Origin: Alphaproteobacteria bacterium
Lineage (GTDB): Bacteria; Pseudomonadota; Alphaproteobacteria; Micropepsales; Micropepsaceae
DNA length: 64,000 nucleotides
Assembly (NCBI GenBank): GCA_028871795.1
Contig: JAGWMG010000003.1
Coordinates: 186,001 to 250,000, forward strand
Direction of reading: 5' to 3'
Part shown: positions 1-64,000 of the stretch, piece after piece
Layout of the letters: each line of letters starts with the position of its first letter
Position numbering within the stretch: position 1 is the first letter of the stretch
Notes under the pieces: generated by a model
What the model was told of the DNA's origin: nothing
Databases searched by the model: none
The model's input: only the letters and a program-made list of their open reading frames with translations
Made by a program: the position numbers and the translations under genes

Positions 1-382
1 CATCCTTGGCGCGATCGTAAAAAACGATCTCGGCGCCATAAGCCCGCGTGCCCTCCACTTTGGCGCGCGGCGCATCCTTCGGCATGACGATCAGCGCGGG
101 TGTGTCGAACAAAGCGGCGGCGGCGGCCACTCCCTGCGCGTGGTTGCCCGAAGAAAACGCCACGACCCCTTTGGAGCGGTCGGCGATCCGGCTGATGCGG
201 TTCAGCGCGCCGCGGAATTTGAAGGAGCCCGTCCGCTGCAGGGTCTCCAGCTTCAGCAGAACCCGTGCGCCAAGTTTCCTGTTGAGGTCGGCGTTCTCGA
301 TCAGAGGCGTCTTGAAAGCGAAGGGCGCGATTCGCTCAGCGGCGGCCTCGATGTCGGCGAAGACCGGTGGGTTGACAGCCAT
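1..382 (-). CDS. ilvA: Threonine/serine dehydratase, N-terminal part (runs off the left edge)
   Basis: PLP-dependent threonine ammonia-lyase, converting threonine to 2-oxobutanoate and ammonia. The first ~127 residues are present. The PLP-lysine motif SFKFRGA is visible near residue 58 and the phosphate-binding-type SSGNHAQG near residue 80, in the normal fold-type II order. Translation starts at the ATG complementary to 380-382 (MAVNPPVFADIEAAAERI). The C-terminal part, including any ACT regulatory domain, lies outside the window, so biosynthetic and catabolic forms cannot be told apart. Diverges from the ZnuA-like gene 37 bases away. A serine racemase-type relative is the main alternative. 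Confidence 0.9.
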   Translation of the reverse strand, partial: MAVNPPVFADIEAAAERIAPFAFKTPLIENADLNRKLGARVLLKLETLQRTGSFKFRGALNRISRIADRSKGVVAFSSGNHAQGVAAAAALFDTPALIVMPKDAPRAKVEGTRAYGAEIVFYDRAKD

Positions 383-419
383 GCTATGATTCCCTGAGAT
401 CCGATACAATCTACCCGAA

Positions 420-1343
420 ATGACGATCCCAAGACCGAGAGATTTCTGCGCAGCCGCTGTCTTGTTGTTGTGTGTGATGCCGGCCGCCGCCGCCCCCGAT
501 GTGCTGGCCACCATCAAACCGATCCATTCGCTGGTCGCCGCCGTGATGCGGGGCGTGGGCACGCCCGACCTTTTGATCGGCGGCGCTCTGTCCGTGCACG
601 AATATGCCCTCAAGCCGTCGGATGCCCGCAAGATCGAGCGCGCGGCGGCGATCTTCGAGGTCGGGCCGAACATGGAGACCTATCTGACGGCCCCGCTTGC
701 CACGCTTGGCGGCCATGGCGAGGTCGTCGCGCTGGAGCGCGCCCCGGGCGTGACTCTTCTCCCGGCCAGGCGCGGTGGGCTTTGGGAAGAAGAAGGCTCC
801 TCCGGCGAGGGACCGACCGACCCGCATTCCTGGCTCGATCCGCAGAACGCCATCGCCATGACGCGCGCTATCGCCACGATGCTGGCGAAGATCGACCCGG
901 CGCACGCGGGCGCCTACCGCACGAATGCCGGGCGCGAGGTCGCCGCACTTGCCGCCCTCGACAAGGAGCTGGCGGCAAAACTCGCGCCTCTGCACGGCCG
1001 GCCCTATATCGTCTTCCACGACGCCTACCACTATTTTGAGATCCGTTACGGGCTGACGCCGGCAGGGGCCGTGACCGTGGCCCCCGACCGTCCCGTGGGG
1101 CCGCGGCGCATCGCAGCCCTGCGCGCGGGCATTCTTCAGGGCCATGTCACCTGCATTTTCCGGGAGCCGGAATTCCCGCCCAAGCTGATTGAGACGCTCA
1201 GCGAAGGCAGGCATATGCGCACCGGCGTGCTCGACGAAGTCGGCGCCGAGCTTACGCCTGGACCGGCGCTCTACCCCAGCCTGTTGCGCGAACTGGCGCG
1301 GTCCTTGACAAGCTGCCTCGGGCAGGCCGGCAAGAACGGTTAG
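420..1343 (+). CDS. znuA: ZnuA-like zinc ABC transporter substrate-binding protein
   Basis: Periplasmic metal-binding protein of the cluster 9 (ZnuA/TroA) family, expected to capture Zn2+ and deliver it to a ZnuBC importer. An N-terminal signal peptide ends near residue 25 (AAAAP). Candidate metal ligands are His60 (in VHEYALKPSDA), His136 (in DPHSWLDP) and His200/His204 (in VFHDAYHYFE), matching the family pattern. The His-rich loop typical of many ZnuA proteins is replaced by a short acidic stretch (residues 121-133). No permease or ATPase gene is adjacent, so the partners must be elsewhere; Zur control is likely from the family but no operator was identified. Confidence 0.88.
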   Translation: MTIPRPRDFCAAAVLLLCVMPAAAAPDVLATIKPIHSLVAAVMRGVGTPDLLIGGALSVHEYALKPSDARKIERAAAIFEVGPNMETYLTAPLATLGGHGEVVALERAPGVTLLPARRGGLWEEEGSSGEGPTDPHSWLDPQNAIAMTRAIATMLAKIDPAHAGAYRTNAGREVAALAALDKELAAKLAPLHGRPYIVFHDAYHYFEIRYGLTPAGAVTVAPDRPVGPRRIAALRAGILQGHVTCIFREPEFPPKLIETLSEGRHMRTGVLDEVGAELTPGPALYPSLLRELARSLTSCLGQAGKNG

Positions 1344-1415
1344 TGCGAGTCACGACGCGGCGTTATGGTCTCCGCCCCCTCTGGTTCAAGCGCAAAGGCC
1401 GGTTATAACGGGGCG

Positions 1416-2318
1416 ATGAGAAGCATCCCGCTCGGAATCGCGCTGAAGCTCGCCCAGACGCTCGCCTTCTCGCTGATGTACGCCGCGATCAAGCTGGCCG
1501 GCGCGGTTCCGGTGGGGGAAGTCGTCTTCTTCCGCGGTTTCTTCGCGCTCGCCCCGCTGCTGATCTGGTGCACCTTCACGGTGGGACCAGCGGCGGCGAT
1601 CCGGACACGGCGGCCCTTGTATCATGTCGTCCGTTCGCTCGTCGGCGTCACCTCGATGTTCGCGAATTTCACCGCGCTCAAGCTGCTGGCGCTGGCCACG
1701 GTAACGGCGTTCGGCTTCATGCAGCCGATCTTCGCCGTGATCTTGGCGGCGTTGTTCCTGCGCGAACATGTCGGAAAGTACCGGTGGGGCGCGGTGGTCG
1801 TCGGCTTCGCCGGCGTCCTGTTGATGATCGAGCCGCATGGCGGGCTCGTTTCGCTGCTGCATCTGCAGATGTCGCGCGGCGTGGGCTATGCGCTGCTGTT
1901 CTCGTTCCTGTCCGCGGTGGTCGTCGTCTGGATCCGCCAGATGAGCACGACGGAACGCAGCGAGGCGATCGTGTTCTATTTCATGGCGGCCTGCGCCGTG
2001 GTGGGCGCCGTGACCATGCTCTGGGACTGCGTGCCGCTGAGCTTCAGTCAGGTTTTCTGGCTGGTGCTCTGCGGCCTGATCGGCGGTGCAGGACAAATCT
2101 TTATGACGTATTCCTACCGCTACGCCGAACCGTCGCTGCTTGCCTCGTTCGACTACATCTCGATGGTGTGGGCGACGTTGCTGGGCTATTTCGTGTTCGC
2201 CGAGGTGCCGGCGGCGATGGTGTTCGCGGGGTCGGGGGTGGTGATCGCGGCCGGCATGTTCATCGCGTGGCGCGAGCACCGGCTCCACGTGGAGATTCCG
2301 CTCGAGAACGTGACATGA
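1416..2318 (+). CDS. EamA/DMT-family transporter
   Basis: Inner-membrane protein of the drug/metabolite transporter superfamily, ten hydrophobic segments in two EamA halves. The first half contains the FFRGFFAL region and the GFMQPIFAVILAALFLREH stretch typical of the family; the second half repeats the pattern (YRYAEPSLLASFDY). Substrate cannot be predicted. I chose the ATG at 1416, which has GGGGCG just upstream and gives the usual ~300-residue length; an in-frame ATG at 1365 would add 17 polar residues. Its 3' end overlaps convergently with the cysteine-cluster gene (2260-2318). Confidence 0.85.
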   Translation: MRSIPLGIALKLAQTLAFSLMYAAIKLAGAVPVGEVVFFRGFFALAPLLIWCTFTVGPAAAIRTRRPLYHVVRSLVGVTSMFANFTALKLLALATVTAFGFMQPIFAVILAALFLREHVGKYRWGAVVVGFAGVLLMIEPHGGLVSLLHLQMSRGVGYALLFSFLSAVVVVWIRQMSTTERSEAIVFYFMAACAVVGAVTMLWDCVPLSFSQVFWLVLCGLIGGAGQIFMTYSYRYAEPSLLASFDYISMVWATLLGYFVFAEVPAAMVFAGSGVVIAAGMFIAWREHRLHVEIPLENVT

Positions 2319-2886
2319 GTAGATCGAGCACGGCGACAAACTCCGTGCCGAAATAATAGCTCAACTCCCCGCGCACGCCCTCATAGAGGCTGGGGCCGTC
2401 GCCTGAGCAGATCAGGCTGCCGTCCGCCGCTTCCGGCGACGCCGCCAGCACGCCGCGTTCGAAGGTGAGCGGGAACAGGGTGCTGACCAGCGGCTTGTAG
2501 AGATGGTAGTCGAGCGACGCTTCCACGCAATACGCGTGTATCCTGCAGCCGCGCCCGCGGCGCTCGGCGAACACGCATTTGCCGTCAACCGCGCGCGCGC
2601 GGCCGTGGGCGCCGGAAGGAAACTCAGGGTCCTCGACGATTTCGGCCGCGAACCATTCGCTTTGCGGCACGCCTGCGAAAATTTCGAACGCCGCCCCCAG
2701 GGCGCGCAACCGCTCCATGTTGGCGAGGTCGATGTCGACGCCGTAGCTGCAGCATTGGTCGCGGCAGAAGCCGCATCCCATGCAGCGCGCGAAATAGCGA
2801 TGCGAAAAAATGCCGGTGTCCACCGCGCGGATGACCGGGGCGGCGAAAATGGAAGGATAATCCCGCTCGAGTGCGATCACGCTCAC
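2260..2886 (-). CDS. Cysteine-cluster (YkgJ-like) protein, last gene of the KamA/ATP-grasp operon
   Basis: A 208-residue soluble protein with a dense cysteine motif near residues 35-46 (CMGCGFCRDQCC) and later cysteines in KCVF, GCRIHAYC and LICS. The pattern is that of metal- or Fe-S-binding YkgJ-type proteins; biochemical role unknown. It starts with GTG at 2886, overlapping the stop of the upstream ATP-grasp gene in a GTGA arrangement, so the two are probably translationally coupled. The tail overlaps convergently with the EamA gene. Its fixed place at the end of a four-gene operon suggests it supports or modifies the pathway, for example by metal handling; that is inference. Confidence 0.7.
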   Translation of the reverse strand: MSVIALERDYPSIFAAPVIRAVDTGIFSHRYFARCMGCGFCRDQCCSYGVDIDLANMERLRALGAAFEIFAGVPQSEWFAAEIVEDPEFPSGAHGRARAVDGKCVFAERRGRGCRIHAYCVEASLDYHLYKPLVSTLFPLTFERGVLAASPEAADGSLICSGDGPSLYEGVRGELSYYFGTEFVAVLDLLMSRSRAESPRGAGARATR

Positions 2887-3848
2887 GGCAAGGCCGCCTT
2901 GACCACGCGCTCGATCAAGTCCGCATAGGATAGTCCGGCGTGCGCCGCAGCCGCCGCGAAACCCGCATCGGGCGCGATGCCCGGGTTGGGGTTGACCTCA
3001 AGCACCAGCGGCCGATCTGCCCTGTCTACACGGAAATCGACCCGCGCGGTGCCCCTGAGATCGAACAGCGACCAAGCGCGCTCCGACAGATCGCGCAAGG
3101 CGCGCGCCAATTCGGGTTCGCGTTCCTCGATGCCGAAAGCGCGCACGGTGCGGGTGGATTCGAACGACGCCTCGTCCCATTTGGCCGTATAGCCGACGAT
3201 CCTGGGCCGCGCCGCCGGCCATTCCTCGAACGTCATCTCGGCCATCGGCAGAACCCGCAGGCCACCTCTGTCTTCCAGCACCGAGATATTGAACTCCCGC
3301 CCGTCGATATAGCGCTCGGCGAACCAGCGCCCGCCGTAGCGGTCGGCACAGGCCTTGGCGCGCGCCCGAACTTCGCAGGCCTCCACGACCGCCGCGTCGT
3401 CGAGCCCCAGCGAAGCGTCCTCGTCGGCGGATTTGACGATGTGGCGGTCCTCCGTCAACCCTTCCCAGCCGGGCGGCTCGGACCAATCGGGCGTGGGCAG
3501 CCCCGCTTCGCGGAACAGACGTTTGGCGCGTGGCTTGTCGCCGGTGGCGATCAGCGCCTCGGCGCCCGTCCCCGTACGCGGCACGCCGATCTCGTCCAGC
3601 ATTTGTGGAGCGATGTGGGCGAGGCTGCCCTTACCCTCGATCGTTTCTACAAGGTTGAACACGACGTCCGGCGCGTGGCGCCGGATCAGCGCACGCAATT
3701 TGTCCCGGTCGGCGACAAAGGCAGCTTGCAGCGCCTCATGCCCGCGCGCCGCCAGCGCCTTCGCGACGGCGTCCGCGGCAATCAGCGTGTCCAGATCGTC
3801 CGGCGGCGCGTCGGGTGGCACGTCGGAATGAAGGACGAGAACCCGCAT
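2883..3848 (-). CDS. ATP-grasp ligase, D-Ala-D-Ala ligase-like (second of two)
   Basis: A 321-residue ATP-grasp enzyme of the Ddl-like branch, expected to activate a carboxylate as acyl-phosphate and join it to an amine. It starts MRVLVLHSDV; central ATP-binding segments and the C-terminal metal/ATP motif LVLEVNPNPGIAPDAGF (around residues 283-300) are visible. The start codon shares its A with the stop of the upstream ATP-grasp gene (TGATG at 3846-3850). Two divergent ATP-grasp enzymes in tandem beside an aminomutase suggest sequential peptide-bond formation on a non-standard amino acid rather than cell-wall D-Ala-D-Ala synthesis, since no mur or fts genes are nearby. Substrate unknown. Confidence 0.85.
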   Translation of the reverse strand: MRVLVLHSDVPPDAPPDDLDTLIAADAVAKALAARGHEALQAAFVADRDKLRALIRRHAPDVVFNLVETIEGKGSLAHIAPQMLDEIGVPRTGTGAEALIATGDKPRAKRLFREAGLPTPDWSEPPGWEGLTEDRHIVKSADEDASLGLDDAAVVEACEVRARAKACADRYGGRWFAERYIDGREFNISVLEDRGGLRVLPMAEMTFEEWPAARPRIVGYTAKWDEASFESTRTVRAFGIEEREPELARALRDLSERAWSLFDLRGTARVDFRVDRADRPLVLEVNPNPGIAPDAGFAAAAAHAGLSYADLIERVVKAALP

Positions 3849-4855
3849 CAGGCCGCCGCGCGGCCGAGCGCTTCCAGTTCGGGATGACGCTTGAAGAACG
3901 CCCCCATGATCCGGCCGATCAGGTCCTGATAGCTGAGGCCGGCGTAATCGGCGATCATGCAAAGATCGGAATGCCCGGGACGCAGGCCGGCCAGCGGATT
4001 GACCTCGATGAAATGCGGTCGGCCCGCCGCGTCGCAGCGCGTGTCGATGCGCCCGCCGTCGCGGCAGCGCAGCGCGCGCCAAGCGCCGAGCGCCACCTCG
4101 CCCGCAGCTGCCGCCTCGGCACCGTCCGCCGGTACGATGGCGACCTTGTCTTCCCAGCCGGCTTCCTTGTTCTCGAAGCCGTAGCCGGCCCCGACGAACT
4201 TCTCCTTCGGCACGATTTCGGTGATACCGAGGACTTCCGCATCGTCACCGGTCCCGATGATGCCGACAGTGAACTCCCGCCCCGGCAGGAACGTCTCCAC
4301 CAACACGGGTTGACGGAACCGCGTCAGCAGGTCCGCCGCCACCCTGCGCAGCGCCGCCCCGTCGGCGACCTTGGAGCGGGCGTTGACGCCTTTGCCGGAG
4401 CCTTCGGCCACGGGTTTGAGGAACAAGGGATACGGCAGAACCACCTTTGCCGCGTCCTCGATGCGTTCGATGAGAGCGAAATCGGCCGTCGGCACGCCGG
4501 CGTCGCGGACCACGCGCTTGGCCATCCCCTTGTCGAGCGTCAAGGCAAGAGTGAGCGGATCGGAAAAGACATACGGGATGTCGTAGGCCTCCAGCAGAGC
4601 CGGGGCCTGGGCCTCGCGCGACACCCCCTTCAGCCCTTCGCAGAAATTGAACACGGCATCCCAGCGTTCGCCCGCCGCCAGGCGCTCCGTGAGCTTGCGA
4701 ATGCCGCCGATGCGCACCGCCTCGTGCCCCATGACGGTCAGGGCACCGCAGATGGCGGCGATGGTGATCTCGCTGTCGAACTCGGCCGTTTCCTCTGCGC
4801 CATAGCCCCTGGCGAGATAGTCGGACCGGAGGTCGAAGGTGACCCCGATGCGCAT
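3848..4855 (-). CDS. ATP-grasp ligase, D-Ala-D-Ala ligase-like (first of two)
   Basis: A 335-residue Ddl-like ATP-grasp protein (MRIGVTFDLRSDYLARGYGAEE). The ATP-grasp lysine region is PYPLFLKPVAEGSGKGV and the C-terminal metal-binding motif is FIEVNPLAGLRPGHSDL, replacing the EVNTLPGMT form of true Ddl enzymes. The N-terminal domain has an extra acidic stretch (EETAEFDSE). It lies 12 bases downstream of the kamA-like gene with AGGGCGGG as ribosome-binding site, and its stop overlaps the next ligase start. Only distantly similar to the second ligase, so the two probably handle different acceptors or donors. Automatic annotation as D-alanine-D-alanine ligase would probably mislead. Confidence 0.85.
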   Translation of the reverse strand: MRIGVTFDLRSDYLARGYGAEETAEFDSEITIAAICGALTVMGHEAVRIGGIRKLTERLAAGERWDAVFNFCEGLKGVSREAQAPALLEAYDIPYVFSDPLTLALTLDKGMAKRVVRDAGVPTADFALIERIEDAAKVVLPYPLFLKPVAEGSGKGVNARSKVADGAALRRVAADLLTRFRQPVLVETFLPGREFTVGIIGTGDDAEVLGITEIVPKEKFVGAGYGFENKEAGWEDKVAIVPADGAEAAAAGEVALGAWRALRCRDGGRIDTRCDAAGRPHFIEVNPLAGLRPGHSDLCMIADYAGLSYQDLIGRIMGAFFKRHPELEALGRAAA

Positions 4856-4867
4856 GGGATACCCGCC

Positions 4868-6181
4868 CTACTCCGCCGCCAGGCGCTGCTTGTCGCGCCC
4901 CAGCGTGCCGCCGGGGTCGGGATAGCGATAGACCTTGCCCTCAAAATTGCGCAGCAGCAGGTCGTCGCCGTCGCGGCCGACCACCGGATCGGGCGCCAGC
5001 TGGATCTTGCCCCCGCCGCCCGGAGCGTCGATGCAGAACATCGGCGTGGCGTAGCCCGTGGTGTGGCCCCGCAGAGCTGTAATGATCTCCAGACCGCGTT
5101 CCACACTAGCGCGGAAATGCGCCGAACCACGGATCGGATCGCATTGGTAAAGGTAATAGGGCTTCACCCGGCGCTTCAGCAGGCCTTGCATCAGGGGCAC
5201 CATGACCCTCGGGCAGTCGTTGATGTCCTTGAGCAGCACGGTCTGCGAACCCAGCGGAATGCCCGCGTCGGCCAGCCGCGCGGTGGACTCCGTCACCTCG
5301 TCGGTCAGCTCGACCGGGTGGGTGACATGGAGGCTCATCCACAGCGGGTGATGCTTCTTCAGCATCTTGGCGAAGTCCTTGGTGATGCGCTGCGGCAACA
5401 CCACGGGGATCTTCGTACCGATTCGCAGGAACTCGATGTGCTTGATCGCCCTGAGCCGGGTCAGCAGCCAATCGAGCTTGTCGTCGCCGATGGTCAGCGG
5501 ATCGCCGCCCGACAGCAACACGTCGCGCACTTCGGTATGCGCTTGCAGGTAAGCGAGCGCCTTCTCCCACTGGCGGGTGGAGAACTGGTATTCGCCGCCC
5601 GGATTGCCTACCACGCGGGCGCGCGTGCAATAGCGGCAATAGGTCGAGCAGGTCCCCGTCGTCAGGAACAGCACGCGGTCGGGATAGCGGTGAACCAGCC
5701 CGGGCACCACCGTGTCGTGGTCCTCGTCGAGTGGATCGTCGGCTTCGCCGGGGCCGCGGATGTATTCCTGACCGGTCATAATGTGCGTGCGGCGCAGCGG
5801 TTCGCTGGCGTCGTCCAGGCCCATCAGACTTGCGTAATAAGGCGTAATACCAACGGGAAGCGAGCCTTCGTGGCGTTCCACCGCCGAACGTTCGTCTTCG
5901 GACAAACGGAAAATCCGCGCCAGTTCGTCCAGCGTGCGGATGCGCGTGCGCAGCTGCCAGCGCCAGTCGTTCCAGTCCAGCGTCGAAGTGCCGGGGTAGA
6001 AGCGGCGATAGAAAGCGCGGGTTTCGGGATTTACGGGGAAACGAAGCGCGGCTCGGGAATATGCCGCTGCGATGCTCGTGACCTTGTTCGTTTCCCGGAG
6101 CGGAGAAGCTAAGGCCGGTCTGTTTGGGACGGGCCGTAGCGGAGGCTTGAGCTCGCGCCCCCGCGCTGCTTGGAGACTCAT
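4868..6181 (-). CDS. kamA: Lysine 2,3-aminomutase-family radical SAM enzyme
   Basis: Radical SAM, PLP-dependent aminomutase that would move an alpha-amino group to the beta carbon. The [4Fe-4S] motif CSTYCRYC has Cys178/182/185, and PLP Lys392 lies in DAPGGGGK. Asp348 (YQCDP) and Asp385 (FCIDAPG) match the residues that bind the side-chain amine of lysine in characterised KAM; glutamate 2,3-aminomutases carry other residues there. The protein stops soon after RNFEG and lacks the C-terminal Cys cluster that binds zinc in clostridial KAM. A polar ~40-residue N-terminal extension is present; internal starts are possible. First gene of the operon with two ATP-grasp ligases. EF-P modification (EpmB) is an alternative, but EpmA/efp are not adjacent. 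Confidence 0.85.
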   Translation of the reverse strand: MSLQAARGRELKPPLRPVPNRPALASPLRETNKVTSIAAAYSRAALRFPVNPETRAFYRRFYPGTSTLDWNDWRWQLRTRIRTLDELARIFRLSEDERSAVERHEGSLPVGITPYYASLMGLDDASEPLRRTHIMTGQEYIRGPGEADDPLDEDHDTVVPGLVHRYPDRVLFLTTGTCSTYCRYCTRARVVGNPGGEYQFSTRQWEKALAYLQAHTEVRDVLLSGGDPLTIGDDKLDWLLTRLRAIKHIEFLRIGTKIPVVLPQRITKDFAKMLKKHHPLWMSLHVTHPVELTDEVTESTARLADAGIPLGSQTVLLKDINDCPRVMVPLMQGLLKRRVKPYYLYQCDPIRGSAHFRASVERGLEIITALRGHTTGYATPMFCIDAPGGGGKIQLAPDPVVGRDGDDLLLRNFEGKVYRYPDPGGTLGRDKQRLAAE

Positions 6182-6629
6182 CGTCGTCTCATGACGCTCC
6201 GAAGGTTGCTACCAGCGCGAAAGCCCCAACGACTCCCCATCAACGGGTGCAACAAACGAGTCGATCTTTAGTAGGTTCCATTGGTTCGTCAAGAGAAAGC
6301 GAACGAGTACTTGTCTAGTTGGTGAAGGTCACAGACGAGGCCGACGGGACCCAGCCCCCATCATTGAAGACTGCCGAAGACATCGTTCCGTCCACTTGCC
6401 GACGCTCAAAGGAAGCGGCAGGCATTGGGGCGAATGGTTTTGGAGAACAGATGCTTGGCCGCCTTGCCGCGAACTTCGTCAAGATTTTCGCAAGCGTTGC
6501 CCGGCATGGGGCCGCAGCGTCTGCAGATTATCCCGCCGGCGTCGAGGACTGGCAGCGGACAAGGCAAACGGCGCAACCGCTTTGTTGTGGGTGTCCGACC
6601 GCAAACAGCTTCGCAGCAGCGGCGGGCCG
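6182..6629. other. Intergenic stretch upstream of the kamA operon
   Basis: About 450 bases between the kamA-like start and the ArnT-like stop. Several short open frames cross it on both strands but none has a recognisable product or convincing start. It presumably holds the operon promoter. No clear promoter, riboswitch or terminator was identified. Confidence 0.5.
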
Positions 6630-8351
6630 TCACTCGGCCGGCGGCGATACCTCTTCGCGCACCGGGGCGACGCGATAGATGCGGATGTGGACGCGCCGGC
6701 CGCGGGAATAGTTGAACCCCGAAACCGAGCCCACCTGTTCGGCATCGGCGTCCAGTTCCGCCAGGTGCGCCATGAACGAGGAGCGCTCGCTGTCTTCGAC
6801 CAGCGCCAGCCCCCCTTGGGCCGCTCCTGCCCCAGCCGCGCCTCGTCCGTCGGTCTGCCGCGTTTCCGTCCCAAGCAGGAACACAAGGCTGGGCTCGACA
6901 TAACCGGCCAGCGCGGGCGGAGGATCGCCCGGCTTGGCAAGCGCCATGGCGGCGGCGGCCGCGCGCGGGCTGACCCAGAGCTGATCGAGGCGCGGCGCCA
7001 CACCGAGCGTCAGCGTGGGATAGAAGACCACCACCGCGGCAAAGGCTGAGGCGGCAGCAGCCAGATGCGCCCGGCGCAAGAACGCGATCAGCGCTCCCAG
7101 GCTGAAGACCGAGACGGCCAAGACGAGCAGGATCAGCCACCACGTCGCGCCGTCGCCGTATAGCCCCGGCACGATGATCGCCGCTGCCGCCAGCACCGCC
7201 GCACCGAGCGCAAACTGTGCAGCAGCCGCATAGAACAGGACGCGGGCCCAGCGCGATTTGTCTTCCTGTGCGCCGAGAACCCATGCCGCCGCCAGCATCG
7301 CCAGAGCCGGATAGACCGGCAGGACATAATGGGGCAGCTTGGTGGGCACCAGCTCGAACATCACCCAGCACGCTCCCGCCCAGACCAGCAGGAAGCGGAT
7401 CGCGGGTTCGGCGCGTTTGCGGATCGCGTCGAGCAGGCCCGGCAACAGAAAAAGGGTCGCCGGCCAGAAAGTCAGGTTGGCGAGCAGCAGGAAATAGCCC
7501 GGCGGCGCCCCGTGCGATTCCTGTCCGCCCTGAAGCTTCGTCGCGAAATCCTGCCCCAGCGATTGCTGATAGAACTGGCCGTGGCTTTGCAGCCATATGG
7601 CAGCGAACCAGGGCAGCACCAGCGCCAACGTCACCGCCAGTCCCAGGAGCGGCCTTGTCCGGCCGAGCCAACGCCAATCGCGGTCCCAGACCGCAAGGGC
7701 GAGAAATGTGAGGACGCATACGGCGATGACAACGGGTCCTTTGATCAGGATGCCCGCCGCGAACGCCGCCCAGCCGGCGAGCGCCAGCTTGCGGCTGACC
7801 GCCGCCTCACCCGTCCGCGCCGCCATATAGACGCGCAGCAGGAAGCCCTGCGCTCCCAACACGCAGGCCAGCAGCACGGCGTCGGTCGTGGCGATGGTGG
7901 CTTCAGCGGCAAGCAGCAGCGTGGTCCCCAGAAGTGCGGCCGCAAGAAAAGCCGTCTCGGCGCTTGCGAAAGCCCGCGCGCACCAGAAGACGAGCCAGAC
8001 GGCGGCGACCGCGCCCATCAGCGAGGGCAAACGATAGGTCCAGATATGATTGCGTTGGCCAAATCCGGCCGCCGCCGTGGCCGCGGCCTGAAGCCAGTAA
8101 ATACCGACAGGCTTCTTGTAACGGGGCATGGCCCCGAAGCGGATGTCGACGAAATTGCCGCTTTCCAGCATCTGCTTGGAGGACTGGGCGAAACGGCTCT
8201 CGTCGCGGTCGAGCGGCGGCAGGGCGAATAAGCCGGGCGTCCACAGCGTCAGGCAAAGCAGCAGCAATGCAAGCCTCGGCCGGCGCGCCAGCCGATGCAG
8301 CAGCCCCGCTAAACGCGACGCCGGGGCGGCGGTCGTCACCGCTTCGATCAT
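6630..8351 (-). CDS. ArnT-like membrane glycosyltransferase (GT39/GT83 fold)
   Basis: A 573-residue integral membrane glycosyltransferase of the ArnT/PMT class, transferring a sugar from a polyprenyl-phosphate donor on the periplasmic face. The first periplasmic loop carries the family's acidic signature (LPPLDRDESRFAQSSKQML, around residues 47-66), followed by the MPRYKKPVGIYWLQ stretch, then many transmembrane helices and a small C-terminal soluble part. Diverges from a GT2 enzyme and a lipid-A N-domain protein at 8561-9606. That grouping commonly decorates lipid A or other envelope lipids, with the GT2 enzyme making the lipid-linked donor. The transferred sugar is unknown; aminoarabinose genes are not present here. 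Confidence 0.85.
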   Translation of the reverse strand: MIEAVTTAAPASRLAGLLHRLARRPRLALLLLCLTLWTPGLFALPPLDRDESRFAQSSKQMLESGNFVDIRFGAMPRYKKPVGIYWLQAAATAAAGFGQRNHIWTYRLPSLMGAVAAVWLVFWCARAFASAETAFLAAALLGTTLLLAAEATIATTDAVLLACVLGAQGFLLRVYMAARTGEAAVSRKLALAGWAAFAAGILIKGPVVIAVCVLTFLALAVWDRDWRWLGRTRPLLGLAVTLALVLPWFAAIWLQSHGQFYQQSLGQDFATKLQGGQESHGAPPGYFLLLANLTFWPATLFLLPGLLDAIRKRAEPAIRFLLVWAGACWVMFELVPTKLPHYVLPVYPALAMLAAAWVLGAQEDKSRWARVLFYAAAAQFALGAAVLAAAAIIVPGLYGDGATWWLILLVLAVSVFSLGALIAFLRRAHLAAAASAFAAVVVFYPTLTLGVAPRLDQLWVSPRAAAAAMALAKPGDPPPALAGYVEPSLVFLLGTETRQTDGRGAAGAGAAQGGLALVEDSERSSFMAHLAELDADAEQVGSVSGFNYSRGRRVHIRIYRVAPVREEVSPPAE

Positions 8352-8560
8352 CTGGAATGCCTTTTGTATCGTCGGGACCGGACGGTTTCAAACCTTGGGA
8401 AGCTGGGCGGCGAATGGGTCATTACGGGACAAGCCTGTTTCTTGACGGCGCAGACCTGTATAAGGCCCCCGCCCTTTTCGGCCGCCTGGAAATCCCGCGC
8501 AGGCGGGAAAAACAGGCGGCATCAACTCTAGACTACGACGGAATCGAACGGAACCTCAGC

Positions 8561-9289
8561 ATGGCGGTATCGCTGTCCGTGGTTGTGCCGGTCAAGGACG
8601 AGGCCGACAATGTCGCCCCGCTGGCGCGCGAGATCGCGGCGGCGATCGCGGGCGAGCCCGATTCGGAGATCATCTTCGTCGACGACGGCTCGAACGACGG
8701 CACCGCTCAGGCACTGTCGGCGCTCAAATCCGAGATTCCTTCCCTGCGCGTGATCCGCCACGCCGCGAACCTGGGACAGAGCCGTGCCATCCGGACGGGG
8801 GTATGCGCCGCGCGCGCGAGTGTCATCGTCACGCTCGACGGCGACGGCCAGAACGATCCCGCCGACATCCCGAAGCTGCTGGCGGAACTGCGCAAGGACG
8901 AAACGCCGCACCGCATCGGCCTGGTCTCGGGCGTGCGCGCGCGCCGTCAGGACACGGCCAGCCGCAAGCTGGCTTCGCGCGCCGCGAATTCGATCCGGCA
9001 ATGGCTGCTCAAGGACAACGCGACCGACAGCGGTTGCGGACTGAAAGCGTTCCGGCGCGAAGCCTTCCTGGCGCTGCCCTATTTCGATCATATCCACCGC
9101 TTCCTCATCACTCTGATGCTGCGCGAGGGTTACGACGTGCGCTTCGTGGACGTGAACCACCGGCCGCGCCTGCACGGAACTTCCAAGTACACCAATTTCA
9201 ATCGTATGCTCGTCGGCATCACCGACCTGTTGGGCGTGAGATGGCTGCAGCGCCGCTTCCGCGGCCGGGCCGAAGCGAAGGAACTATGA
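8561..9289 (+). CDS. GT2 polyprenyl-phosphate glycosyltransferase (DPM-synthase-like)
   Basis: A 242-residue family 2 glycosyltransferase without C-terminal membrane helices. The nucleotide-sugar binding motifs are VVPVKDEADN (residues ~7-16), VDDGSNDGT and the DGDGQND metal motif; the C-terminal part has the HRPRLHGTSKYTNFNRM stretch of the DPM/ArnC-like group. It probably charges undecaprenyl phosphate with a sugar for the divergent ArnT-like enzyme. The start is the ATG at 8561 (MAVSLSVVVPV); the frame is open far upstream but that region is antisense to the ArnT gene. The stop overlaps the next start (ATGA). Confidence 0.9.
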   Translation: MAVSLSVVVPVKDEADNVAPLAREIAAAIAGEPDSEIIFVDDGSNDGTAQALSALKSEIPSLRVIRHAANLGQSRAIRTGVCAARASVIVTLDGDGQNDPADIPKLLAELRKDETPHRIGLVSGVRARRQDTASRKLASRAANSIRQWLLKDNATDSGCGLKAFRREAFLALPYFDHIHRFLITLMLREGYDVRFVDVNHRPRLHGTSKYTNFNRMLVGITDLLGVRWLQRRFRGRAEAKEL

Positions 9290-9606
9290 CGATGGCGCAA
9301 GTGCCTGTTCTGCTCACCACCGAGAACATCTGGCTGCTGTTCGGGCTTTTCGGCCAGACCATGTTCGCCTCGCGCTTCTTCATCCAATTGTTCAAGAGCG
9401 AGATGGCAGGGCGCAGCGTCATCCCCGAGATCTTCTGGTATCTCAGCCTGGGTGGCGGTCTCATCACCCTGGTCTATTCGATCCATCTGGGCAAAGGCGG
9501 AATACCATTCATGCTTGGTCAGTTCGGCGGCCTGTTCGTCTATGCGCGCAATATCCAGTTGGTTTTCCGGGAGAAGAAGCGCGCCAAACTGGGCACCCCG
9601 ACCTAA
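9286..9606 (+). CDS. Lipid-A-disaccharide synthase N-terminal-domain membrane protein
   Basis: A 106-residue protein with three predicted transmembrane helices. It matches the small free-standing LAB_N domain family (FGLFGQTMFASRFFIQ, then EIFWYLSLGGG and GQFGGLFVYARNIQL). The domain was named from its occurrence next to LpxB, and its biochemical role is not established. Translationally coupled to the GT2 gene by a 4-base ATGA overlap. The GT2/LAB_N/ArnT-like trio recurs in Proteobacteria and points to modification of lipid A or another envelope glycolipid. Confidence 0.85.
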   Translation: MTMAQVPVLLTTENIWLLFGLFGQTMFASRFFIQLFKSEMAGRSVIPEIFWYLSLGGGLITLVYSIHLGKGGIPFMLGQFGGLFVYARNIQLVFREKKRAKLGTPT

Positions 9607-9613
9607 TCGCAAA

Positions 9614-9635
9614 TCGCTTCCCGCTCGGGAAGCGA
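9614..9635. terminator. Perfect hairpin between convergent genes
   Basis: Ten-base arms TCGCTTCCCG and CGGGAAGCGA separated by two bases, 8 bases after the LAB_N stop and before the convergent membrane-protein gene. There is no T-run after it, so it is only a terminator-like structure and may act for both directions. Confidence 0.4.
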
Positions 9636-9690
9636 CTCGCGGCCCAAATGCCAAGGAAATCCCTTCGCCACAGTCAGAACGTTTGACGCT

Positions 9691-10155
9691 CTAATTGTCG
9701 CCGACGCCTATGGTGCGTCTCAACGTTCTAGCATTGATCATCACGGCAACGACGGCCGCAGCCAAGCTGATGAAGGTCAGCACCAGGAATTCGGTGTTGT
9801 TGAAGATACTGAAAACGCCAACCTTCGCCGTGCCCAAAACGAACAAGATCAACTGGACGACGCCCATCCCGATCATCCCGAGCGCTTCCATCGTATTGTC
9901 AATGCCGGGGTGGGAAACCTTCATCTGCTCGACCAGAGCCACGACTGCGCTGACGAGTAAGAGAACCTCGACCCAAGACAGGTGGTACGCGCCCCATGCG
10001 AGCTGCGCCCTCGGATCGGCGATGACACTTTTGCCGATCAAGTAGAGGATCAGAACAAACAAGAACAGAGGTATGAATCTGAACCAACCGCCCGGATGGC
10101 CCGGATGAATATCCAGATGCGTAGAAGTGTGTTCGTCGTGATATTGATCCACCAT
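9691..10155 (-). CDS. Four-helix membrane protein, function unknown
   Basis: A 154-residue protein with a His-rich polar N-terminus (HDEHTSTHLDIHPGHPGG, residues ~6-23) followed by about four hydrophobic segments (FIPLFLFVLILYLIG; LSWVEVLLLVSAVVALV; MIGMGVVQLILFVLG; FLVLTFISLAAAVVAVMI). The His-rich head could bind a metal, but that is speculation. I do not recognise a named family. It is convergent with the LAB_N gene and stands alone, upstream of tRNA-Ser on the other strand. Confidence 0.75.
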   Translation of the reverse strand: MVDQYHDEHTSTHLDIHPGHPGGWFRFIPLFLFVLILYLIGKSVIADPRAQLAWGAYHLSWVEVLLLVSAVVALVEQMKVSHPGIDNTMEALGMIGMGVVQLILFVLGTAKVGVFSIFNNTEFLVLTFISLAAAVVAVMINARTLRRTIGVGDN

Positions 10156-10354
10156 CTTACCCTCCCCGCAAACCCACCTGCGGCAGTCTCGGCATGGCGA
10201 ACGGCGATGTCAATCGCTAACTAAGTTGTTCCGGCATCGTAGTAAATCGAGCGTAGGGCGTTACGAAGCATCCGATGCTTGGCGCGGCGGCTCCGCGCGC
10301 GCTTGGCGCAGCGCCGGGCCGGGGCGGCCGTCAGTTTGCTTTGTGCCGTAAATC

Positions 10355-12121
10355 CTATAAATGCGTCCGCTCGGAGCGGAGCCCGGCGAGCCGTTTCGCC
10401 GTCAGGCTGCGTGGCCGAAAAGACGCGGACAGGTGGCCGAGTGGCTGAAGGCGCACGCCTGGAAAGTGTGTGAACGGTGCTGAGCCGTTCCGAGGGTTCG
10501 AATCCCTCCCTGTCCGCCAGTTCAGAACAGAACTGCGAACGCCGGGCGCAGCCGGCTTTACGCCGGCCGCGGCGGTCAAGGTCTGAAGCAGGTTGCTCTT
10601 CGAACCGATGATGCGGACTTCGCGGTCTGCGACCTCGACGCGCTGGGCGAGCGCGCGGAGATGGTCGCGGCGATAACCGCCGCCGTCGATCCTGATGCGT
10701 TCGCGCGCCGTCCTGGCGAACCTCTGGACCATCTGCGGCGTGATGGATTGCTGCGTTGACGATTCCAGCATTGCGGCGGCACGCGCCGCGTCGGCTTGTG
10801 CTTGGTCACGGATCGCCTTGAGGCTCGCGATGCGCTCCTTCAGCGCCGGGTCGTCGAGATCGGCGACACCGGCCTCGATGGCGTCATAGAGCCGCTTGAG
10901 CCGCAGGTCAGTCTCGGCGGCGCGCTTGCTCAGTTCGGCGACGTGCTGGCGGCGGCGCTCGGCCCGCTCCTGCCGGCGGTCGAGGACGGACGCCAATATT
11001 TCCTCGAGCCGTTCCGGCTGGAGCAAACGATCGGCGAGATGCTCCGCGACGAGGTTATCCAGCTTCTCCATCGGGATCGAGCGGCCCTTGCAGCCGGTCT
11101 CGCCCTGCCGGGCTTTGATCGAGCATGTGTAGTAGCGATACCGCCCTCCCTTGCCGGTCCTGAGCGTCATGGCGCCGCCGCAGGCGGCGCAGAAGCAGAT
11201 GCCGGTAAGGAGGGTCGGACCGCTCACGACCCGCGCCGGCGTGACCTTCGGATTCCGAGCGTGCAGATGCGCCTACACGGCGTCGAACGTCGTCTGATCG
11301 ATCAGCGGCGGCACCTCGACGGTAACGATCTCGCTGGCCGGTTTCAGCATCTTGTTCTTGGCGCGCTTGTTGAACTCGTGGCGGCCGACATAGGTCGTCC
11401 GCGTCAGAATGCGATGCACTTGGCCGATGCCCCATCGCCCGCCGTCGCGGGTGAAGATGCGATGCTGGTTGAGATGGGTCGCGATGTTCTTGACGCCCAT
11501 CGGGCCGGATGTGCCGTCGCCTTCCAAGGCGAGGCGATAGATCAGCCGCACCGTGTCGGCGTGCAGCGGATCGATTTCCAGCTTCTTCTTGACCTTGGCG
11601 CCCCGCTGCTCGGCCGCGACGATACGGTAGCCGATCGGCGGCAGCGAGCCGTTCCAGAATCCCTGCCGGGCATTTTCCTTCAGGGCGCGCAGAACGTGCT
11701 TGGCGTTCTCCTTGGACTGATATTCGTCGAACAGCGCCATGATCTGCCGCATCATGACGTGCATTGGGTCGTCGCCCATCTCCTGCGTGATCGAGACAAG
11801 CCGGACGCCGTTCTTCGCCAGCCTGCGGACGTAGAACTCCAACTCGAAGTGGTCGCGGAAGAAGCGTGAGAAGCTGTGGACGATGACGATATCGAATGGC
11901 GCGGGCTTGCTGGTGCCCGCCTCGATCATGCGCTGGAACTCGGGGCGTCGGTCATTCGTGGCGGATGCACCTGGCTCCACATAGGTTTCGACGAGTTGGT
12001 AACCGCGCGATGCGCAATAGGCTTCGCCCTGACGCTTCTGATCGGGAATCGAGACATCGTGCTCGGCCTGCCGCGCCGTCGAGACGCGCAGGTACAAGGC
12101 GGCGCGCAGAGGCACGGTCAT
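10355..12121 (-). pseudogene. Large serine recombinase, split by an in-frame amber codon
   Basis: Site-specific recombinase of the resolvase/large serine integrase type. The N-terminal catalytic domain is intact: LYLRVSTARQ with the nucleophilic serine near residue 14, then the recombinase domain up to DQTTFDAV. A TAG at 11273-11275 stops the frame, and the same frame resumes immediately (AHLHARNPKVTPARVVSGPT) into the zinc ribbon (CFCAACGG...YYTC...GCKG) and a coiled-coil tail. A single C-to-T change of a CAG codon explains the break. After about 10540 the frame runs antisense through tRNA-Ser, giving a spurious tail (WRTGRDSNPR). The gene probably integrated the neighbouring element and is now inactive, unless the amber codon is suppressed or read through. 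Confidence 0.88.
10427..10519 (+). tRNA. tRNA-Ser (anticodon GGA)
   Basis: Complete class II tRNA. Acceptor arms GGACAGG and CCTGTCC pair perfectly; the D-arm is GCCGAGTGGCTGAAGGC, the anticodon loop CTGGAAA (GGA), the long variable arm GAACGGTGCTGAGCCGTTC, and the T-arm GAGGGTTCGAATCCCTC, with discriminator G and an encoded CCA. Reads UCC and UCU codons. A weak -10-like TATAAA lies at 10356-10361. The 3' end abuts a serine-recombinase pseudogene in opposite orientation, making this tRNA the probable attachment site of the element to its right. Confidence 0.97.
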
Positions 12122-12139
12122 CGCGATTGTCCTCTCAGA

Positions 12140-12358
12140 TCATCGGTGCGGCCCGAACAGCTCATCGAAGAGATCGCCGAACCATGCCTCGAACACGTCG
12201 AGCTCGGCGTCCGTGATCGGTACAGGGTTGGGCCAATCGTCCAGGATGGTCCATGCTTTAACATCGTGCTTGGGCGGGCGACCGATGCGCGGCCAGGGCA
12301 CCGGCTCGATGTACAGATCGTCAGGCAGAACGCCCAAGCTGGCGCGTGGTCGGGACAT
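12140..12358 (-). CDS. Small acidic protein upstream of the recombinase
   Basis: A 72-residue acidic protein (WPRIGRPPKHDVKAW, then ITDAELDVFEAWFGDLFDELFG). It ends 18 bases before the recombinase start on the same strand, so the two were probably co-transcribed. I believe similar small proteins accompany serine recombinases in alphaproteobacterial elements, but I know of no function. The conserved-looking acidic C-terminal helix argues that it is a real gene and not noise. Confidence 0.6.
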   Translation of the reverse strand: MSRPRASLGVLPDDLYIEPVPWPRIGRPPKHDVKAWTILDDWPNPVPITDAELDVFEAWFGDLFDELFGPHR

Positions 12359-12552
12359 CCCGGCAGCATTGCATCACGCCGCACCAGAACGAACGGCCTG
12401 TCTCTATCCCGCAGCCCCCTTTTCCTTCCCGGCAAATCGGCAACGATGGGAGCGCTCGCGCTCATTTCGAACCTCGATCGCTTGGCAAGCCCTCGCCGGG
12501 CCGGCGACAGCCGGTCAAGGCCGCACAGCCGCGAAGCGGTGGCGCGGAACGC

Positions 12553-12572
12553 GCCAGCCTTGACGGGCTGGC
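12553..12572. terminator. Hairpin downstream of tumA
   Basis: Seven-base arms GCCAGCC and GGCTGGC around TTGACG, about 37 bases past the tumA stop on the minus strand. No T-run follows, so this is only a possible terminator. The rest of 12359-12608 shows nothing recognisable. Confidence 0.3.
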
Positions 12573-12608
12573 GGCGGTCCGGCCTGCTCGCGCCAAAGCG
12601 GTCATGGT

Positions 12609-12986
12609 TCAGCCTGCCTTGCGCGACAGCGTAAGGGGCAGGTCCAGTTCCACCCGGTCGTGCATGACCTTGGGCGTAATCCGGCCGCGCTGGCCACGTT
12701 CGAGGCGGACCAAGCCGTAGCCTTCCATGGTCCGCAGCGTGCGCGACAGGTTCGACTTCGCCTTGCCGGTGATCCGCGCCAGCTCATCGAGCGAGCCGGG
12801 CGCCTTTTCGGCGATGACACGCAGCAGTTCGCGGTTGCCGGCCGACAGAACTTTGGCGAAGGACTCGGTCGAAGTGAACCAGACCTTGGGATCGTCGGCC
12901 GCCACGCGACGTTCGCCGCGCGCCACGGCCATGGTGCGCGCCTTCATCTCGTCGTAGCTGGCGATGCCGACCTTCAGCGTCGTCAT
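12609..12986 (-). CDS. tumA: TumA-like antitoxin / HTH DNA-binding protein
   Basis: A 125-residue winged-helix protein of the HVO_A0114/TumA type. The N-terminal third is MTTLKVGIASYDEMKARTMAVA; the HTH core is LDELARITGKAKSNLSRTLRTMEGYGLVRLE (two parts around residues 66-96), where the second helix is the likely recognition helix. It overlaps the upstream TumE gene by four bases (ATGA at 12983-12986), the normal toxin-then-antitoxin order for this pair. It is expected to neutralise TumE and to repress its own promoter, which would lie upstream of 13339. Confidence 0.8.
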   Translation of the reverse strand: MTTLKVGIASYDEMKARTMAVARGERRVAADDPKVWFTSTESFAKVLSAGNRELLRVIAEKAPGSLDELARITGKAKSNLSRTLRTMEGYGLVRLERGQRGRITPKVMHDRVELDLPLTLSRKAG

Positions 12987-13339
12987 GGGATCACTCCTCT
13001 TTCCCGCAGCACCGTGTCCACCATCGTCCAGAAGTCAGCGAGCAACGTCGCCGCGTCCCGGTACTCATAGGGCCGGATGCTTCGCAGCCGGTGGCGATGG
13101 TCCTGTGGTGCGCCGCGCTTCTGCCGCCCTACAGGATGCGCGTTGTCGAACCCGACCAGCCGCTCGCCCTCCGGCCCGTGCAGCGTGAGCGAGTAGTCGA
13201 TGCCGTGCGGCTTCTCCGGCGACACCGGCACTCGCGTCACCACGAACCGGACCCAGTGGCCGCCCTCCGGGTCCACCACGAGAACCTGCCCGTCGAGGTC
13301 GAGAAGCACATCGAGGGTCGGGTCACGCGGCTTCGTCAC
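12983..13339 (-). CDS. tumE: TumE-like toxin (DUF6516)
   Basis: A 118-residue protein of the TumE family: acidic N-terminus (LLDLDGQVLVVDPEGGHWVRF), then HGIDYSLTLHGPEGERLVGFDNAH and the C-terminal HRLRSIRPYEYRDAATLLADF. TumE is the toxin of a type II-like toxin-antitoxin module; its target is not firmly known to me. First gene of the pair, translationally coupled to TumA. Position inside the tRNA-Ser-associated mobile region fits a role in stabilising the element. Confidence 0.8.
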   Translation of the reverse strand: MTKPRDPTLDVLLDLDGQVLVVDPEGGHWVRFVVTRVPVSPEKPHGIDYSLTLHGPEGERLVGFDNAHPVGRQKRGAPQDHRHRLRSIRPYEYRDAATLLADFWTMVDTVLRERGVIP

Positions 13340-13663
13340 GCCATTTAGTTATCATACTGAAGCAACACAAGCAAGGGAGGGCTTTGGGCGGCTATAGGAT
13401 GGGCGGCTGGCGCTCGGAGCATTGATATCATTGAGCTTTCGGCTAGAAGCGCCAGCAAGGGGTGTTTCCTAGTTGGCGCAGATTCTGCAATGAACCCAAT
13501 GAGATACACCCCAACCGACGGCGCGCCGTTTTAACTTGCCGTCCAATAGCCGCGCCGATCGCAGACCAAAGTACGTGAACGCCGGTATCGCGCCTGAGGT
13601 GCTGCCCGGCGATTTGTGATAGCTTCATTTCTGGTTGGCAGTGCACTTTGCTTCGGGGGATCC
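13340..13663. other. Intergenic stretch between tumE and the coiled-coil membrane gene
   Basis: About 320 bases between divergent genes, so it must hold both promoters. A TAGTTATCATACTGAAGC stretch just upstream of tumE (13346-13363) is AT-richer and is a plausible promoter/operator zone. No gene or repeat could be supported. Confidence 0.4.
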
Positions 13664-14332
13664 ATGCCTGATAGCGCGAAACTGAATGAAGCCAGGGACC
13701 GGACTAAGGCCTGCCATCAGGAACTCGTCGAGTTGGAAATCCGTGCCGGCATCGCCGAAGCGGCGGAAAAACTAAGAACAGAGCCGCCGCACTACCATCT
13801 CGTCTATGACGCGGCGGAACCTTACAGCGACGCTCAGCGAGAGGCAGAGCAAGCGGAGGAGACATTTCATCAGCAGCGCACCACTCGCCGTATTCGCGAC
13901 CTGTATTTCGCGGTCCAGGATGCCGAGCTCCGCAAAGAGTTGATCGCGAAGGACCGCGAAGAAGGAACCTTTGCGCTACGCTACTGGCAGCAGGAGCTGT
14001 CTGATGCAGCCGCTAAGCTCGATATAGCACGCTCGGCGCAGAAACGTTGGTGGGTCTGGGCGTCCGTGTGGGGCATCGCGCTGCTCGCACTAGGATTCTA
14101 CTTCTTCGGGCTAATCGGTGCCCTGGGCGGCGTACTGGTGGGGTATCTCAATGGGCGGCGCATGGAGCATGAGGCCGTCCGCGCGCGCGACTCCGCCGTG
14201 TCCGACGCGGAACGGGAACTAAAGGAGGCCGAGGATACCTGGAACGACGTACGCAATCAGCCGCAAACATTTTCGCAGCGAGAGGCAAAGACGGGCGAGC
14301 CTGACCCCGAAAGCCTTTTGCGCGCTGTGTGA
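13664..14332 (+). CDS. Coiled-coil protein with a central membrane hairpin, function unknown
   Basis: A 222-residue protein. Charged helical N-terminal half (residues ~1-120, rich in E/K/R/Q), then two adjacent hydrophobic segments (WWVWASVWGIALLALGFYFFG and LIGALGGVLVGYLNG, roughly residues 125-160), then a second charged helix (RRMEHEAVRARDSAVSD). Both ends would face the same side of the membrane. The start is the ATG at 13664 preceded by GGGGGA. Convergent with the nuclease-like gene. I recognise no family; such architectures occur in membrane effectors of defence systems and in structural proteins. Confidence 0.7.
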   Translation: MPDSAKLNEARDRTKACHQELVELEIRAGIAEAAEKLRTEPPHYHLVYDAAEPYSDAQREAEQAEETFHQQRTTRRIRDLYFAVQDAELRKELIAKDREEGTFALRYWQQELSDAAAKLDIARSAQKRWWVWASVWGIALLALGFYFFGLIGALGGVLVGYLNGRRMEHEAVRARDSAVSDAERELKEAEDTWNDVRNQPQTFSQREAKTGEPDPESLLRAV

Positions 14333-14357
14333 CGGTAGAAATCAGCTTCGACGATGC

Positions 14358-15140
14358 TCACTGCACTATCCAAGAACGATCCGGTGTGCATATGAATAAT
14401 CGACGAGAGGCTGACTCGGACGTAGCGGAATAAAATTTAGGTTTAGCGTCGAATATAATCTCAATTTCCGGAAGAGTATTCGTTTTCATGAAATCTTGGA
14501 TTTGTCCGAAATAATCCTCTGCATATTCATTTAGTAAATCGTCGAAATTGAGAATTACGTAGACGATTCGTCGCGCAATCTCATCAGAACAATACGATCT
14601 CATCTGCGTCTCGGCAATTCTCAGCGTGGCAATTAATTTGTCAAAGAAGCCGTCAGGCAAAGTGCCTTGTGTACTGCCCGAAACTATCTGTCCGCGTGCT
14701 ACTGCGCTACGCGACGCGGCTTCGATATCAGATGGATTGATGGTCTTGACCTCGCAGAAGACGCGCTTGGCTCCCAGCTTCCCTTCCAGGTCAGGAGTCT
14801 TCTGTCCTGGAGCGGACGACACCGGGATGAAGGTCACATCTGTACAATCGAGTGTCGTCAGGTAGTTGTAGCCTTTGGCCTCGTTCAGTTTATCGAAGGC
14901 CGCTTGCCAACCGCGGACCTCATGCCTTCTTTCGAACAGGGGGAGAACCTGGTCCTTGAGAAACTTCCATGCGGCCGCGTCCAATCCGGCCAGCTCAGCC
15001 TCAAGATGAACGAAGTGCTTCCGCTTGACCGGGTTATCCGCCACGGATTGATCGAAATTATCAAAGTAGGTGCCCGAACATCCTCGATTCAGCACGCAAT
15101 CCCGGATTTCGCAGATTCTGGGCAAATCGTTGCGGCACAT
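14358..15140 (-). CDS. Protein with a PD-(D/E)XK-like nuclease motif, function unknown
   Basis: A 260-residue soluble protein. The N-terminus has several cysteines (CRNDLPRICEIRDCVLNRGC), then a helical region. Around residues 116-133, TPDLEGKLGAKRVFCEVKT matches the PD-(D/E)XK pattern (Asp, ~12 residues, Glu-x-Lys) of restriction-endonuclease-fold enzymes. The C-terminal half has IVYVILNFDDLLNEYAEDYF and no recognised domain. Its base composition, especially the last third, is clearly more AT-rich than the window, suggesting transfer. Located at the end of the tRNA-Ser mobile region. It may be a DNA-acting defence or element protein; catalytic activity is inference. Confidence 0.65.
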   Translation of the reverse strand: MCRNDLPRICEIRDCVLNRGCSGTYFDNFDQSVADNPVKRKHFVHLEAELAGLDAAAWKFLKDQVLPLFERRHEVRGWQAAFDKLNEAKGYNYLTTLDCTDVTFIPVSSAPGQKTPDLEGKLGAKRVFCEVKTINPSDIEAASRSAVARGQIVSGSTQGTLPDGFFDKLIATLRIAETQMRSYCSDEIARRIVYVILNFDDLLNEYAEDYFGQIQDFMKTNTLPEIEIIFDAKPKFYSATSESASRRLFICTPDRSWIVQ

Positions 15141-15263
15141 GGTTAGTCTCCCGGAACCCAGGGTAGCCCATCATAGGGCTATGGCGTAGACATAGTGCTC
15201 ATCATCGTCGGTCGCGGCCCGCCAGTCTTCGCTGCTTCGCAGCTTCGCCTTGGCAGGCCGCCC

Positions 15264-16982
15264 TCACGAACCGGCAGCCTTCGCCATGGCGAAGTCCGCG
15301 TCGGCGCCCGCCTTGTCGCCCAGCTTCCGCTCGACCAGGCCGCGCTGATAATGAGCGTCGGCGTAGCCGGGCGCAGCCTTGAGCGCGGCGGTGAAGTCGA
15401 TCAGCGCCAGATCGTCCGCGCCGTCCCGCGCATGCATCTTGCCGCGCAGGAAGTAGGCCGCCGCCGAATCCGGCTTGAACTTGATCGCGAGATCGCAGTC
15501 GGCCAACGCCTCGCCTTCCCGGCCGTCGACCAGCAGAACGGACGCCAAGCGCACATAAATCTCCCCGAGATAGAACGCCGGCGCCAGTTTGGCCGCCTTT
15601 GCGTAATCCGCGAGTGCTTGCGCATCATTGCCCTGCCGCGACATCAGGAAGGCGCGATTGTTGTAAGCGATCCAATCGTCCGCGTCGCGCGCCAGGGCGC
15701 GCCCATAATCCGCCAGCGCGCCGTCCGCGTCGCCGGCGTCGTCGCGGATGTCCGCGCGTCGGCGAAAATGCTCCGCCGCCGGATCGATGGCGATGGCGGC
15801 ATCGAGATCGGCCAGGGCCGCTGCATACTTGTGCAACTCGACATAAGCATCCGCCCGATTGGCGAGAATGGTGACGTCCTGCGGCGTCAGCGCGAGGGCG
15901 CCGCCGTAATCGGCGACCGCCAAGTCGAATTTCCGCATACGGTTGTAGACGAGCCCGCGATTGTTGAGGCTAACGGCGTCCTTCGGGTCGCGCTTCAACG
16001 CATCGCCATAGTCGCGCAGCGCCTTGGGGTAATCGCCCTTGTCGCTGTAGGCGTCACCACGATGACGCAGCGCCGCGCCGGAATTCGGCGACAGGACGTG
16101 GGCCCGGCTGAAATCAGCGATTGCCGGATCGTAATCGCCGTTCCTTGCATAAACCTGGCCGCGATTTTCGAACGCCGTGACATAGCTTGCATCGAGCGCG
16201 ACGGCCCTGGAGAAGGCGGCCAACGCCCAATCGCGCGCACCGCGCTTGTCGTAAACGCAGCCAAGATTGTTGTAGGCGACGGCGTCGGCCGGGTTCAACC
16301 GGATCGCCTGCGCATAATCGGCGATGGCAAGGTCTTCCTGGTTCTGCTCGTCGCGAGCGTCGCCGCGGTCGCGATAGGCGAGCGCGTAATCGGGATCGAG
16401 TGCGATGGCCTGGCCGTAGTCGGCTATGGCGCGGTCGTTGTCGCCCTTCCCGTACCAGGCCTTGCCGCGGTTCTCAAAATAGACCGCGCCGCGGGGGCGG
16501 AGCTTGATCGCCCGGTCGTAGTCGGCAAGCGCCCTATCGTAGAGGCCGAGGCGAGCATAGGCATAGCCGCGGTTGTTGAACGCGTTGTCGTCTTCCGGGT
16601 CCAGCTTAATGGCGCGGCTGTAATCGGATACCGCAAGGTCGTCCCGGTTCCGATCATCGTAGTAATCGGCCCGGCGCGTGTAGGCGAGTTGATCGTCCGG
16701 GGCCAGCTTGATGGTGCGCGACAGATCGGCGATGGCCTCGTCGATCTTGCCATTCTGCCGGTAGGCGGCGGCACGCTGCAGATAGACGGACGCGGCATCT
16801 CGCGGCGGCAGGCCCGCCTCCGCCAGCAAGGACGAACATGCCGAAACCTGCTCGTCGAAAGTAATGCCGCTGCCGCCCTTGCAGACGAACCGGGTCAGAC
16901 CCTGCGGCGCGGGTCCCTCAAACACCAGCGCCGCACCGATCAAGCCGACGGCCAATCCCCCCCACACGAGATACGCACGCAT
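15264..16982 (-). CDS. Tetratricopeptide-repeat protein (15 TPRs), exported or membrane-anchored
   Basis: A 572-residue protein. An N-terminal hydrophobic segment (YLVWGGLAVGLIGAALVF) probably targets it to the periplasm or anchors it. A short Cys-containing region (CKGGSGITFDEQVSACSSLL) precedes about fifteen near-perfect 34-residue TPRs of the form AYNNRGxxYxxxGxxDxAIADYxxAIxLxP, running to the C-terminus. TPRs form a superhelix for protein binding; the partner is unknown. I start at the ATG at 16982, because upstream open frame lacks sensible sequence. Confidence 0.88.
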   Translation of the reverse strand: MRAYLVWGGLAVGLIGAALVFEGPAPQGLTRFVCKGGSGITFDEQVSACSSLLAEAGLPPRDAASVYLQRAAAYRQNGKIDEAIADLSRTIKLAPDDQLAYTRRADYYDDRNRDDLAVSDYSRAIKLDPEDDNAFNNRGYAYARLGLYDRALADYDRAIKLRPRGAVYFENRGKAWYGKGDNDRAIADYGQAIALDPDYALAYRDRGDARDEQNQEDLAIADYAQAIRLNPADAVAYNNLGCVYDKRGARDWALAAFSRAVALDASYVTAFENRGQVYARNGDYDPAIADFSRAHVLSPNSGAALRHRGDAYSDKGDYPKALRDYGDALKRDPKDAVSLNNRGLVYNRMRKFDLAVADYGGALALTPQDVTILANRADAYVELHKYAAALADLDAAIAIDPAAEHFRRRADIRDDAGDADGALADYGRALARDADDWIAYNNRAFLMSRQGNDAQALADYAKAAKLAPAFYLGEIYVRLASVLLVDGREGEALADCDLAIKFKPDSAAAYFLRGKMHARDGADDLALIDFTAALKAAPGYADAHYQRGLVERKLGDKAGADADFAMAKAAGS

Positions 16983-17056
16983 CCCACACTCCCCGCTCCC
17001 CGCAAACGCTAGCACAACTCCTCTTTTGCGTCGCGTCGGGGGGCAGCGGCATCCGT

Positions 17057-17350
17057 CTAGACCTGAGAAGCCCGGTTTGCGTTCTCCAGCAGGTTCAACC
17101 TGTGCGATGCCAGTTTGTCGATTTCCGCACGCTTGAGGCGCAGCTTGCCTGTCGACAGGCGCGCCATCGCCATACGGGTGACGGCAAGCGCCCCGATGGA
17201 CAGCACGCCCAAGGCCAGCGCCCCGATCACGATCGCCCCAAACGGCACGATGCCGATCACTACGACCCGGCTGCGACTTCCCGCTCCGCTCGCCGGCAGC
17301 CTGCCTGCACGGCGACTGAAGGGAAAAACAAACGGGACAACGTTTGCCAT
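17057..17350 (-). CDS. Small two-segment membrane protein, function unknown
   Basis: A 97-residue protein: basic N-terminus (FSRRAGRLPASGAGSRSR), a long hydrophobic stretch rich in Gly/Ala/Ile (VVVIGIVPFGAIVIGALALG, then VLSIGALAV; residues ~28-56), then a charged C-terminal helix (KLRLKRAEIDKLASHRLNLL). Gly-x-x-x-Gly-like repeats suggest tight helix packing. Just 13 bases separate it from the DUF5666-like gene stop on the same strand, so they may form an operon. No named family recognised. Confidence 0.6.
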   Translation of the reverse strand: MANVVPFVFPFSRRAGRLPASGAGSRSRVVVIGIVPFGAIVIGALALGVLSIGALAVTRMAMARLSTGKLRLKRAEIDKLASHRLNLLENANRASQV

Positions 17351-17363
17351 TCCGCTCCAACTC

Positions 17364-18041
17364 CTACAGGAGCGGCTTGACGCCGTTTCTTTCGACCACC
17401 ACGCCGCGCGCGGACAGTTTGCCGTCCGCTCCCGTGGACGCGAAAATCGACACGGCCATGCCCGGCACCAGCCACGACGTATCGCCCAGGACCCACAACG
17501 TCACCGGGACGCCCGGCGCGACCTCGATCTCGGTTTCGCCGGTGCAGGTGCCGGCTCCGGGGCCGGTCGCGTGTCCGGTGCAGGTTCCATCCGCAGCTTT
17601 GGCGGAACCATGGAAGCTGAGCCGGAGGGTGCCCGCATTCGTCGCCACGCCGTTCACCACCACGACCGTGGCGTTCGTCATGCTGCGGTTCGGCGCATCC
17701 ATGCCGTATTGACCCTCGCCGAGGCCGCGCAACGCTTCGGGGAAAATCCGCACCTCCTGCGCATGCAGCTTGCCGTCCTTGCCCATGAGGGCGGCGGAGG
17801 CGACGAAATCGCCGGGCTTGATGTCGGCGACCGTTCGCTTTTCGTTGGCGATGACGCGCGCATTGGGCACCAGTGCGACCGACACGGTCGTGCCGGCGCT
17901 TGTCTTGACGCTCAGCGTCTGCGTCGCGGGGTCGAAGGCGTTGATGGCGCCGGTGATGTGTTGCGGCGGCAGCGGGGGGGCCGCCATGACGGGTGGGATC
18001 GCAAGAATGCCGACAAGCGCGGCGGCGGATAATACTCGCAT
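17364..18041 (-). CDS. Secreted DUF5666-like beta-domain protein
   Basis: A 225-residue protein with a clear signal peptide (MRVLSAAALVGILAIPPVMAAPP). The body has short beta-rich repeats of the type HITGAINAFDPATQTLSVKT and VADIKPGDFVASAALMGKDG, which resemble the DUF5666 OB-like domain. Two short Cys motifs (GTCTGHATG, GTCTGETEIE) follow around residues 153-171. Likely periplasmic or surface-located, role unknown. It is 20 bases downstream of the secreted methyltransferase-like gene on the same strand, so probably co-transcribed. Confidence 0.75.
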   Translation of the reverse strand: MRVLSAAALVGILAIPPVMAAPPLPPQHITGAINAFDPATQTLSVKTSAGTTVSVALVPNARVIANEKRTVADIKPGDFVASAALMGKDGKLHAQEVRIFPEALRGLGEGQYGMDAPNRSMTNATVVVVNGVATNAGTLRLSFHGSAKAADGTCTGHATGPGAGTCTGETEIEVAPGVPVTLWVLGDTSWLVPGMAVSIFASTGADGKLSARGVVVERNGVKPLL

Positions 18042-18060
18042 GAGGGAACGCTCCTTGGGA

Positions 18061-18825
18061 TCAGTGTTTGGCGGCGGCGGGCTTGCGGAATTTCAGGATG
18101 AACTGATCCGTATGGCCGCGGATGGACGGATCGAAAACCTTGATCGTTCGAGGATCCTTGGGATTGCGCAGGACGTTGCTTTCGCCGACCAGCTTGAATC
18201 CGGCCGCTTCCACTTCCTTCTTCACGACCGCTTCGTCGATGCGATGCAGCGTGTCGGTGTCGCGCACGCCCGAGCCTTTCTCCGCCGAGTGATCGAGCAC
18301 GATGTAGATGCCGCCCGGCTTGAGCGCGTCATAGACCGCCTTGTTCACCCGGGCGGTATCGGCGGGTTCGAAGAAGGGGTCCTTCAGGTCATGGTAATTC
18401 TGCGACGTCCACACGACGTCGAGCGGCTCCGGCGCCACCAGCTTATTGACCGACATGTGGATGACGCTGACGTTCGGGTATTGCGCCGCCACCGCCATGA
18501 CCGGCGGCGACTTGCCGTCCTTGAAGAAGTGATCGAGTTCCGCCGGCTGGAAGGCATAGACATAGCCGTTTGCTCCGACCGCCTTGGCGAAGATGCGCGT
18601 GAAATATCCGCCGCCCGGTATCAGATCCATGACGCGCGCCCCCGGCTTGATCCCCGCGATGCGCAGCATCTCTGCCGGCTTGCGGTCGACGTCGCGCTTG
18701 GTGTCGTCGGCGGGACGCGCGGAATCGCTCAAGGCCTCCGTGACGTAAACGGGTGCCGGTGCCGCGGGCGCGCCCGCTGCCAGCAGGACCGTCGCGGCGG
18801 CAGCCATAAGGCAGTTGCGGATCAT
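18061..18825 (-). CDS. Exported class I SAM-methyltransferase-like protein
   Basis: A 254-residue protein with an apparent signal peptide (MIRNCLMAAAATVLLAAGAPAAPAP) followed by a Rossmann methyltransferase domain: motif I is GARVMDLIPGGGYFTRIFAK (residues ~62-81), motif II YVYAFQPAEL, and the post-motif region DALKPGGIYIVLDHSA. The GxGxG of motif I is modified (DLIPGGGYF). This family of exported methyltransferase-like proteins is common in Proteobacteria. SAM is not expected in the periplasm, so the true activity is uncertain. Divergent from the phosphotransferase gene. Confidence 0.82.
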   Translation of the reverse strand: MIRNCLMAAAATVLLAAGAPAAPAPVYVTEALSDSARPADDTKRDVDRKPAEMLRIAGIKPGARVMDLIPGGGYFTRIFAKAVGANGYVYAFQPAELDHFFKDGKSPPVMAVAAQYPNVSVIHMSVNKLVAPEPLDVVWTSQNYHDLKDPFFEPADTARVNKAVYDALKPGGIYIVLDHSAEKGSGVRDTDTLHRIDEAVVKKEVEAAGFKLVGESNVLRNPKDPRTIKVFDPSIRGHTDQFILKFRKPAAAKH

Positions 18826-18907
18826 GGTTTCTCCCTCTGGTATGCTTGCGCGTGCGATTATGGCACGAGGCAGGGAAGCGCGCGAGCGAGTCTATGGACC
18901 GCATCAC

Positions 18908-19930
18908 ATGAACTTGAACGACCAATTCGGCGACGTCGCGACGGCGCTCTGCGAAATGCGCCTGATCGGGGAGGGCGAGCAGTTCGCGATCCGCGCGCTG
19001 TCCGGGGGCGTGTCGTGCGATGTCTACGACGTCCGCACGGACAAGCGCGCCTATTGCGTCAAGCGCGCGCTCGCCAAGCTCCGCGTCGCGGCCGACTGGC
19101 GCGCGCCCGCCGAGCGCAGCCATGCCGAAGTCGCCTGGATGCGACTCGTGGCGGGTATCGATCCGCGATGGGTGCCGGAAATTCTGGGCGAAGACCGCGC
19201 GCGCCATCTTTTCGTTATGACCTACTTCCCGCCGGAGACTTATCCGGTTTGGAAGTCGCTGTTGGCTCGGGGCGAGATCGATGTCGGCTTCACGGCGCGG
19301 GTCGGCGAAGCTGTCGCGCGCATCCATTCGGCGACTGCGGGACGCGAGGACATCGCGCGCGCCTTTGCCAACGGCGAACAATTCCACGCGCTGCGCGTCG
19401 AGGCTTATCTGCTGCACACGGCGGCCAAGCATCCCGACGTCGCCGAAACGATCCGCGACGCGGCGAGGAGCGTCGAGACCGCGCGCATCGCGCTGATGCA
19501 CGGCGACGTCAGCCCGAAGAATATTCTGCGCGGTCCACAGGGCCCGGTTTTCCTCGATGCCGAAACCTGCTGTTACGGCGATCCGGCATTCGACCTCGCC
19601 TTCTGCCTCAATCATCTGTTGTTGAAGGCGCTTTGGCATCCCGAGCACGCGCCGGCTTATGCGACCGCGTTCACCGCCCTGAAGAAAGCCTATTTCGCCA
19701 AGGCGGACTGGGAGGAACCCGCAGGCCTCGAGCGCCGCACGGCGGCTCTTCTGGCGGCCTTCCTGCTGGCGCGCATCGACGGCAAATCGCCGGTGGAATA
19801 CGTCACGGCCGACGGCGACAAGGCGTTCGTCAGGGCGGCGGCCAAGGCGTTCCTCGACGGCGGCAAGACGCTCGACGACATGCTGGCGCACTGGACAGAG
19901 GCGCTTGCGGCCCGCCAAATGCGCCGGTAG
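18908..19930 (+). CDS. APH-family phosphotransferase
   Basis: A 340-residue kinase-fold protein of the aminoglycoside/choline phosphotransferase superfamily. The catalytic loop is LMHGDVSPKNIL (Asp/Asn near residues 200-206) and the metal motif FLDAETCCYGDPAFDLAF follows. The physiological substrate is a small hydroxyl compound but cannot be named; antibiotic resistance should not be assumed. I use the ATG at 18908 (MNLNDQFGDV); the frame is open back to 18815 with other ATGs, but that part overlaps the divergent methyltransferase promoter region. Followed 16 bases later by an amino-acid permease on the same strand. Confidence 0.85.
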   Translation: MNLNDQFGDVATALCEMRLIGEGEQFAIRALSGGVSCDVYDVRTDKRAYCVKRALAKLRVAADWRAPAERSHAEVAWMRLVAGIDPRWVPEILGEDRARHLFVMTYFPPETYPVWKSLLARGEIDVGFTARVGEAVARIHSATAGREDIARAFANGEQFHALRVEAYLLHTAAKHPDVAETIRDAARSVETARIALMHGDVSPKNILRGPQGPVFLDAETCCYGDPAFDLAFCLNHLLLKALWHPEHAPAYATAFTALKKAYFAKADWEEPAGLERRTAALLAAFLLARIDGKSPVEYVTADGDKAFVRAAAKAFLDGGKTLDDMLAHWTEALAARQMRR

Positions 19931-19946
19931 CGAATCCGGGCGGGCT

Positions 19947-21359
19947 ATGGGCATCTTCGGTCGGCGGAAATCCATTGACGGCATTACGGACAATCCCGGC
20001 GGCGAACGGCTGAAGCCGACGCTGTCCTGGCTGCATCTGGTAGCGCTCGGCGTGGGGGGGATCGTCGGCACCGGCATCTACACGCTCACCGGCATCGGCG
20101 CCGGTCTGGCCGGTCCGTCGATGATCCTGTCCTTCTTCATTGCCGGCCTGGTCAGCGCCTGCGCCGCGCTCGCCTACGCCGAAATGGCGACGATGATGCC
20201 CGCCGCCGGCAGCGCCTACACCTACTCCTACGTGGTGATGGGCGAACCCATCGCCTGGTTCGTCGGCTGGAGCCTGATCCTGGAATATACGGTGGTCTGC
20301 GCCGCCGTCGCGGTGGGCTGGTCGGCCTATGCTGCGGGCTTCATGGCCTCGCTGCACATCTCTTTGCCTGCAGCGCTATTGGCCGGTCCGCAGGCGGGCG
20401 GTCTCGTCAATCTGCCGGCGGTGGTTATCTCCTTCGCCGTGGCGGGGCTGTTGGCGCTGGGCACGCGCGAGAGCGCGACGGTGAACTTCGTTCTGGTGAC
20501 GGTGAAGCTGGTGGCGCTGGCGGCGTTCATCGCCCTGACGCTGCCCGCCTTCGATCCCGCCCATTTCAAGCCCTTCATGCCCTACGGCTGGTTCAGCCTG
20601 TCGCCCGACGGCATGAAGCTGGGCGTGCTGCCGGCGGCGTCGCTTATCTTCTTCGCCTTCTACGGCTTCGACACCATCTCCACCGCCGCGGAGGAGGCGA
20701 AGAATCCCGGCCGCGACCTTTCCATCGGCATCGTCGGCTCGATGGTGCTGTGCACGATCATCTACATAGCGGTGGCCGCGACCGCGATCGGCGCCCTGCC
20801 CACCGCCCAATTCGCCAGGAGCGCCGAGCCGCTGGCGCTGATCCTGCGCACGCTGCATCACCCGCTGGCGGCGACGCTGGTGGCGGGCGCGGCGATCCTC
20901 GCCTTCCCGACGGTCATCATGGTCTTCATGTACGGACAGAGCCGCATCTTCTTCACCATGGCCCGCGACCGGCTGCTGCCGCCCGGATTGGCGAAGGTGA
21001 GCGCGCGGACCGGCACGCCCGTGGCCGTGACGGTCTTCACCGGGTTCGTCGCCGCCGTCATCGCCGGGGCGGCGCCGCTGAAGCTGATCGCCGAGCTGGC
21101 CAACGCGGGCACGCTGTGCGCCTTCATCGCGGTGGCGCTGTCGATGATCCTGCTGCGCGTGCGCGATCCCAAGCGGGTGCGCGTGTTCTCCGTGCCGTTG
21201 TGGTGGCTGGTGGGACCGGCGGCAATCGCCGGCTGCCTCTACCTGTTCTGGAACCTGCCGGTGCTGACGCAGACGTTGTTCTTCTGCTGGAACGCGGTCG
21301 GGATTGTGGTCTATCTGCTCTACGGCGTGCGCAAGAGCCGGTTCGCGGAAGCGCGATGA
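19947..21359 (+). CDS. APC-family cationic amino acid permease
   Basis: A 470-residue inner-membrane transporter of the amino acid-polyamine-organocation superfamily, CAT-like, with about 12 helices. The first helix carries the substrate-binding GVGGIVGTGIYTLTG motif (residues ~33-47); AYAEMATMMPAAGSAYTY and FFAFYGFDTISTAAEEAKNP are also typical. Likely a proton-coupled amino-acid importer. The start is the ATG at 19947; upstream codons overlap the preceding gene. It may be co-transcribed with the phosphotransferase 16 bases upstream. Confidence 0.92.
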   Translation: MGIFGRRKSIDGITDNPGGERLKPTLSWLHLVALGVGGIVGTGIYTLTGIGAGLAGPSMILSFFIAGLVSACAALAYAEMATMMPAAGSAYTYSYVVMGEPIAWFVGWSLILEYTVVCAAVAVGWSAYAAGFMASLHISLPAALLAGPQAGGLVNLPAVVISFAVAGLLALGTRESATVNFVLVTVKLVALAAFIALTLPAFDPAHFKPFMPYGWFSLSPDGMKLGVLPAASLIFFAFYGFDTISTAAEEAKNPGRDLSIGIVGSMVLCTIIYIAVAATAIGALPTAQFARSAEPLALILRTLHHPLAATLVAGAAILAFPTVIMVFMYGQSRIFFTMARDRLLPPGLAKVSARTGTPVAVTVFTGFVAAVIAGAAPLKLIAELANAGTLCAFIAVALSMILLRVRDPKRVRVFSVPLWWLVGPAAIAGCLYLFWNLPVLTQTLFFCWNAVGIVVYLLYGVRKSRFAEAR

Positions 21360-21399
21360 ATCTACTATACTGTCTCAATTCCTTGGGAAGGGAAAAGCC

Positions 21400-21672
21400 A
21401 TGCGCGTGAGATTATGGGCCCTGTCCGCCGGATTTGTTCTGGCGGGAATGACCGTGCCTGTGTCGGCAAGCGACTATGTCGAATGGTCCGGGCCGGGATG
21501 GTACATCATCGACAGCGTCGCCGTGGTTACGTATTCTTTTATAGGCGGGCCCTATTCCAGCGAAGCCGAATGCAAGGCCGTCTTGGCACCCTACCAATCT
21601 GCGAATCAGGAGACTCCCGGTCACATGGATGCCGACTGCGACTATTATACGAAGAACCCATACGGAGAATAA
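21400..21672 (+). CDS. Small secreted protein, function unknown
   Basis: A 90-residue protein with a signal peptide (MRVRLWALSAGFVLAGMTVPVSAS). The mature part (~66 residues) is aromatic-rich (YVEWSGPGWYIIDSVAVV) with two cysteines (AECKAV and DCDYYTKN) that could form a disulfide. A good ribosome-binding site (GGGAAGGG) lies 8-10 bases upstream of the ATG at 21400. Not recognised as a named family. Confidence 0.75.
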   Translation: MRVRLWALSAGFVLAGMTVPVSASDYVEWSGPGWYIIDSVAVVTYSFIGGPYSSEAECKAVLAPYQSANQETPGHMDADCDYYTKNPYGE

Positions 21673-21705
21673 GGGGACACAATACTTAATCCGCTCGCCC
21701 CAATC

Positions 21706-22185
21706 TCACCCCTTCACCTCCAGCGGCACGCCGGGTTCGACCTTCGAGGCGTGGATGGCGAGCGCCGTCTTGACGCTGGCGACGTTCTTCTCAGCGGTCA
21801 GCCGTTCGGTGATGAACCTCTGGAACGACGCGAGGTCCTTCGCCACGCATTTCAAAATGAAATCCACTTCGCCCGAAAGCATGTAGCACTCGCGCACCTC
21901 CGGCCAGGAGCGCACATGCTCCTCGAACGCCTTGAGATCGTTGTCGTGCTGGCTGGCGAGGCCCACAAAGGCGTAGCCGGTGACCTCGAAGCCGAGCTGC
22001 TTGGCGTCGAGATCGGCGTGATAGCCCTGGATGTAGCCCGCCTTCTCCAGCGCCCGCATCCGCCTCAGGCAGGGCGGCGCGGTGATCTTGGCGCGGCGGG
22101 AAAGTTCGACGTTGGTGATGCGGCCGTCCGACTGAAGTTCGGTCAGGATTCGCATGTCTATGGAATCGAGCTTGTGGTGCTCCAC
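21706..22185 (-). CDS. Lrp/AsnC-family transcriptional regulator
   Basis: A 159-residue feast/famine regulator. The N-terminal HTH is LDSIDMRILTELQSDGRITNVELSRRAKITAPPCLRR (two halves around residues 6-42), with the recognition helix near SRRAKITAPPCLRR. The C-terminal RAM domain runs from ~65 (TGYAFVGLAS...ECYMLSGEVDFILKCVAKDL). It is expected to form octamers and sense an amino acid. Divergent from trxB; in many alphaproteobacteria this gene, trxB and a LysR gene sit together. A palindrome in the shared upstream region (22283-22296) may be its operator. Confidence 0.93.
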   Translation of the reverse strand: MEHHKLDSIDMRILTELQSDGRITNVELSRRAKITAPPCLRRMRALEKAGYIQGYHADLDAKQLGFEVTGYAFVGLASQHDNDLKAFEEHVRSWPEVRECYMLSGEVDFILKCVAKDLASFQRFITERLTAEKNVASVKTALAIHASKVEPGVPLEVKG

Positions 22186-22282
22186 GGGTGGTCCCCGAAT
22201 TGAAAAGCGAAGGCTTTTAACCCGGACAGGTCCGTGCGAGCAATAATATTTCTACACCGCCTGCGACATAAACGCCTGGAAC

Positions 22283-22296
22283 GAATCGTTCGATTC
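22283..22296. promoter_or_regulatory. 14-bp inverted repeat between lrp and trxB
   Basis: GAATCGTTCGATTC: perfect 6-base arms GAATCG and CGATTC around TT, about 100 bases upstream of the lrp start and 60 bases upstream of the candidate trxB -35. Position fits an operator for the divergent Lrp-type regulator or another factor. No experimental consensus is known to me for this regulator. Confidence 0.4.
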
Positions 22297-22357
22297 TTCC
22301 TCGCAAGGTCGCAGGAGCACAGCTAAGGCTTTATAAAACCTTATGAATCCACTGCGC

Positions 22358-22386
22358 TTGACGTTTGGTGCGGGGCTCCCGATATG
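22358..22386 (+). promoter_or_regulatory. Candidate sigma70 promoter for trxB
   Basis: TTGACG (22358-22363), a 17-base spacer, then GATATG (22381-22386). The -35 is strong, the -10 weak. Transcription would start around 22393, downstream of the ATG at 22365, which supports TTG at 22473 as the true trxB start. Confidence 0.35.
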
Positions 22387-22472
22387 ACCTTGGCGCCAGC
22401 CGAGACCGATCGTGGAGCACGCTTGGCCGGGCGGCCGTTAACGCTGCTCCCGCGAACGAAAACGAGACGTCT

Positions 22473-23411
22473 TTGTCCAGTCACTCGAAAGTCGTGATTC
22501 TCGGAAGCGGCCCCGCGGGCTGCACTGCCGCGATCTATGCCGCGCGCGCCATGCTCCAGCCGACGTTGATCGCCGGCATCCAGCCGGGCGGCCAGCTCAC
22601 CATCACCACGGACGTCGAGAATTATCCGGGCTTCGCGGAAGCGATCCAGGGGCCTTGGCTGATGCAGCAGATGGAAGAGCAGGCCAGGCGCCTGGGCACG
22701 AACTTCGTGCAGGATACCGTCGCCTCGGTGGATCTGGCCAAGCGGCCGTTCACGCTGATCGGCGATTCGGGCGAGCGCACCACCGCCGATGCGCTCATCA
22801 TCGCCACCGGGGCGCAGGCGAAATGGCTCGGCTTGCCGTCGGAAGCGAAGTTCCAGGGTTTCGGCGTTTCGGCCTGCGCCACCTGCGACGGATTCTTCTT
22901 CCGCGGCAAGAACGTGGCCGTCGTCGGCGGCGGCAATTCGGCGGCGGAAGAGGCTTTGTTCCTGACGAATTTCGCCGACAAGGTGACGCTGATCCATCGC
23001 CGCGACACCCTGCGTTGCGACAAGACGAATCAGGCGCGCGCCGAAGCCAATCCGAAAATCGAAATCCTCTACGACACCGAAGTCGCCGAAGTCCTCGGCA
23101 GCGAAGATCCGAAAAGCGTCACGGCCCTGGCCTTGCGCAACACGGTGACGGGCACTTCGCACAGTCTGGCGGTCGATGGACTGTTCGTCGCCATCGGCCA
23201 TTCGCCGGCGACCGCCCTGTTCAAAGGTCAGCTCGACATGGACGAATCCGGCTATATCAAGACGGCGCCGGATTCGACGCACGCCAGCGTGGCAGGCGTG
23301 TTTGCCGCGGGCGACGTGAAGGATAGGGTCTTCCGTCAGGCCGTGACCGCGGCGGGCATGGGCTGCATGGCGGCGCTGGAAGCCGAACGGTTCCTGGCGG
23401 GAGCGCATTGA
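22473..23411 (+). CDS. trxB: Thioredoxin reductase
   Basis: NADPH-dependent flavoprotein that reduces thioredoxin in the cytoplasm. The FAD-binding motif VVILGSGPAGCTAAIYAARA is at the N-terminus, the redox motif CATC is in SACATCDGFFF, the NADPH motif is GGGNSAAEEA, and the C-terminal GVFAAGDV is present. I place the start at TTG 22473 (MSSHSKVVIL), the normal beginning for the family. An in-frame ATG at 22365 would add 36 residues with no family counterpart and would precede the likely transcription start. The stop overlaps the lysR start (TGATG at 23409-23413). Confidence 0.95.
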   Translation: MSSHSKVVILGSGPAGCTAAIYAARAMLQPTLIAGIQPGGQLTITTDVENYPGFAEAIQGPWLMQQMEEQARRLGTNFVQDTVASVDLAKRPFTLIGDSGERTTADALIIATGAQAKWLGLPSEAKFQGFGVSACATCDGFFFRGKNVAVVGGGNSAAEEALFLTNFADKVTLIHRRDTLRCDKTNQARAEANPKIEILYDTEVAEVLGSEDPKSVTALALRNTVTGTSHSLAVDGLFVAIGHSPATALFKGQLDMDESGYIKTAPDSTHASVAGVFAAGDVKDRVFRQAVTAAGMGCMAALEAERFLAGAH

Positions 23412-24307
23412 TGGACTGGGATAAGTTGCGCATCTTCCACGCGGTAGCCTCCGCGGGGAGCTTTACCCATGCGGGCCAGATGCTGGCGCTCAGTCAATCC
23501 GCCGTGAGCCGTCAGATCAGCGCCCTCGAAGAAGAGATCACCACGCCTCTGTTCCAGCGCCACGCCCGCGGGCTGACGCTGACCGACGAGGGCGAAATGC
23601 TGTACGCGGCGGTGAGCGACGTGCTGACCCGTCTGGCGCAAGCCGAAGAAGCGCTCAAGAACGTGCGCGAAGCGCCGCGCGGCACGCTGAAGGTCACGGC
23701 CAGCAACGGCATCGGCACCTACTGGCTGGTTCCGCGCCTGTGCAAGTTCCTGACGGAGTATCCCGAGATCGAACTTCATCTGGTGATGGAGGACCGCGAA
23801 CTCGATCTGGCACAGCGAGAAGCCGACCTCGCCATCCGCATGCGGGCGCCGGTGCAGGCCGATCTCATCCAGCGCAAGCTCTTCACCGTGCATTACCACA
23901 TCTACGCAACCAAGGAGTATCTGGACGCCTGCGGCGTGCCGGAGACCTTCGAGGACCTCGCCCGGCACACGATCATCGCTTACGGCGAAACGGCCGCGCC
24001 GGAAATCCGCGAGGTCAACTGGCTGATCGAACAAACACGCCGGCTGACGCGGCCATTGGGCAAAGGCCGCACGGTTCGAATCAACAATGTGACAGGAATT
24101 TTAGGTGCCGCGCAGTCGGGGCTTGGAATCGCCGCCATGCCCGATTATGTGGCCGCCGAACACAGCGAGCTTATCCGCGTCCTGCCGGAAATCCCGGGTC
24201 CCAGCTTCGACGTCCATCTCGTCTATGCGGACGCCTTGCGACAGTCCAAGCGCGTGGGCGCTTTCCGGGATTTTTTGGTCCGGGAAGCCAAGGAATGGCG
24301 CTATTGA
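23411..24307 (+). CDS. LysR-family transcriptional regulator
   Basis: A 298-residue LTTR. The HTH lies at residues ~3-60 (WDKLRIFHAVASAGSFTHAG, LSQSAVSRQISALEEE, TPLFQRHARGLTLTDEGE) and the effector-binding domain from ~90 to the end. It is translationally coupled to trxB and probably co-transcribed, an arrangement conserved in alphaproteobacteria, which suggests a role in redox-related regulation. The target genes are not visible here. A clear Rho-independent terminator follows 150 bases after the stop. Confidence 0.93.
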   Translation: MDWDKLRIFHAVASAGSFTHAGQMLALSQSAVSRQISALEEEITTPLFQRHARGLTLTDEGEMLYAAVSDVLTRLAQAEEALKNVREAPRGTLKVTASNGIGTYWLVPRLCKFLTEYPEIELHLVMEDRELDLAQREADLAIRMRAPVQADLIQRKLFTVHYHIYATKEYLDACGVPETFEDLARHTIIAYGETAAPEIREVNWLIEQTRRLTRPLGKGRTVRINNVTGILGAAQSGLGIAAMPDYVAAEHSELIRVLPEIPGPSFDVHLVYADALRQSKRVGAFRDFLVREAKEWRY

Positions 24308-24457
24308 AAGTTCACAAACCGACCCTATGTAAGGGGTGCGGCAGTCCCGTCCCCCCACGGCCTGCCGCCGCGAAGCCCCTCTTCGCGAGGGCCCAGGGCG
24401 GCATGTGTGCCGTCCGGCCCAGCTCGCGCCCCAACACACGCGGGCATCCCAAGCTGA

Positions 24458-24492
24458 ACGCCGGAGCGCCCCCGCTCCGGCGTCCTTTTTTT
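24458..24492 (+). terminator. Rho-independent terminator after trxB-lysR
   Basis: Eleven-base perfect arms ACGCCGGAGCG and CGCTCCGGCGT around CCCC, followed by CC and a run of seven T (24486-24492). The strong GC stem plus T-tract ends the trxB-lysR transcript before the LemA operon. Confidence 0.85.
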
Positions 24493-24583
24493 GGAAGCAT
24501 CCGCTCGACCCTATCAAGAGGTGGGGGCGAAGCCGTGGTATAAACTGTTTCGAATTGGTTCAGCCGGTCTGGGAGGGTCTGCC

Positions 24584-25186
24584 ATGTCGAAGGGTCTTAT
24601 GAAATTAGTCGGCCGCATCGCGGCCGTGTGCGTGGTGGGGCTGGCCCTTGCCGGTTGCGGCATCAATGCCGTGCCGACCCAGGACGAGCAGGTCAAAGCC
24701 GCCTGGAGCCAGGTGCAGAACGAATACCAGCGCCGCGCCGATCTGGTTCCCAATCTGGTCGCCACCGTGAAGGGCTATGCCACGCACGAAGAAAAAACCC
24801 TGACCGAGGTGACCGAAGCACGCGCCAAGGCGACGCAGATGGTCCTTCCTCCGGACATCCTCACCAACCCGCAGGCGTTCCATCAGTTCGAACAGAACCA
24901 GGCGCAGCTGAGCGGCGCGCTGGGACGGCTGCTGGCCGTCAGCGAATCCTATCCGCAGCTGAAGGCGGACCAGAATTTTCTGGTGCTGCAGGCGCAGCTC
25001 GAAGGCACCGAGAACCGCATCGCCGTCGCCCGCAGGGACTATATCGACGCCGTGCAAACCTATAACACCACGCTGCGTACGATCCCGAGCCGCTGGATCG
25101 CCGCGATCTTCTATCCCGAGGCCAAGGTGCGTCAGACGTTCACCACCACGGAAGACACCCAGCACGCGCCAAAGGTGACTTTCTGA
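24584..25186 (+). CDS. LemA-family lipoprotein
   Basis: A 200-residue LemA protein. An N-terminal signal with lipobox LALAGC (Cys near residue 25) suggests lipid attachment, less usual than the single-helix form. The helical LemA domain follows: VQNEYQRRADLVPNLVATVKGYA, then AQLSGALGRLLAVSESYPQLK and the VARRDYIDAVQTYNTTLRTIP motif. The molecular role of LemA is not established; it nearly always occurs with TPM-domain proteins, as here. GGGAGGG precedes the ATG at 24584. The stop overlaps the next gene (TGATG). Confidence 0.92.
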   Translation: MSKGLMKLVGRIAAVCVVGLALAGCGINAVPTQDEQVKAAWSQVQNEYQRRADLVPNLVATVKGYATHEEKTLTEVTEARAKATQMVLPPDILTNPQAFHQFEQNQAQLSGALGRLLAVSESYPQLKADQNFLVLQAQLEGTENRIAVARRDYIDAVQTYNTTLRTIPSRWIAAIFYPEAKVRQTFTTTEDTQHAPKVTF

Positions 25187-25941
25187 TGCCGCGAATGGCG
25201 CGATCCTTCGCGCACGCTTTCCTCGCCGCGCTGATCGCCTTCGTCCTGGCGGCCGGTGCGGCGATGGCCGCACCGAGCTTTCCGCCGCTGACCGGGCGCG
25301 TCGTCGACGACGCCGGGATCCTGTCGCAGGACACGCAGCAGAAGCTCGCCGGCCTGCTCGCCGCAATGGAGCAGCAGACGGGCGATCAGATCGTCGTCGT
25401 CACACTCAAATCGCTGCAGGGCTACGACATCGACACATACGGCTATCAGCTTGGCCGCGCCTGGGGCATCGGGCAAAAAGGCAAGAACAACGGCGTGTTG
25501 ATTACGATCGCGCCGAACGAACACAAGGTACGCATCGACCCGGGCTATGGGCTGGAAGGCAGTCTCACCGACGCGCAATCCGCACTCATCATCCAGAACA
25601 CGATGCTGCCCTATTTTCGCAAGGGCGATTACGACGACGGCGCCCTCGCCGGCACGGTGCAGGTGCTGCAAGCGCTGGGTGCCAAGATTTCGAATGCGGA
25701 CTCGCTTCCCCAGCCTCTGCCCGACCAGCAATCGCAAGGCCATCGCGGCGGCATACCGATTTTCCTGATCGTGATCGTTTTGTGGGTCGTCTTCGGGCGC
25801 TTCTTCTGGCCGCTGTTCTTCCTCGGTGGGATCGGGCGCGGCGGATTCGGCGGCGGATTTGGCGGAGGCGGCTTCGGCGGCGGCGGATTTTCCGGCGGCG
25901 GCGGTTCCTTCGGCGGGGGAGGCGCGTCAGGAAGTTGGTGA
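25186..25941 (+). CDS. TPM-domain (YgcG-like) membrane protein
   Basis: A 251-residue protein: signal peptide (residues 1-28, ending AAMAAP), TPM domain (FPPLTGRVVDDAGILSQDTQ through ALGAKISNADSL, about 30-175), one transmembrane helix (IPIFLIVIVLWVVFGRFFWPLFF) and a Gly/Ser/Phe-rich tail (~215-251) that looks disordered. This matches the standard YgcG architecture. TPM domains have been tied to phosphatase activity and to photosystem repair in plants; the bacterial function is unclear. Middle gene of the LemA-TPM-TPM operon; the next gene starts inside its stop (GTGA). Confidence 0.92.
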   Translation: MPRMARSFAHAFLAALIAFVLAAGAAMAAPSFPPLTGRVVDDAGILSQDTQQKLAGLLAAMEQQTGDQIVVVTLKSLQGYDIDTYGYQLGRAWGIGQKGKNNGVLITIAPNEHKVRIDPGYGLEGSLTDAQSALIIQNTMLPYFRKGDYDDGALAGTVQVLQALGAKISNADSLPQPLPDQQSQGHRGGIPIFLIVIVLWVVFGRFFWPLFFLGGIGRGGFGGGFGGGGFGGGGFSGGGGSFGGGGASGSW

Positions 25942-26519
25942 CGGACACACATCTTTCGGCGGACGACCACAAACGGCTCTCGGCGGCGTTGACCGGCGCC
26001 GCGAAGCGCACAAAAGCGCGCTTCGAGCTGGTTACCGTTCCCATCAGCGATCGTTATGCGCTCTATCCGATCGTCTACGGTGCGATTGTCGGATTGACCG
26101 TACTCGGCGCCCTGGCGCTGTTCCGGCCCGAGCTTTCCCTGCGTTGGGGGTTCCTCGCTGCGGCGCTGGCGTTCGCGGCGTCATCGCTTCTGTTCGAATG
26201 GCTGCCGTTGCGCCTGCTGCTGGTCCCCAAGCGCGTCAAGCATTCCCATGCGCAAGCGATGGCGCACCACGCGTTTGCGGCGCGCGTGCTGGCCCAGACG
26301 GACCTCAAGCCGGGGATCGTCTTCTTCGTGTCGCTCGGCGAACGCTATGTGCAGGTCGTGGCCGACCATGACGTCCATCGGCACGTGGGACAGGCGAACT
26401 GGGACACGATCATCGCCGATTTCACCGATGCGGCCCGGAAGGGGCGCGCCGCCGACGGCCTCCTCGGCGCGATAGAAGCCTGCACCAAAGTGCTCGAAAC
26501 GCACTATCCGCCGGAGTAA
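25938..26519 (+). CDS. Second TPM-domain membrane protein
   Basis: A 193-residue protein. A short N-terminal segment (HLSADDHKRLSAALTGAAKRTKARFELVTVP in two halves) belongs to the TPM fold, interrupted by two hydrophobic helices (YPIVYGAIVGLTVLGALALF and GFLAAALAFAASSLLFEWLPL), followed by the rest of the TPM-like domain (HHAFAARVLAQTDLKPGIVFFVSLGERYVQVVAD). The start is GTG at 25938, giving a 4-base GTGA overlap with the upstream TPM gene. It is the usual third member of the LemA cluster. Confidence 0.85.
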   Translation: MTDTHLSADDHKRLSAALTGAAKRTKARFELVTVPISDRYALYPIVYGAIVGLTVLGALALFRPELSLRWGFLAAALAFAASSLLFEWLPLRLLLVPKRVKHSHAQAMAHHAFAARVLAQTDLKPGIVFFVSLGERYVQVVADHDVHRHVGQANWDTIIADFTDAARKGRAADGLLGAIEACTKVLETHYPPE

Positions 26520-26553
26520 CGGCGAAGCGCGAATAGGGGATTTGCTGCTTTTC

Positions 26554-28599
26554 TCACGCCGCCGTTTTTTCCGATTTGTGCGACGCCACCACCTGATCCG
26601 CGAGCTTGCCGGTGAGTTCGGCCAAGTGGTCGAATTCCATCTCGTAGGTGCCGACGCCCTGCGTCAGCGACCTGAGCTCGATGATAAGATTGCCGATCTC
26701 CGACTGCGGCATTTCCGCCTCGACCGTGTCCCAGCCCTTCCAGCCGGATCGCACGTCGAAACCAAGCAATTGTCCCCGCCGGCCACTGACCACACCATTG
26801 ACCTTCGCCGTCGCATCGCTCGGCACGTGAATCTTCACATGCATGATCGGTTCGAGCAGGACCGGCGAGCACAGCGGCATGCCTTCCTGCATGCCGACGC
26901 GCGCTGCCGTCTGGAACGCCGCATCCGAGGAATCGACGGTGTGATAGGAGCCGTCGTTCAGCGTCACGCAGATGTCAACTACCGGAAACCCGAGCGGCCC
27001 GTTTTTCAGATATTCGACCACGCCCTTCTCGACGGACGGAATCCATTGCTTGGGGACGACGCCCCCAACGATCTCGTCCACGAACGTGAAGCCCGATCCG
27101 CGCGGCAGCGGCTTGATCTCGATCACGACGTCGCCAAACTGACCGTGGCCGCCGGATTGCCTCTTGTGGCGGCCGCGCTGGTTCACGGATTTGCGGATGG
27201 TTTCCTTGTAAGGCACGCTGGCGGGGCGCGTGTTGAGCTTGAGTCCGTATTTGCTCATCAGCTTTTCGACGGCCACCTTGAGATGGATTTCGCCTTGGCC
27301 CGCCAAAGCCATTTCATGCAGTGCCGCGTTCTGCTCGAAATGCAGCGAGGGGTCCTCCTCGATCAGCTTGGCGATGGCGGCGGTCAGCTTGACCTCGTCC
27401 TTGCGGTCGGCCGCCTCGATCGCCAGCCGGTAGACCGGCGGCAGCATCTCCACGGCTTTCTTCAGCGGTGCGGTCTTGCTGCTTGAGAGCAGATCCCCCG
27501 TCGTGATGCTCTCCAGGCGCACGAGCGCCACCGTGTCCCCGGCTTTGACTTCCGCGAGCTTGGTCTGAGCGGCGCCCACCAGGGCGAATATGCCGCCGAC
27601 GCGGGAATCCCGCCCGTCGGCCGCGTGCAGCACCGCGCCGTCCTTGAGCGAGCCGCTCATCACGCGCGACAAGCTGAGCTTGCCGCCATGCGCGGAATAG
27701 ACCGTCTTGAGAACCTGCACGATCGTATCGCCGTTCGCCGCCAGGCCGAGGCGGGCAGCGGCGGTGGAGACTTGCGGGGCTTCGTGGCGCAGCGCCTTCA
27801 AGAGCCGCCTGATGCCGTGATCGCCTTCTGCCGAACCGATCAGCACCGGCACCACCAGGCACTCGGCGAATTCGCGTTTGAGATCGCCGAAAACCTCTTC
27901 GCGCGGCGGTTCGACGTCGGAAAGCAGTTCCTCCATCAGATGCTCGTCGTAGTCGGCGAGTCTTTCGAGCATCGCGAACCGCGCTTCCTTTTCGCGATCC
28001 TTGTCGGCGATTTCGATGGTTTCCGACGGCGCGTGCGGGCGGTAGGCGAAGGCGCGTTCCAGCGCCAGATCGATGAACCCCGTGGCAACGCCGTCGTTCC
28101 AGATGGGAATCTGGCGCAGCAGCAACGGCGTGTCGCTGGCATCCTGCAGCGTCGCGAGAATCTCGCGCAGCGAGCCGTTGGCTTTGTCGATCTTGTTGAC
28201 ATACAGGATGTGCGGAATCTTGAGGTCGGCGAGCCGCTTCAAATAGGGCTTCAGCATCTGCACTTTGGCGGGTTCCGGCTCGATGACGACAACGGCCGCA
28301 TCCACACCCTGGATCGCGTACAGCGTATCCTGCAGGAATTCGATCGAACCGGGGCAATCGAGGAATGTGAAACTCTCGTCCAGATAATTGGTTGTGGCAC
28401 AGTTTATCTCGACGCTCATCTGGCGCGCGCGCGCCTCCGGACTGGTGTCGCCGACCGTGTTGCTCTGCGAGACGGAGCCTTTGCGCGGCGCCGCACCGGT
28501 GGTGAAGAGTATGCTCTCCAGAAGCGTGGTCTTACCGCTGCCATAGGGTCCTACCAGGGCCACGGTGCGTGGCCCTCTTCCTCCGTTTGTGCTGGACAT
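26554..28599 (-). CDS. EF-G-like translational GTPase
   Basis: A 681-residue homologue of elongation factor G, of the EF-G-like/FusA2 subgroup and not the main EF-G. G1 is LVGPYGSGKTTL (~residue 17-24), G3 is LDCPGSIEF and G4 is NKID. Domains II-V follow, including the GHGQFGDV motif of domain IV. The G3 motif has Ser where EF-G has the catalytic His (DTPGH), so GTP hydrolysis may be altered. No rps/rpl or tuf genes are nearby, supporting a paralogue with a specialised, unknown role. Strong GGAGG precedes the ATG at 28599; upstream open frame is not coding. Confidence 0.88.
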   Translation of the reverse strand: MSSTNGGRGPRTVALVGPYGSGKTTLLESILFTTGAAPRKGSVSQSNTVGDTSPEARARQMSVEINCATTNYLDESFTFLDCPGSIEFLQDTLYAIQGVDAAVVVIEPEPAKVQMLKPYLKRLADLKIPHILYVNKIDKANGSLREILATLQDASDTPLLLRQIPIWNDGVATGFIDLALERAFAYRPHAPSETIEIADKDREKEARFAMLERLADYDEHLMEELLSDVEPPREEVFGDLKREFAECLVVPVLIGSAEGDHGIRRLLKALRHEAPQVSTAAARLGLAANGDTIVQVLKTVYSAHGGKLSLSRVMSGSLKDGAVLHAADGRDSRVGGIFALVGAAQTKLAEVKAGDTVALVRLESITTGDLLSSSKTAPLKKAVEMLPPVYRLAIEAADRKDEVKLTAAIAKLIEEDPSLHFEQNAALHEMALAGQGEIHLKVAVEKLMSKYGLKLNTRPASVPYKETIRKSVNQRGRHKRQSGGHGQFGDVVIEIKPLPRGSGFTFVDEIVGGVVPKQWIPSVEKGVVEYLKNGPLGFPVVDICVTLNDGSYHTVDSSDAAFQTAARVGMQEGMPLCSPVLLEPIMHVKIHVPSDATAKVNGVVSGRRGQLLGFDVRSGWKGWDTVEAEMPQSEIGNLIIELRSLTQGVGTYEMEFDHLAELTGKLADQVVASHKSEKTAA

Positions 28600-28807
28600 T
28601 AATTGCCTCCTTCGGGCCCCGGGGGGTGTGGCGGGCGCCCACTGCCGGTCGTTCGGGTCGCGTTGCGTGCCCCACTTTCCCATAAACCCTCGCGCCGTTG
28701 GAGGACGTTGGCAAGGGGGCGGCGGCAGACGTGCCGGCCGCCCGCACCGCACCGTAGGCCGGGGGTATCCCGCGCTGCCGCCGCGAATTCATCCGGTGCC
28801 GAGGATG

Positions 28808-30067
<1,260 letters not shown>

Positions 30068-30190
30068 TCACCTATCAACCCCTCGCCCGTCCCCGCAAGT
30101 CCCGATTGGCCGTAAAAGACGGGCGAATGGCGGTTATTACCGATTCTCAACCCGGCCCTGTTAGCCTGGGTCGCCAGAGGAGCCTGCGCC

Positions 30191-30637
30191 ATGTCCCGGT
30201 ATGCAATCCTTTTGCTACTTGGCCTCGGGGTGTTGATTGCCTGCTCGCGTCCTGCCCAGCCGCCGGTAGGACGTTGGATGGGCAATTACGACGCGCCTGA
30301 CGTCATGGTTGATGCGCGCTTGGAAATCGGCAAAGACGGATCGGTGCGCGTCAGCGCGCCCGACCTGCTGGACATCGGTCAGGTGTCCGGCGAGGACCGC
30401 GCCGCCATGCATTCGCGCCTAGCCGCGGATCTGGCGGAGAGCTGGGACGAGGTCGTTCCCAGACCTATGGATTTCGACGGCAAAATCTTCCGCAAGCCGG
30501 GTGGCTTTGCGCCTCAAATGGAATGGAATCCGCAAACCAGACAGATGAAGCTCGTCTTCTATTTCGGCACCAGACACTCGATCCGCATTCCCATGCGCGC
30601 CGTCGACGACTTCGGCGACGATCCGTGGCGCGGCTGA
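30191..30637 (+). CDS. Small lipoprotein, function unknown
   Basis: A 148-residue protein with a short lipoprotein signal (MSRYAILLLLGLGVLIACSR, Cys18). The mature part begins PPVGRWMGNYDAPDVMVDAR and looks like a beta-rich single domain (KIFRKPGGFAPQMEWNPQTR). GAGGAG lies just upstream of the ATG at 30191. Not recognised as a named family. Convergent with the DUF486 gene 6 bases away. Confidence 0.75.
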   Translation: MSRYAILLLLGLGVLIACSRPAQPPVGRWMGNYDAPDVMVDARLEIGKDGSVRVSAPDLLDIGQVSGEDRAAMHSRLAADLAESWDEVVPRPMDFDGKIFRKPGGFAPQMEWNPQTRQMKLVFYFGTRHSIRIPMRAVDDFGDDPWRG

Positions 30638-30643
30638 AGCGCT

Positions 30644-30988
30644 CTACCAATCGTGAAAAGCAAAGAACCCTGCGAGTACCAGGAAGGCGAACGCTACCAT
30701 ATGATTCCACTTTAGCGGCTCGCCGAGATACGCCGTGGAAAACACGGCGAAGACCGTCAACGTGATGATCTCCTGCATGGTCTTGAGCTGAGCCGCAGAA
30801 TAGACCGTATAGCCGATGCGGTTGGCCGGCACGGCCAGGCAATACTCGAAAAGCGCAATGCCCCATGACACGGGAATCACCAGCCATAATGGCGCGGCTG
30901 GAAATTTGAGTTGCCCGTACCAGGCGAACGTCATGAACACGTTGGACATCAGAAGCAAACCGATAGGCGCGACGGCAGGCCAATTCAT
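30644..30988 (-). CDS. DUF486/DMT-like small membrane protein
   Basis: A 114-residue protein with four predicted transmembrane helices that matches DUF486, a four-helix half-size relative of drug/metabolite transporters (NVFMTFAWYGQLKF, FEYCLAVPANRIGY, QLKTMQEIITLTVFAVFS, HMVAFAFLVLAGFFAFHDW). It likely works as a dimer. AAGGAGAAG is placed well before the ATG at 30988. The substrate is unknown. Confidence 0.88.
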   Translation of the reverse strand: MNWPAVAPIGLLLMSNVFMTFAWYGQLKFPAAPLWLVIPVSWGIALFEYCLAVPANRIGYTVYSAAQLKTMQEIITLTVFAVFSTAYLGEPLKWNHMVAFAFLVLAGFFAFHDW

Positions 30989-31495
30989 CAACTTCTCCTT
31001 CTGGCTCGGGGCAGGCGCCGAGCATCGACGTTCGACGAACGCGTGATTTATTTCGCGATATCTGGCGGCGGCGGCGCGCCGACGACAATCCGATACAAAA
31101 TTGCAGCCGCGTCGGGCTTTCGCCAGCGGTCCCGGCGTACCAATCTCGCCCCGTAACGGCAACAACCCACGAGGTTTCCCAACGTCATCGTGTGCCGCTG
31201 CCGTCATCGATCTTTCGCTGACGGCGGGCCGGTGCGGGATGCCGAGGCTGTGCTCTCATCGGCGCTCCACCAAATGAGCACGGTCGCACGGACGGCCGGA
31301 TCCCTTCGGAGCCCCAAAAACCGAAGGATGATCCGGCCGCCCGAATCCAAATATCCGGAGCAATGGGGACTTTTTTCCTTGCCCAGCCAGTTAGAGATTC
31401 CTGTTGTTTGCGGTGCAACAGTTCCCATATTGGCGTTAGGTGGTCGCTGCTGGCATAACTGCGGCGCAGCGGCAGCCGTTGCAGTGGGTCGCATT
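30989..31495. other. Intergenic stretch upstream of the outer-membrane channel gene
   Basis: About 500 bases between divergent genes. The frame of the channel gene stays open back to 31190, but the translated sequence looks non-coding and the lipoprotein signal begins at 31496. It holds a large imperfect hairpin (listed separately) and an AT-rich patch with six T at 31371-31376. Confidence 0.5.
31294..31337. repeat. Large imperfect inverted repeat
   Basis: Left arm CGGCCGGATCCCTTCGG pairs with right arm CCGAAGGATGATCCGGCCG; the match is 17 pairs with a 2-base bulge (AT), around an 11-base loop AGCCCCAAAAA. It lies ~160 bases upstream of the NodT-type channel gene. It has no adjacent T-run, so it is not a standard terminator; it could be a palindromic repetitive element or an RNA regulatory hairpin. 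Confidence 0.55.
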
Positions 31496-32950
31496 ATGAG
31501 AATCATTCTAAATTTCATATCCTTGGCAGCATTGGCAGCGGTCGCGTTCGGCTGTTCGACATCTCCGCCTGTGGCGATGAAGACCGAGGAGATGCCCAAG
31601 GCCTACACCGCCCCGGCCGTGGCTTCGCAGGCAGAGGTCACGACGGAATGGTGGAAAGGGTTTTCCAGTCCTGAGCTGACGGGCTATATCGAGACCGCAA
31701 AAACGGACAATCTCGATGTGGCGGCGGCGGCGGCGCGCGTGCTGCAGGCGCAGGCACAGACGGGCATTGCCGCGTCGGCGCTTTTTCCCAGCATCGATTT
31801 GAACGGCAGCGCCAGGCGGCAGGGAAGCAAAAATCCCGGCACCACCTTCAACACCTTCGGCGCCTCGCTCGGCGCCAGCTATGAACTCGATTTCTGGGGC
31901 AAGTCCCAAGACAACCTGCGCGCCGCGCGGAACTCGGCACGGGCCGCGATCTACGCGCAGGACGTTGTGGCGCTGACCACGAGCGCCAGCGTCGCCAACA
32001 CCTACTTCGATGTGCTTTCGCTGCGTGAACGCATCGACATCGCCAAGAAAAATGCCGAAGCCGCCAAGCGCATCCTGGAAATAACCAAAGCGAAGGTCGT
32101 CAACGGCGTCTCGTCCAACCTGGAACTCGCGCAACAGACGGCGATCCTGGCCGGCGTGGAAGCGCAGATTCCCTCGCTGGAAGAGCAGGAACGCGAAGCG
32201 CGCTATGCGCTGGCGATACTGCTTGGCCGCGTTCCCGAAGGCTTCGACGTCAAAGCGTCTTCGCTCGAAGGCATCGTGGCGCCGCCGGTTGAGCCGGGCA
32301 TGCCGGCCACCCTGCTGACGCGCCGCCCCGAAATTGCGCAGGCCGAAGCCCAGCTTCTGGCCGCGCACGCCAACGTCGACGCCGCACGCGCCGCCTTTCT
32401 GCCGGCGATCGGCTTGACCGGCAACGGTGGCTACAGCGGCGCTCAGATCGCCAATCTGATCAACCCCAGCAACCTCGCCTGGAGCGTCGGCGCCTCGCTG
32501 CTGCAGACTATTTTCGACGGCGGGCGGTTGACGTCGCAGACCGATCTGGCGAAAGCGCAGGAAGCCGAACTGGTCGCCGGCTATCGCAGCACCGTGCTGA
32601 ACGGCCTCTCCGATGTCGAGAGCAGCCTGGGTAGCGTCTCCAGCCTGGCCGAGCGCGAGCGGCTGACGACCGAGCAGGTGAACAACGCGGCCGAAGCCTT
32701 TCGCATCTCCGAGCTACAATATCGCGAAGGCGTCGTCGATCTGCTGACGCTGCTGCAGGCACAGCAGCAGTTGTTTTCGTCCCAGGACACGCTGGTCCAG
32801 GTGAAGCTGGCGCGGCTGCAGGCCGGCGTCGGTCTCTACCGCGCGCTGGGCGGCGGCTGGACGGTCGCGGCGGATGCGGACAAGCCGACACGGAACGACT
32901 TCGTACCGGTCCCCGATCTCACCGACCTTCCCATCGGGAAGCCCTTCTAA
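31496..32950 (+). CDS. NodT-type outer-membrane efflux lipoprotein (OMF/TolC family)
   Basis: A 484-residue outer-membrane factor. Lipoprotein signal (LAALAAVAFGCS, Cys20), then the OMF repeats: WWKGFSSPELTGYIETA, FPSIDLNGSARRQG, YELDFWGKSQDNLRAARNS in the first half and RRPEIAQAEAQLLAAHANVDAARAAFLP in the second, followed by LLQTIFDGGRL. It forms a trimeric export duct for a tripartite pump. No membrane-fusion or RND/MFS gene is adjacent; it lies alone, just upstream of the Mla-type operon, so its partner is unknown. Confidence 0.92.
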   Translation: MRIILNFISLAALAAVAFGCSTSPPVAMKTEEMPKAYTAPAVASQAEVTTEWWKGFSSPELTGYIETAKTDNLDVAAAAARVLQAQAQTGIAASALFPSIDLNGSARRQGSKNPGTTFNTFGASLGASYELDFWGKSQDNLRAARNSARAAIYAQDVVALTTSASVANTYFDVLSLRERIDIAKKNAEAAKRILEITKAKVVNGVSSNLELAQQTAILAGVEAQIPSLEEQEREARYALAILLGRVPEGFDVKASSLEGIVAPPVEPGMPATLLTRRPEIAQAEAQLLAAHANVDAARAAFLPAIGLTGNGGYSGAQIANLINPSNLAWSVGASLLQTIFDGGRLTSQTDLAKAQEAELVAGYRSTVLNGLSDVESSLGSVSSLAERERLTTEQVNNAAEAFRISELQYREGVVDLLTLLQAQQQLFSSQDTLVQVKLARLQAGVGLYRALGGGWTVAADADKPTRNDFVPVPDLTDLPIGKPF

Positions 32951-33344
32951 GCGGCTTCTGGTCCGCTACGTATCTATGCCACGTAGCCAACTCTGCTAGC
33001 GTGCGCACAGCCGCCCGCGATTTCAGAGCTATGCCTTTTAACTCCTATCCCTCCATCGCTTTCTTACTGGTCGTCGCGCTCGCCGATGTGAAGCGTCATT
33101 ATGCTGGCTGCGAAGGCAAGGCCGCCCTGTTCGATTTCCTCAACCGCAACGCCATCACCGACGAGAAGATGGCCGCGGGAAAAGCAATTTCTATCTCGAC
33201 CTGGTGCATTTCCGGCCGCCGGTCGGGATGCGGCCGCTGCGCCGAATGTTGGATACGGACAAAAGCGACGCGAACTTGGGGACAGAAATGGTCGGTCCGG
33301 GCCGTTTTGCTCTCCCGGCCCCAGCACGGTTAATGTTGCACGGG
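32951..33344. other. Intergenic stretch with a possible gene relic
   Basis: About 390 bases with no intact gene. Read forward, one frame gives KAALFDFLNRNAITDEKMAA, and another continues plausibly after ~33185 (LVHFRPPVGMRPLRRMLDTD). This hints at a frameshifted remnant of a small gene, but I cannot name it and the evidence is weak. Confidence 0.3.
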
Positions 33345-34502
33345 ATGGGTACGAACGAAGCAACAGACACCGACACGCGCCCCTGGATTCAGGTCACACG
33401 CCGGGTGCGCACATTGCACTTGTCGGCCGGCGGATCGTGGACGGCGCGGCACGCCGCCACGCTCGATCCGCAGCTGCAAGCGATCGACGTGGACGGCTTT
33501 TCCGAGGCCGAGATCGACGGCGGTGAAATCGACCGCCTGGACAGCTCCGGCGGCTGGTTATTGGTCCGCACCAAGAAGCGACTCGAGGGATCGGGGCTGC
33601 GCGTCGTGCTTTTCCGGATAGCGCAACGTTACGCGCCGCTGCTTGCCGTGATCGAGGCCGAGCATGTGGTGATGCCTGTCGAATTCGAGGAGAACGGCAC
33701 GCTGGCGGCGCTTCTGGAGCGCGTGGGACGCGGCAGCCACATGGTCCTGCTCCAGGCGGCCGGCATCCTGGGCTATCTGGGCCATGTGACCCTGGAGTGG
33801 TTCAAGACGGTCTATGCCCCGCGCGGGCATCTGCGCGTGACGGCGCTCGTCCACCAGATCGAGGAAGCCGGCATCAATGCGCTGCCCATCGTCGGACTGC
33901 TGTTGTTCCTGATCGGCATCGTGCTCGCCTATCTCGGGATCGACCAATTGAGGCGCTTCGGCGCCGAAAACCTCACGGTCAACATCCTCGGCGCGGGATT
34001 GCTGCGCGAGGTTGGCGTGCTGATTACCGCCATCGTCATCGCCGGACGCTCGGGATCGGCATTCACCGCGCAGATCGGCACCATGAAGGTCAACGAAGAG
34101 CTCGACGCCATGCAGACGATCGGTCTCAACGTCGTCGACGTCCTGATCCTGCCGCGCGTCGTCGGATTGGTCATCGCCCTGCCGTTCCTCACGCTTTATG
34201 CCGACGTCATGGGACTGATCGGCGGCGCCACGATGTGCTACTTTGACCTCGGGATGACGATACCGGCGTTCATGCGTCAGCTGCATCAGGCGGTGACGGT
34301 TAACACCTTCATGGTGGGCCTGATCAAGGCACCCGTTTTCGCCTACATCATCGGCATGGTCGGCTGCTACGAGGGCATGAACGTCGAGCGCAATGCCGGC
34401 AGCGTCGGCAAGCTGACGACGCGGTCCGTCGTCGAGTCGATTTTTCTGGTGATCGTCATCGATGCCGGATTTGCGGTCCTGTTCTCGATCCTGGGGATTT
34501 GA
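33345..34502 (+). CDS. mlaE: MlaE-family lipid ABC transporter permease with N-terminal STAS-like domain
   Basis: A 385-residue permease of an MCE-type (Mla) phospholipid transporter. Residues ~1-110 form a soluble STAS-like domain (WTARHAATLDPQLQAIDVDG), then the MlaE core with five helices: LPIVGLLLFLIGIVLAYLGI, LTVNILGAGLLREVGVLITA, IAGRSGSAFTAQIGTMKVNE and KAPVFAYIIGMVGCYEGMNV. This long STAS-fused form is common in alphaproteobacteria. First gene of a four-gene operon with MlaF, MlaD and an auxiliary lipoprotein. The start is the ATG at 33345; an ATG at 33333 is also possible. Confidence 0.92.
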   Translation: MGTNEATDTDTRPWIQVTRRVRTLHLSAGGSWTARHAATLDPQLQAIDVDGFSEAEIDGGEIDRLDSSGGWLLVRTKKRLEGSGLRVVLFRIAQRYAPLLAVIEAEHVVMPVEFEENGTLAALLERVGRGSHMVLLQAAGILGYLGHVTLEWFKTVYAPRGHLRVTALVHQIEEAGINALPIVGLLLFLIGIVLAYLGIDQLRRFGAENLTVNILGAGLLREVGVLITAIVIAGRSGSAFTAQIGTMKVNEELDAMQTIGLNVVDVLILPRVVGLVIALPFLTLYADVMGLIGGATMCYFDLGMTIPAFMRQLHQAVTVNTFMVGLIKAPVFAYIIGMVGCYEGMNVERNAGSVGKLTTRSVVESIFLVIVIDAGFAVLFSILGI

Positions 34503-35273
34503 ATGAGCGGCGCCGGCAAGGAAATCGTCATCCGCCTGCGCGGCATCGTGAACCGCCTGGGCGGCCGTACGATTCACGATCATCTCGACCTCGATGTCTA
34601 TCGAGGAGAGGTGCTGGGCGTCGTCGGCGGCTCTGGCTCGGGAAAATCCGTGCTGCTGCGCTCCGTCGTCGGACTGAACCAGCCGCAGCAGGGCAGCATC
34701 GACGTGTTCGGGCAGGATGTCTTGAACTTGGAGGAAGCCGCCCTGCGTGCGCTGCAGATACGCTGGGGCGTCCTCTTCCAGGAGGGCGCGCTGTTCAGTT
34801 CGCAGACTGTGGCGGAGAACATCCAGGTTCCCTTGCGCGAATTCACCTCTATGTCGCAAGCGCTGATGAACGAGATCGCGGCGATGAAACTGTCGATGGT
34901 CGGCCTGCCCGAAGATACCGCGCAGAAACGCCCGTCCGAGCTTTCGGGCGGCATGAAGAAACGCGCCGGCCTAGCACGCGCGCTCGCGCTTGATCCCGAA
35001 CTTATGTTCCTCGACGAGCCGACCGCCGGTCTCGACCCGATCTCGGCCAGCCACTTCGACGAACTTTTGCGCCGCTTGCAGCAAAGCCTGAATCTCACGG
35101 TGTTCATGGTCACCCACGATCTCGACACGCTCATGGCAACTGCCGACCGCGTTGCCGTGCTGGTGAACGGCAGGCTCAAGGTCGGAACCATCGACAGCCT
35201 GCGCCACGACGGCGATCCCTGGATTCAGGAATATTTCTCCGGCCCGCACGGACGCGCGGCCCTTGCGTCATAG
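34503..35273 (+). CDS. mlaF: MlaF-family ABC transporter ATP-binding protein
   Basis: A 256-residue ATPase that energises the MlaE permease. Walker A is VGGSGSGKS (~residues 41-49), the Q-loop FQEGALFSSQTV, the signature LSGGMKKRAGLARA, Walker B LMFLDEPTAGLDP and the H-loop VTHDLDT. It starts directly after the mlaE stop (TGAATG), indicating coupled translation. MlaF-type ATPases keep the inner-to-outer membrane lipid flow; direction here is not deducible. Confidence 0.95.
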   Translation: MSGAGKEIVIRLRGIVNRLGGRTIHDHLDLDVYRGEVLGVVGGSGSGKSVLLRSVVGLNQPQQGSIDVFGQDVLNLEEAALRALQIRWGVLFQEGALFSSQTVAENIQVPLREFTSMSQALMNEIAAMKLSMVGLPEDTAQKRPSELSGGMKKRAGLARALALDPELMFLDEPTAGLDPISASHFDELLRRLQQSLNLTVFMVTHDLDTLMATADRVAVLVNGRLKVGTIDSLRHDGDPWIQEYFSGPHGRAALAS

Positions 35274-35288
35274 AGGTAAGGTGACGAC

Positions 35289-36137
35289 ATGGAAACGAAA
35301 GCGAGTTATGTGGCCGTAGGCGCCTTCGTGTTGACGTGCATGTTGGGCCTGGTCATCACCCTGCTGTGGCTGGCGGGCCTGCAGTACAATACGGAATACG
35401 CCTATTACCAGACCTATTTCACCGGCCCGGTGAACGGCCTCGGGAAAGGCACCACGGTGCGCTATAACGGCATCGACGTGGGGCGGGTCGACGACGTCAA
35501 ATTCGATCCCAACGACCCGCAGAAGGTCATCGCTTCGCTGCAGGTCCAGCCGAATCTCGGACTCAGGTCGGACTCCGTCACTTCGATGGAATCGGAAGGC
35601 CTGACCGGCGGCTCCTATGTGGAAATCTCCGGCGGCAGCAAAAACGCGCCGCTGCTGACCGCCGTAAACGGCCAGAAATATCCGGTCATCAAATCCGCGC
35701 CATCCACGTTGCAGAAGCTCGCGGCGGGCGCGCCGCAATTGCTGGAGAAACTCAACTTGGCCGCGGATCGTCTTAACGGCGTGCTGACCGAGGAGAACCA
35801 GAAGGCTTTCGCACACATCCTGGCCAACCTCGACCGCACGACGGGAGTCCTGGCGGGCCGCTCAGGCGAACTCGATTCGACGCTCGTCAACCTTTCAAAG
35901 ACCGCCAAGTCCTTGCCCGGCACGGTTGCGGATGCCGATGCCGCCGCGAAAAAGATCGGCCGGCTGTCCGACGACACCGACGGCTTTGTCAAAGGCGAGG
36001 GCTTGGCGCAGCTTGCGGAATTGCTCGCGGACACCAGAAAACTCGTCGTCAGCCTCAACAAACTTTCGGACGAACTCAACCGTCAACCGACGAAGGTCCT
36101 CTTCGGCGACCGGCGCAAGGGATACACACCAAAATGA
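35289..36137 (+). CDS. mlaD: MlaD-family MCE-domain protein
   Basis: A 282-residue periplasmic MCE protein anchored by one N-terminal helix (VAVGAFVLTCMLGLVITLLWLAG). The MCE domain covers ~35-120 (YQTYFTGPVNGLGKGTTVRY, VTSMESEGLTGGSYVEISGG), followed by a long helical C-terminal tail. It forms the lipid-conducting ring of the Mla complex. AGAGGTAAGG upstream serves as ribosome-binding site. The stop overlaps the auxiliary lipoprotein start (ATGA). Confidence 0.92.
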   Translation: METKASYVAVGAFVLTCMLGLVITLLWLAGLQYNTEYAYYQTYFTGPVNGLGKGTTVRYNGIDVGRVDDVKFDPNDPQKVIASLQVQPNLGLRSDSVTSMESEGLTGGSYVEISGGSKNAPLLTAVNGQKYPVIKSAPSTLQKLAAGAPQLLEKLNLAADRLNGVLTEENQKAFAHILANLDRTTGVLAGRSGELDSTLVNLSKTAKSLPGTVADADAAAKKIGRLSDDTDGFVKGEGLAQLAELLADTRKLVVSLNKLSDELNRQPTKVLFGDRRKGYTPK

Positions 36138-36766
36138 AAGCGACTCCATCTTTGCTGCTCAGCCGCCGCCTGCTGCTGGCCGGCGCCGGCGGGTTCGCGC
36201 TTGCCAGTTGCGGCGACTTGATCGGTCCTCCCCAGGCGCCAAAGCTCTACGTCCTCAAGCCCGCGCTCCCGCCTGCGGCTCCCGGAGCTAAAATCAAATG
36301 GGCGTTGTCGATCGCTCTGCCCAATGCGTCCGCGGGTCTCGACACCGACCGCATCGCGATCCTGCGGCCGCCGTCGGGGATGGACTACTACGCAGACGCG
36401 GCGTGGCCCGATCGCCTGCCCGGTCTCGTGCAAGACGCGCTGTTGCTGGCCTTCGAGGAAAGCAGACGCATCGGCGCCGTAGCCCGCGACAGCGAAGCCG
36501 CGCATTCCGACTACATTCTGTCGCTCGATCTGCGCGACTTCGAGGCGCGCTACGATCAGCCGGACGGCGTGCCCGTGGCCGTCGTGCGTATCGGTGCCAC
36601 ACTGATCGCCGCGAGGAAACGCGACATCGCCGGCCACCTCGACGCCGCGGAGGAGGCGCCCGCAAGCCGGAATTCCGTCGCAGCGGCGGTTGCGGCGCTC
36701 GACGAAGCGCTGGCCCGCGCGCTGGCGAAGATCGTGGACTGGACGCTGGCGGTGCCGAAACCGTGA
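36134..36766 (+). CDS. ABC-type transport auxiliary lipoprotein (PqiC-like)
   Basis: A 210-residue lipoprotein with lipobox ALASC (Cys ~31) and the ABC_trans_aux/DUF330 pattern: PKLYVLKPALPP, WALSIALPNASAGLDTDRIAIL, ADAAWPDRLPGLVQDALLLAFE. Homologues such as PqiC sit in the outer membrane and dock the MCE protein. It completes the Mla-type operon as its last gene, coupled by ATGA overlap to mlaD. Some relatives act in toluene-tolerance or PqiABC systems. Confidence 0.87.
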   Translation: MKATPSLLLSRRLLLAGAGGFALASCGDLIGPPQAPKLYVLKPALPPAAPGAKIKWALSIALPNASAGLDTDRIAILRPPSGMDYYADAAWPDRLPGLVQDALLLAFEESRRIGAVARDSEAAHSDYILSLDLRDFEARYDQPDGVPVAVVRIGATLIAARKRDIAGHLDAAEEAPASRNSVAAAVAALDEALARALAKIVDWTLAVPKP

Positions 36767-36973
36767 AGCGGATCGTGCCCTGACCGGTCACTTGGCGCCC
36801 TCGCCCAAGCCGAAGCACCGCTACTCTATGTCTTTGTTTTTCGCAACGCTTAGGCGGAAAACCGCACACACTTTTCCACGCGTTGCTCTAGCCGTATTGC
36901 GGATAGTGATTGAATTGCGGCGGCGATTTGCCTATCCATTCACGCCCGCCCCCGCCGACGCCCGGAGAACCAC

Positions 36974-38170
36974 TTGCTGGAAGCAATCGCGAAAAACGCA
37001 GGGCTGAGGATTGTTCCGGTCGAAGCCCGCGGCCAGTGGCGCGAGTTCCATCGCCTTCCCTATTCCTTGTACAAAGGCGATCCGAACTGGGTCGCGCCGC
37101 TTCTCCTCGAGCGGAAAATCCATTTCGACAAGGCCCACAATCCATTCTTTCGGCACGCCAAGGCCGCGTTCTGGCTCGCCACTCGCGACGGCGTTCCCGT
37201 CGGGCGCATCACGGCCCAGATCGATGCCCTGCATCTGGCGCGTTACAACGACGCCACAGGCCATTTCGGATTCATCGAGGGGACCGACGATCCGGCCGTG
37301 TTCGAGGCGCTGCTCGGCACGGCCGAGGCCTGGCTGCGATCCGAAGGCATGCGCCGCTGCGTCGGTCCGGTGAGCTTTTCGATGTGGGACGAGCCGGGAC
37401 TTCTGGTCGAGGGCTTCGACCGGCCTCCCGTCGTGCTGATGGGCCACGCGCTGCCCTATTACCAGAAACACATCGCGGCGCTGGGCTACACCCAGCTGCA
37501 GGATCTGCTGGCCTACGACTACGAGAACGGCCTGCCGCTGCCGCCGACCATGGAGCGGATCATCGCCCGCGCGCAGGAAAAGCACCAGTTCCGCTTTCGC
37601 CCGATCCGCATGGACCGCAAGAACTTTGCCTCCGAAGTCGCGCTCTTGCTGGAGATCCTGAACGACGCGTGGTCCGACAACTGGGGCTTCGTGACGATGA
37701 CGCAGGCCGAGGTCGACGACATGGCCTCGATGTTCAAGATCCTGCTTCGCCCCGATGCCGTCGTCATCGCCGAGTATGCCGGTGAAACGGCCGGCTTTGC
37801 CTTGACGCTTCCCAACATCAACGAGGCGATCAAAGACCTCGACGGACGTCTCTTGCCTTTCGGCTTTGCCAAACTGCTTTGGCGCTTGAAGATCTCCGGC
37901 ATACCGTCGGTGCGCATGGCGCTGATGGGCGTGCGGCGCAAATGGCAGAATTCCCAGATCGGCGCGGTTCTCGCCCTTTCGATCGTCCAACGTGCGCGGA
38001 TCAGCACGTTCGAGCACGGCGGCCTGCGCGCGGAATTGTCGTGGATTCTCGATTCCAACGAGCGCATGAAGCACATGCTGACGCTCGTCGGCGGAACCGT
38101 CTACAAACGGTATCGGATCTACGAAAAGGCGCTTTCCGGGAGCTCAGATGGGTGCGGCGCCGAGCACTGA
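36974..38170 (+). CDS. GNAT-type acyltransferase, candidate bacterial ceramide synthase
   Basis: A 398-residue protein with a GNAT core, starting MLEAIAKNAGLRIVPVEARG and carrying REFHRLPYSLYKGDPNWVAPL and HNPFFRHAKAAFWLATRDG, typical of a large family often misnamed hypothetical or dATP pyrophosphohydrolase. The Caulobacter ceramide synthase is, as I recall, a member of this family and acylates the amine of a sphingoid base. The next gene, convergent and overlapping by 27 bases, is a serine palmitoyltransferase-like enzyme, which strengthens the assignment. The overlap reaches into the C-terminal tail (SGSSDGCGAEH). Substrate is inferred, not proven. Confidence 0.68.
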   Translation: MLEAIAKNAGLRIVPVEARGQWREFHRLPYSLYKGDPNWVAPLLLERKIHFDKAHNPFFRHAKAAFWLATRDGVPVGRITAQIDALHLARYNDATGHFGFIEGTDDPAVFEALLGTAEAWLRSEGMRRCVGPVSFSMWDEPGLLVEGFDRPPVVLMGHALPYYQKHIAALGYTQLQDLLAYDYENGLPLPPTMERIIARAQEKHQFRFRPIRMDRKNFASEVALLLEILNDAWSDNWGFVTMTQAEVDDMASMFKILLRPDAVVIAEYAGETAGFALTLPNINEAIKDLDGRLLPFGFAKLLWRLKISGIPSVRMALMGVRRKWQNSQIGAVLALSIVQRARISTFEHGGLRAELSWILDSNERMKHMLTLVGGTVYKRYRIYEKALSGSSDGCGAEH

Positions 38171-39388
38171 CGCCGTGTGCCGGCGAGTGCCCGCCGGCAT
38201 GGCCGCAAAAAATTCCTCCAGCGCGCCCACCGTGCGGTCGATGTCTTCCGAAGTGTGGCGCGCCGAGATGAAGAACCGGATGCGGGGCAGACCCTTGGGC
38301 ACGGCAAGCGTCACGATCGGCGGCGCATAGATGCCCCGCTTGAGAAGGAAATCCGCGCCTTCCATCGTGCTCTTCAGATCGGGAAAGAGCACCGGAACGA
38401 TGCCGTGGCCCGCAGCGCTGCCGGTCTCAAGATGCGCCTCCTGGGCCTTCCTGAGAAAATACTGCGCATTCGTCTGAAGCGCCGTTACGCGTTCGGGCTC
38501 CGCTGCGATCAGTTCCAGCGCCGCCTGGGCCGCCGCAGCGATCACCGGCGGCAAGCCGACGCTGTAGACGAAGCCGGGCAGTGTGTAGCGCATCCAATCG
38601 AGCACCGATCTTTGGGCACAGATGAAACCGCCGCAGGACGCAAAGGTCTTCGAAAGCGTCCCTATGATGATGTCGATGCGCCGCGGGTCCTCGCCGAAAT
38701 ATTCGCTCACGCCCTGGCCGTTTGCACCAAGCACCCCGATCGAATGCGCCTCGTCGACCAGAAGCCAACAACCGAAGCTGTCCTTCAGCGCGAGGAGCTC
38801 GGGAAGATTGGCAATGTCCCCGTCCATGCTGTAGAGGCTTTCGACCACGATAAGGCAGCTGCGATAGTTCGACCGCGCTTCCTTCAGGAGCGACTGGAGA
38901 TGTTCCATGTCGTTGTGCCGGAACTCCAACGCCGCGGCTTTGCACCCCATGATTCCGGATACGATGCTGTTGTGGCTGAGCTCGTCATAAAGAATGAGGT
39001 CGCGTCTGCCCATGAGATGGGAGATCGTCGTGAGGTTCGTCAGATAGCCGCTCACCAGCGAGAGACAGGCGTCCGCACCGACGAATTTCGCCAGCGCATT
39101 CTCAAAATCGGCATGGATCAGACGCTCGCCTCCGACGAGCCGGGAACCCAACGCGCCGACGCCGAGCTTGTCCAATGCCGAATGAGCCGCATTCTTGATC
39201 GCCGGATGATCGGCCAGCCCGAGATAGTCATAATTCGCAAAACTGATGAGCGAGCCGCCCTTCCGGCTGACCTCGTCCCGCAGCCGATCCAGCGGCACAA
39301 ACCAGGGATTGCCGCCGTCGAGGATCGCGCGTCCGGCCAGCCGCGCACGCCGCTCCGCGTACGCCACCAGTGATTGATCAGATGGCAT
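38144..39388 (-). CDS. spt: Serine palmitoyltransferase-like alpha-oxoamine synthase
   Basis: A 414-residue fold-type I PLP enzyme of the alpha-oxoamine synthase family, which joins an acyl thioester to an amino acid with loss of CO2. Key residues: His139 (YDELSHNS), Asp212/His215 (VDEAHSIG), PLP Lys247 (GTLSKTFASCGG) and the N-terminal FANYDYLGLADHP and GSRLVGG motifs. Family members include SPT, AONS (BioF), KBL and ALAS. Neighbouring GNAT acyltransferase, SDR and glycosyltransferase genes, and absence of bio or heme genes, favour 3-ketosphinganine formation from serine and an acyl donor. Same strand as the GT39/membrane/SDR genes, 233 bases downstream. Confidence 0.75.
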   Translation of the reverse strand: MPSDQSLVAYAERRARLAGRAILDGGNPWFVPLDRLRDEVSRKGGSLISFANYDYLGLADHPAIKNAAHSALDKLGVGALGSRLVGGERLIHADFENALAKFVGADACLSLVSGYLTNLTTISHLMGRRDLILYDELSHNSIVSGIMGCKAAALEFRHNDMEHLQSLLKEARSNYRSCLIVVESLYSMDGDIANLPELLALKDSFGCWLLVDEAHSIGVLGANGQGVSEYFGEDPRRIDIIIGTLSKTFASCGGFICAQRSVLDWMRYTLPGFVYSVGLPPVIAAAAQAALELIAAEPERVTALQTNAQYFLRKAQEAHLETGSAAGHGIVPVLFPDLKSTMEGADFLLKRGIYAPPIVTLAVPKGLPRIRFFISARHTSEDIDRTVGALEEFFAAMPAGTRRHTASVLGAAPI

Positions 39389-39621
39389 TCCGTGCGCGCC
39401 CCTCGTGATGTTTTGCCACTATGATCGTGCGGCGAAAGGCAAGTCAAGTTCTGGAGTTACGGCCGGAATGGTATTGGTATTTTTCTTGCGGGATATACGG
39501 ATTCCTCCTTACGGCCCGCAGACGTTCCCGTTCCCGGTTCGCTGCCTTGGGTGCGGCATCGGTTGCCGAGGATGTCTGCGACTGCGTCGTAATCTCCGCC
39601 CCAGCGGACGCCGCCGGGGCA

Positions 39622-41379
39622 TCAGGTCCCGTGCCCTGCCGGGGCGGTCTGCACGGGGACACGCTCGAAGATGTAGACGGTCTGCGCCAAGCTCTCATAC
39701 CCGTCCACGGGCGGCCACAATCCGGGCGCGTATGTGGATTTGTGTGCCAACCGGTACGAAAGCATGCCCTTGAACAAGGCCCTGAAATAATTGCGGGCGT
39801 CCATCTCCTTGAAACTGGATTGCTGGACGTTCTGGATCGCCCGGCCGTCGTCAGGCGCCGCAAGGTTCCGTTTCAGATAGGCCCCCACCCAGAACGCGCT
39901 AACCACAAGGAGGCGCGGATGTCGCGCCTCGATCAATACAAAAGGCGGGTCGATCTCCACGACGTGCGGCAATGGATTACGTACCGTCAACGGTTTCCGG
40001 TCGAGACGGGTCACGATCGCATCCCGGGGGAAGCGCGGCAGATAGACGTTCAGACCATAGGTCTCGATCATGTCGCCCGGGCGTACCTCGGCGTCCAGCC
40101 AGCGCTCCGCGTCGTAGCGCGGATCCGCGACGAACGCGGCGTCGATACCCGCACAGCGATAGAACGCAATGGCTGCGACGATCACAACGAGTCCGCGGGC
40201 GGCGTATTTGATCAACGGCCGCGGCGCGAAGACAAGTCTGTCGACGGCGACGCCGATATAGACGGCGATGAAGATCGACTGCGGCAGCAGAAAGCGGTTC
40301 TCGGTGCGCAGCGCCACGAAGTTGAATGCGACCGTGAACGAGATCATCGCCAGCAAGGGCAGCAGGCCGGCGACAAACAGGGAGCGTTGGTCGCGCGGTC
40401 GAATGACGTGAAGCACGACACCGAATGCGCCGAGCAGAGCCGCGGCGGACGGATAATAGCGCGGGAAATACGCCCACATGTCCTGCAAGAGACGCAGGCG
40501 GCCGGTCCAGTCGTCCCGGTATTGTGCGTAATCGGTGCTGGCCTGGCCGGTCAGGAACGCGATCCGCGCCGCAAAACCGGTAGGGTTGACGATCGCGCCG
40601 TCGATCGCGAGCAGCGCCAGCACGGCGACGCCTGCCCAAAGAAGAAACGTCACAATCACACCGCGCACGTTTTGCCGGGGCCAACGGTCGAGGGCGAACC
40701 ACATCGCGAGCGCGAGCGGCACACTCGCCAGGAAGACGGCGTAGGCCTGGTCCTTGGTGGCGACGGCGGCTGCCGCAGACAGCGCGGCCCAACGCAAGTG
40801 CCGAGGTTCGTGTTCCGCAATCGCGCGCATCCAACCCCATAAAGAGAGCGCGGACCAGAACAGATACGGACCGTCCAGATTGGTGACTTGGCCGTAATAG
40901 ACCAGGGCCGCATTGAGGGCACATGCCGCGGCAGCGCATAAACCGGCTCGCCTGCCGCCGATCGTTTCGGCCATCTTTGCGACCAGATAGACGGTTCCGA
41001 CCGACATGGCCGTGCTGACCAGCCGCGCGACTACCGCAAAGAACGTCATATAGGGCGCCTGGATGATCTCGGCGATCACATCGTGCCGGGTCAGCGAATG
41101 CGCCTTGAACAGCGCGATTAACCATCCCGGAGAGGTCAGTATCGCAAGCAGGATCATATGGAGCGGCGGATAGGTGAAATAGGAGCCGCTCTTGTAGGTC
41201 AGGGCCATGCCGACAAGGAAATTGCGCGGAGCTATCCCGTCATCATCCCAGCCGTCCGAAGCCGGCAGGCCCCAGGTAATACCGGCGAAGCGAAGGACTG
41301 CCGCGGCGCAGAGGATCCAGAAAAGCGGCGAGCGACTCCAGCGCGCCAGCCGACTATGCAGAGCGGACAGTCCACTCAC
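39622..41379 (-). CDS. GT39-family membrane glycosyltransferase
   Basis: A 585-residue polytopic glycosyltransferase (PMT/ArnT class). The first periplasmic loop holds the acidic motif DGWDDDGIAPRNFLVG (residues ~42-57); about eleven helices follow, then a soluble C-terminal domain (~420-585). It uses a polyprenyl-phosphate sugar on the periplasmic face, here probably to glycosylate a lipid made by the adjacent genes. The start is GTG at 41379, overlapping the upstream stop as GTGA. The genes SDR - membrane protein - GT39 - SPT-like run in one direction. Confidence 0.85.
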   Translation of the reverse strand: MSGLSALHSRLARWSRSPLFWILCAAAVLRFAGITWGLPASDGWDDDGIAPRNFLVGMALTYKSGSYFTYPPLHMILLAILTSPGWLIALFKAHSLTRHDVIAEIIQAPYMTFFAVVARLVSTAMSVGTVYLVAKMAETIGGRRAGLCAAAACALNAALVYYGQVTNLDGPYLFWSALSLWGWMRAIAEHEPRHLRWAALSAAAAVATKDQAYAVFLASVPLALAMWFALDRWPRQNVRGVIVTFLLWAGVAVLALLAIDGAIVNPTGFAARIAFLTGQASTDYAQYRDDWTGRLRLLQDMWAYFPRYYPSAAALLGAFGVVLHVIRPRDQRSLFVAGLLPLLAMISFTVAFNFVALRTENRFLLPQSIFIAVYIGVAVDRLVFAPRPLIKYAARGLVVIVAAIAFYRCAGIDAAFVADPRYDAERWLDAEVRPGDMIETYGLNVYLPRFPRDAIVTRLDRKPLTVRNPLPHVVEIDPPFVLIEARHPRLLVVSAFWVGAYLKRNLAAPDDGRAIQNVQQSSFKEMDARNYFRALFKGMLSYRLAHKSTYAPGLWPPVDGYESLAQTVYIFERVPVQTAPAGHGT

Positions 41380-42338
41380 GATGCGGGTTGATCCGCGCTG
41401 CGCCGGATTTGAAATTGTTCGAAGAGCCACGGCAATCCGACCAGCGCGAATTCCTGAAGCAGACTGAACGCCGTCATAATCACCAGGACCGCCGCCACCC
41501 TGGGGGCGGACACATCCAGCAGCCCCGCGGCGGCAATTCCGACCCCGACGAAGACAAGTTCCTTGTTCGGCACCAGCGGCAGCCGCGTTACCAGAAGACG
41601 CAAGGCGACAAACTCCAAGCAGACGGCCGCCGAGGGCAAAGCCCCCGAAAGCAGCCATAGCACAAATTCAAGCACAAGCGCCGCTACGCTGCGCACGAGA
41701 TGGATGGCAAACGTCGTCGCGACGTCGCCGCGGCTCAACGCGGTGACCCTGCGGCCGCCGAGGATCAGGGCAAGGCAAAGGACCAGCGGAAGCGAGCCGA
41801 CCGATACCAATGTCCACATATGGGCCGGCAAGAACGACGGCAATTTCATTACGCCGCTCGCCACCAGGGCAAGTAGCATCAACCAGACGATCGCCAGACC
41901 CGCACCCGCGGAAAGAACATTCGTGTCCTTTACCGCGTGCAACAGAACGCCCTTTTTCAAATCCAGATTTTTTCTGGCCCAGAAGAAAAAATAAGCCTCG
42001 CCGGAATAATCCACCATGACGTTGTTCATGTATCGCTTGCGCATCATAACGGAGAACGGGAGCAATCGGCCGACGCCCAGCAAATTGCGATAGATGATGA
42101 GATCGGCGACGGGCTGAACGAAGAACGGCAGCAGCAGGACAAGGTAGAAGCCCGGCGCGCGCGGCCGCGCATCCCAGACATGGAGCCATCCAAGCTGCGT
42201 CAGGCTGTAGCCCACAAATGCGAGCAGAAGAACCGGAACGCTCCAGCGGAGCAGGCGCAGCGCCGCCTTCCCCCAGCGGGCGTTCAGACTGGCGGCGGCG
42301 CGCGCGAGTTCGCGCCAGATCTGCAGAAACATCCGCAT
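41376..42338 (-). CDS. Multi-pass membrane protein, remotely LPG-synthase/flippase-like
   Basis: A 320-residue protein with about eight hydrophobic segments. A conserved-looking central loop (RYMNNVMVDYSGEAYFFFWA) and a late LRLLVTRLPLVPNKELVFVG resemble the membrane part of the UPF0104/lysyl-phosphatidylglycerol synthase group only remotely. It could move or present a lipid-linked sugar for the GT39 enzyme, which follows with a 4-base overlap; that is inference. The ATG at 42338 is chosen for GGAAAG upstream; an ATG at 42377 adds 13 residues. Confidence 0.7.
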   Translation of the reverse strand: MRMFLQIWRELARAAASLNARWGKAALRLLRWSVPVLLLAFVGYSLTQLGWLHVWDARPRAPGFYLVLLLPFFVQPVADLIIYRNLLGVGRLLPFSVMMRKRYMNNVMVDYSGEAYFFFWARKNLDLKKGVLLHAVKDTNVLSAGAGLAIVWLMLLALVASGVMKLPSFLPAHMWTLVSVGSLPLVLCLALILGGRRVTALSRGDVATTFAIHLVRSVAALVLEFVLWLLSGALPSAAVCLEFVALRLLVTRLPLVPNKELVFVGVGIAAAGLLDVSAPRVAAVLVIMTAFSLLQEFALVGLPWLFEQFQIRRSADQPAS

Positions 42339-42424
42339 ACGCAACTTTCCGATGGATAAACGCCGGTCCGAAGGCAAAAATGCGACCGCCTACTGTACAA
42401 CGACAGTTGCCCCGCGGGCAATGT

Positions 42425-43183
42425 TCATCGCGCGGCGCGCGCGAGCACGGCGCGCATGATGGCGCGCGGCACCAAGCCGGCTGCCGCGCGGATTACCGCG
42501 AATTGCCAAGGAACGACGATGCGCCGCGCGCCGCGTTCGATCTTTCTCGCGATGATCGCGGCAGCCTCGTCGGCGCCGATGAGAAACGGCCTCGGTTCCC
42601 TGAGGCTTCGGCTCATCGGCGTGTCGACGAAGCCCGGCGAGACCAGCGTTACGCGAACGCCATATTTTGCGAGCCGCAATTCAAGCGCTTCTGCGAACAG
42701 CGCAAGCCCCGCTTTGGTCCCGGCGTAGAGGGGCGCCATCGGCAGGGGAAAGGATTCCGCGATGGAGCCGATAAAAACGATCCGTCCGCGGCCGCGCTTC
42801 GCCATGCGCTCCGCGATAAGGTTCGCCCCGACGACGGGCGCGGTGAAATTCACGCCCGCCATCCTTTCCGCTGCACCCACGTCCTGCGCCGCGCGATCGC
42901 GTGGAAGGCTGCCGCCGAGACCGGCGTTGAAGATGACAAGGTCGAACGGGTTGCGCGTATCCGCCGCCTCGAGATTTTCGACAATCTGGTTAAGTTCGGC
43001 GAGGTCGAAACAGGTAGTCTCGATTTGTGCGCCGCGCGCGCGGCATTCTGCCGCCGTCGTATTGAGGCGTTCTTCGTTCCTTCCCCACAGGACGAGCCGT
43101 GCGCCCTGCGCCGCGTAGACGCGGGCGAGGCTTGCGCCAATGCCGCTCGAAGCGCCGGTAATCAGTATGGTTTTGGCCGACAT
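42425..43183 (-). CDS. Short-chain dehydrogenase/reductase, candidate 3-ketosphinganine reductase
   Basis: A 252-residue classical SDR. NAD(P) motif TGASSGIG (10-17), NAG at ~87, catalytic Ser140, Tyr153 and Lys157 (YAGTK), PG motif LVSPGFVDTPMS. It probably reduces a ketone on a lipid intermediate. Together with the SPT-like enzyme and the GNAT acyltransferase it would complete a minimal sphingoid/ceramide pathway, although the Caulobacter reductase is, as I recall, an extended SDR and this is the classical type. Starts at the ATG at 43183; first gene of the minus-strand series. Confidence 0.82.
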   Translation of the reverse strand: MSAKTILITGASSGIGASLARVYAAQGARLVLWGRNEERLNTTAAECRARGAQIETTCFDLAELNQIVENLEAADTRNPFDLVIFNAGLGGSLPRDRAAQDVGAAERMAGVNFTAPVVGANLIAERMAKRGRGRIVFIGSIAESFPLPMAPLYAGTKAGLALFAEALELRLAKYGVRVTLVSPGFVDTPMSRSLREPRPFLIGADEAAAIIARKIERGARRIVVPWQFAVIRAAAGLVPRAIMRAVLARAAR

Positions 43184-43330
43184 CGGCTCTGCTGCGCTAG
43201 AAATAGGGATAACACCGATATATACCGCATGTGCAACCCCCGGTATGGCGTTGGTGCACAAACGCATTGACAAGGCCACGCTCGCGCTCTCATGTAAAGG
43301 CCATTATTAAGGGCGGCTTAGGGACAGCTT

Positions 43331-44590
43331 GTGGTTTCCGTTCAGGCGCATAGGCGTGTCGAAGGGCGCGACGATGGTCGCCTGCGCGCTGTGGATTCAG
43401 GAATGCAGCTATCCGCCAACCAGCGGTCGCACCGCAAGGAGCAGCGCCCGCATCGCGTCGCGTTCGTGGCGAGTTCCTACAACTACATCAAGGACGGCGT
43501 CGCGCTGACCTTGAACCGATTGGTTGCGCACCTGGAGCGGCAGGGCGTCGAAGTGCTGGTCTTTGCGCCCGTCGGAAAGGTGCCGGCCTTCGCCCACCAC
43601 GGGACGGTCGTACCCGTTCCGTCGATGTCTTTGCCTCCGCGGCCTGAATATCGCCTGGCCTTCGGCCTGGACCGCCAGGCCGTGCAACGGCTGCGGGCGT
43701 TCCGGCCGGACATCATTCATATCGCGCTGGCGCCAGATTTCCTGGGTTACAGCGTATTGAAGATCGCCCAGAGCCTGAATATTCCGGTCGTCGCGTCCTA
43801 TCACACGCGCTTCGAGACCTATCTCAAGCATTATTGGTACGCGGCGGGTCTGACCGGCCTAGTGCGATCCTATCTGCGCCGCTCCTACGGCGTCTGCCGC
43901 GAGGTTTACGTTCCGAGCCGCTCCATGATCGAGACGCTGCTGGCAGACGGGTTCAGAAACAATCTCAAGCTCTGGCCGCGGGGCGTGGACACGGCGCACT
44001 TCAATCCCGTCAAGAGATCGGTTTCCTGGCGCACGAAACATGGCATCGGCGAAAACGAGCTCGTCGTCGTTTTCATCTCGCGGCTCGTGCGCGAGAAACG
44101 CCTTGACACGCTGGCCGCCGCGCTTCGGCATCTGGAGGCGGGCCGTATCACCCACCGCAGCGTGATCGTGGGCGACGGTCCTGAACGCGCCGTCCTTGAG
44201 CGGCACCTGCCCCATACGGTTTTCACCGGGTTTCTGGAGGGGGAGGAACTCGCCGAGGCCTATGCGTCGTCCGACATCTTCGTGTTTCCGAGCGAAACGG
44301 AGACTTTCGGCAACGTGACCCTGGAGGCGATGGCCTCGGGGCTTCCATGTATATGCGCCGATGCAACCGGCAGCCGCTCGCTGGTGATGCACGGCCGCAC
44401 CGGCTATCTCGCCAAGCCCGGAAGCGCACGGGAATTCGCGGATCATATCGCGGCACTGGCGCGCGATCCCGAGTTGCGGCGGCGGATGGGCGCGGCCGCC
44501 CGCGAGCGCAGCCTGGAGTTTTCCTGGGACGAAGCGATGGCGCGCATCCACGGCTATTACAAATCGCTGCTGGCGGAAACACAGGCATGA
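43331..44590 (+). CDS. GT4 glycosyltransferase (first of the divergent pair)
   Basis: A ~419-residue GT-B fold enzyme of family GT4, similar to lipid-sugar transferases such as MgtA/SqdX. N-domain: RVAFVASSYNYIKDGVALTL, ASYHTRFETYLKHYW; C-domain: VVFISRLVREKRLDTLAAAL, VIVGDGPE and the donor-binding FPSETETFGNVTLEAMASGLP. Probably adds a nucleotide-activated sugar to a membrane lipid in the cytoplasm. The start is uncertain: GTG at 43331 has AGGGA upstream, ATG at 43403 gives a more typical N-terminus. Its stop overlaps the next GT4 gene by ATGA. Confidence 0.88.
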   Translation: MVSVQAHRRVEGRDDGRLRAVDSGMQLSANQRSHRKEQRPHRVAFVASSYNYIKDGVALTLNRLVAHLERQGVEVLVFAPVGKVPAFAHHGTVVPVPSMSLPPRPEYRLAFGLDRQAVQRLRAFRPDIIHIALAPDFLGYSVLKIAQSLNIPVVASYHTRFETYLKHYWYAAGLTGLVRSYLRRSYGVCREVYVPSRSMIETLLADGFRNNLKLWPRGVDTAHFNPVKRSVSWRTKHGIGENELVVVFISRLVREKRLDTLAAALRHLEAGRITHRSVIVGDGPERAVLERHLPHTVFTGFLEGEELAEAYASSDIFVFPSETETFGNVTLEAMASGLPCICADATGSRSLVMHGRTGYLAKPGSAREFADHIAALARDPELRRRMGAAARERSLEFSWDEAMARIHGYYKSLLAETQA

Positions 44591-45804
44591 AGATCGTCGA
44601 CATTTCGGAATTCTATTCGCCGACAGGGGGCGGCGTGCGCAACTATGTCGACCAGAAATTCAAGGCGGCGGCGAGGCATCGCCATTCGCTGACCGTGATT
44701 GCGCCCGGCAAGGAGAACCACGTCGAAAGGCGCGAGGGCGGAAAGCTGGTGTGGATCGAGACGCCGCAACTGCCGTTCGACCGCAATTACCGCATGTTCT
44801 GGCGCGCCCAGGACGTCTGGCGGGTTCTCGACGCCGAGATGCCCGACGTCGTCGAAGGTTCGTCGCCCTGGCGAGGCGGGTGGATCGCGGCAGGTTGGCA
44901 AGGTCCCGCCGCAAAGATGCTGTTCATGCATGCCGACCCGGTCGCCGTATATCCGCAGACGCTCCTGGCCGGCATGATTTCGCCTGCCACAATCGACCAG
45001 TTGTTCGGCTGGTTCTGGTCGTATCTGCGCCGTCTGAATGCATCCTTCGACGGTTGCATCGTCGCCGGTTCGTGGCTTGCCGAGCGCTTCTCCGGGTACG
45101 GTCTGCGCAATCTACATGTCGTTCCGTTCGGCGTGGAGACGGCATCATTCGGTCCTGGCCGTCACGACGGCGCGTTGCGCTCGGCGATGCTCGAAAAATG
45201 CGGACTTGGCCCCGATGCGGCGCTGCTCATCAATGTCGGACGCCATCATCCGGAAAAACGGGTCGGCGTCGCGATCGATGCCGTGAGCAAAGCCCAGCAA
45301 TGCAGGCCGGTCGGTCTGTACGTCATCGGCGATGGTCTCATCCACTCCCGGGTGCGGGCCAAGGCGGCGAAGGCCTCGCATGTCCATATCGCGGGTTGGG
45401 TGAACGATCGCGCAAAGCTTGCCCGCATGGTCGCCAGCGCCGACGCCCTTCTGCATTGTTCGACCGCCGAGACCTTTGGATTTGCCGTCGCCGAGGCGCT
45501 TTGTAGCGGCACGCCCGTGATCGTTCCGGATGCGGGGGGCGCCGGCGATCTGGCGGCTGCGGGATATGCCGAAACCTACACGCCGGGCGATCCGAATTCC
45601 GCCGCCAGGGCCATCCTCAACCTGCTCCAACGCGATCGGAGGCTTCTCTCCGGCTCGGCGCTCGAAGCGGGACAGCAGCGGATTGGCGACATCGAAAGCC
45701 ACTTCGACAGGCTGTTCGCCGTCTACGCACAGGCCGCTTTGCGCAAGCGCGCCGAACCGGCCGAGAACGACGATTGGAATACCGTGGCCTATGAGAGCAT
45801 CTGA
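44587..45804 (+). CDS. GT4 glycosyltransferase (second of the divergent pair)
   Basis: A 405-residue GT-B glycosyltransferase. N-terminal VDISEFYSPTGGGVRNYVDQK is typical of GT4 enzymes acting on lipid or polysaccharide acceptors; donor domain shows LLINVGRHHPEKRVGVAIDA, HIAGWVNDR and LHCSTAETFGFAVAEALCSG. Coupled to the first GT4 gene, so the two probably act in sequence to build a two-sugar head group. Downstream, 43 bases later, lies a DUF4833 gene on the same strand. Confidence 0.88.
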   Translation: MKIVDISEFYSPTGGGVRNYVDQKFKAAARHRHSLTVIAPGKENHVERREGGKLVWIETPQLPFDRNYRMFWRAQDVWRVLDAEMPDVVEGSSPWRGGWIAAGWQGPAAKMLFMHADPVAVYPQTLLAGMISPATIDQLFGWFWSYLRRLNASFDGCIVAGSWLAERFSGYGLRNLHVVPFGVETASFGPGRHDGALRSAMLEKCGLGPDAALLINVGRHHPEKRVGVAIDAVSKAQQCRPVGLYVIGDGLIHSRVRAKAAKASHVHIAGWVNDRAKLARMVASADALLHCSTAETFGFAVAEALCSGTPVIVPDAGGAGDLAAAGYAETYTPGDPNSAARAILNLLQRDRRLLSGSALEAGQQRIGDIESHFDRLFAVYAQAALRKRAEPAENDDWNTVAYESI

Positions 45805-45847
45805 TCTCTCGCAATGTGGCTCGCACATTCCGTCGAAGCGTGCTTCG

Positions 45848-46450
45848 ATGGAAGCGATGGCGATGCGCCGCCTGCTTATGTGTGTGGCAGCCGCCGGCCT
45901 GATGCTTGCGGCGACGGCGGGCGCCGACGGGCGCCAGTTGACGAGCCAAGTGACCGAACTGGATCGTATCCCCTGTGTGCGGCCCGAATATCCGGTGCCC
46001 GCCGAACCGAACATGCTTTTTTACATCGAGCGCTCGGTCAACTCCAACACGGTGGTGTACGCGGCGCATCTCGATGCGCACGGACGCATCGACCCGGAGG
46101 CGCCGGTGGATGCCTACTGGCGGTGGTACAACGTCGACGGTCATCGCAAGCCGCTGAACTTCATCGAACGCATGATGGCCTATGGCGTCAAATCGGTCAC
46201 GCATGGCGGACCGGGCGGCGCCATCACCTTCAAAGTGGCTGCACTTCCGGAACGAAAGCTCGTTCTCGATCTGGACAGCCACGGACACCCGGAAGCCTTG
46301 ATGCGGTTCGGCGACCGCTGGGCAAAGCTCGTCTATGTCTATCTTGTGGTCGACGACAGCGGACTGCTGCCAAACGTAACGGCCATGGACATTCTAGGGT
46401 TCGACAAGCTCACCGGCAAACCTCTCAAGGAGCACGTCGTTCCACACTGA
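45848..46450 (+). CDS. Exported DUF4833-family protein
   Basis: A 200-residue protein with a signal peptide (RRLLMCVAAAGLMLAATAGADG). The mature part matches DUF4833: MLFYIERSVNSNTVVYAAHL, PVDAYWRWYNVDGHRKPLNF, MMAYGVKSV. The function is unknown; it looks like a compact beta-rich domain. Position beside the GT4 pair and convergent with the LptG-like gene makes it a candidate periplasmic partner in lipid handling, which is only context. ATGs at 45791, 45848, 45857 and 45863 are all in frame; I chose 45848. Confidence 0.8.
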   Translation: MEAMAMRRLLMCVAAAGLMLAATAGADGRQLTSQVTELDRIPCVRPEYPVPAEPNMLFYIERSVNSNTVVYAAHLDAHGRIDPEAPVDAYWRWYNVDGHRKPLNFIERMMAYGVKSVTHGGPGGAITFKVAALPERKLVLDLDSHGHPEALMRFGDRWAKLVYVYLVVDDSGLLPNVTAMDILGFDKLTGKPLKEHVVPH

Positions 46451-46477
46451 GTAGCCGCGGCCGCCCTTCGGATACAC

Positions 46478-47683
46478 TCAGTGTCGAACTCCGCGGCGCC
46501 GCCGGATGACGCCAAAGACCGCGAGCGTTGCGCCGAAAAGCGCAGCCGGCATCAACCAGCCCGCCATGACGGGCGGCATATAGCCGTTCTGGCCCATGAG
46601 CAAACAGGCCTTGGTGCCGAAATGAGCCAGGTAGCCGGCGAACACCATGCCGAATATGGCCGTTAGCGGCGTGCCGTAGGCCAGGAAGAGCATCGCAAGC
46701 GACGCCGCCAGAAGGGCCATCGCGCCCGGAAGCAAGGCTTCTCCGTAAAGCACCTGGAGGCGCGTGCGATAGAGACCCTTGGACTCGGGACCCGTATCGG
46801 TGCGGGCCAGCGCCCGCAGCACCGGCATCGGAAGGTACTGTGTTTCCATCCCGAAGACATGGAGCCAGAGCGGATCGAGATCCAACGAGACGGTCCGCTC
46901 GGCGAACGGAATCATCATTTCGCGCGTGGAACTCTCGAGCGCAAAGGCGGACTGCGGCCCTTCATCCGGAATCCAGAAGCGGCCGTTGCGCATCAGCCAT
47001 AGCTTCGTGCCGGGCAGCCGGCGGGCCACGGTCGCCATGTCGACTTCGGTCAGCAGACCGCTATCGTCGCGTCTGTAGAATGTCAGGTTATGCAGAACCG
47101 GAGGCGGCCCGTATTCGATCTCGGTGTTGAGCAGTCCGTTGGGCATGGCGATCCAGTGGTTGTCTCCCCTGCGGGTCCGGTCCAGCCGCTGGCCGTCGAG
47201 CCCAAGCCGCTCGTGCATCTGCACGGCCATCGCCGCAGGGCCCAGATAGGCATCCATCGTGAATTCGGCAACACCGAGTATGATGCCGAGCAGAATGACG
47301 GGGGTCAGGCACTGGATCGGCGAGCGGCCGCTGTTCCACACCAGCATCCGCTCGCCCGACTGGGTGTGCACGATTTCCGTCCAGACGACGCCGAGAAAGG
47401 CCGCAAAGGGGAAGAAGGGTGCGACAAGATCCGGCGTGCGCAGCGCCGAAAACCTCACAATGCCCCAGATCGCGGCCAATGCCCCGCGTCCGTGACTGTC
47501 GGCGATGAGATGGAACTGCGGCCACAAATCGATCGTCAGCGCGATCGCGAGGAGGACCGAGGCCATGATGAACACATGGCGCAGGTATCCCGCCAGCATG
47601 TATCGGGTGTGCCGGCCGGCGATCGAAAGATGGATCGCGCGCAGCTCGGTCTTGCCCGGCAGGGAGGGGACCTCGTCGCTCAT
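46478..47683 (-). CDS. LptG-like export permease
   Basis: A 401-residue LptF/LptG-family permease: helices near the N-terminus (YLRHVFIMASVLLAIALTIDL; IVRFSALRTPDLVAPFFPFAAFLGVVW), a periplasmic beta-jellyroll region (~150-290), then three C-terminal helices (LLPGAMALLAASLAMLFLAYG). Such permeases pull a lipid out of the inner membrane and hand it to a periplasmic bridge. It sits third in an LptB-LptF-LptG operon with ATGA overlaps, not in the usual lptFG-lptD locus, so it is probably a paralogous exporter. Confidence 0.85.
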   Translation of the reverse strand: MSDEVPSLPGKTELRAIHLSIAGRHTRYMLAGYLRHVFIMASVLLAIALTIDLWPQFHLIADSHGRGALAAIWGIVRFSALRTPDLVAPFFPFAAFLGVVWTEIVHTQSGERMLVWNSGRSPIQCLTPVILLGIILGVAEFTMDAYLGPAAMAVQMHERLGLDGQRLDRTRRGDNHWIAMPNGLLNTEIEYGPPPVLHNLTFYRRDDSGLLTEVDMATVARRLPGTKLWLMRNGRFWIPDEGPQSAFALESSTREMMIPFAERTVSLDLDPLWLHVFGMETQYLPMPVLRALARTDTGPESKGLYRTRLQVLYGEALLPGAMALLAASLAMLFLAYGTPLTAIFGMVFAGYLAHFGTKACLLMGQNGYMPPVMAGWLMPAALFGATLAVFGVIRRRRGVRH

Positions 47684-48917
47684 GGGCGTGCCAGTTGCGG
47701 CCGTACCAGGCTGCCTTGCCTGCGGACGACCACGATCAGCAGCAAGGCTGCAATCGTCGCCGTCAGCGCCGCCGGCACGGTCAGCGCTCCCAGAGGGTCC
47801 GCAGGTGCAATCGTCCTGATCAGCCATTCGCTCGTCACGTTGAGCGACATCAAGGCCATGCAGGCGAGCGGCAACACGAAGTAATTGGTCGCACGCGACG
47901 TCAGGCAAACGGAGGCAAGCGCAATCAGCGGCGCAAGCAGGCACAAAAGGCTGCGCGCGAACCGCTCGCCGAGCAGGTGCATCGCCTCGCGGTGCTTAGG
48001 CGATGTCGAATCCGTCTTGGCTCCGAGTTGCTCGATAATCGTCAGCTCGTTGGCTTCGCTCCCGCGCGGCAGGAACGTCAGCAGCTGATCGATCGTCATT
48101 TCCTGGGTGACGCCCCCTGCGGACAGCGTCATACGGGGCAGACCCTTGGGCTGCTGAGGACAGTCGCCGCATGGTTTCGAATTGCTTTGCGCGGGCGCGG
48201 TGCCGCCCGGTGACTGGACGTCCGCAAAACTGCGCGAGGTGACCCCATCGAGCTTCAGCAGCAGCGTGCCGGACGCGTCGGGCCCATCGAGTAGGGCGTG
48301 ATCGGCGGTGATCACGCGAAACGCGCCCGGTTTCGTCTGCTCGTAGACGAAGAGCCTCCTGGTCTGGTCCGGATTTTTGCGGGTTCTGCTTGCCGCGGAC
48401 TGTGCAGGGGCGAACGCCACCCGATTGGGAAAATAGTAGAACTGTCCTGTGTTGATCCCGCTCCGGAGCGCGCGGAACTCGGCGTCGAACAGGATCACGC
48501 GCTGGGCATACCGGGACGCCGGATCGACCACGCCGGAGACTGTCAGCGAAACGACCTGGGCGGCAATGGCGATCGCCAGGATCAGAACCGTGATCTGATA
48601 GGGTCCGGTTCCGGCCGCGAAGAGAACCAGCAGTTCGCGGTTCTCGCGCATCCGCAGAGTCGTCCAATACACCGCCATGAGGATCGCGATGGCGAGCGCC
48701 AGATCGAATATCTGCGTGCTGGTGCAGGCAAACAGTAGGGCCGTGTCGAACAGATTGGCGTTGTTCTTGAGCACGTCCCTGAACACCATGGGAAAGCGCT
48801 CGGCCAGGAAGATGGCTTCGACCAGGGCCATGACGGCGAGGACCTGCACCACGACGCTGGCAAAGAGGTCCCGTGCGTAAAGGCGCGCGAACGGGCGATA
48901 TGCGGTGCGAAGCAACG

Positions 48918-48921
<4 letters not shown>
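47680..48921 (-). CDS. LptF-like export permease
   Basis: A 413-residue LptF/LptG-family permease. N-terminal LYARDLFASVVVQVLAVMAL and LAIAILMAVYWTTLRMRENRE with the characteristic ELLVLFAAGTG (coupling-helix region near residue 100), a periplasmic beta-jellyroll (~140-300) with an insert containing CGDCPQQ, and C-terminal helices. Partner of the downstream LptG-like protein. The Cys pair in the insert is unusual for the family as far as I know and could form a disulfide. Overlaps its neighbours by four bases on both sides. Confidence 0.87.
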
Positions 48922-49634
<713 letters not shown>

Positions 49635-49786
49635 GGCCCTTCATTCTTCCTTTTGGAGATGGACCATCCGGACCCTGCCCAGTTTCCGCCGCCGCCGGCG
49701 CAGATGATATAGGGCGGGTTCATTCGGTGTACAGTCCCGCGCCATGCGTGACGATATTTCCATCCGGTAGATTGCTGCCATGGGCC

Positions 49787-50722
49787 TCAACGGGCGAACA
49801 GGTCCGGGACGTCGCCCAAACCGAGGCTGCTGACGCCCTCGCGCTGTGCGAACGCAAGCAGGCCGGCCAGCCTCTGCAAGATGGCGCCGGCCTCGGCTTC
49901 GTTCTTCGCATACGGGCTTGCTCCCGGAATTACTTCCACGTTGTGGAACATGCAATTGAGGACGATCGGACGGCCGGTGCCCGCCGATCGGGCGTCTCCG
50001 ATTTCCTCTCGCGCGACGTCGACGAGCCCGCTGACGCTTCCGCGTGTCGGGCGCAACCATCGCGGCTCGGCCCAGCCCCCGATGAGCGGTATTCCGGCGA
50101 GCCGGGACGGCCGGATGGTAACGGGCACTTCCAGCAGCGCCCCGGCTTGCTCAGACGCGCGTTCGGGATTGTCCAGGACGGGCCAATAGGGCTGCGTGGG
50201 AGCCTGCCGGAACGACGCCTCGGGCGCGCCGGCTCCGCTCCAGTCCATGTTGGGGGTGACGCTCGAATCGACGATGTAGCCGAGGTCCTGAAGCAGACGC
50301 AGCGAATGCCCGCCGATTCCAAATCGGCCGGCGCGAAACGAGCGCGGCTGGCGCCCGAACGAGCTTCGAAAGAGTTTCGTGAGGTATTCCAGCTTCCGCC
50401 GTTCGGTTTCGCGATCATAGTGGCACTGAAAGACAGATGTGGCATCGGGCTCGAACGCGCCGGGCTCCGCGAATTCGCCATGCAGATGGGTTCCCAATTC
50501 CGCATCGCCGTCGAGATTGGCGAGGATTTCGAGCGCTTGCGCGTCGCGCATGAGCTCGGCAGAAAGAAGATAGGTCGGCTTGGCCCGGAACCGGCGGAAA
50601 AGAGGCTGCAGGCGATCGTGAATTCCCTGCGAGATGCCGTAGAAGCCGAGCGGCTTGCGGGTACGCCATCCCGGCCCCTTGTCGCATTCGCAATCGATGG
50701 AGATGCAGAGATAGACGCTCAT
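49787..50722 (-). CDS. Polysaccharide deacetylase-family protein
   Basis: A 311-residue (beta/alpha)-barrel protein of the NodB-like deacetylase superfamily. The N-terminal metal motif is ISIDCECDKGPG (Asp near residue 10), the His motif GTHLHGEF (~78-85), and RSFRAGRFGIGGHSLRLLQD and the late LNCMFHNVEVIPG complete the site. It would remove N-acetyl groups from a glycan or glycolipid head group. No signal peptide is apparent, so it may act in the cytoplasm on a lipid-linked sugar. Between the FemAB-like gene (3 bases upstream) and lptB. Confidence 0.83.
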   Translation of the reverse strand: MSVYLCISIDCECDKGPGWRTRKPLGFYGISQGIHDRLQPLFRRFRAKPTYLLSAELMRDAQALEILANLDGDAELGTHLHGEFAEPGAFEPDATSVFQCHYDRETERRKLEYLTKLFRSSFGRQPRSFRAGRFGIGGHSLRLLQDLGYIVDSSVTPNMDWSGAGAPEASFRQAPTQPYWPVLDNPERASEQAGALLEVPVTIRPSRLAGIPLIGGWAEPRWLRPTRGSVSGLVDVAREEIGDARSAGTGRPIVLNCMFHNVEVIPGASPYAKNEAEAGAILQRLAGLLAFAQREGVSSLGLGDVPDLFAR

Positions 50723-50725
50723 CGC

Positions 50726-51808
50726 TTAAAACCAGCGCACGTGTTCGTGAACGAGGTCGATCTCGGTGCGCGAAAAGCTGCGTTTGAACAGCGCGATGCT
50801 GTTTCGTTTGGGATCGGTGTCGCCTTGCATCGGCATTCCCCCAAAATCGAAAGACGTACTTCCCTGTTCCTTCGCCCACAAGACGGCGCACGACATCGGC
50901 TGAACCATCTTTGAGAAGCTGAGCTCGCGCGCCGACGACGCACCGGCGGCGTAAGCGGCAACCGGGCCGTGCCGCGTCACGAAGATTGCAGAAACCGCAT
51001 CCCCCTCATGCTCCCCGACAAACATCGCCCTTTGACTCTCGCATGACAGAAAATAGTCCTTCAGGGCGCCATAGTATGATTTTATCGGGGTGCGCCTTCC
51101 TTCGCTGCGCAATCGCTGTTCAAGCATCCCGCGAAATTTATCGACGTCTTCTTCTCTGCCGCGGCGCGAGGTCGCGCCCGCCCGTTCGGAGCGCCGCAGC
51201 TCCTTTCGCAGTTTGGTGAATTCGTTTCCGGCGAACGGATCGTGCGCGGACAAGGAAGACAAATCGAGGCGCAAAGCGCGGACGTGACTGCCGGCGTAGG
51301 ATTGTACGTCCGAAAAACCGCGTTCCTTGAGCGACCGTTCAACCCGTTTCTTCGCCTCGCCGGCCCAATAGGGCATGACCGAAAGGCGCAAAATTCCATG
51401 GCGGCGGGTCTGGCCGCGGAGGGCTTCGAGCACGTCCGGCATGTCGCCGGGGTCGTCGCAAACGGGGCCGCGTTCGATTTGCGCTATAGGGAGCGGAAGC
51501 ATGGCGAGGGTCCGTGCCCGCAGGACCAGCGCTGCTCCGACGACGCGACCATCTCGTCGCGCGAGAAAGTAGCGTGTCACGACAGGTCTTGCGGCCTCCG
51601 CGACCCTTGCCCAGGCCCGTGTCTGGCTGTAGTGGCCGCCGCGGGCTGTGGCAACGAAGCTGTCGTAGGCGTCCCCATCCGCAGCGGACAGCCTTGATGA
51701 CCAAACCGTGTCGAGCCGGCCCACAGTCGCTAACGCCCCACAATTGGCGGATGGAACGGACGTCAACGTTGCGGCGAAGTCAACCCCGCAAGGCGAACTT
51801 GGACGCAT
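50726..51808 (-). CDS. FemAB-like/GNAT acyltransferase
   Basis: A ~360-residue protein with double-GNAT FemAB-like features: GGHYSQTRAWARVAEAARPV, an RALRLDLSS region, FTKLRKELRRSERAGATSRR and the C-terminal STSFDFGGMPMQGDTDP and LFKRSFSRTEID typical of aminoacyl/acyl transferases that use charged donors. Such proteins often accompany polysaccharide or glycolipid clusters. It could acylate the amine exposed by the adjacent deacetylase. The ATG at 51808 is used; the first ~40 residues are poorly conserved, so the start may be further in. The divergent GT4 gene begins about 100 bases away. Confidence 0.75.
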   Translation of the reverse strand: MRPSSPCGVDFAATLTSVPSANCGALATVGRLDTVWSSRLSAADGDAYDSFVATARGGHYSQTRAWARVAEAARPVVTRYFLARRDGRVVGAALVLRARTLAMLPLPIAQIERGPVCDDPGDMPDVLEALRGQTRRHGILRLSVMPYWAGEAKKRVERSLKERGFSDVQSYAGSHVRALRLDLSSLSAHDPFAGNEFTKLRKELRRSERAGATSRRGREEDVDKFRGMLEQRLRSEGRRTPIKSYYGALKDYFLSCESQRAMFVGEHEGDAVSAIFVTRHGPVAAYAAGASSARELSFSKMVQPMSCAVLWAKEQGSTSFDFGGMPMQGDTDPKRNSIALFKRSFSRTEIDLVHEHVRWF

Positions 51809-51909
51809 ACCAGTTTGCGAACAGGTAAAGTAGAATGGAGCCACGCAACGGTGGTCGTTTCGACCTGGCATCGTCGCGCCGATAGGATCGATTGCTCAAG
51901 ACATCTGTA

Positions 51910-53061
51910 ATGCAGCCACAAGGGTCCCGTCCGAAAATCGTTCACGTCGTCGTTGCCGGCGACATCGGCGGTGCCGAACGCTTCCTCGTCAACCTCGCAT
52001 CGCGGCCGGATGCGTCGGGCGCCGATCATTGTGTGGCGCTGATGACGCCGAACCCCAAGCTTCGCGCGTTTTTCGCGGACGCGGGCTTGCACATAAGGGA
52101 CAGGGGACCGGTCGGGGAAAACCCCGCCGCTTATCTGTGGCGCAGTTACGGACCCGCCGACATCGCCTGGCTCGGGCGCATCCTGGCGGAGGAAGGCGCT
52201 GGCCTGCTTCACGCCCACACATACGGTTCGCACGTCCTTGCCGCCCGAACGGGGCTGCGGCACGAACTTCCGCTCCTGCGCACCGAGCATGGCGTTCGCC
52301 ATTACCGCGATCCTTCCTGCGCCCTCAACCGGCATTGGGCTTTGCGCCATACGACCCGGATCGTTGCTGTCAGCGAGTTTGTCGCGCGGACCGTCGCCGC
52401 CGTCGCGCCGTATGCGCGGGAGAAAACGCGGGTCATCCCGAACGGCATCGACCTGGCGCATTTTCGACCGGTGCCGCCGCCGGCGGACGGTCCCTTTACA
52501 ATCTCCACGGTTTCCCGTCTTGACCCCATCAAACGGATCGCTTTGGCGATCGAGGCGGCGGCGCGAACTCCCGGCGTTCGGCTGAATATCGTCGGCGAAG
52601 GAGGTGAGCGCGAAAAACTGGAGCGGCTTGCGCGGAAGCGCGGCGTCGAAGGGCGCGTGCAGTTTCTTGGACATCTGGCGGATCCGCGGCCGGCGATTGC
52701 CGCCAGTGACATCGTCATCAACTGCACGCGCGAGGAGGGGCTGGGACTCGCCGTGATCGAGGCCGCCGCCATGCGGCGACCGGCGGTCGCCTTCGACTGC
52801 GGAGGCATTCCCGAGATCGTGCAGGATCGCCGCACCGGCTGGCTCGTCAGGGACCATACCGTCGATGCCCTGGCGGCCGCCTTGGCGGAGGCCGCAGCCA
52901 GCCGTTCGCAGGCAGCGGAACTCGGCATCAATGCGCGCGCATGGATGGAAGCCCGGTTCGGCATCGATGCCATGTGCAAAAGCTATGCGGTCGTATATAG
53001 GGAACTCGCCGGGGGCGCCGCGACCGCGCCGGCTCTCGCCGCGCCGCGACGGAACGAATGA
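51910..53061 (+). CDS. GT4 glycosyltransferase (third)
   Basis: A 383-residue GT-B glycosyltransferase. KIVHVVVAGDIGGAERFLVN is the acceptor-side motif, and ISTVSRLDPIKRIALAIEAA, LNIVGEGGEREKLE and CTREEGLGLAVIEAAAMRRP form the donor site. A TTG at 51892 is an alternative start six codons earlier. It starts the second divergent glycosyltransferase pair of the cluster; the stop overlaps the next gene (ATGATG). Confidence 0.9.
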   Translation: MQPQGSRPKIVHVVVAGDIGGAERFLVNLASRPDASGADHCVALMTPNPKLRAFFADAGLHIRDRGPVGENPAAYLWRSYGPADIAWLGRILAEEGAGLLHAHTYGSHVLAARTGLRHELPLLRTEHGVRHYRDPSCALNRHWALRHTTRIVAVSEFVARTVAAVAPYAREKTRVIPNGIDLAHFRPVPPPADGPFTISTVSRLDPIKRIALAIEAAARTPGVRLNIVGEGGEREKLERLARKRGVEGRVQFLGHLADPRPAIAASDIVINCTREEGLGLAVIEAAAMRRPAVAFDCGGIPEIVQDRRTGWLVRDHTVDALAAALAEAAASRSQAAELGINARAWMEARFGIDAMCKSYAVVYRELAGGAATAPALAAPRRNE

Positions 53062-54353
53062 TGTCGGTTATTGCGGATTCCAGTCCGAGTGCCTCTGTCC
53101 TTGATGCCGCGCCGGCAAAACGCCTGCGCGTCCTGTTCATCAACGATACGTCGCGCAACGGCGGACCGGGCCGTACCATCCTGTATGTCCTGAAATTCCT
53201 CGACCCCGCCCGCATTCACCGCACCGTGCTAATCCCGCGGGAGGGCATCGTCAGCCGCCGGCTGGTCGAAGCCAAGGTCGCGGAGAGTCTCTTCTTCGAG
53301 CCGGGTTTGATCGAGAATCTTTACGAGCCCTTGTCGCGCCCGATTGAGCGGGACGATTTCGATGCGCCGCTGCCGCTGAAGATGTTTCGCGCGGCCGGCA
53401 ACGTCATTCGCGGCGCAACGGGCATTCTGCGACTGATGCGCTGCGTCCGCAAGGAGCGCTTCGATCTCGTATTCTGCAACGGCACCTCGGCCAGCTTCGT
53501 CGGCGGCGCCATCGCAGCAGTCACCGGCACACCGGCGATCTGGCACGTGCTCTATCCTTCCGTGCCCGCGCTCGTCCGCCCCCTGCACCGCTGGCTGGCC
53601 GCCGGCAAGAACGTGCGCTCGATCATCTGCGTCTCGCGCCCGACCTCCCTGCAATTCGCACACTGCCGGCAGAAGGTCCGCGCCATCCGGACCGCGCTCG
53701 ATATCGACGAGTTCGACGCGCACGCGGCCGAGCCCGTGCTGCGCAAGGAGCTTGGCCTCGACGGCCGGACGGTCATCTTCGGAAGCCATGGCCGCATTCT
53801 GCCGCGAAAAGGCTTCATTGAACTGATCCGTGCCGCGCGGATCGTTATGGACAAGCTCGGCCCCGAGGACCGCACGCGGTGCCGGTTTGTCGTCCTCGGT
53901 GACACGCCGCAGGATATGCGCCCGGATCATCTCGAGGAATGCCGATCTCTGGTGCGTGAACTCGCACTGACCGACCAGGTCCGGTTCATCGGTTTCCGTC
54001 CCGACGTCAGACCCTATGTGGCGGATTTCGATGTCTCGGTCGTTCCCAGCATCTATGAAGACCCGTTGCCGCGCGCCGTCATGGAATCGATGGCGATGTC
54101 CAAGCCAGTCGCCGCATTTGAGATGGGCGGTATCGGCGAGATGATCGACGACGGCGTCGAGGGCCGTCTGGCGCGCGGCCGGCCTGCTGATATCGAGGCG
54201 TTGGTCGAGGCGTGCCTCAACTACTTTTTCGATCCCGAGATGCGGCGTCGGCACGGCACCGCGGCACGCAAGCGCATCGAGCGGGACTTCGACGCCAGGA
54301 AGCATGGCCGCACGCTGCAGGACGAGATGTTCCGCATCGTCGGCGTCGGATAG
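53058..54353 (+). CDS. GT4 glycosyltransferase (fourth)
   Basis: A 431-residue GT-B enzyme. N-domain: LRVLFINDTSRNGGPGRTIL, VFCNGTSASFVGGAIA; donor domain: IFGSHGRILPRKGFIELIRA, FVVLGDTPQD, SIYEDPLPRAVMESMAMSKP. Coupled to the third GT4 gene. With the first pair this gives four GT4 enzymes plus a GT39 in one locus, enough for an oligosaccharide head group. The sugar specificity is unknown. It is the right boundary of the envelope cluster. Confidence 0.9.
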   Translation: MMSVIADSSPSASVLDAAPAKRLRVLFINDTSRNGGPGRTILYVLKFLDPARIHRTVLIPREGIVSRRLVEAKVAESLFFEPGLIENLYEPLSRPIERDDFDAPLPLKMFRAAGNVIRGATGILRLMRCVRKERFDLVFCNGTSASFVGGAIAAVTGTPAIWHVLYPSVPALVRPLHRWLAAGKNVRSIICVSRPTSLQFAHCRQKVRAIRTALDIDEFDAHAAEPVLRKELGLDGRTVIFGSHGRILPRKGFIELIRAARIVMDKLGPEDRTRCRFVVLGDTPQDMRPDHLEECRSLVRELALTDQVRFIGFRPDVRPYVADFDVSVVPSIYEDPLPRAVMESMAMSKPVAAFEMGGIGEMIDDGVEGRLARGRPADIEALVEACLNYFFDPEMRRRHGTAARKRIERDFDARKHGRTLQDEMFRIVGVG

Positions 54354-54693
54354 TCTGCGCGCCGCCTGCCGGCATCGCACCGGCAAGCAGGGTGACAATG
54401 GTCGCACCGGCGGCATGAAAGTGCCGGTAATCGCTGACGCGGAGGCGATCCTCTGCTTGAGCAAAGACGACAGCACGAGTCCCATGCCGGGGTGCGTAGG
54501 AAAGAAAACGCGAATCTGGCCCCGAGACGGGAATTGTTCCGCGGCGACGCCCCAAGGCTCCGATATTCACCCCCGCAACCGTCGGGCGCCGTTGAACGCG
54601 TGATTGCGCCGGTGAGACCTCAAGTGGCGCAGAGCTTGCTAGGCTATCTGACACAGCTGTTCTAGCGATAGCGAGGGTTGCTGTCGCTTGAAG
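54354..54693. other. Intergenic stretch right of the glycolipid cluster
   Basis: About 340 bases between convergent genes. A minus-strand open frame crosses it into the GT4 gene but has no recognisable product. No terminator or repeat was identified. Confidence 0.5.
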
Positions 54694-55401
54694 CTACGCT
54701 TCGAGGTTCAGGCTCTCGCGTATCTCAAAGAGCCGTCTATCAAGGTCGATTGTCTTGCCGGAAGTCACTTCCAGCTCGCGATCTTCAAATACGTCGCGAT
54801 CAGGATGGGCGCGCCGCCATTCTGTAACCGCTTCGTCGCGCTGCATAACGAGTTCTTTGATATCCTCTTGAAACAGGACGAACATCGCCGAAAGCCATCG
54901 ATTGAGCGGCCACGAAGGGCGAGATAGATCGACAACAAACCGATCCAACATCGCAATCACATCTTCGCCCGCATACCAGGCTTCCGCTGTCACCCACCTA
55001 TTCGTCGTGAATAATCTAACTGGACGCCCTTCGCGGCTCATCGAAATTGCGATGAGATGACAAAGAGCGTCGTTTTCGCCGTCTTTTGAATTTGCTTCGT
55101 TGACGGCAATTGGCCGCACGCTGGAAGGCATGCCGCGCGGTCGCAGGAAGGTGTGAAAGTGGCCGTAATCGTTCCATTCGCCGCGCGTCTGGGGATGTGC
55201 GTGGAAATAGTACTGGGCGTGGGTCTCTGGGTCATACACGTCGTCGGGCGGATAGTGATTGTATTCGACGAACTCGCGACCGCCCAGCGCTTCCGCCACG
55301 AGATTGGAACCGCTCTTCTCAAGCACGCGGATGCAATTGACTACCTCGGCCGCGGCCTCGGCGATACGTTCCAATGCGGCTTCGTCAAGCTTCTCACTCA
55401 T
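54694..55401 (-). CDS. DUF6969-family protein
   Basis: A 235-residue soluble protein. The conserved centre is VEYNHYPPDDVYDPETHAQY (residues ~47-66) followed by YGHFHTFLRPRGMP with several His and acidic residues that could bind a metal, then LCHLIAISMSREGRPVRLFT. This matches DUF6969 as I know it; no function is established. It starts at the ATG at 55401, overlapping the end of the upstream nrtS by eight bases. Confidence 0.78.
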   Translation of the reverse strand: MSEKLDEAALERIAEAAAEVVNCIRVLEKSGSNLVAEALGGREFVEYNHYPPDDVYDPETHAQYYFHAHPQTRGEWNDYGHFHTFLRPRGMPSSVRPIAVNEANSKDGENDALCHLIAISMSREGRPVRLFTTNRWVTAEAWYAGEDVIAMLDRFVVDLSRPSWPLNRWLSAMFVLFQEDIKELVMQRDEAVTEWRRAHPDRDVFEDRELEVTSGKTIDLDRRLFEIRESLNLEA

Positions 55402-55645
55402 CAAACGTATCTAAATGGCGGAACGCAGAATATGCCCCAAATGAAGCCACGAAGAACGGAACGGCGTAGGTCAAGCCAAGCCGGAGAAAACTTATCGACT
55501 TGCCCTCGACGATCTCTGTTCCCTGGTTGATGGCGTTGAGAATCGTTCCGATAACAAACGTGACCCCAAAGGACCGCGTAACGACTTGCCATGAAAATGT
55601 CCTGCGCACCGCCTGCCAGTCGATCCAATCGGTTATATGTTCCAT
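55394..55645 (-). CDS. nrtS: NrtS-like small membrane protein
   Basis: An 83-residue protein with two helices matching the NrtS family: RSFGVTFVIGTILNAINQGT and LRLGLTYAVPFFVASFGAYS. NrtS-type proteins were linked to nitrate/nitrite transport in cyanobacteria; in other bacteria the role is untested. Here it is translationally coupled to a DUF6969 gene, with no nitrogen genes nearby. Confidence 0.75.
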   Translation of the reverse strand: MEHITDWIDWQAVRRTFSWQVVTRSFGVTFVIGTILNAINQGTEIVEGKSISFLRLGLTYAVPFFVASFGAYSAFRHLDTFDE

Positions 55646-55790
55646 ATCTGCCGTTATCGAGAGTCCAAACTGTCCCAGTTCAGTCTATCTGATTCGATCT
55701 TGTTCGGTGATGGCGGCACCAACAGCGATCTTGCCGAAGGAGCGGGGCGAAACGGGTGCCACATGCGGGTGCTTGAATCGATCCCATGAC

Positions 55791-57401
55791 TCACCACCAT
55801 GTCGCGTAAAGCGCGACCAGGATTGCAACGACGGCACTGCTGGCGATCCAGAACGACTTGCTCGTCGAATAATCGATGTCGGCGAGGTCAATCGTCGTGG
55901 TCTGCGGCTTTGGCTTTTGCATCAGCGACACGATGACCGCCAGCCCCAGGCAGAGCAGGAATACGTAGCCCATGCGATTCATAAACGGAATACGTCCGAG
56001 CGCGTCGAAGGCCGGGATGTACGGCCATTTGTTGTAGTAGATGTACGACAGGCCTACCGAACTGACAGCCGCCGTCAACGCGCCGGCCTCGGTCGCCCGC
56101 TTCCAGAACATGCCGAGCAGAAAGATCACCACGATGCCAGGCGTGAAGAAACCGGTGAAGTCCTGGATGTATTGGAAGGCCTGATCGAAACTTCCCAGCA
56201 GCGGCTTGGCCGTCACCATCGCGATGCCCAGCGCCGTGATGGCTGTCAAGCGGCCGACGACCACCAGCATGCGTTCGTTTGTGTTCTTGTAGACGGTCTT
56301 GAAGACGTCGATGGTGAAGATGGTGGCGATCGAATTGATCTTCGATCCCATGGATGCAATGATCGCGGCGATCAGGGCAATGAACACCAAGCCCAAAAAA
56401 CCGCTTGGCAGCAGGGTCATCAGCATCGGATATGCGTCATTCGATTGCGCCAAATGCCAGCCCAATCGCGGCGCCAGGATGAATGCGGCGATGCCGGGTA
56501 TCACGACCAGAACCGGAATCAGAAGCTTCAGGAAGGCGGCCAGAACAATGCCCTTCTGCGCCTCGCGCACGCTTTTCGCCGCCAACGCGCGCTGGATGAT
56601 GTACTGGTTGAAGCCCCAATAGGACAGGTTTGCGACCCACATGCCGCCAAGGATCACTGAAAGTCCTGGAAGGTAGGTGTAGTTGGGATCGTTGGGCTTC
56701 AGGATCATATGGAAGTGACCGGGTGCCTGCGCCACCAGCATGTTGAAGCCGTGGAACACGGACAGAATGCCGGTGCCGCCGGCAATCCTCTCAAGCGCGA
56801 TGTAAACGATCACCAGCCCGCCCAGCACCAGCATCGACACCTGAACCACGTCGGTCAGGGCAACCGCTTTTAGGCCGCCGTACAGAGCGTAATTACCCGC
56901 GAACAAACCGAGGACGATCAGGCTCGTCTGCAGCGTCAGACCAGTGACGGTATGGACCGCGGTGGCGCCAAGCCACAGGATCGAGGTCAGGTTCACGAAC
57001 ACGTACAGGACCAGCCAGAAGATTGCCATGACGAGCTGAATATCCTGGCCATAACGCCGCTTGAGGAACTCAGGCATCGTGTAGATCTTGTTCTTCAGGA
57101 AAATGGGCAGGAAAAACTTGCCGACGATCAGCAGAGTGAGCGCCGCCATCCATTCGTAGGAGGCGATGCCGAGCCCGATCGCATAGCCCGATCCGGACAT
57201 GCCGATGATCTGTTCGGCGGAAATGTTGGCCGCGATCAGCGAGGTTCCGATCGCCCACCAAGGGAGTGCGCGGCTCGCCAGAAAGTAGTCCTGGCTGTCC
57301 TTCCGATGGCCGGCCTTTTCGCGTGAAACGAGCTGGGCCAGCACCAGGATGAAGATGGCGTAGACGACCACAACGGTGATGTCGAGCGGCGAAAGATGCA
57401 T
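55791..57401 (-). CDS. SGLT-type sodium:solute symporter
   Basis: A 536-residue transporter of the solute:sodium symporter family with about 14 helices. Visible motifs: DYFLASRALPWWAIGTSLIAANIS near residue 40 (in two stretches), QIIGMSGSGYAIGL, YALYGGLKAVALTDVVQ and MGSKINSIATIFTIDVFKTVY. The composition resembles sodium/sugar cotransporters, so a sugar or inositol is the likely substrate. No sugar-catabolic genes are adjacent. Confidence 0.93.
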   Translation of the reverse strand: MHLSPLDITVVVVYAIFILVLAQLVSREKAGHRKDSQDYFLASRALPWWAIGTSLIAANISAEQIIGMSGSGYAIGLGIASYEWMAALTLLIVGKFFLPIFLKNKIYTMPEFLKRRYGQDIQLVMAIFWLVLYVFVNLTSILWLGATAVHTVTGLTLQTSLIVLGLFAGNYALYGGLKAVALTDVVQVSMLVLGGLVIVYIALERIAGGTGILSVFHGFNMLVAQAPGHFHMILKPNDPNYTYLPGLSVILGGMWVANLSYWGFNQYIIQRALAAKSVREAQKGIVLAAFLKLLIPVLVVIPGIAAFILAPRLGWHLAQSNDAYPMLMTLLPSGFLGLVFIALIAAIIASMGSKINSIATIFTIDVFKTVYKNTNERMLVVVGRLTAITALGIAMVTAKPLLGSFDQAFQYIQDFTGFFTPGIVVIFLLGMFWKRATEAGALTAAVSSVGLSYIYYNKWPYIPAFDALGRIPFMNRMGYVFLLCLGLAVIVSLMQKPKPQTTTIDLADIDYSTSKSFWIASSAVVAILVALYATWW

Positions 57402-57615
57402 GCTTCAGGCTCCCCTATCGCCGGCGCTTTCTGGCCAGCTTTATGTGCTACGCGTAACGGTATTCGGCAGCCTTGGCAAAGGTATCCAAAGCTTCCGAGA
57501 GAGAGTGCACGCGCCTCAGTGGGACTTATTGTGCAATGCAGTACATGATGTTGCGGGTTTTTCTCGCCGGCATCTTTGCGCTTATCCTGCAATCGTTCCG
57601 TGAGGTTTCGCCGGC

Positions 57616-58425
57616 ATGAACTATCGCCACACCTTCCACGCCGGGAATTTCGCCGACGTCGCAAAACACACAGCGCTGGTTGCGGTGTTGTTGCATCTCC
57701 GCAAACGGGAATCTGCCTTTGCGGTCATCGACAGCCATGCCGGCCGCGGCGTCTACGATCTTCGCAGCCAGGAAGCGTTACGCACGGGCGAGGCGGCAAA
57801 CGGCGTCGGCCGGCTCGCCGGTTTGCAGGACTGTCCGCCGGCGCTCGCCGCGTATCTCGAGCTTGCGCGCGCACCCGAAGCCTATCCCGGGTCGCCGCTG
57901 ATCGCCGCGAAGTTGCTGAGGCCGCAGGACAGACTGGTTGCCGTCGAGAAGCATCCCGAAGATGCCGCGGCGCTGGCGGCCGTGCTCAAGCCATTCCGCA
58001 AGGCGCGGGCGGAGAGTGGCGACGGATATGCGCGCCTAGCGGCTCTATTGCCGCCGCCGGAGCGGCGTGCGGCTATCCTGATCGATCCGCCCTACGAGTC
58101 CGCGCATGAATTCTCCGACGCCGCGCGCGCTCTGACCGGAGCGCTGCGCCGCTTTGCAACGGGAATCTATCTCATCTGGTTTCCGATCAAATCGCCGGCC
58201 GAAGCGGACGGATTTTGCGGTGAAGTGCTGGCGTCGGGTGCACGAAAGGCGTTGCGCCTGGACGTGATGCGGAGCGCGCCTCGCGACGATCGTCTGACGG
58301 CCGCCGGCTTGGTGATCGTCAATCCGCCGTTCAAATTCGAGGAGGAGATGCGCGCGGCACTGACGCTCGCGCTTCCACCTATGGGCGCACAAGCGCGGTT
58401 CCTTTGGCTGGCGGGCGACGATTAG
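57616..58425 (+). CDS. rlmJ: 23S rRNA (adenine-2030 N6)-methyltransferase
   Basis: A 269-residue SAM-dependent RNA methyltransferase that modifies A2030 of 23S rRNA. N-terminal MNYRHTFHAGNFADVAKHT is diagnostic for RlmJ; the catalytic IDPPYE motif is at ~156-161, and IVNPPFKFEEEM near the C-terminus is also conserved. Full length. Followed ~160 bases later by the broken tRNA-Ser. Confidence 0.95.
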   Translation: MNYRHTFHAGNFADVAKHTALVAVLLHLRKRESAFAVIDSHAGRGVYDLRSQEALRTGEAANGVGRLAGLQDCPPALAAYLELARAPEAYPGSPLIAAKLLRPQDRLVAVEKHPEDAAALAAVLKPFRKARAESGDGYARLAALLPPPERRAAILIDPPYESAHEFSDAARALTGALRRFATGIYLIWFPIKSPAEADGFCGEVLASGARKALRLDVMRSAPRDDRLTAAGLVIVNPPFKFEEEMRAALTLALPPMGAQARFLWLAGDD

Positions 58426-58584
58426 GAGTCGGGCGCATTTTCGTTCGGCTATGCAGCGGCCGACCACGGCCGCGCCTTGCTAGAGGTGATTGTTCTGCCG
58501 ATTTCGTCTCCTGCGCTGCGTGCCCGGCTGCGCACCGGGGCGCTTGCTATCCCGTGCGACCTTAAGTATTTGATCTCGCAAGAC

Positions 58585-58624
58585 GGACAGGTGGCTGAGC
58601 GGTTGAAAGCACCGCACTCGAAAT
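58585..58624 (+). pseudogene. Truncated tRNA-Ser (anticodon CGA), 5' half only
   Basis: GGACAGG acceptor strand, D-arm GCTGAGCGGTTGAAAGC, the anticodon-stem strand CCGCA and loop CTCGAAA are intact. The expected 3' stem TGCGG is replaced by TACAG, and no variable arm, T-arm or acceptor 3' strand follows in the next several hundred bases. The acceptor strand is identical to that of tRNA-Ser(GGA) at 10427. The break at the anticodon arm coincides with a fall in GC content to the right, which suggests insertion of foreign DNA. Confidence 0.8.
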
Positions 58625-59080
58625 ACAGGCCGGGCGTTTGAAGTGGATTCACTCTGCGCGCAAACCGTGTGATCAGCAAACAGGTTAGCGCCCGTACAGC
58701 TAACGTCTCTTCACACCTAATCGAACGTGATTTCACGTAGGTCTGGTCCAGTATGTGGTCCCAAAATGCGGCGTTAGAATCACGGCTACAGTGCAATCGC
58801 GCCCAGACCACTAGCAGCGGCATACTGAATTCGCCTACTCGGGTAATTCGCCGTCGCGAGCGCCCATCAGGCGGCAGCCCTAGGTGCATTTGCGTTCAAA
58901 CGAACTGCTGATATTGGGCGACGACATGGCCTCAGGATTACCACAACCAAGCACTATGTGATGGCAATCACCGGATAATTTGGCTCCTTCGGCAGGAATT
59001 GACCTGCGGCGCCCACAACCTTGTCTTGTCGTTAACGCTCAGGCACAATCGCCTGAAAGTCTTGGGGCAGGGGGGAAGGA
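58625..59080. other. Non-coding stretch at the left end of the AT-richer region
   Basis: About 455 bases. No reliable gene; open frames on the minus strand cross the broken tRNA and have no sensible product. GGCAGGGGGGAAGG lies just upstream of the first transporter gene. I searched for a tRNA 3' half and for an integrase start and found neither. Confidence 0.5.
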
Positions 59081-60181
59081 ATGCGTAATACTCGACTTTG
59101 GGCCTGGGTAGCGGCGTTTATAGCGATCTGCGCTGCGGCATATTTCTATTTTTTTAATCCTCTCGCACCGCAACAGCCAACGATAAACGTTCTCGCCTGG
59201 ACAGGCTATGAGGAACCGCAACTTACTCAAGCTTTTGAAAAGGCCACCGGCATTCGAGTTAATGTCAAGACATATGTTGGCGGCGATCAGATGTATTCGA
59301 TCTTCTCGACAACAAAGAACACCTACGATGCAGTGATCGTCGATACGGAATATCTCAAGCCCCTCCATGATGCCGGACGGCTCTCGGCTCTTGAGGCAAA
59401 TTCGCTGAACTACACGGGTTATTTCCCCTATTTTGTCACCTTCCCAAGTGCGCATTTCGGCGGTGAGACGTTTGGCGTCCCCGTTCGCTTTGGCGTCAAT
59501 GGGATTGTGTACAACACAGACCATTTTTCGGAGCAGGATGTGCAAAGCTATGCCGTTCTGATGTCTGATCGCGCGAAGGGGCACGTGGGAATTTGGGACT
59601 GGTATTTGCCGAGCATGGGTGTCCTAAGCAAAGCCGTCGGGAATCACGACGCGTATAATTTAACGGAGGCTCAGTATATAAGCCTCCTTAAAGAGATGCG
59701 GGAGTTGCGTCCACAGGTGGCGGCAATTCACCCGACACCACCCGACATGATTGCTGCGCTCGCTGATGGCCGAACTTGGCTTGTTCCCGGCGTCGGAGAT
59801 TGGGTGGCGTCCGTGCTCGAAGCCCAAGGCAAGCACATTGACTGGGCCGTGCCGAAAGAGGGGGGTATTATGTGGGTCGAGACGCTAACGATCCCATCCG
59901 ATGCGCCACATCGCGAACTCGCCAAGAAATATTTAGAGTGGATGATGTCACCTCAAGCGCAGGCTATACTGACTCAACTACACGCGTACAATTCCAACGC
60001 GACTAATCGCCTGACGTACACGTTCCTAACAGCGGCCCAACGTCACCGGCTCAAGGCCGATAGCGACAAGAACGTCGAAGCAATGATCGAGAATCTCAGT
60101 CTGCGCGAGTTGCCAAAAGCGCAGGACCCGCGTCGTTGGCAAAACGATTGGCAGGGGTTTAAGGCCAACACCCTGCATTAG
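59081..60181 (+). CDS. Polyamine-type ABC transporter substrate-binding protein
   Basis: A 366-residue PotD/SBP_bac-like protein. An N-terminal hydrophobic segment (residues ~6-26) is a signal anchor. The binding fold begins INVLAWTGYEEPQLTQAFEK and includes TYDAVIVDTEYLKPLHDAGR, FGVPVRFGVNGIVYNTDHFS and GIWDWYLPS (~170-178). It should deliver a small cationic or related solute to the permeases at 61882-63437. Codon and base use are AT-richer than the main window. First gene of a five-gene operon. Confidence 0.85.
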   Translation: MRNTRLWAWVAAFIAICAAAYFYFFNPLAPQQPTINVLAWTGYEEPQLTQAFEKATGIRVNVKTYVGGDQMYSIFSTTKNTYDAVIVDTEYLKPLHDAGRLSALEANSLNYTGYFPYFVTFPSAHFGGETFGVPVRFGVNGIVYNTDHFSEQDVQSYAVLMSDRAKGHVGIWDWYLPSMGVLSKAVGNHDAYNLTEAQYISLLKEMRELRPQVAAIHPTPPDMIAALADGRTWLVPGVGDWVASVLEAQGKHIDWAVPKEGGIMWVETLTIPSDAPHRELAKKYLEWMMSPQAQAILTQLHAYNSNATNRLTYTFLTAAQRHRLKADSDKNVEAMIENLSLRELPKAQDPRRWQNDWQGFKANTLH

Positions 60182-60247
60182 GTAGTGCGGGGCGATCTGT
60201 TCTCGAAGCCGCGTTCAAGGAAGAAGGGGCCGAAGGCGCAAAGATAA

Positions 60248-61909
60248 ATGGGCAGCGCAGACTCGATTGCCAGCGGAAGTGTGAATTCGACTGGCGCAGG
60301 CTTCGACATCATCGGGTTCTTGAGCAATCCGGCCATCCTCAAGCTGATTGGTGTTCTGGCGATCTTGGCGACGTTCTATGCGCTGATTCCTGAACGTCTC
60401 CGCTCCACGCACGCGAATTCCATGTTTGCCCTGATCGGAAGAGCGCTTCGCCCTTTGGCTTGGTTGCTGTTGAAGCCTTTGCAAGCAGTGAACTCAATAA
60501 TCCCACATTATCTGCGGAGGTCCGCGCATCCTTTTGTCCGAATACTGCACCGACGGGAAAGTGCATGGGTTGCGGTTGTTGGTGTTGCTCTACTTATACT
60601 ATTTTATTGGAGTCCGACGCCGCATCCGAAATTCGCGGCTTGGGTGCATAACGAAGTCACGTTTGCTGTTCTAACCGCTCTTCTCGTTTGGTATATCTTG
60701 TGGTGGTTGGCCAAGGATGCACCGAGTGGCCGCTCTAGCGGCCCGCTCACTCATGTCATCGCGTGGCTGGGGTGGGAAGAGGACCGACTATATAGCAGGC
60801 CGAGCGCCACGACAGTATCGAAGGAAGTCCTAAATTTTCTCACTTACGCGCGTGGTTTCGGAGCAGTACCAAAGCTCTATAGCTCCAATGGTGTCGCATT
60901 TGATTTGCTAATCGCGGACATGGAGTACTTGCCATATTATTATAAGGCCGACCGGCTTGAGGATTTGACGGGTCTAATTCTACCAAAATTTGCTCCCTTC
61001 ATAAACACACTAAAAGGGGGCGAGACGACGCGTGCGGGTTTCGTTATGGGGATTCCCTTACGTTGTGGCTTTCAGGAAATTCTCATTAGTAACGAAGTGC
61101 GCGATGCGCTAATGCCGACACGACAAGTGATGCTGAGTTACAAGGACTTGAAGATAGAGGACATACTCGCACTCGACCCGACCGGACAAACAAAAATCGG
61201 CATATGGAATTGGTATCTACCGGCCCTATCAGTTCTTTTGGCTGTCTATGGAAACGGTGCATGCCATCTCGATGATGTGTGCCGTTTTGATGAAACAGAA
61301 GTGCGGCGCGTCCTTGACCAGATTATGAGTCTTGGAATCGCAAATCGTCTTGTCTTTATGAATTCGGTCGAAGAAATCTACGTGACTGCACGTGATCACA
61401 ACCTCGCTGCGGTCTACGGCGCAGGCAGTTGGGCACTCCCTGCCCCGTTCGAGTCAACTCAAGCAGTGTCAGACGCCAATTTCATTGAGGAATGTGCACT
61501 GCTCCCGGCGATCCCTACAGAGGGTTTGTTCGCCTGGATTGAATGTGCGACGATCCTATCGGACAGTAAGAGCTCGGATCGCAATCGAGCAATCGAGCTA
61601 ATAAAGTACTGGCTCAGCAACGAAACCCAGAAGGAGTTGATGTTTGGGCGCACTTTGCGAGCCCTCCCAGTAACGACCGAGGCTCTACAGTTAGCTCGAA
61701 ATAATTACCGTGGCGTGCCCCCTGTTCTGGTCCTAGATCAAATCGTCGATCACGACCTGAAAATGAAACATGATGTGAAGATCGTCCCCCGACGAATTCC
61801 GCAAACTCTGGACGGTAAAGTGTACCGTGCGGATGAACGCCTTCGGTCAGCTTGGGAAATGGCGTGGTACGAGTTCGAGCAATGGCACAAAAAAGCGGTC
61901 CACAGCTGA
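60248..61909 (+). CDS. Membrane-anchored substrate-binding-like protein (unusual fusion)
   Basis: A 553-residue protein. Residues ~1-160 carry three hydrophobic segments (~30-47, 107-121, 138-154) with basic loops. From ~168 the sequence parallels the previous gene: IAWLGWEEDRLY aligns with LAWTGYEEPQLT, DLLIADMEYLPYYYKADRLE with DAVIVDTEYLKPLHDAGRLS, and GIWNWYLPALSVL (~318) with GIWDWYLPSMGVL. So a complete binding domain is fused to a membrane domain, unlike ordinary soluble binding proteins. It could be a tethered receptor, a second specificity, or a sensor for the transporter. The stop overlaps the next permease start by 28 bases. Confidence 0.8.
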   Translation: MGSADSIASGSVNSTGAGFDIIGFLSNPAILKLIGVLAILATFYALIPERLRSTHANSMFALIGRALRPLAWLLLKPLQAVNSIIPHYLRRSAHPFVRILHRRESAWVAVVGVALLILFYWSPTPHPKFAAWVHNEVTFAVLTALLVWYILWWLAKDAPSGRSSGPLTHVIAWLGWEEDRLYSRPSATTVSKEVLNFLTYARGFGAVPKLYSSNGVAFDLLIADMEYLPYYYKADRLEDLTGLILPKFAPFINTLKGGETTRAGFVMGIPLRCGFQEILISNEVRDALMPTRQVMLSYKDLKIEDILALDPTGQTKIGIWNWYLPALSVLLAVYGNGACHLDDVCRFDETEVRRVLDQIMSLGIANRLVFMNSVEEIYVTARDHNLAAVYGAGSWALPAPFESTQAVSDANFIEECALLPAIPTEGLFAWIECATILSDSKSSDRNRAIELIKYWLSNETQKELMFGRTLRALPVTTEALQLARNNYRGVPPVLVLDQIVDHDLKMKHDVKIVPRRIPQTLDGKVYRADERLRSAWEMAWYEFEQWHKKAVHS

Positions 61910-62688
61910 TAGATCGCCTTCCGTGGGGGGCGCTCTGGTTTCAGGTTCTGGCCGCCGGTCCGGCGGTTGCTCTTGCGTTTGGGCAGATGTTGTGGACGGT
62001 CAATAGACTTCAGCCCGTGTTTTCTCCGAGTTGGCAGCCGCTCACCACGGTCGCAACAAATCCAATCGTCATTCAAGCGATTTTGACGAACGCCGCAATT
62101 GCCGCTGGCGCGGCGATAATTGCGGCTACGGCTAGCTGGCTGATCTGCGTAGCACTTGTTACTCGGACATGGCTGGTCGGATTTGTTGCGCCGCCGTTAG
62201 TGCTCTCGTTCGTCGTTCATCCGACGTTGCGCGCCCTTGCCTGGGGTGAAGTCGCTCAAAACCTACCAATGCCAAACAACATGACCCTGGCGATTTATGC
62301 AACAATCGCGCTCGGGGCGACGATTTTGCCAATGGTCGCGGTCCTTCCAATCCTCTCAGCCCTCCGCTGTATCCACCAATATCGCGACGCAGCAAGAAAT
62401 TTGGGAGGGCGGCCTCGCACATTTGAGAGGAAGATTCTGTTTCCATTTGTCGCATTATCGCTGCTCGTGGGAACGGCAATCGGCTTCTCGATGGCAATGT
62501 TTGACCCCTTTGTCATCCGCGTCGTTTCACAAGGATTATTTCCAAGTGTCGGATCAGTGGTCGCGGACTTTCTTGCAATTAACGATTGGGGACGCGTGTC
62601 CGCGCTGTGTACGTTTGTTTTTCTTCTCACCACGGGAGCCTTTGTGATTGCTGTGCTCGTGATTTCACTGCGCGAGGTTAGGCGATGA
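61882..62688 (+). CDS. ABC transporter permease (PotB-like)
   Basis: A 268-residue binding-protein-dependent permease with six helices. The EAA-type coupling loop is YRDAARNLGGRPRTFERKIL (~residues 162-181). It starts at the ATG at 61882 inside the preceding gene; an upstream ATG at 61852 is unlikely. Forms the transmembrane pore with the next gene's product. Confidence 0.85.
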   Translation: MAQKSGPQLIDRLPWGALWFQVLAAGPAVALAFGQMLWTVNRLQPVFSPSWQPLTTVATNPIVIQAILTNAAIAAGAAIIAATASWLICVALVTRTWLVGFVAPPLVLSFVVHPTLRALAWGEVAQNLPMPNNMTLAIYATIALGATILPMVAVLPILSALRCIHQYRDAARNLGGRPRTFERKILFPFVALSLLVGTAIGFSMAMFDPFVIRVVSQGLFPSVGSVVADFLAINDWGRVSALCTFVFLLTTGAFVIAVLVISLREVRR

Positions 62689-63437
62689 GGAACCCGCCTG
62701 TCGCCTGGGATGCCCCACGACTGCCGTTAGTCGGGACAGGTGGAATTGTTCTGTTGGTTCTGATTCCCATCGCAACAATTGTCATCTTGGGTTACTCGCA
62801 ACTCTCAGCCGTAAGGCCTTACCTAGCGGTTATCGATGTCCCGATTAGTGTTGTAATGGGACTTGCTGTTGCGGTCGCCGTTACAGTCGCTTCACTCTTC
62901 ATCGCTGCGGCAATTCGCTGGGCGCGCTCGCCCTTTCCGATGTGGGCTTATACGGTATTTCTTACCCCAGCAGCCATACCACCGTTGTTGCTAGCATTCG
63001 GATATGCAGGTGCAGCAAATATCGGTGGCGTACAACAGGGGCCGGTGCTTGTTGCGGTAGCTCAGTTTGTCGTGTTCCTACCACTAGGCGTGTTCGCTAC
63101 GTTGAGGCGGGTCACTGCGCTTTCCGATGACCTGATACCGGCTGCGGTCAACCTCGGCGTAACGCCGATTTCAGCTATACTCACTGTGGTCGCACCCCAA
63201 ATAATGCGGGAATTGGTCCTCATTGCGACGGCTATTTTCATTCTTGGCTTCTCTGATGCAGTCTTCACGCTTTTTCTTGCGGGCCCCACACCAACGTTTG
63301 GTCAGGTGATGAATGGTTTGAGCCTCGGCGCCGCAAATAACTTGGCGTTCGCAGTAGGGATTTTCTATGTGTGTATCGTTGTGTTTGCCATCATGGTAGG
63401 CACTTTTGTTGCCTTGCTTGGTAACGCACGGCGTTAA
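62685..63437 (+). CDS. ABC transporter permease (PotC-like)
   Basis: A 250-residue permease with six helices (GIVLLVLIPIATIVILGYSQ; VFLTPAAIPPLLLAFGYAGA). The coupling loop is LIPAAVNLGVTPISAILTVV (~residues 146-165), a degenerate EAA motif. It overlaps the previous gene by four bases (ATGA). Pairs with the PotB-like permease. Confidence 0.87.
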   Translation: MRNPPVAWDAPRLPLVGTGGIVLLVLIPIATIVILGYSQLSAVRPYLAVIDVPISVVMGLAVAVAVTVASLFIAAAIRWARSPFPMWAYTVFLTPAAIPPLLLAFGYAGAANIGGVQQGPVLVAVAQFVVFLPLGVFATLRRVTALSDDLIPAAVNLGVTPISAILTVVAPQIMRELVLIATAIFILGFSDAVFTLFLAGPTPTFGQVMNGLSLGAANNLAFAVGIFYVCIVVFAIMVGTFVALLGNARR

Positions 63438-63453
63438 GGGGGGCGTGCGGGCG

Positions 63454-64000
63454 ATGCTTCAGGTTTCGGACGTAACTTGCAGAATCGGTAATCGAGCGAT
63501 TATCGAACGAGTGACCTTTAAGGTCCCCTCGGGAGGCAAGCTTGCACTTTTCGGAAGCAGCGGTTCCGGCAAGACGACCGTTCTCAAGGTGCTTGCTCAA
63601 ACACTTCCACCAAGTGGCGGCACAGCTGTTCTCGATGGCGCATCACTTATTTCTGATCGGGGCCCTGCAAGAGGGATTATGGTTTGGCAGAATCATGTTC
63701 TTTTTGAACATTTGACTGTCGCGGAGAACGTAGCCTTTGGTTTGATTGCTCGGAACGAGCCGGAGGCCAACATCCGCAAGAAGGTTGATGAGATTCTAGA
63801 TAAAATCGGCCTGCCTGGCTTTGCTGGGCGAAAGCTCGCTGGCTTGAGCGGCGGCGAGCGTGCTCGTGTCGCGTTTGCCAGGGCTTTCATACTTCAACCA
63901 CCACTACTCTTGCTGGACGAAGTGTTTTCAAACATCGACGTAGCAACCAAAGCACTACTCTATGGCCTTATCGACGAATATGCGAAGTTACCGCGAAACC
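63454..64000 (+). CDS. ABC transporter ATP-binding protein, partial (runs off the right edge)
   Basis: The first ~182 residues are present. Walker A FGSSGSGKTT (~36-45), Q-loop VWQNHVLFEHLTV, signature LSGGERARVAFARA and Walker B LLLLDEVFSN are intact. The Q-loop-distal part and any TOBE domain lie outside. The start is the ATG at 63454 with AAGGGGGG ten bases upstream; GTG at 63445 is possible. Supplies energy to the two upstream permeases. Walker B reads DEVFSNID, not DEPLSALD, a mild divergence. Confidence 0.88.
   Translation, partial: MLQVSDVTCRIGNRAIIERVTFKVPSGGKLALFGSSGSGKTTVLKVLAQTLPPSGGTAVLDGASLISDRGPARGIMVWQNHVLFEHLTVAENVAFGLIARNEPEANIRKKVDEILDKIGLPGFAGRKLAGLSGGERARVAFARAFILQPPLLLLDEVFSNIDVATKALLYGLIDEYAKLPRN

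Follow-up and report, generated by a model that had tools for sequence, protein, structure and literature searches.

In this work, we analysed 64,000 nucleotides of DNA (hereafter the window; G000:C2:186001-250000, on a contig of a 2.98-Mb draft genome of 22 contigs) in which the first half of a tRNA gene stands without its second half. Our results indicate, with a probability of about 0.93, that this half is the left end of a 13.1-kb integrative island inserted in tRNA-Ser(CGA), whose attP would carry the 5' half of the tRNA and rebuild the gene at the right end. This reading draws on a duplicated tRNA half, a distal intact tRNA with an integrase at its side, repeats at the island ends, recurrence in relatives, unoccupied sites and a native leader box left behind. 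In the proposed mechanism, a tyrosine integrase would recombine the island attP, which brings the 5' half of tRNA-Ser(CGA), with the chromosomal tRNA-Ser(CGA) at the anticodon stem-loop. Following integration, the native leader and the native 5' half would be stranded at the left end, as the fragment seen in the window, and the 5' half of the island would be joined at the right end to the 3' half of the host to form a complete tRNA-Ser(CGA). The island may be spread by a helper phage.

The stranded half and its intact partner

The 41 nucleotides at 58584-58624 (+ strand) correspond to bases -1 to +40 of tRNA-Ser(CGA) with no mismatch. No tRNA is called there by ARAGORN or Rfam in the window scan, the sole tRNA called by these programs in the window being tRNA-Ser(GGA) at 10427-10519. 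The 41 bases are found once more in the genome, again mismatch-free, at C2:257721-257761, which is downstream and outside the window at a spacing of 13,137 bp. Since the match has an E-value of 9.7e-15 in this genome, it is not a chance match. The second copy sits within an intact tRNA-Ser(CGA) (C2:257722-257811), and one tRNA is called in the locus read around the island (L005; L005 positions plus 56000 give the window numbering). The first mismatch between the stranded and the intact copy is base 42, so that identity extends one base past the 7-base anticodon loop CTCGAAA, which bears out the original prediction of a tRNA-Ser(CGA) half cut in the anticodon arm and places the cut at the island boundary. 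The fall in GC after the half is equally real, with 0.65 at L005:2001-2500 followed by 0.55 and 0.52 in steps of 500 bp; the low GC (about 0.50-0.55) is limited to the cargo part, and the remaining island ranges from 0.55 to 0.66.

The original prediction left two outcomes side by side, a broken gene or another half lying beyond the window. An insertion or deletion that destroyed the 3' half, with another tRNA reading the codon, would account for the lack of both a 3' half in the window and a tRNA call at the fragment, but it is very unlikely, as the contig carries an intact tRNA-Ser(CGA) 13.1 kb further downstream and this gene begins with the same 5' half. As judged from its sequence, tRNA-Ser(CGA) is displaced and rebuilt, not broken, and only the second outcome stands. 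In the same vein, it was correctly stated that the 3' half is not seen nearby, but the suspicion that the usual restoration of the tRNA had failed was not borne out: the island does restore the gene, from the 5' side, and this is why the intact copy lies at the far end of the island, away from the stranded half. The intact copy elsewhere and the integrase at the far end that the prediction envisaged are both present, the latter being a tyrosine integrase whose gene stops 117 bp short of the intact tRNA. A genome-wide search for a displaced 3' half (23-nt pattern, at most 2 mismatches) gave no loose fragment, the three matches being the intact tRNA-Ser genes GGA, CGA and TGA.

An assembly error, named at the outset as the finding that would overturn the split, or a tandem duplication could also have put half a tRNA at a contig join. 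Although the draft state of the assembly in 22 contigs leaves room for such an error, it is most unlikely because a single contig of 324 kb contains the two copies and another genome (REEB230) shows the same layout. Besides, island-type sequence also follows the half in a third genome (G003).

Island ends and gene content

Three islands of this type were compared at their ends. Identity between the left and right ends is first lost at base 42 of the common block in G000 and G003 and at base 41 in REEB230, which points to a probable crossover in the anticodon loop. In all three, a pair of TGGTCC repeats with a spacing of 12 bp lies about 120 bp into the island at the left end, and another pair, spaced by 11 bp, precedes the rebuilt tRNA by 82-83 bp at the right end. 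The pattern TGGTCCN{5,6}TGGTCC is found 3, 3 and 2 times in G000, G098 and G003, respectively, and none of these eight occurrences falls outside the islands and their ends. The counts are 2, 2 and 1 in three genomes that do not encode this integrase, the reversed control gives 0-2 per genome, and no TGGTCC pair appears in shuffles of L005. The pairs may serve as arm-type sites of the integrase or of its excisionase. Both complete islands have a third pair, inverted, in the gap that follows the terS-like gene at its 3' end (L005:9625-9642 and L042:5390-5407); it is unexplained and might be an old att arm, a packaging site or a regulator site.

The structure of the ends also bears on tRNA-dependent lysogeny, in which integration destroys the host tRNA and the element supplies a complete one in its place. 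The two situations have in common a tyrosine integrase that targets a host tRNA gene, and the intact tRNA at the island edge, with its island-borne 5' half, could be taken for such a replacement. However, the common block is 41 bp long and not about 10 bp as in the definition available from PMC10865867, and the intact gene is located exactly at the att junction and not inside the element. The tRNA is rebuilt by a 41-bp common half with no separate complete tRNA, and an element of this kind is thus highly improbable here.

Between the two tRNA copies, the island encodes an ABC-transporter operon, an HTH regulator, a membrane protein, a terS-like and a primase-like protein, small ORFs, an HTH_17 protein, a protein of unknown family and the integrase, in that order (Table 1). 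Its right limit is G000:C2:257761, past the end of the window. The integrase carries R203, H329-x-x-R332, H355 and Y365 in the expected motifs, with roles that we assume for these residues. No relative of the first binding protein was detected at E ≤ 1e-40 when the remaining 95 of the 96 genomes of the order were searched. Among 50,697 phage records, the terS-like protein has no match and all matches of the integrase are below 60%, the best being about 30%; no phage structural or lytic gene was found among the island proteins scanned, a set from which some small ORFs are absent. To the right of the rebuilt tRNA (L005:15812-18583), two ORFs were recognized by reading, one HTH-like and one for an IS110-like transposase.

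Table 1. Features of the island and its left flank, in window positions or, past the window end, in positions of L005
Feature	Position	Strand	Basis
rlmJ-like host gene, left flank	57616..58425	+	Pfam RsmJ/RlmJ E 4.3e-59; upstream of tRNA-Ser(CGA) in relatives
Stranded native leader box CTTGC..TAT of tRNA-Ser(CGA)	58543..58569	+	conserved at unoccupied sites
Stranded 5' half of tRNA-Ser(CGA), island left end (attL)	58584..58624	+	41/41 identical to G000:C2:257721-257761
Anticodon loop CTCGAAA, probable 7-bp crossover region	58617..58623	+	in three islands, base 41 or 40 of the block is the last one identical between the ends
Left TGGTCC pair, probable arm-type sites	58744..58761	+	0 expected in window shuffles
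Cargo: solute-binding protein, putrescine/spermidine type	59081..60181	+	Pfam SBP_bac_8 E 8.2e-24; PotD-type model E 2e-22, below cut-off
Cargo: second binding protein, weakly similar, N-terminal hydrophobic stretches	60248..61909	+	SBP_bac_8 E 1.2e-4, below cut-off
Cargo: ABC permease, weak	61870..62688	+	TIGR02139 E 1.3e-4, below cut-off; no Pfam match
Cargo: ABC permease	62685..63437	+	BPD_transp_1 E 5.1e-5, below cut-off
Cargo: ABC ATPase	63454..64000, on to L005:8509	+	ABC_tran E 3.1e-28
HTH regulator	L005:8717-9007		
Membrane protein	L005:9138-9524		
terS-like gene	L005:9796-10323		Terminase_2 E 9.6e-6; phrog_51 E 4.5e-11
Primase-like gene	L005:10608-12917		DUF3854; phrog_19930 E 3.2e-24
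HTH_17 gene, weak AlpA-type similarity	within L005:13465-13827		
Gene without known family	L005:13831-14424		
Tyrosine integrase	L005:14429-15604 (C2:256429-257604)		phrog_1 E 1.1e-67; ends 117 bp before the intact tRNA

Occupied sites, unoccupied sites and relics

At E ≤ 1e-50, the integrase is present in three of the 96 genomes of the order, G000, G098 and G003, and the proteins of the last two, both from the genus of G000, are 79% identical to that of G000. G098:C90 and REEB230 contig JAGWNK010000020.1 (locus L042) are treated here as one. The REEB230 island has an intact tRNA-Ser(CGA) at L042:12219-12309 and a 5' half at L042:1752-1790 (39/39 identical), about 10.47 kb apart. It has in common with the G000 island the layout and the terS-like, HTH_17 and integrase genes, but the cargo differs, as does the primase-like gene apart from DUF3854; rlmJ is also on the side of the fragment in G098, about 2.3 kb away. 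In G003, C147 carries the integrase and 80 bases of the tRNA, which runs off the contig end, and C172 carries the 5' half with island-type sequence after it, so that this island is spread over two contigs, with rlmJ on a third.

More distant integrases (at most 36% identity) were inspected at 78 of the 79 loci of one search (all but L042) and at 80 loci of a second one. Over the 161 loci scanned in all, 88 tRNAs were called and a copy running from base 1 to the anticodon was found only in L042 and L005; three loci (L048, L074 and L098) contain 3'-half copies instead. No further complete 5'-type case emerged among these distant relatives, within flanks of at most 10 kb and on contigs cut at prophage ends, which limit the scan. 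At L082:1990-2120 (Gammaproteobacteria MAG CR02bin7), a tRNA-Ser 5' half ending just past the anticodon stem adjoins a distant (33%) relative of the integrase in a locus where no tRNA is called; this is perhaps another 5'-type island. A fourth terS-like homologue (36%) is encoded at G099:C1:2915227-2915640 (L243), in a genome without this integrase, and a partial 3' copy (85.7%) of a tRNA-Gly lies about 7 kb from that tRNA in the same locus, perhaps marking an ordinary 3'-type island.

The same genome has a second tRNA gene with a repeated 5' half. The first 41 bases of tRNA-Ser(TGA) (C4:7775-7865, minus strand) are repeated about 27.6 kb upstream, at C4:35394-35433 (minus strand) and one base beyond. 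The integrase beside the intact gene (phrog_1 E 7.1e-57) is 25% identical over part of its length to that of the tRNA-Ser(CGA) island. Of 15 relatives from the same genus, eight have an intact tRNA-Ser(TGA) where the fragment lies in G000, beside a dacC-like gene. This layout indicates that tRNA-Ser(TGA) of G000 is split by a further island of the 5' type, with a different integrase. By ORF reading, its cargo (G000:C4:7775-35433; L231 and L232) appears to relate to the use of GlcNAc/chitin (deacetylase, PTS, hexosaminidase and TonB receptor).

Unoccupied sites were sought at the rlmJ loci of 29 relatives (30 loci for 39 matches, one of them G000 itself). Among the matches listed, rlmJ is followed on its own strand by a full-length tRNA-Ser(CGA) at 13 of the 29 loci, and at one locus the tRNA is cut by the contig end. 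The other 15 show no tRNA-Ser(CGA) in the bases examined; one of them, G026, has it about 5.6 kb further on. Twelve relatives among the matches listed, with an unbroken tRNA behind rlmJ, represent unoccupied sites, and the thirteenth, G007, is a relic. On the right, the flank of the G000 island has no counterpart in the three relatives compared, except for a single 30% match, so that the evidence for empty sites comes from the left flank only.

These loci reveal an exchange of leaders. The CTTGC..TAT box is found at most 46 bp upstream of the tRNA in all 14 unoccupied sites (the 12 relatives, the cut one and G026) and in two of the three island left ends (G000 and G003, the REEB230 left end being without it), and in none of the three right ends and two relics. 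A TTTGTTC-N15-GCGTTC block occurs in 5/5 right ends and relics and in 0/17 unoccupied sites and left ends. It follows from these distributions that the stranded half retains the native leader and that the rebuilt tRNA has the leader of the island. The box is presumably the promoter of the native tRNA, and the rebuilt gene would then be transcribed from the right-end sequence of the island or by read-through from int. A scan for the sigma-70 consensus gave no promoter before either tRNA copy, native or island-borne, and being empty at both it is uninformative on promoter use. Together with the block, the interval from int to the rebuilt tRNA contains a possible hairpin (L005:15665-15720 and matching places in L042, L202, L013 and L244), which folds in all five right ends with z-scores of -0.35 to -2.6 and an uncertain alignment register.

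Finally, the right-end block is joined to the tRNA in five of the 96 genomes of the order, the three with the integrase plus G007 and G019, which have no integrase match at E ≤ 1e-50. The gap between rlmJ and the tRNA in G007 is 230 bp long and includes what appear to be the last integrase codons (..FFLSNVPKDM*) and the right-end block, with no TGGTCC, native box or 5' fragment; the same segment is found in G019 about 1.5 kb after rlmJ. In both genomes, tRNA-Ser(CGA) is intact behind the leader of the island. One ancestral island, largely deleted since, would explain both.

Possible leader capture and comparison with known systems

The half tRNA is explained by an integration mode that is already known, though uncommon. 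The full islands, the unoccupied sites and the two relics, all from a single genus, can be read as a natural series: the leader of a host tRNA is displaced, replaced and, in the relics, kept replaced. The sequence evidence for leader displacement in a single bacterial genus is unusually complete. This series makes the source of transcription of the rebuilt tRNA and the stabilisation of the island directly testable. A tentative and rather speculative extension is that leader capture could make the island hard to lose, the host tRNA depending on the right end of the island after integration, the native promoter decaying and the right end being kept as a lasting leader once most of the island is deleted. 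As both tRNA-Ser(CGA) and tRNA-Ser(TGA) are split from the 5' side in G000, such capture would then be a stabilising strategy of these islands. If so, the missing box of REEB230 may reflect a native promoter that is free to decay, and G007 and G019 may be cases in which the right end was kept.

Among known elements, the G000 island resembles Gram-negative PICIs, as outlined in PMC6092414, by its size of about 13 kb and by its integrase, primase-like gene, terS-like gene and weak AlpA-like regulator. It differs from them by its ABC-transporter cargo and by the weakness of its regulator match. Compared with a PICI size of about 12-15 kb, the islands measure 13.1 and 10.5 kb, with clear integrase and primase-like genes and a weak AlpA-type match. 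The G000 island is probably satellite-like, and we do not call it a PICI.

The use of a tRNA 5' half as att site has been described for archaeal integrases of the pTN3 type, for which a review assigns expression of the rebuilt gene to the promoter of the integrase (PMC8371274), and it is seldom met in bacteria according to Williams 2002 as quoted in PMC8371274. In pTN3, the account in PMC5495485 reports a 41-bp common block and a tRNA separated from its original promoter. The G000 island is similar to these integrative plasmids in that its att site is a tRNA 5' half, of 41 bp in both, and in that the tRNA is rebuilt away from its original promoter. Unlike them, it is bacterial, and its integrase is not split by integration and adjoins the rebuilt tRNA.

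The closest counterparts are the 5'-tDNA islands of the Islander collection, in which 159 of 3,919 islands have a 5' tRNA fragment and 2,083 use the anticodon site, according to PMC4383910. As in the G000 island, these have an intact tRNA, an upstream 5' fragment in the same orientation and an integrase in between, over 2-200 kb; indeed, the G000 island combines an upstream 5' fragment, an integrase between the two copies, an end in the anticodon region and an unoccupied site in relatives. No difference in layout was found with respect to that description, to which the G000 series adds relics and a conserved island leader that document the leader exchange.

Follow-up and report, generated by a model that had tools for sequence, protein, structure and literature searches.

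A domain homologous to the solute-binding protein (SBP) of a Pot-like ABC importer operon is fused to three predicted transmembrane (TM) helices in an alphaproteobacterium, and among the collections we searched the fusion is found in this one bacterium only. The operon stands at the end of the window, by which we mean the whole stretch of 64,000 nucleotides analysed. Its genes follow each other in the order SBP1, a 553-aa protein (hereafter TM-SBP2), permease 1, permease 2 and ATPase, all on the + strand (Table 1).

Table 1. Window positions of the operon genes, of the parts of TM-SBP2 and of the left end of the enclosing element
Feature	Position	Strand	Description
Element left end	58584..58624	+	41-bp remnant, 5' part of tRNA-Ser(CGA)
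SBP1	59081..60181	+	366 aa; PotD/PotF-like solute-binding protein with N-terminal signal/anchor helix
TM-SBP2	60248..61909	+	553-aa fusion: about 160 residues with three likely TM helices, then a divergent SBP domain
TM helix 1	60332..60391	+	Residues 29-48; hydropathy
TM helix 2	60560..60616	+	Residues 105-123; hydropathy and charge count; Arg cluster 90/91/98/102/103 just before
TM helix 3	60656..60712	+	Residues 137-155; hydropathy; directly precedes SBP domain
SBP2 domain	60743..61882	+	Residues 166-545; hhalign and HMM against the SBP1 family
Permease 1	61882..62688	+	EAA-like loop DAARNLGGRP; weak NCBIfam CysT/PotC matches
Permease 2	62685..63437	+	EAA-like loop PAAVNLGVTP; Pfam BPD_transp_1 5e-5, below cut-off
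ATPase (CUT1/Pot type)	63406..64000	+	Runs past the window; ends at window-equivalent 64509 (full ORF L004 9406-10509)

A Pot-like importer with a second, fused binding protein

By its gene content the operon is a type I (Pot-like) ABC importer, with a solute-binding protein, two transmembrane domains bearing EAA loops and a canonical ATPase; the permease matches are weak. Walker A, Q-loop, LSGGE, Walker B, D-loop and H-loop are all present in the ATPase (Pfam ABC_tran 8e-29), whose start possibly lies downstream of the TTG at 63406. Permease 1 begins at TTG 61852 or, more likely, at ATG 61882. It had no Pfam match, and it aligns with permease 1 of a Candidatus Campbellbacteria operon at 24% identity (E 5e-9). 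Both permeases align to those of related operons, and their EAA-like coupling loops are intact. The genes are tightly arranged, with short spacers and overlaps. An initial annotation had described an AT-richer operon with two binding-protein domains, two permeases and one ATPase. Its placement of the genes holds, and so does the composition: GC is 53% in the operon against about 63% across most of the window, and GC3 is 0.53-0.59 in the operon genes against 0.74 in adjoining rlmJ. It missed that the ATPase continues past the window and that an integrated element encloses the operon. A 181-aa ORF antisense to SBP1 (59039-59584, - strand) is most likely a shadow frame.

The C-terminal part of TM-SBP2, residues 166-545, is a divergent paralogue of SBP1, as judged by alignments that extend the homology across the whole fold. 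BLASTP of SBP1 against the 553-aa protein gives an E value of 7e-20 over residues 166-461. Comparison by hhalign with a profile of eight SBP1-family proteins, from which the 553-aa protein was left out, gives 98.7% probability and an E value of 2.7e-16 over residues 166-545. The SBP1-family HMM gives the protein 64 bits, and none of 1000 shuffles exceeds 4 bits, while Pfam alone scores the domain at 22.4 bits against a 27-bit cut-off. The repetition of SBP1 motifs after a three-helix domain, pointed out in the initial annotation, thus reflects true homology; chance repetition is ruled out by the shuffles and the profile comparison, and at the level of sequence the same hhalign and HMM results speak against the possibility, also raised there, that the C-terminal part does not fold as a binding protein. 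Two AlphaFold2 runs, with alignments of four sequences, were unusable (pLDDT 38 and 34). Because SBP2 keeps 25 of 40 family-invariant positions, including D224, W322, W395, W430, E432, R515 and P518, ligand binding may persist. The family-invariant Asp of the DWYLP motif (D173) is Asn321 in SBP2, a change that argues for altered specificity.

Outside this bacterium, searches of about 1,660 genomes, of GTDB by pattern scan, and of plasmids and viral contigs revealed no second protein of the TM-SBP2 architecture. The genome sets, which partly overlap, comprised 100 relatives, 385 genomes of the class, 398 of the phylum, 289 of the class by profile, and 287 genomes of the Campbellbacteria phylum, for which the profile was built from SBP1 and the protein closest to it. 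For GTDB and the viral contigs the search used peptide patterns, a method that picks up close relatives only, and for plasmids it used tblastn; several SBP queries run against the viral contigs also gave no match. The matches in other genomes are plain SBPs in SBP-permease-permease-ATPase operons. Longer frames (453-480 aa) occur at some SBP matches elsewhere, and the in-frame SBPs examined there have signal peptides, mostly twin-Arg, and no TM domain. Neither the family collections and structures searched (Pfam, NCBIfam, PHROGs, PADLOC and PDB sequences) nor the open-access literature yielded a described family or fusion of this layout, in agreement with the initial annotation, which knew of none.

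SBP1 itself matches Pfam SBP_bac_8 (8e-24), PotD in the PDB (2e-22) and NCBIfam PotD (2e-22, yet far under the equivalog cut-off), so the PotD/PotF relationship first proposed is right for this protein. The operon shares this fold and homology, together with two permeases and one ATPase, with the CUT1-type type I polyamine importers PotABCD, PotFGHI and YdcSTUV. It differs from them in the extra TM-fused SBP, in permeases that fall under the Pfam cut-off, and probably in the ligand acids of PotD. SBP1 W40, W265 and E267 align with PotD W34, W255 and D257, but W174 and P177 stand at the positions of Asp168 and Glu171, which we take to be the acids that hold the polyamine ligand. SBP1 relatives at 31-35% identity are encoded in four-gene plasmid operons of Variovorax, Azoarcus, Ancylobacter, Agrobacterium and Leisingera, annotated as 'spermidine/putrescine' systems. 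Several of these adjoin nucleoside deaminase, creatininase or hydantoinase genes, and the Leisingera operon is amidase-linked. Since these two PotD acids are not kept and the nearest annotated relatives have such neighbours, the polyamines suggested earlier as ligands are doubtful; a small cationic or heterocyclic nitrogen compound would seem at least as well supported. The plasmid operons have the same SBP-permease-permease-ATPase order, but they lack TM-SBP2 and the window operon lacks their catabolic genes. The closest SBP1, at 47% identity, comes from a four-gene operon of Candidatus Campbellbacteria (PFAA01000017.1; L009 5946-9385), which has the same gene order but no TM-SBP2, and permeases only about 25% identical. 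That the closest relative is a CPR protein hints at transfer between distant lineages. For the host of the window operon, the adjoining DNA gives a weak pointer to Alphaproteobacteria.

Orientation of SBP2 and its possible roles

Which side of the membrane SBP2 faces depends on the N-terminal 160 residues. These matched no family or other protein, no permease family and not the SBP1-family HMM. In addition to the three helices of Table 1, the last two of which are separated by 13 residues, residues 57-88 form a weaker, amphipathic helix candidate. Lys and Arg outside the helices are unevenly spread over residues 1-160: loop 49-104 contains 10 of the 12 (hypergeometric P 0.03), and none occurs in the first 28 residues. 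By the positive-inside rule this loop would be cytoplasmic and, with two helices following, so would the SBP2 domain. With the Arg cluster inside, the domain is placed on the cytoplasmic side regardless of whether 57-88 crosses the membrane (N-out/C-in). The signal/anchor helix of SBP1 has the ordinary N-in/C-out orientation. An outward-facing SBP2 would result if segment 105-123 were not membrane-spanning. We consider that SBP2 most likely faces the cytoplasm, a prediction drawn from one sequence without homologues and at a modest P value. The initial annotation had suggested a built-in membrane receptor. The joining of a second binding-protein domain to membrane helices bears this out in part; an outward-facing receptor is at odds with the charges in loop 49-104.

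Taken together, these observations lead us to a tentative picture, in which the gene content, the homology, the tethering helices (by hydropathy) and the mobile element are observed and we infer the topology, the ligand class and the regulatory role. Periplasmic SBP1 would hand a small nitrogenous solute to permeases 1 and 2, with the ATPase powering import. One copy of the binding protein, duplicated and since diverged, is joined to three membrane helices at its N-terminal side. It would face the cytoplasm and, held at the membrane, act as an internal sensor: docked to the permeases or the ATPase, or close to them, it would tune import by the internal level of the same or a related solute (feedback inhibition). 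A small integrative, satellite-like element in a tRNA-Ser gene carries the whole operon. A sensor is favoured in that the operon retains a plain SBP1 that has a signal/anchor of its own, leaving a second receptor unneeded. SBP2 also has five cysteines against 0-2 in the SBP1 family, which counts for little given the counts of 3 and 4 in L008 and L010, two more distant relatives. We know of no description of such an inverted, regulatory binding protein in ABC importers. That a cytoplasmic SBP senses the imported solute and gates its own importer, and is spread by a satellite-like element, is on balance unlikely.

The main rival to an internal sensor, doubtful but a serious possibility, is that SBP2 is periplasmic and serves as a permanently tethered second receptor, adding a second specificity or concentrating receptors locally, in the manner of the domains fused in GlnPQ and OpuA. 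SBP domains normally act outside, tandem fused SBPs with differing specificities are known, and the pocket-type residues of SBP2 are largely kept, with one Asp changed to Asn. Where SBP domains are known to be joined to ABC importers, as in GlnPQ (PMC8025302), they face outward, which counts against an inward SBP2. GlnPQ and OpuA are alike with TM-SBP2 in having an SBP domain covalently joined to membrane helices, and possibly in having several receptors per transporter. However, their helices are the permease itself, whereas those of TM-SBP2 bear no resemblance to any permease and probably put the domain on the inner side; the two permeases are encoded by separate genes downstream of TM-SBP2, so this is not a fusion to a permease transmembrane domain of the GlnPQ/OpuA type. 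An outward SBP2 also requires either that 10 Lys/Arg lie outside or that one strong hydrophobic segment does not span the membrane.

It is also conceivable, though improbable, that SBP2 has no function of its own and is a paralogue, decaying or chimeric, that was recently put together on the mobile element. The lack of a second example in any collection searched fits such an origin, as does the loss of 15 of the 40 family-invariant positions. However, the 553-codon frame is intact, its composition is coding-like and foreign along the full length with a positional pattern like that of the neighbouring genes, the operon is tight, and the signature residues are kept. We also considered a start at GTG 60644, which would give a simple anchored SBP2. 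It is disfavoured because it shows no good ribosome site, would leave a gap of ~460 bp, and has like composition on both sides.

An integrated element with a variable cargo slot

The operon is part of a mobile element integrated in a tRNA gene. The 41 bp at its left end are an exact direct repeat of part of an intact tRNA-Ser gene at window-equivalent 71721-71761. This intact tRNA-Ser(CGA) (window-equivalent 71722-71811; L004 17722-17811) has a tyrosine integrase gene just before it. Sister genomes have empty sites, in which the sequence left of the repeat continues into the intact tRNA (e.g. G026, 89% over 134 bp). The element measures ~13.2 kb, from 58584 to about 71761 beyond the window end (L004 4584-17761), and encodes, besides the ABC operon, a 139-aa membrane protein, a terminase small subunit, a primase-like protein, an HTH protein and the integrase; no capsid genes were recognised in it. 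The primase-like protein (L004 12608-14917, - strand; 769 aa, with DUF3854) shows ~25-30% identity to various phage proteins along part of its sequence, and 38 of its 64 matching records are from Caulobacter phages.

The terminase small subunit and the primase-like gene are suggestive of a satellite-like element. Features in common with P4-like and PICI satellites are the tRNA attachment, the tyrosine integrase, the primase-like gene, the terminase small subunit, the lack of recognised capsid genes and a variable cargo slot; the likeness is one of gene content, and the cargo differs in being an ABC importer. A sister element of 10.5 kb occupies the same tRNA in G048 (L035, G048:C90; repeats at 2618 and 13086 of the reverse complement). 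Between the two elements the integrases are 79% identical, the terminase small subunits 63%, the 139-aa proteins 61% and the primase-like proteins 35%. A third element of the same family is split over two contigs (L036, L041; G003:C172, C147).

In the slot of the ABC operon, the sister element has two unrelated genes, for proteins of 467 aa and 153 aa with no Pfam match. The operon is thus exchangeable cargo, which explains why its GC is low and why the 100 relatives lack it. Cargo slots of P4 and P2 carry anti-phage systems (PMC9122126), and here the slot beside the attachment site is variable and holds unrelated genes in the sister element, which could mean that the transporter and an internal sensor serve the element itself, rather than nutrition, in phage defence or host competition. 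We find this very improbable: PADLOC gives only generic ATPase similarity for the operon, the sister cargo is no recognised defence system either (an SspC-like match of only 0.003), and the permeases and ATPase resemble an ordinary importer.

For the internal-sensor reading, an inward-facing SBP2 would mean that the fold of an external receptor has been turned into an internal sensor of the same transporter, a test case for how feedback control evolves. If the domain faces outward instead, it would be a new way of tethering a second receptor. Either way, the presence of a nutrient importer on a satellite-like element would widen the known cargo range of such elements.
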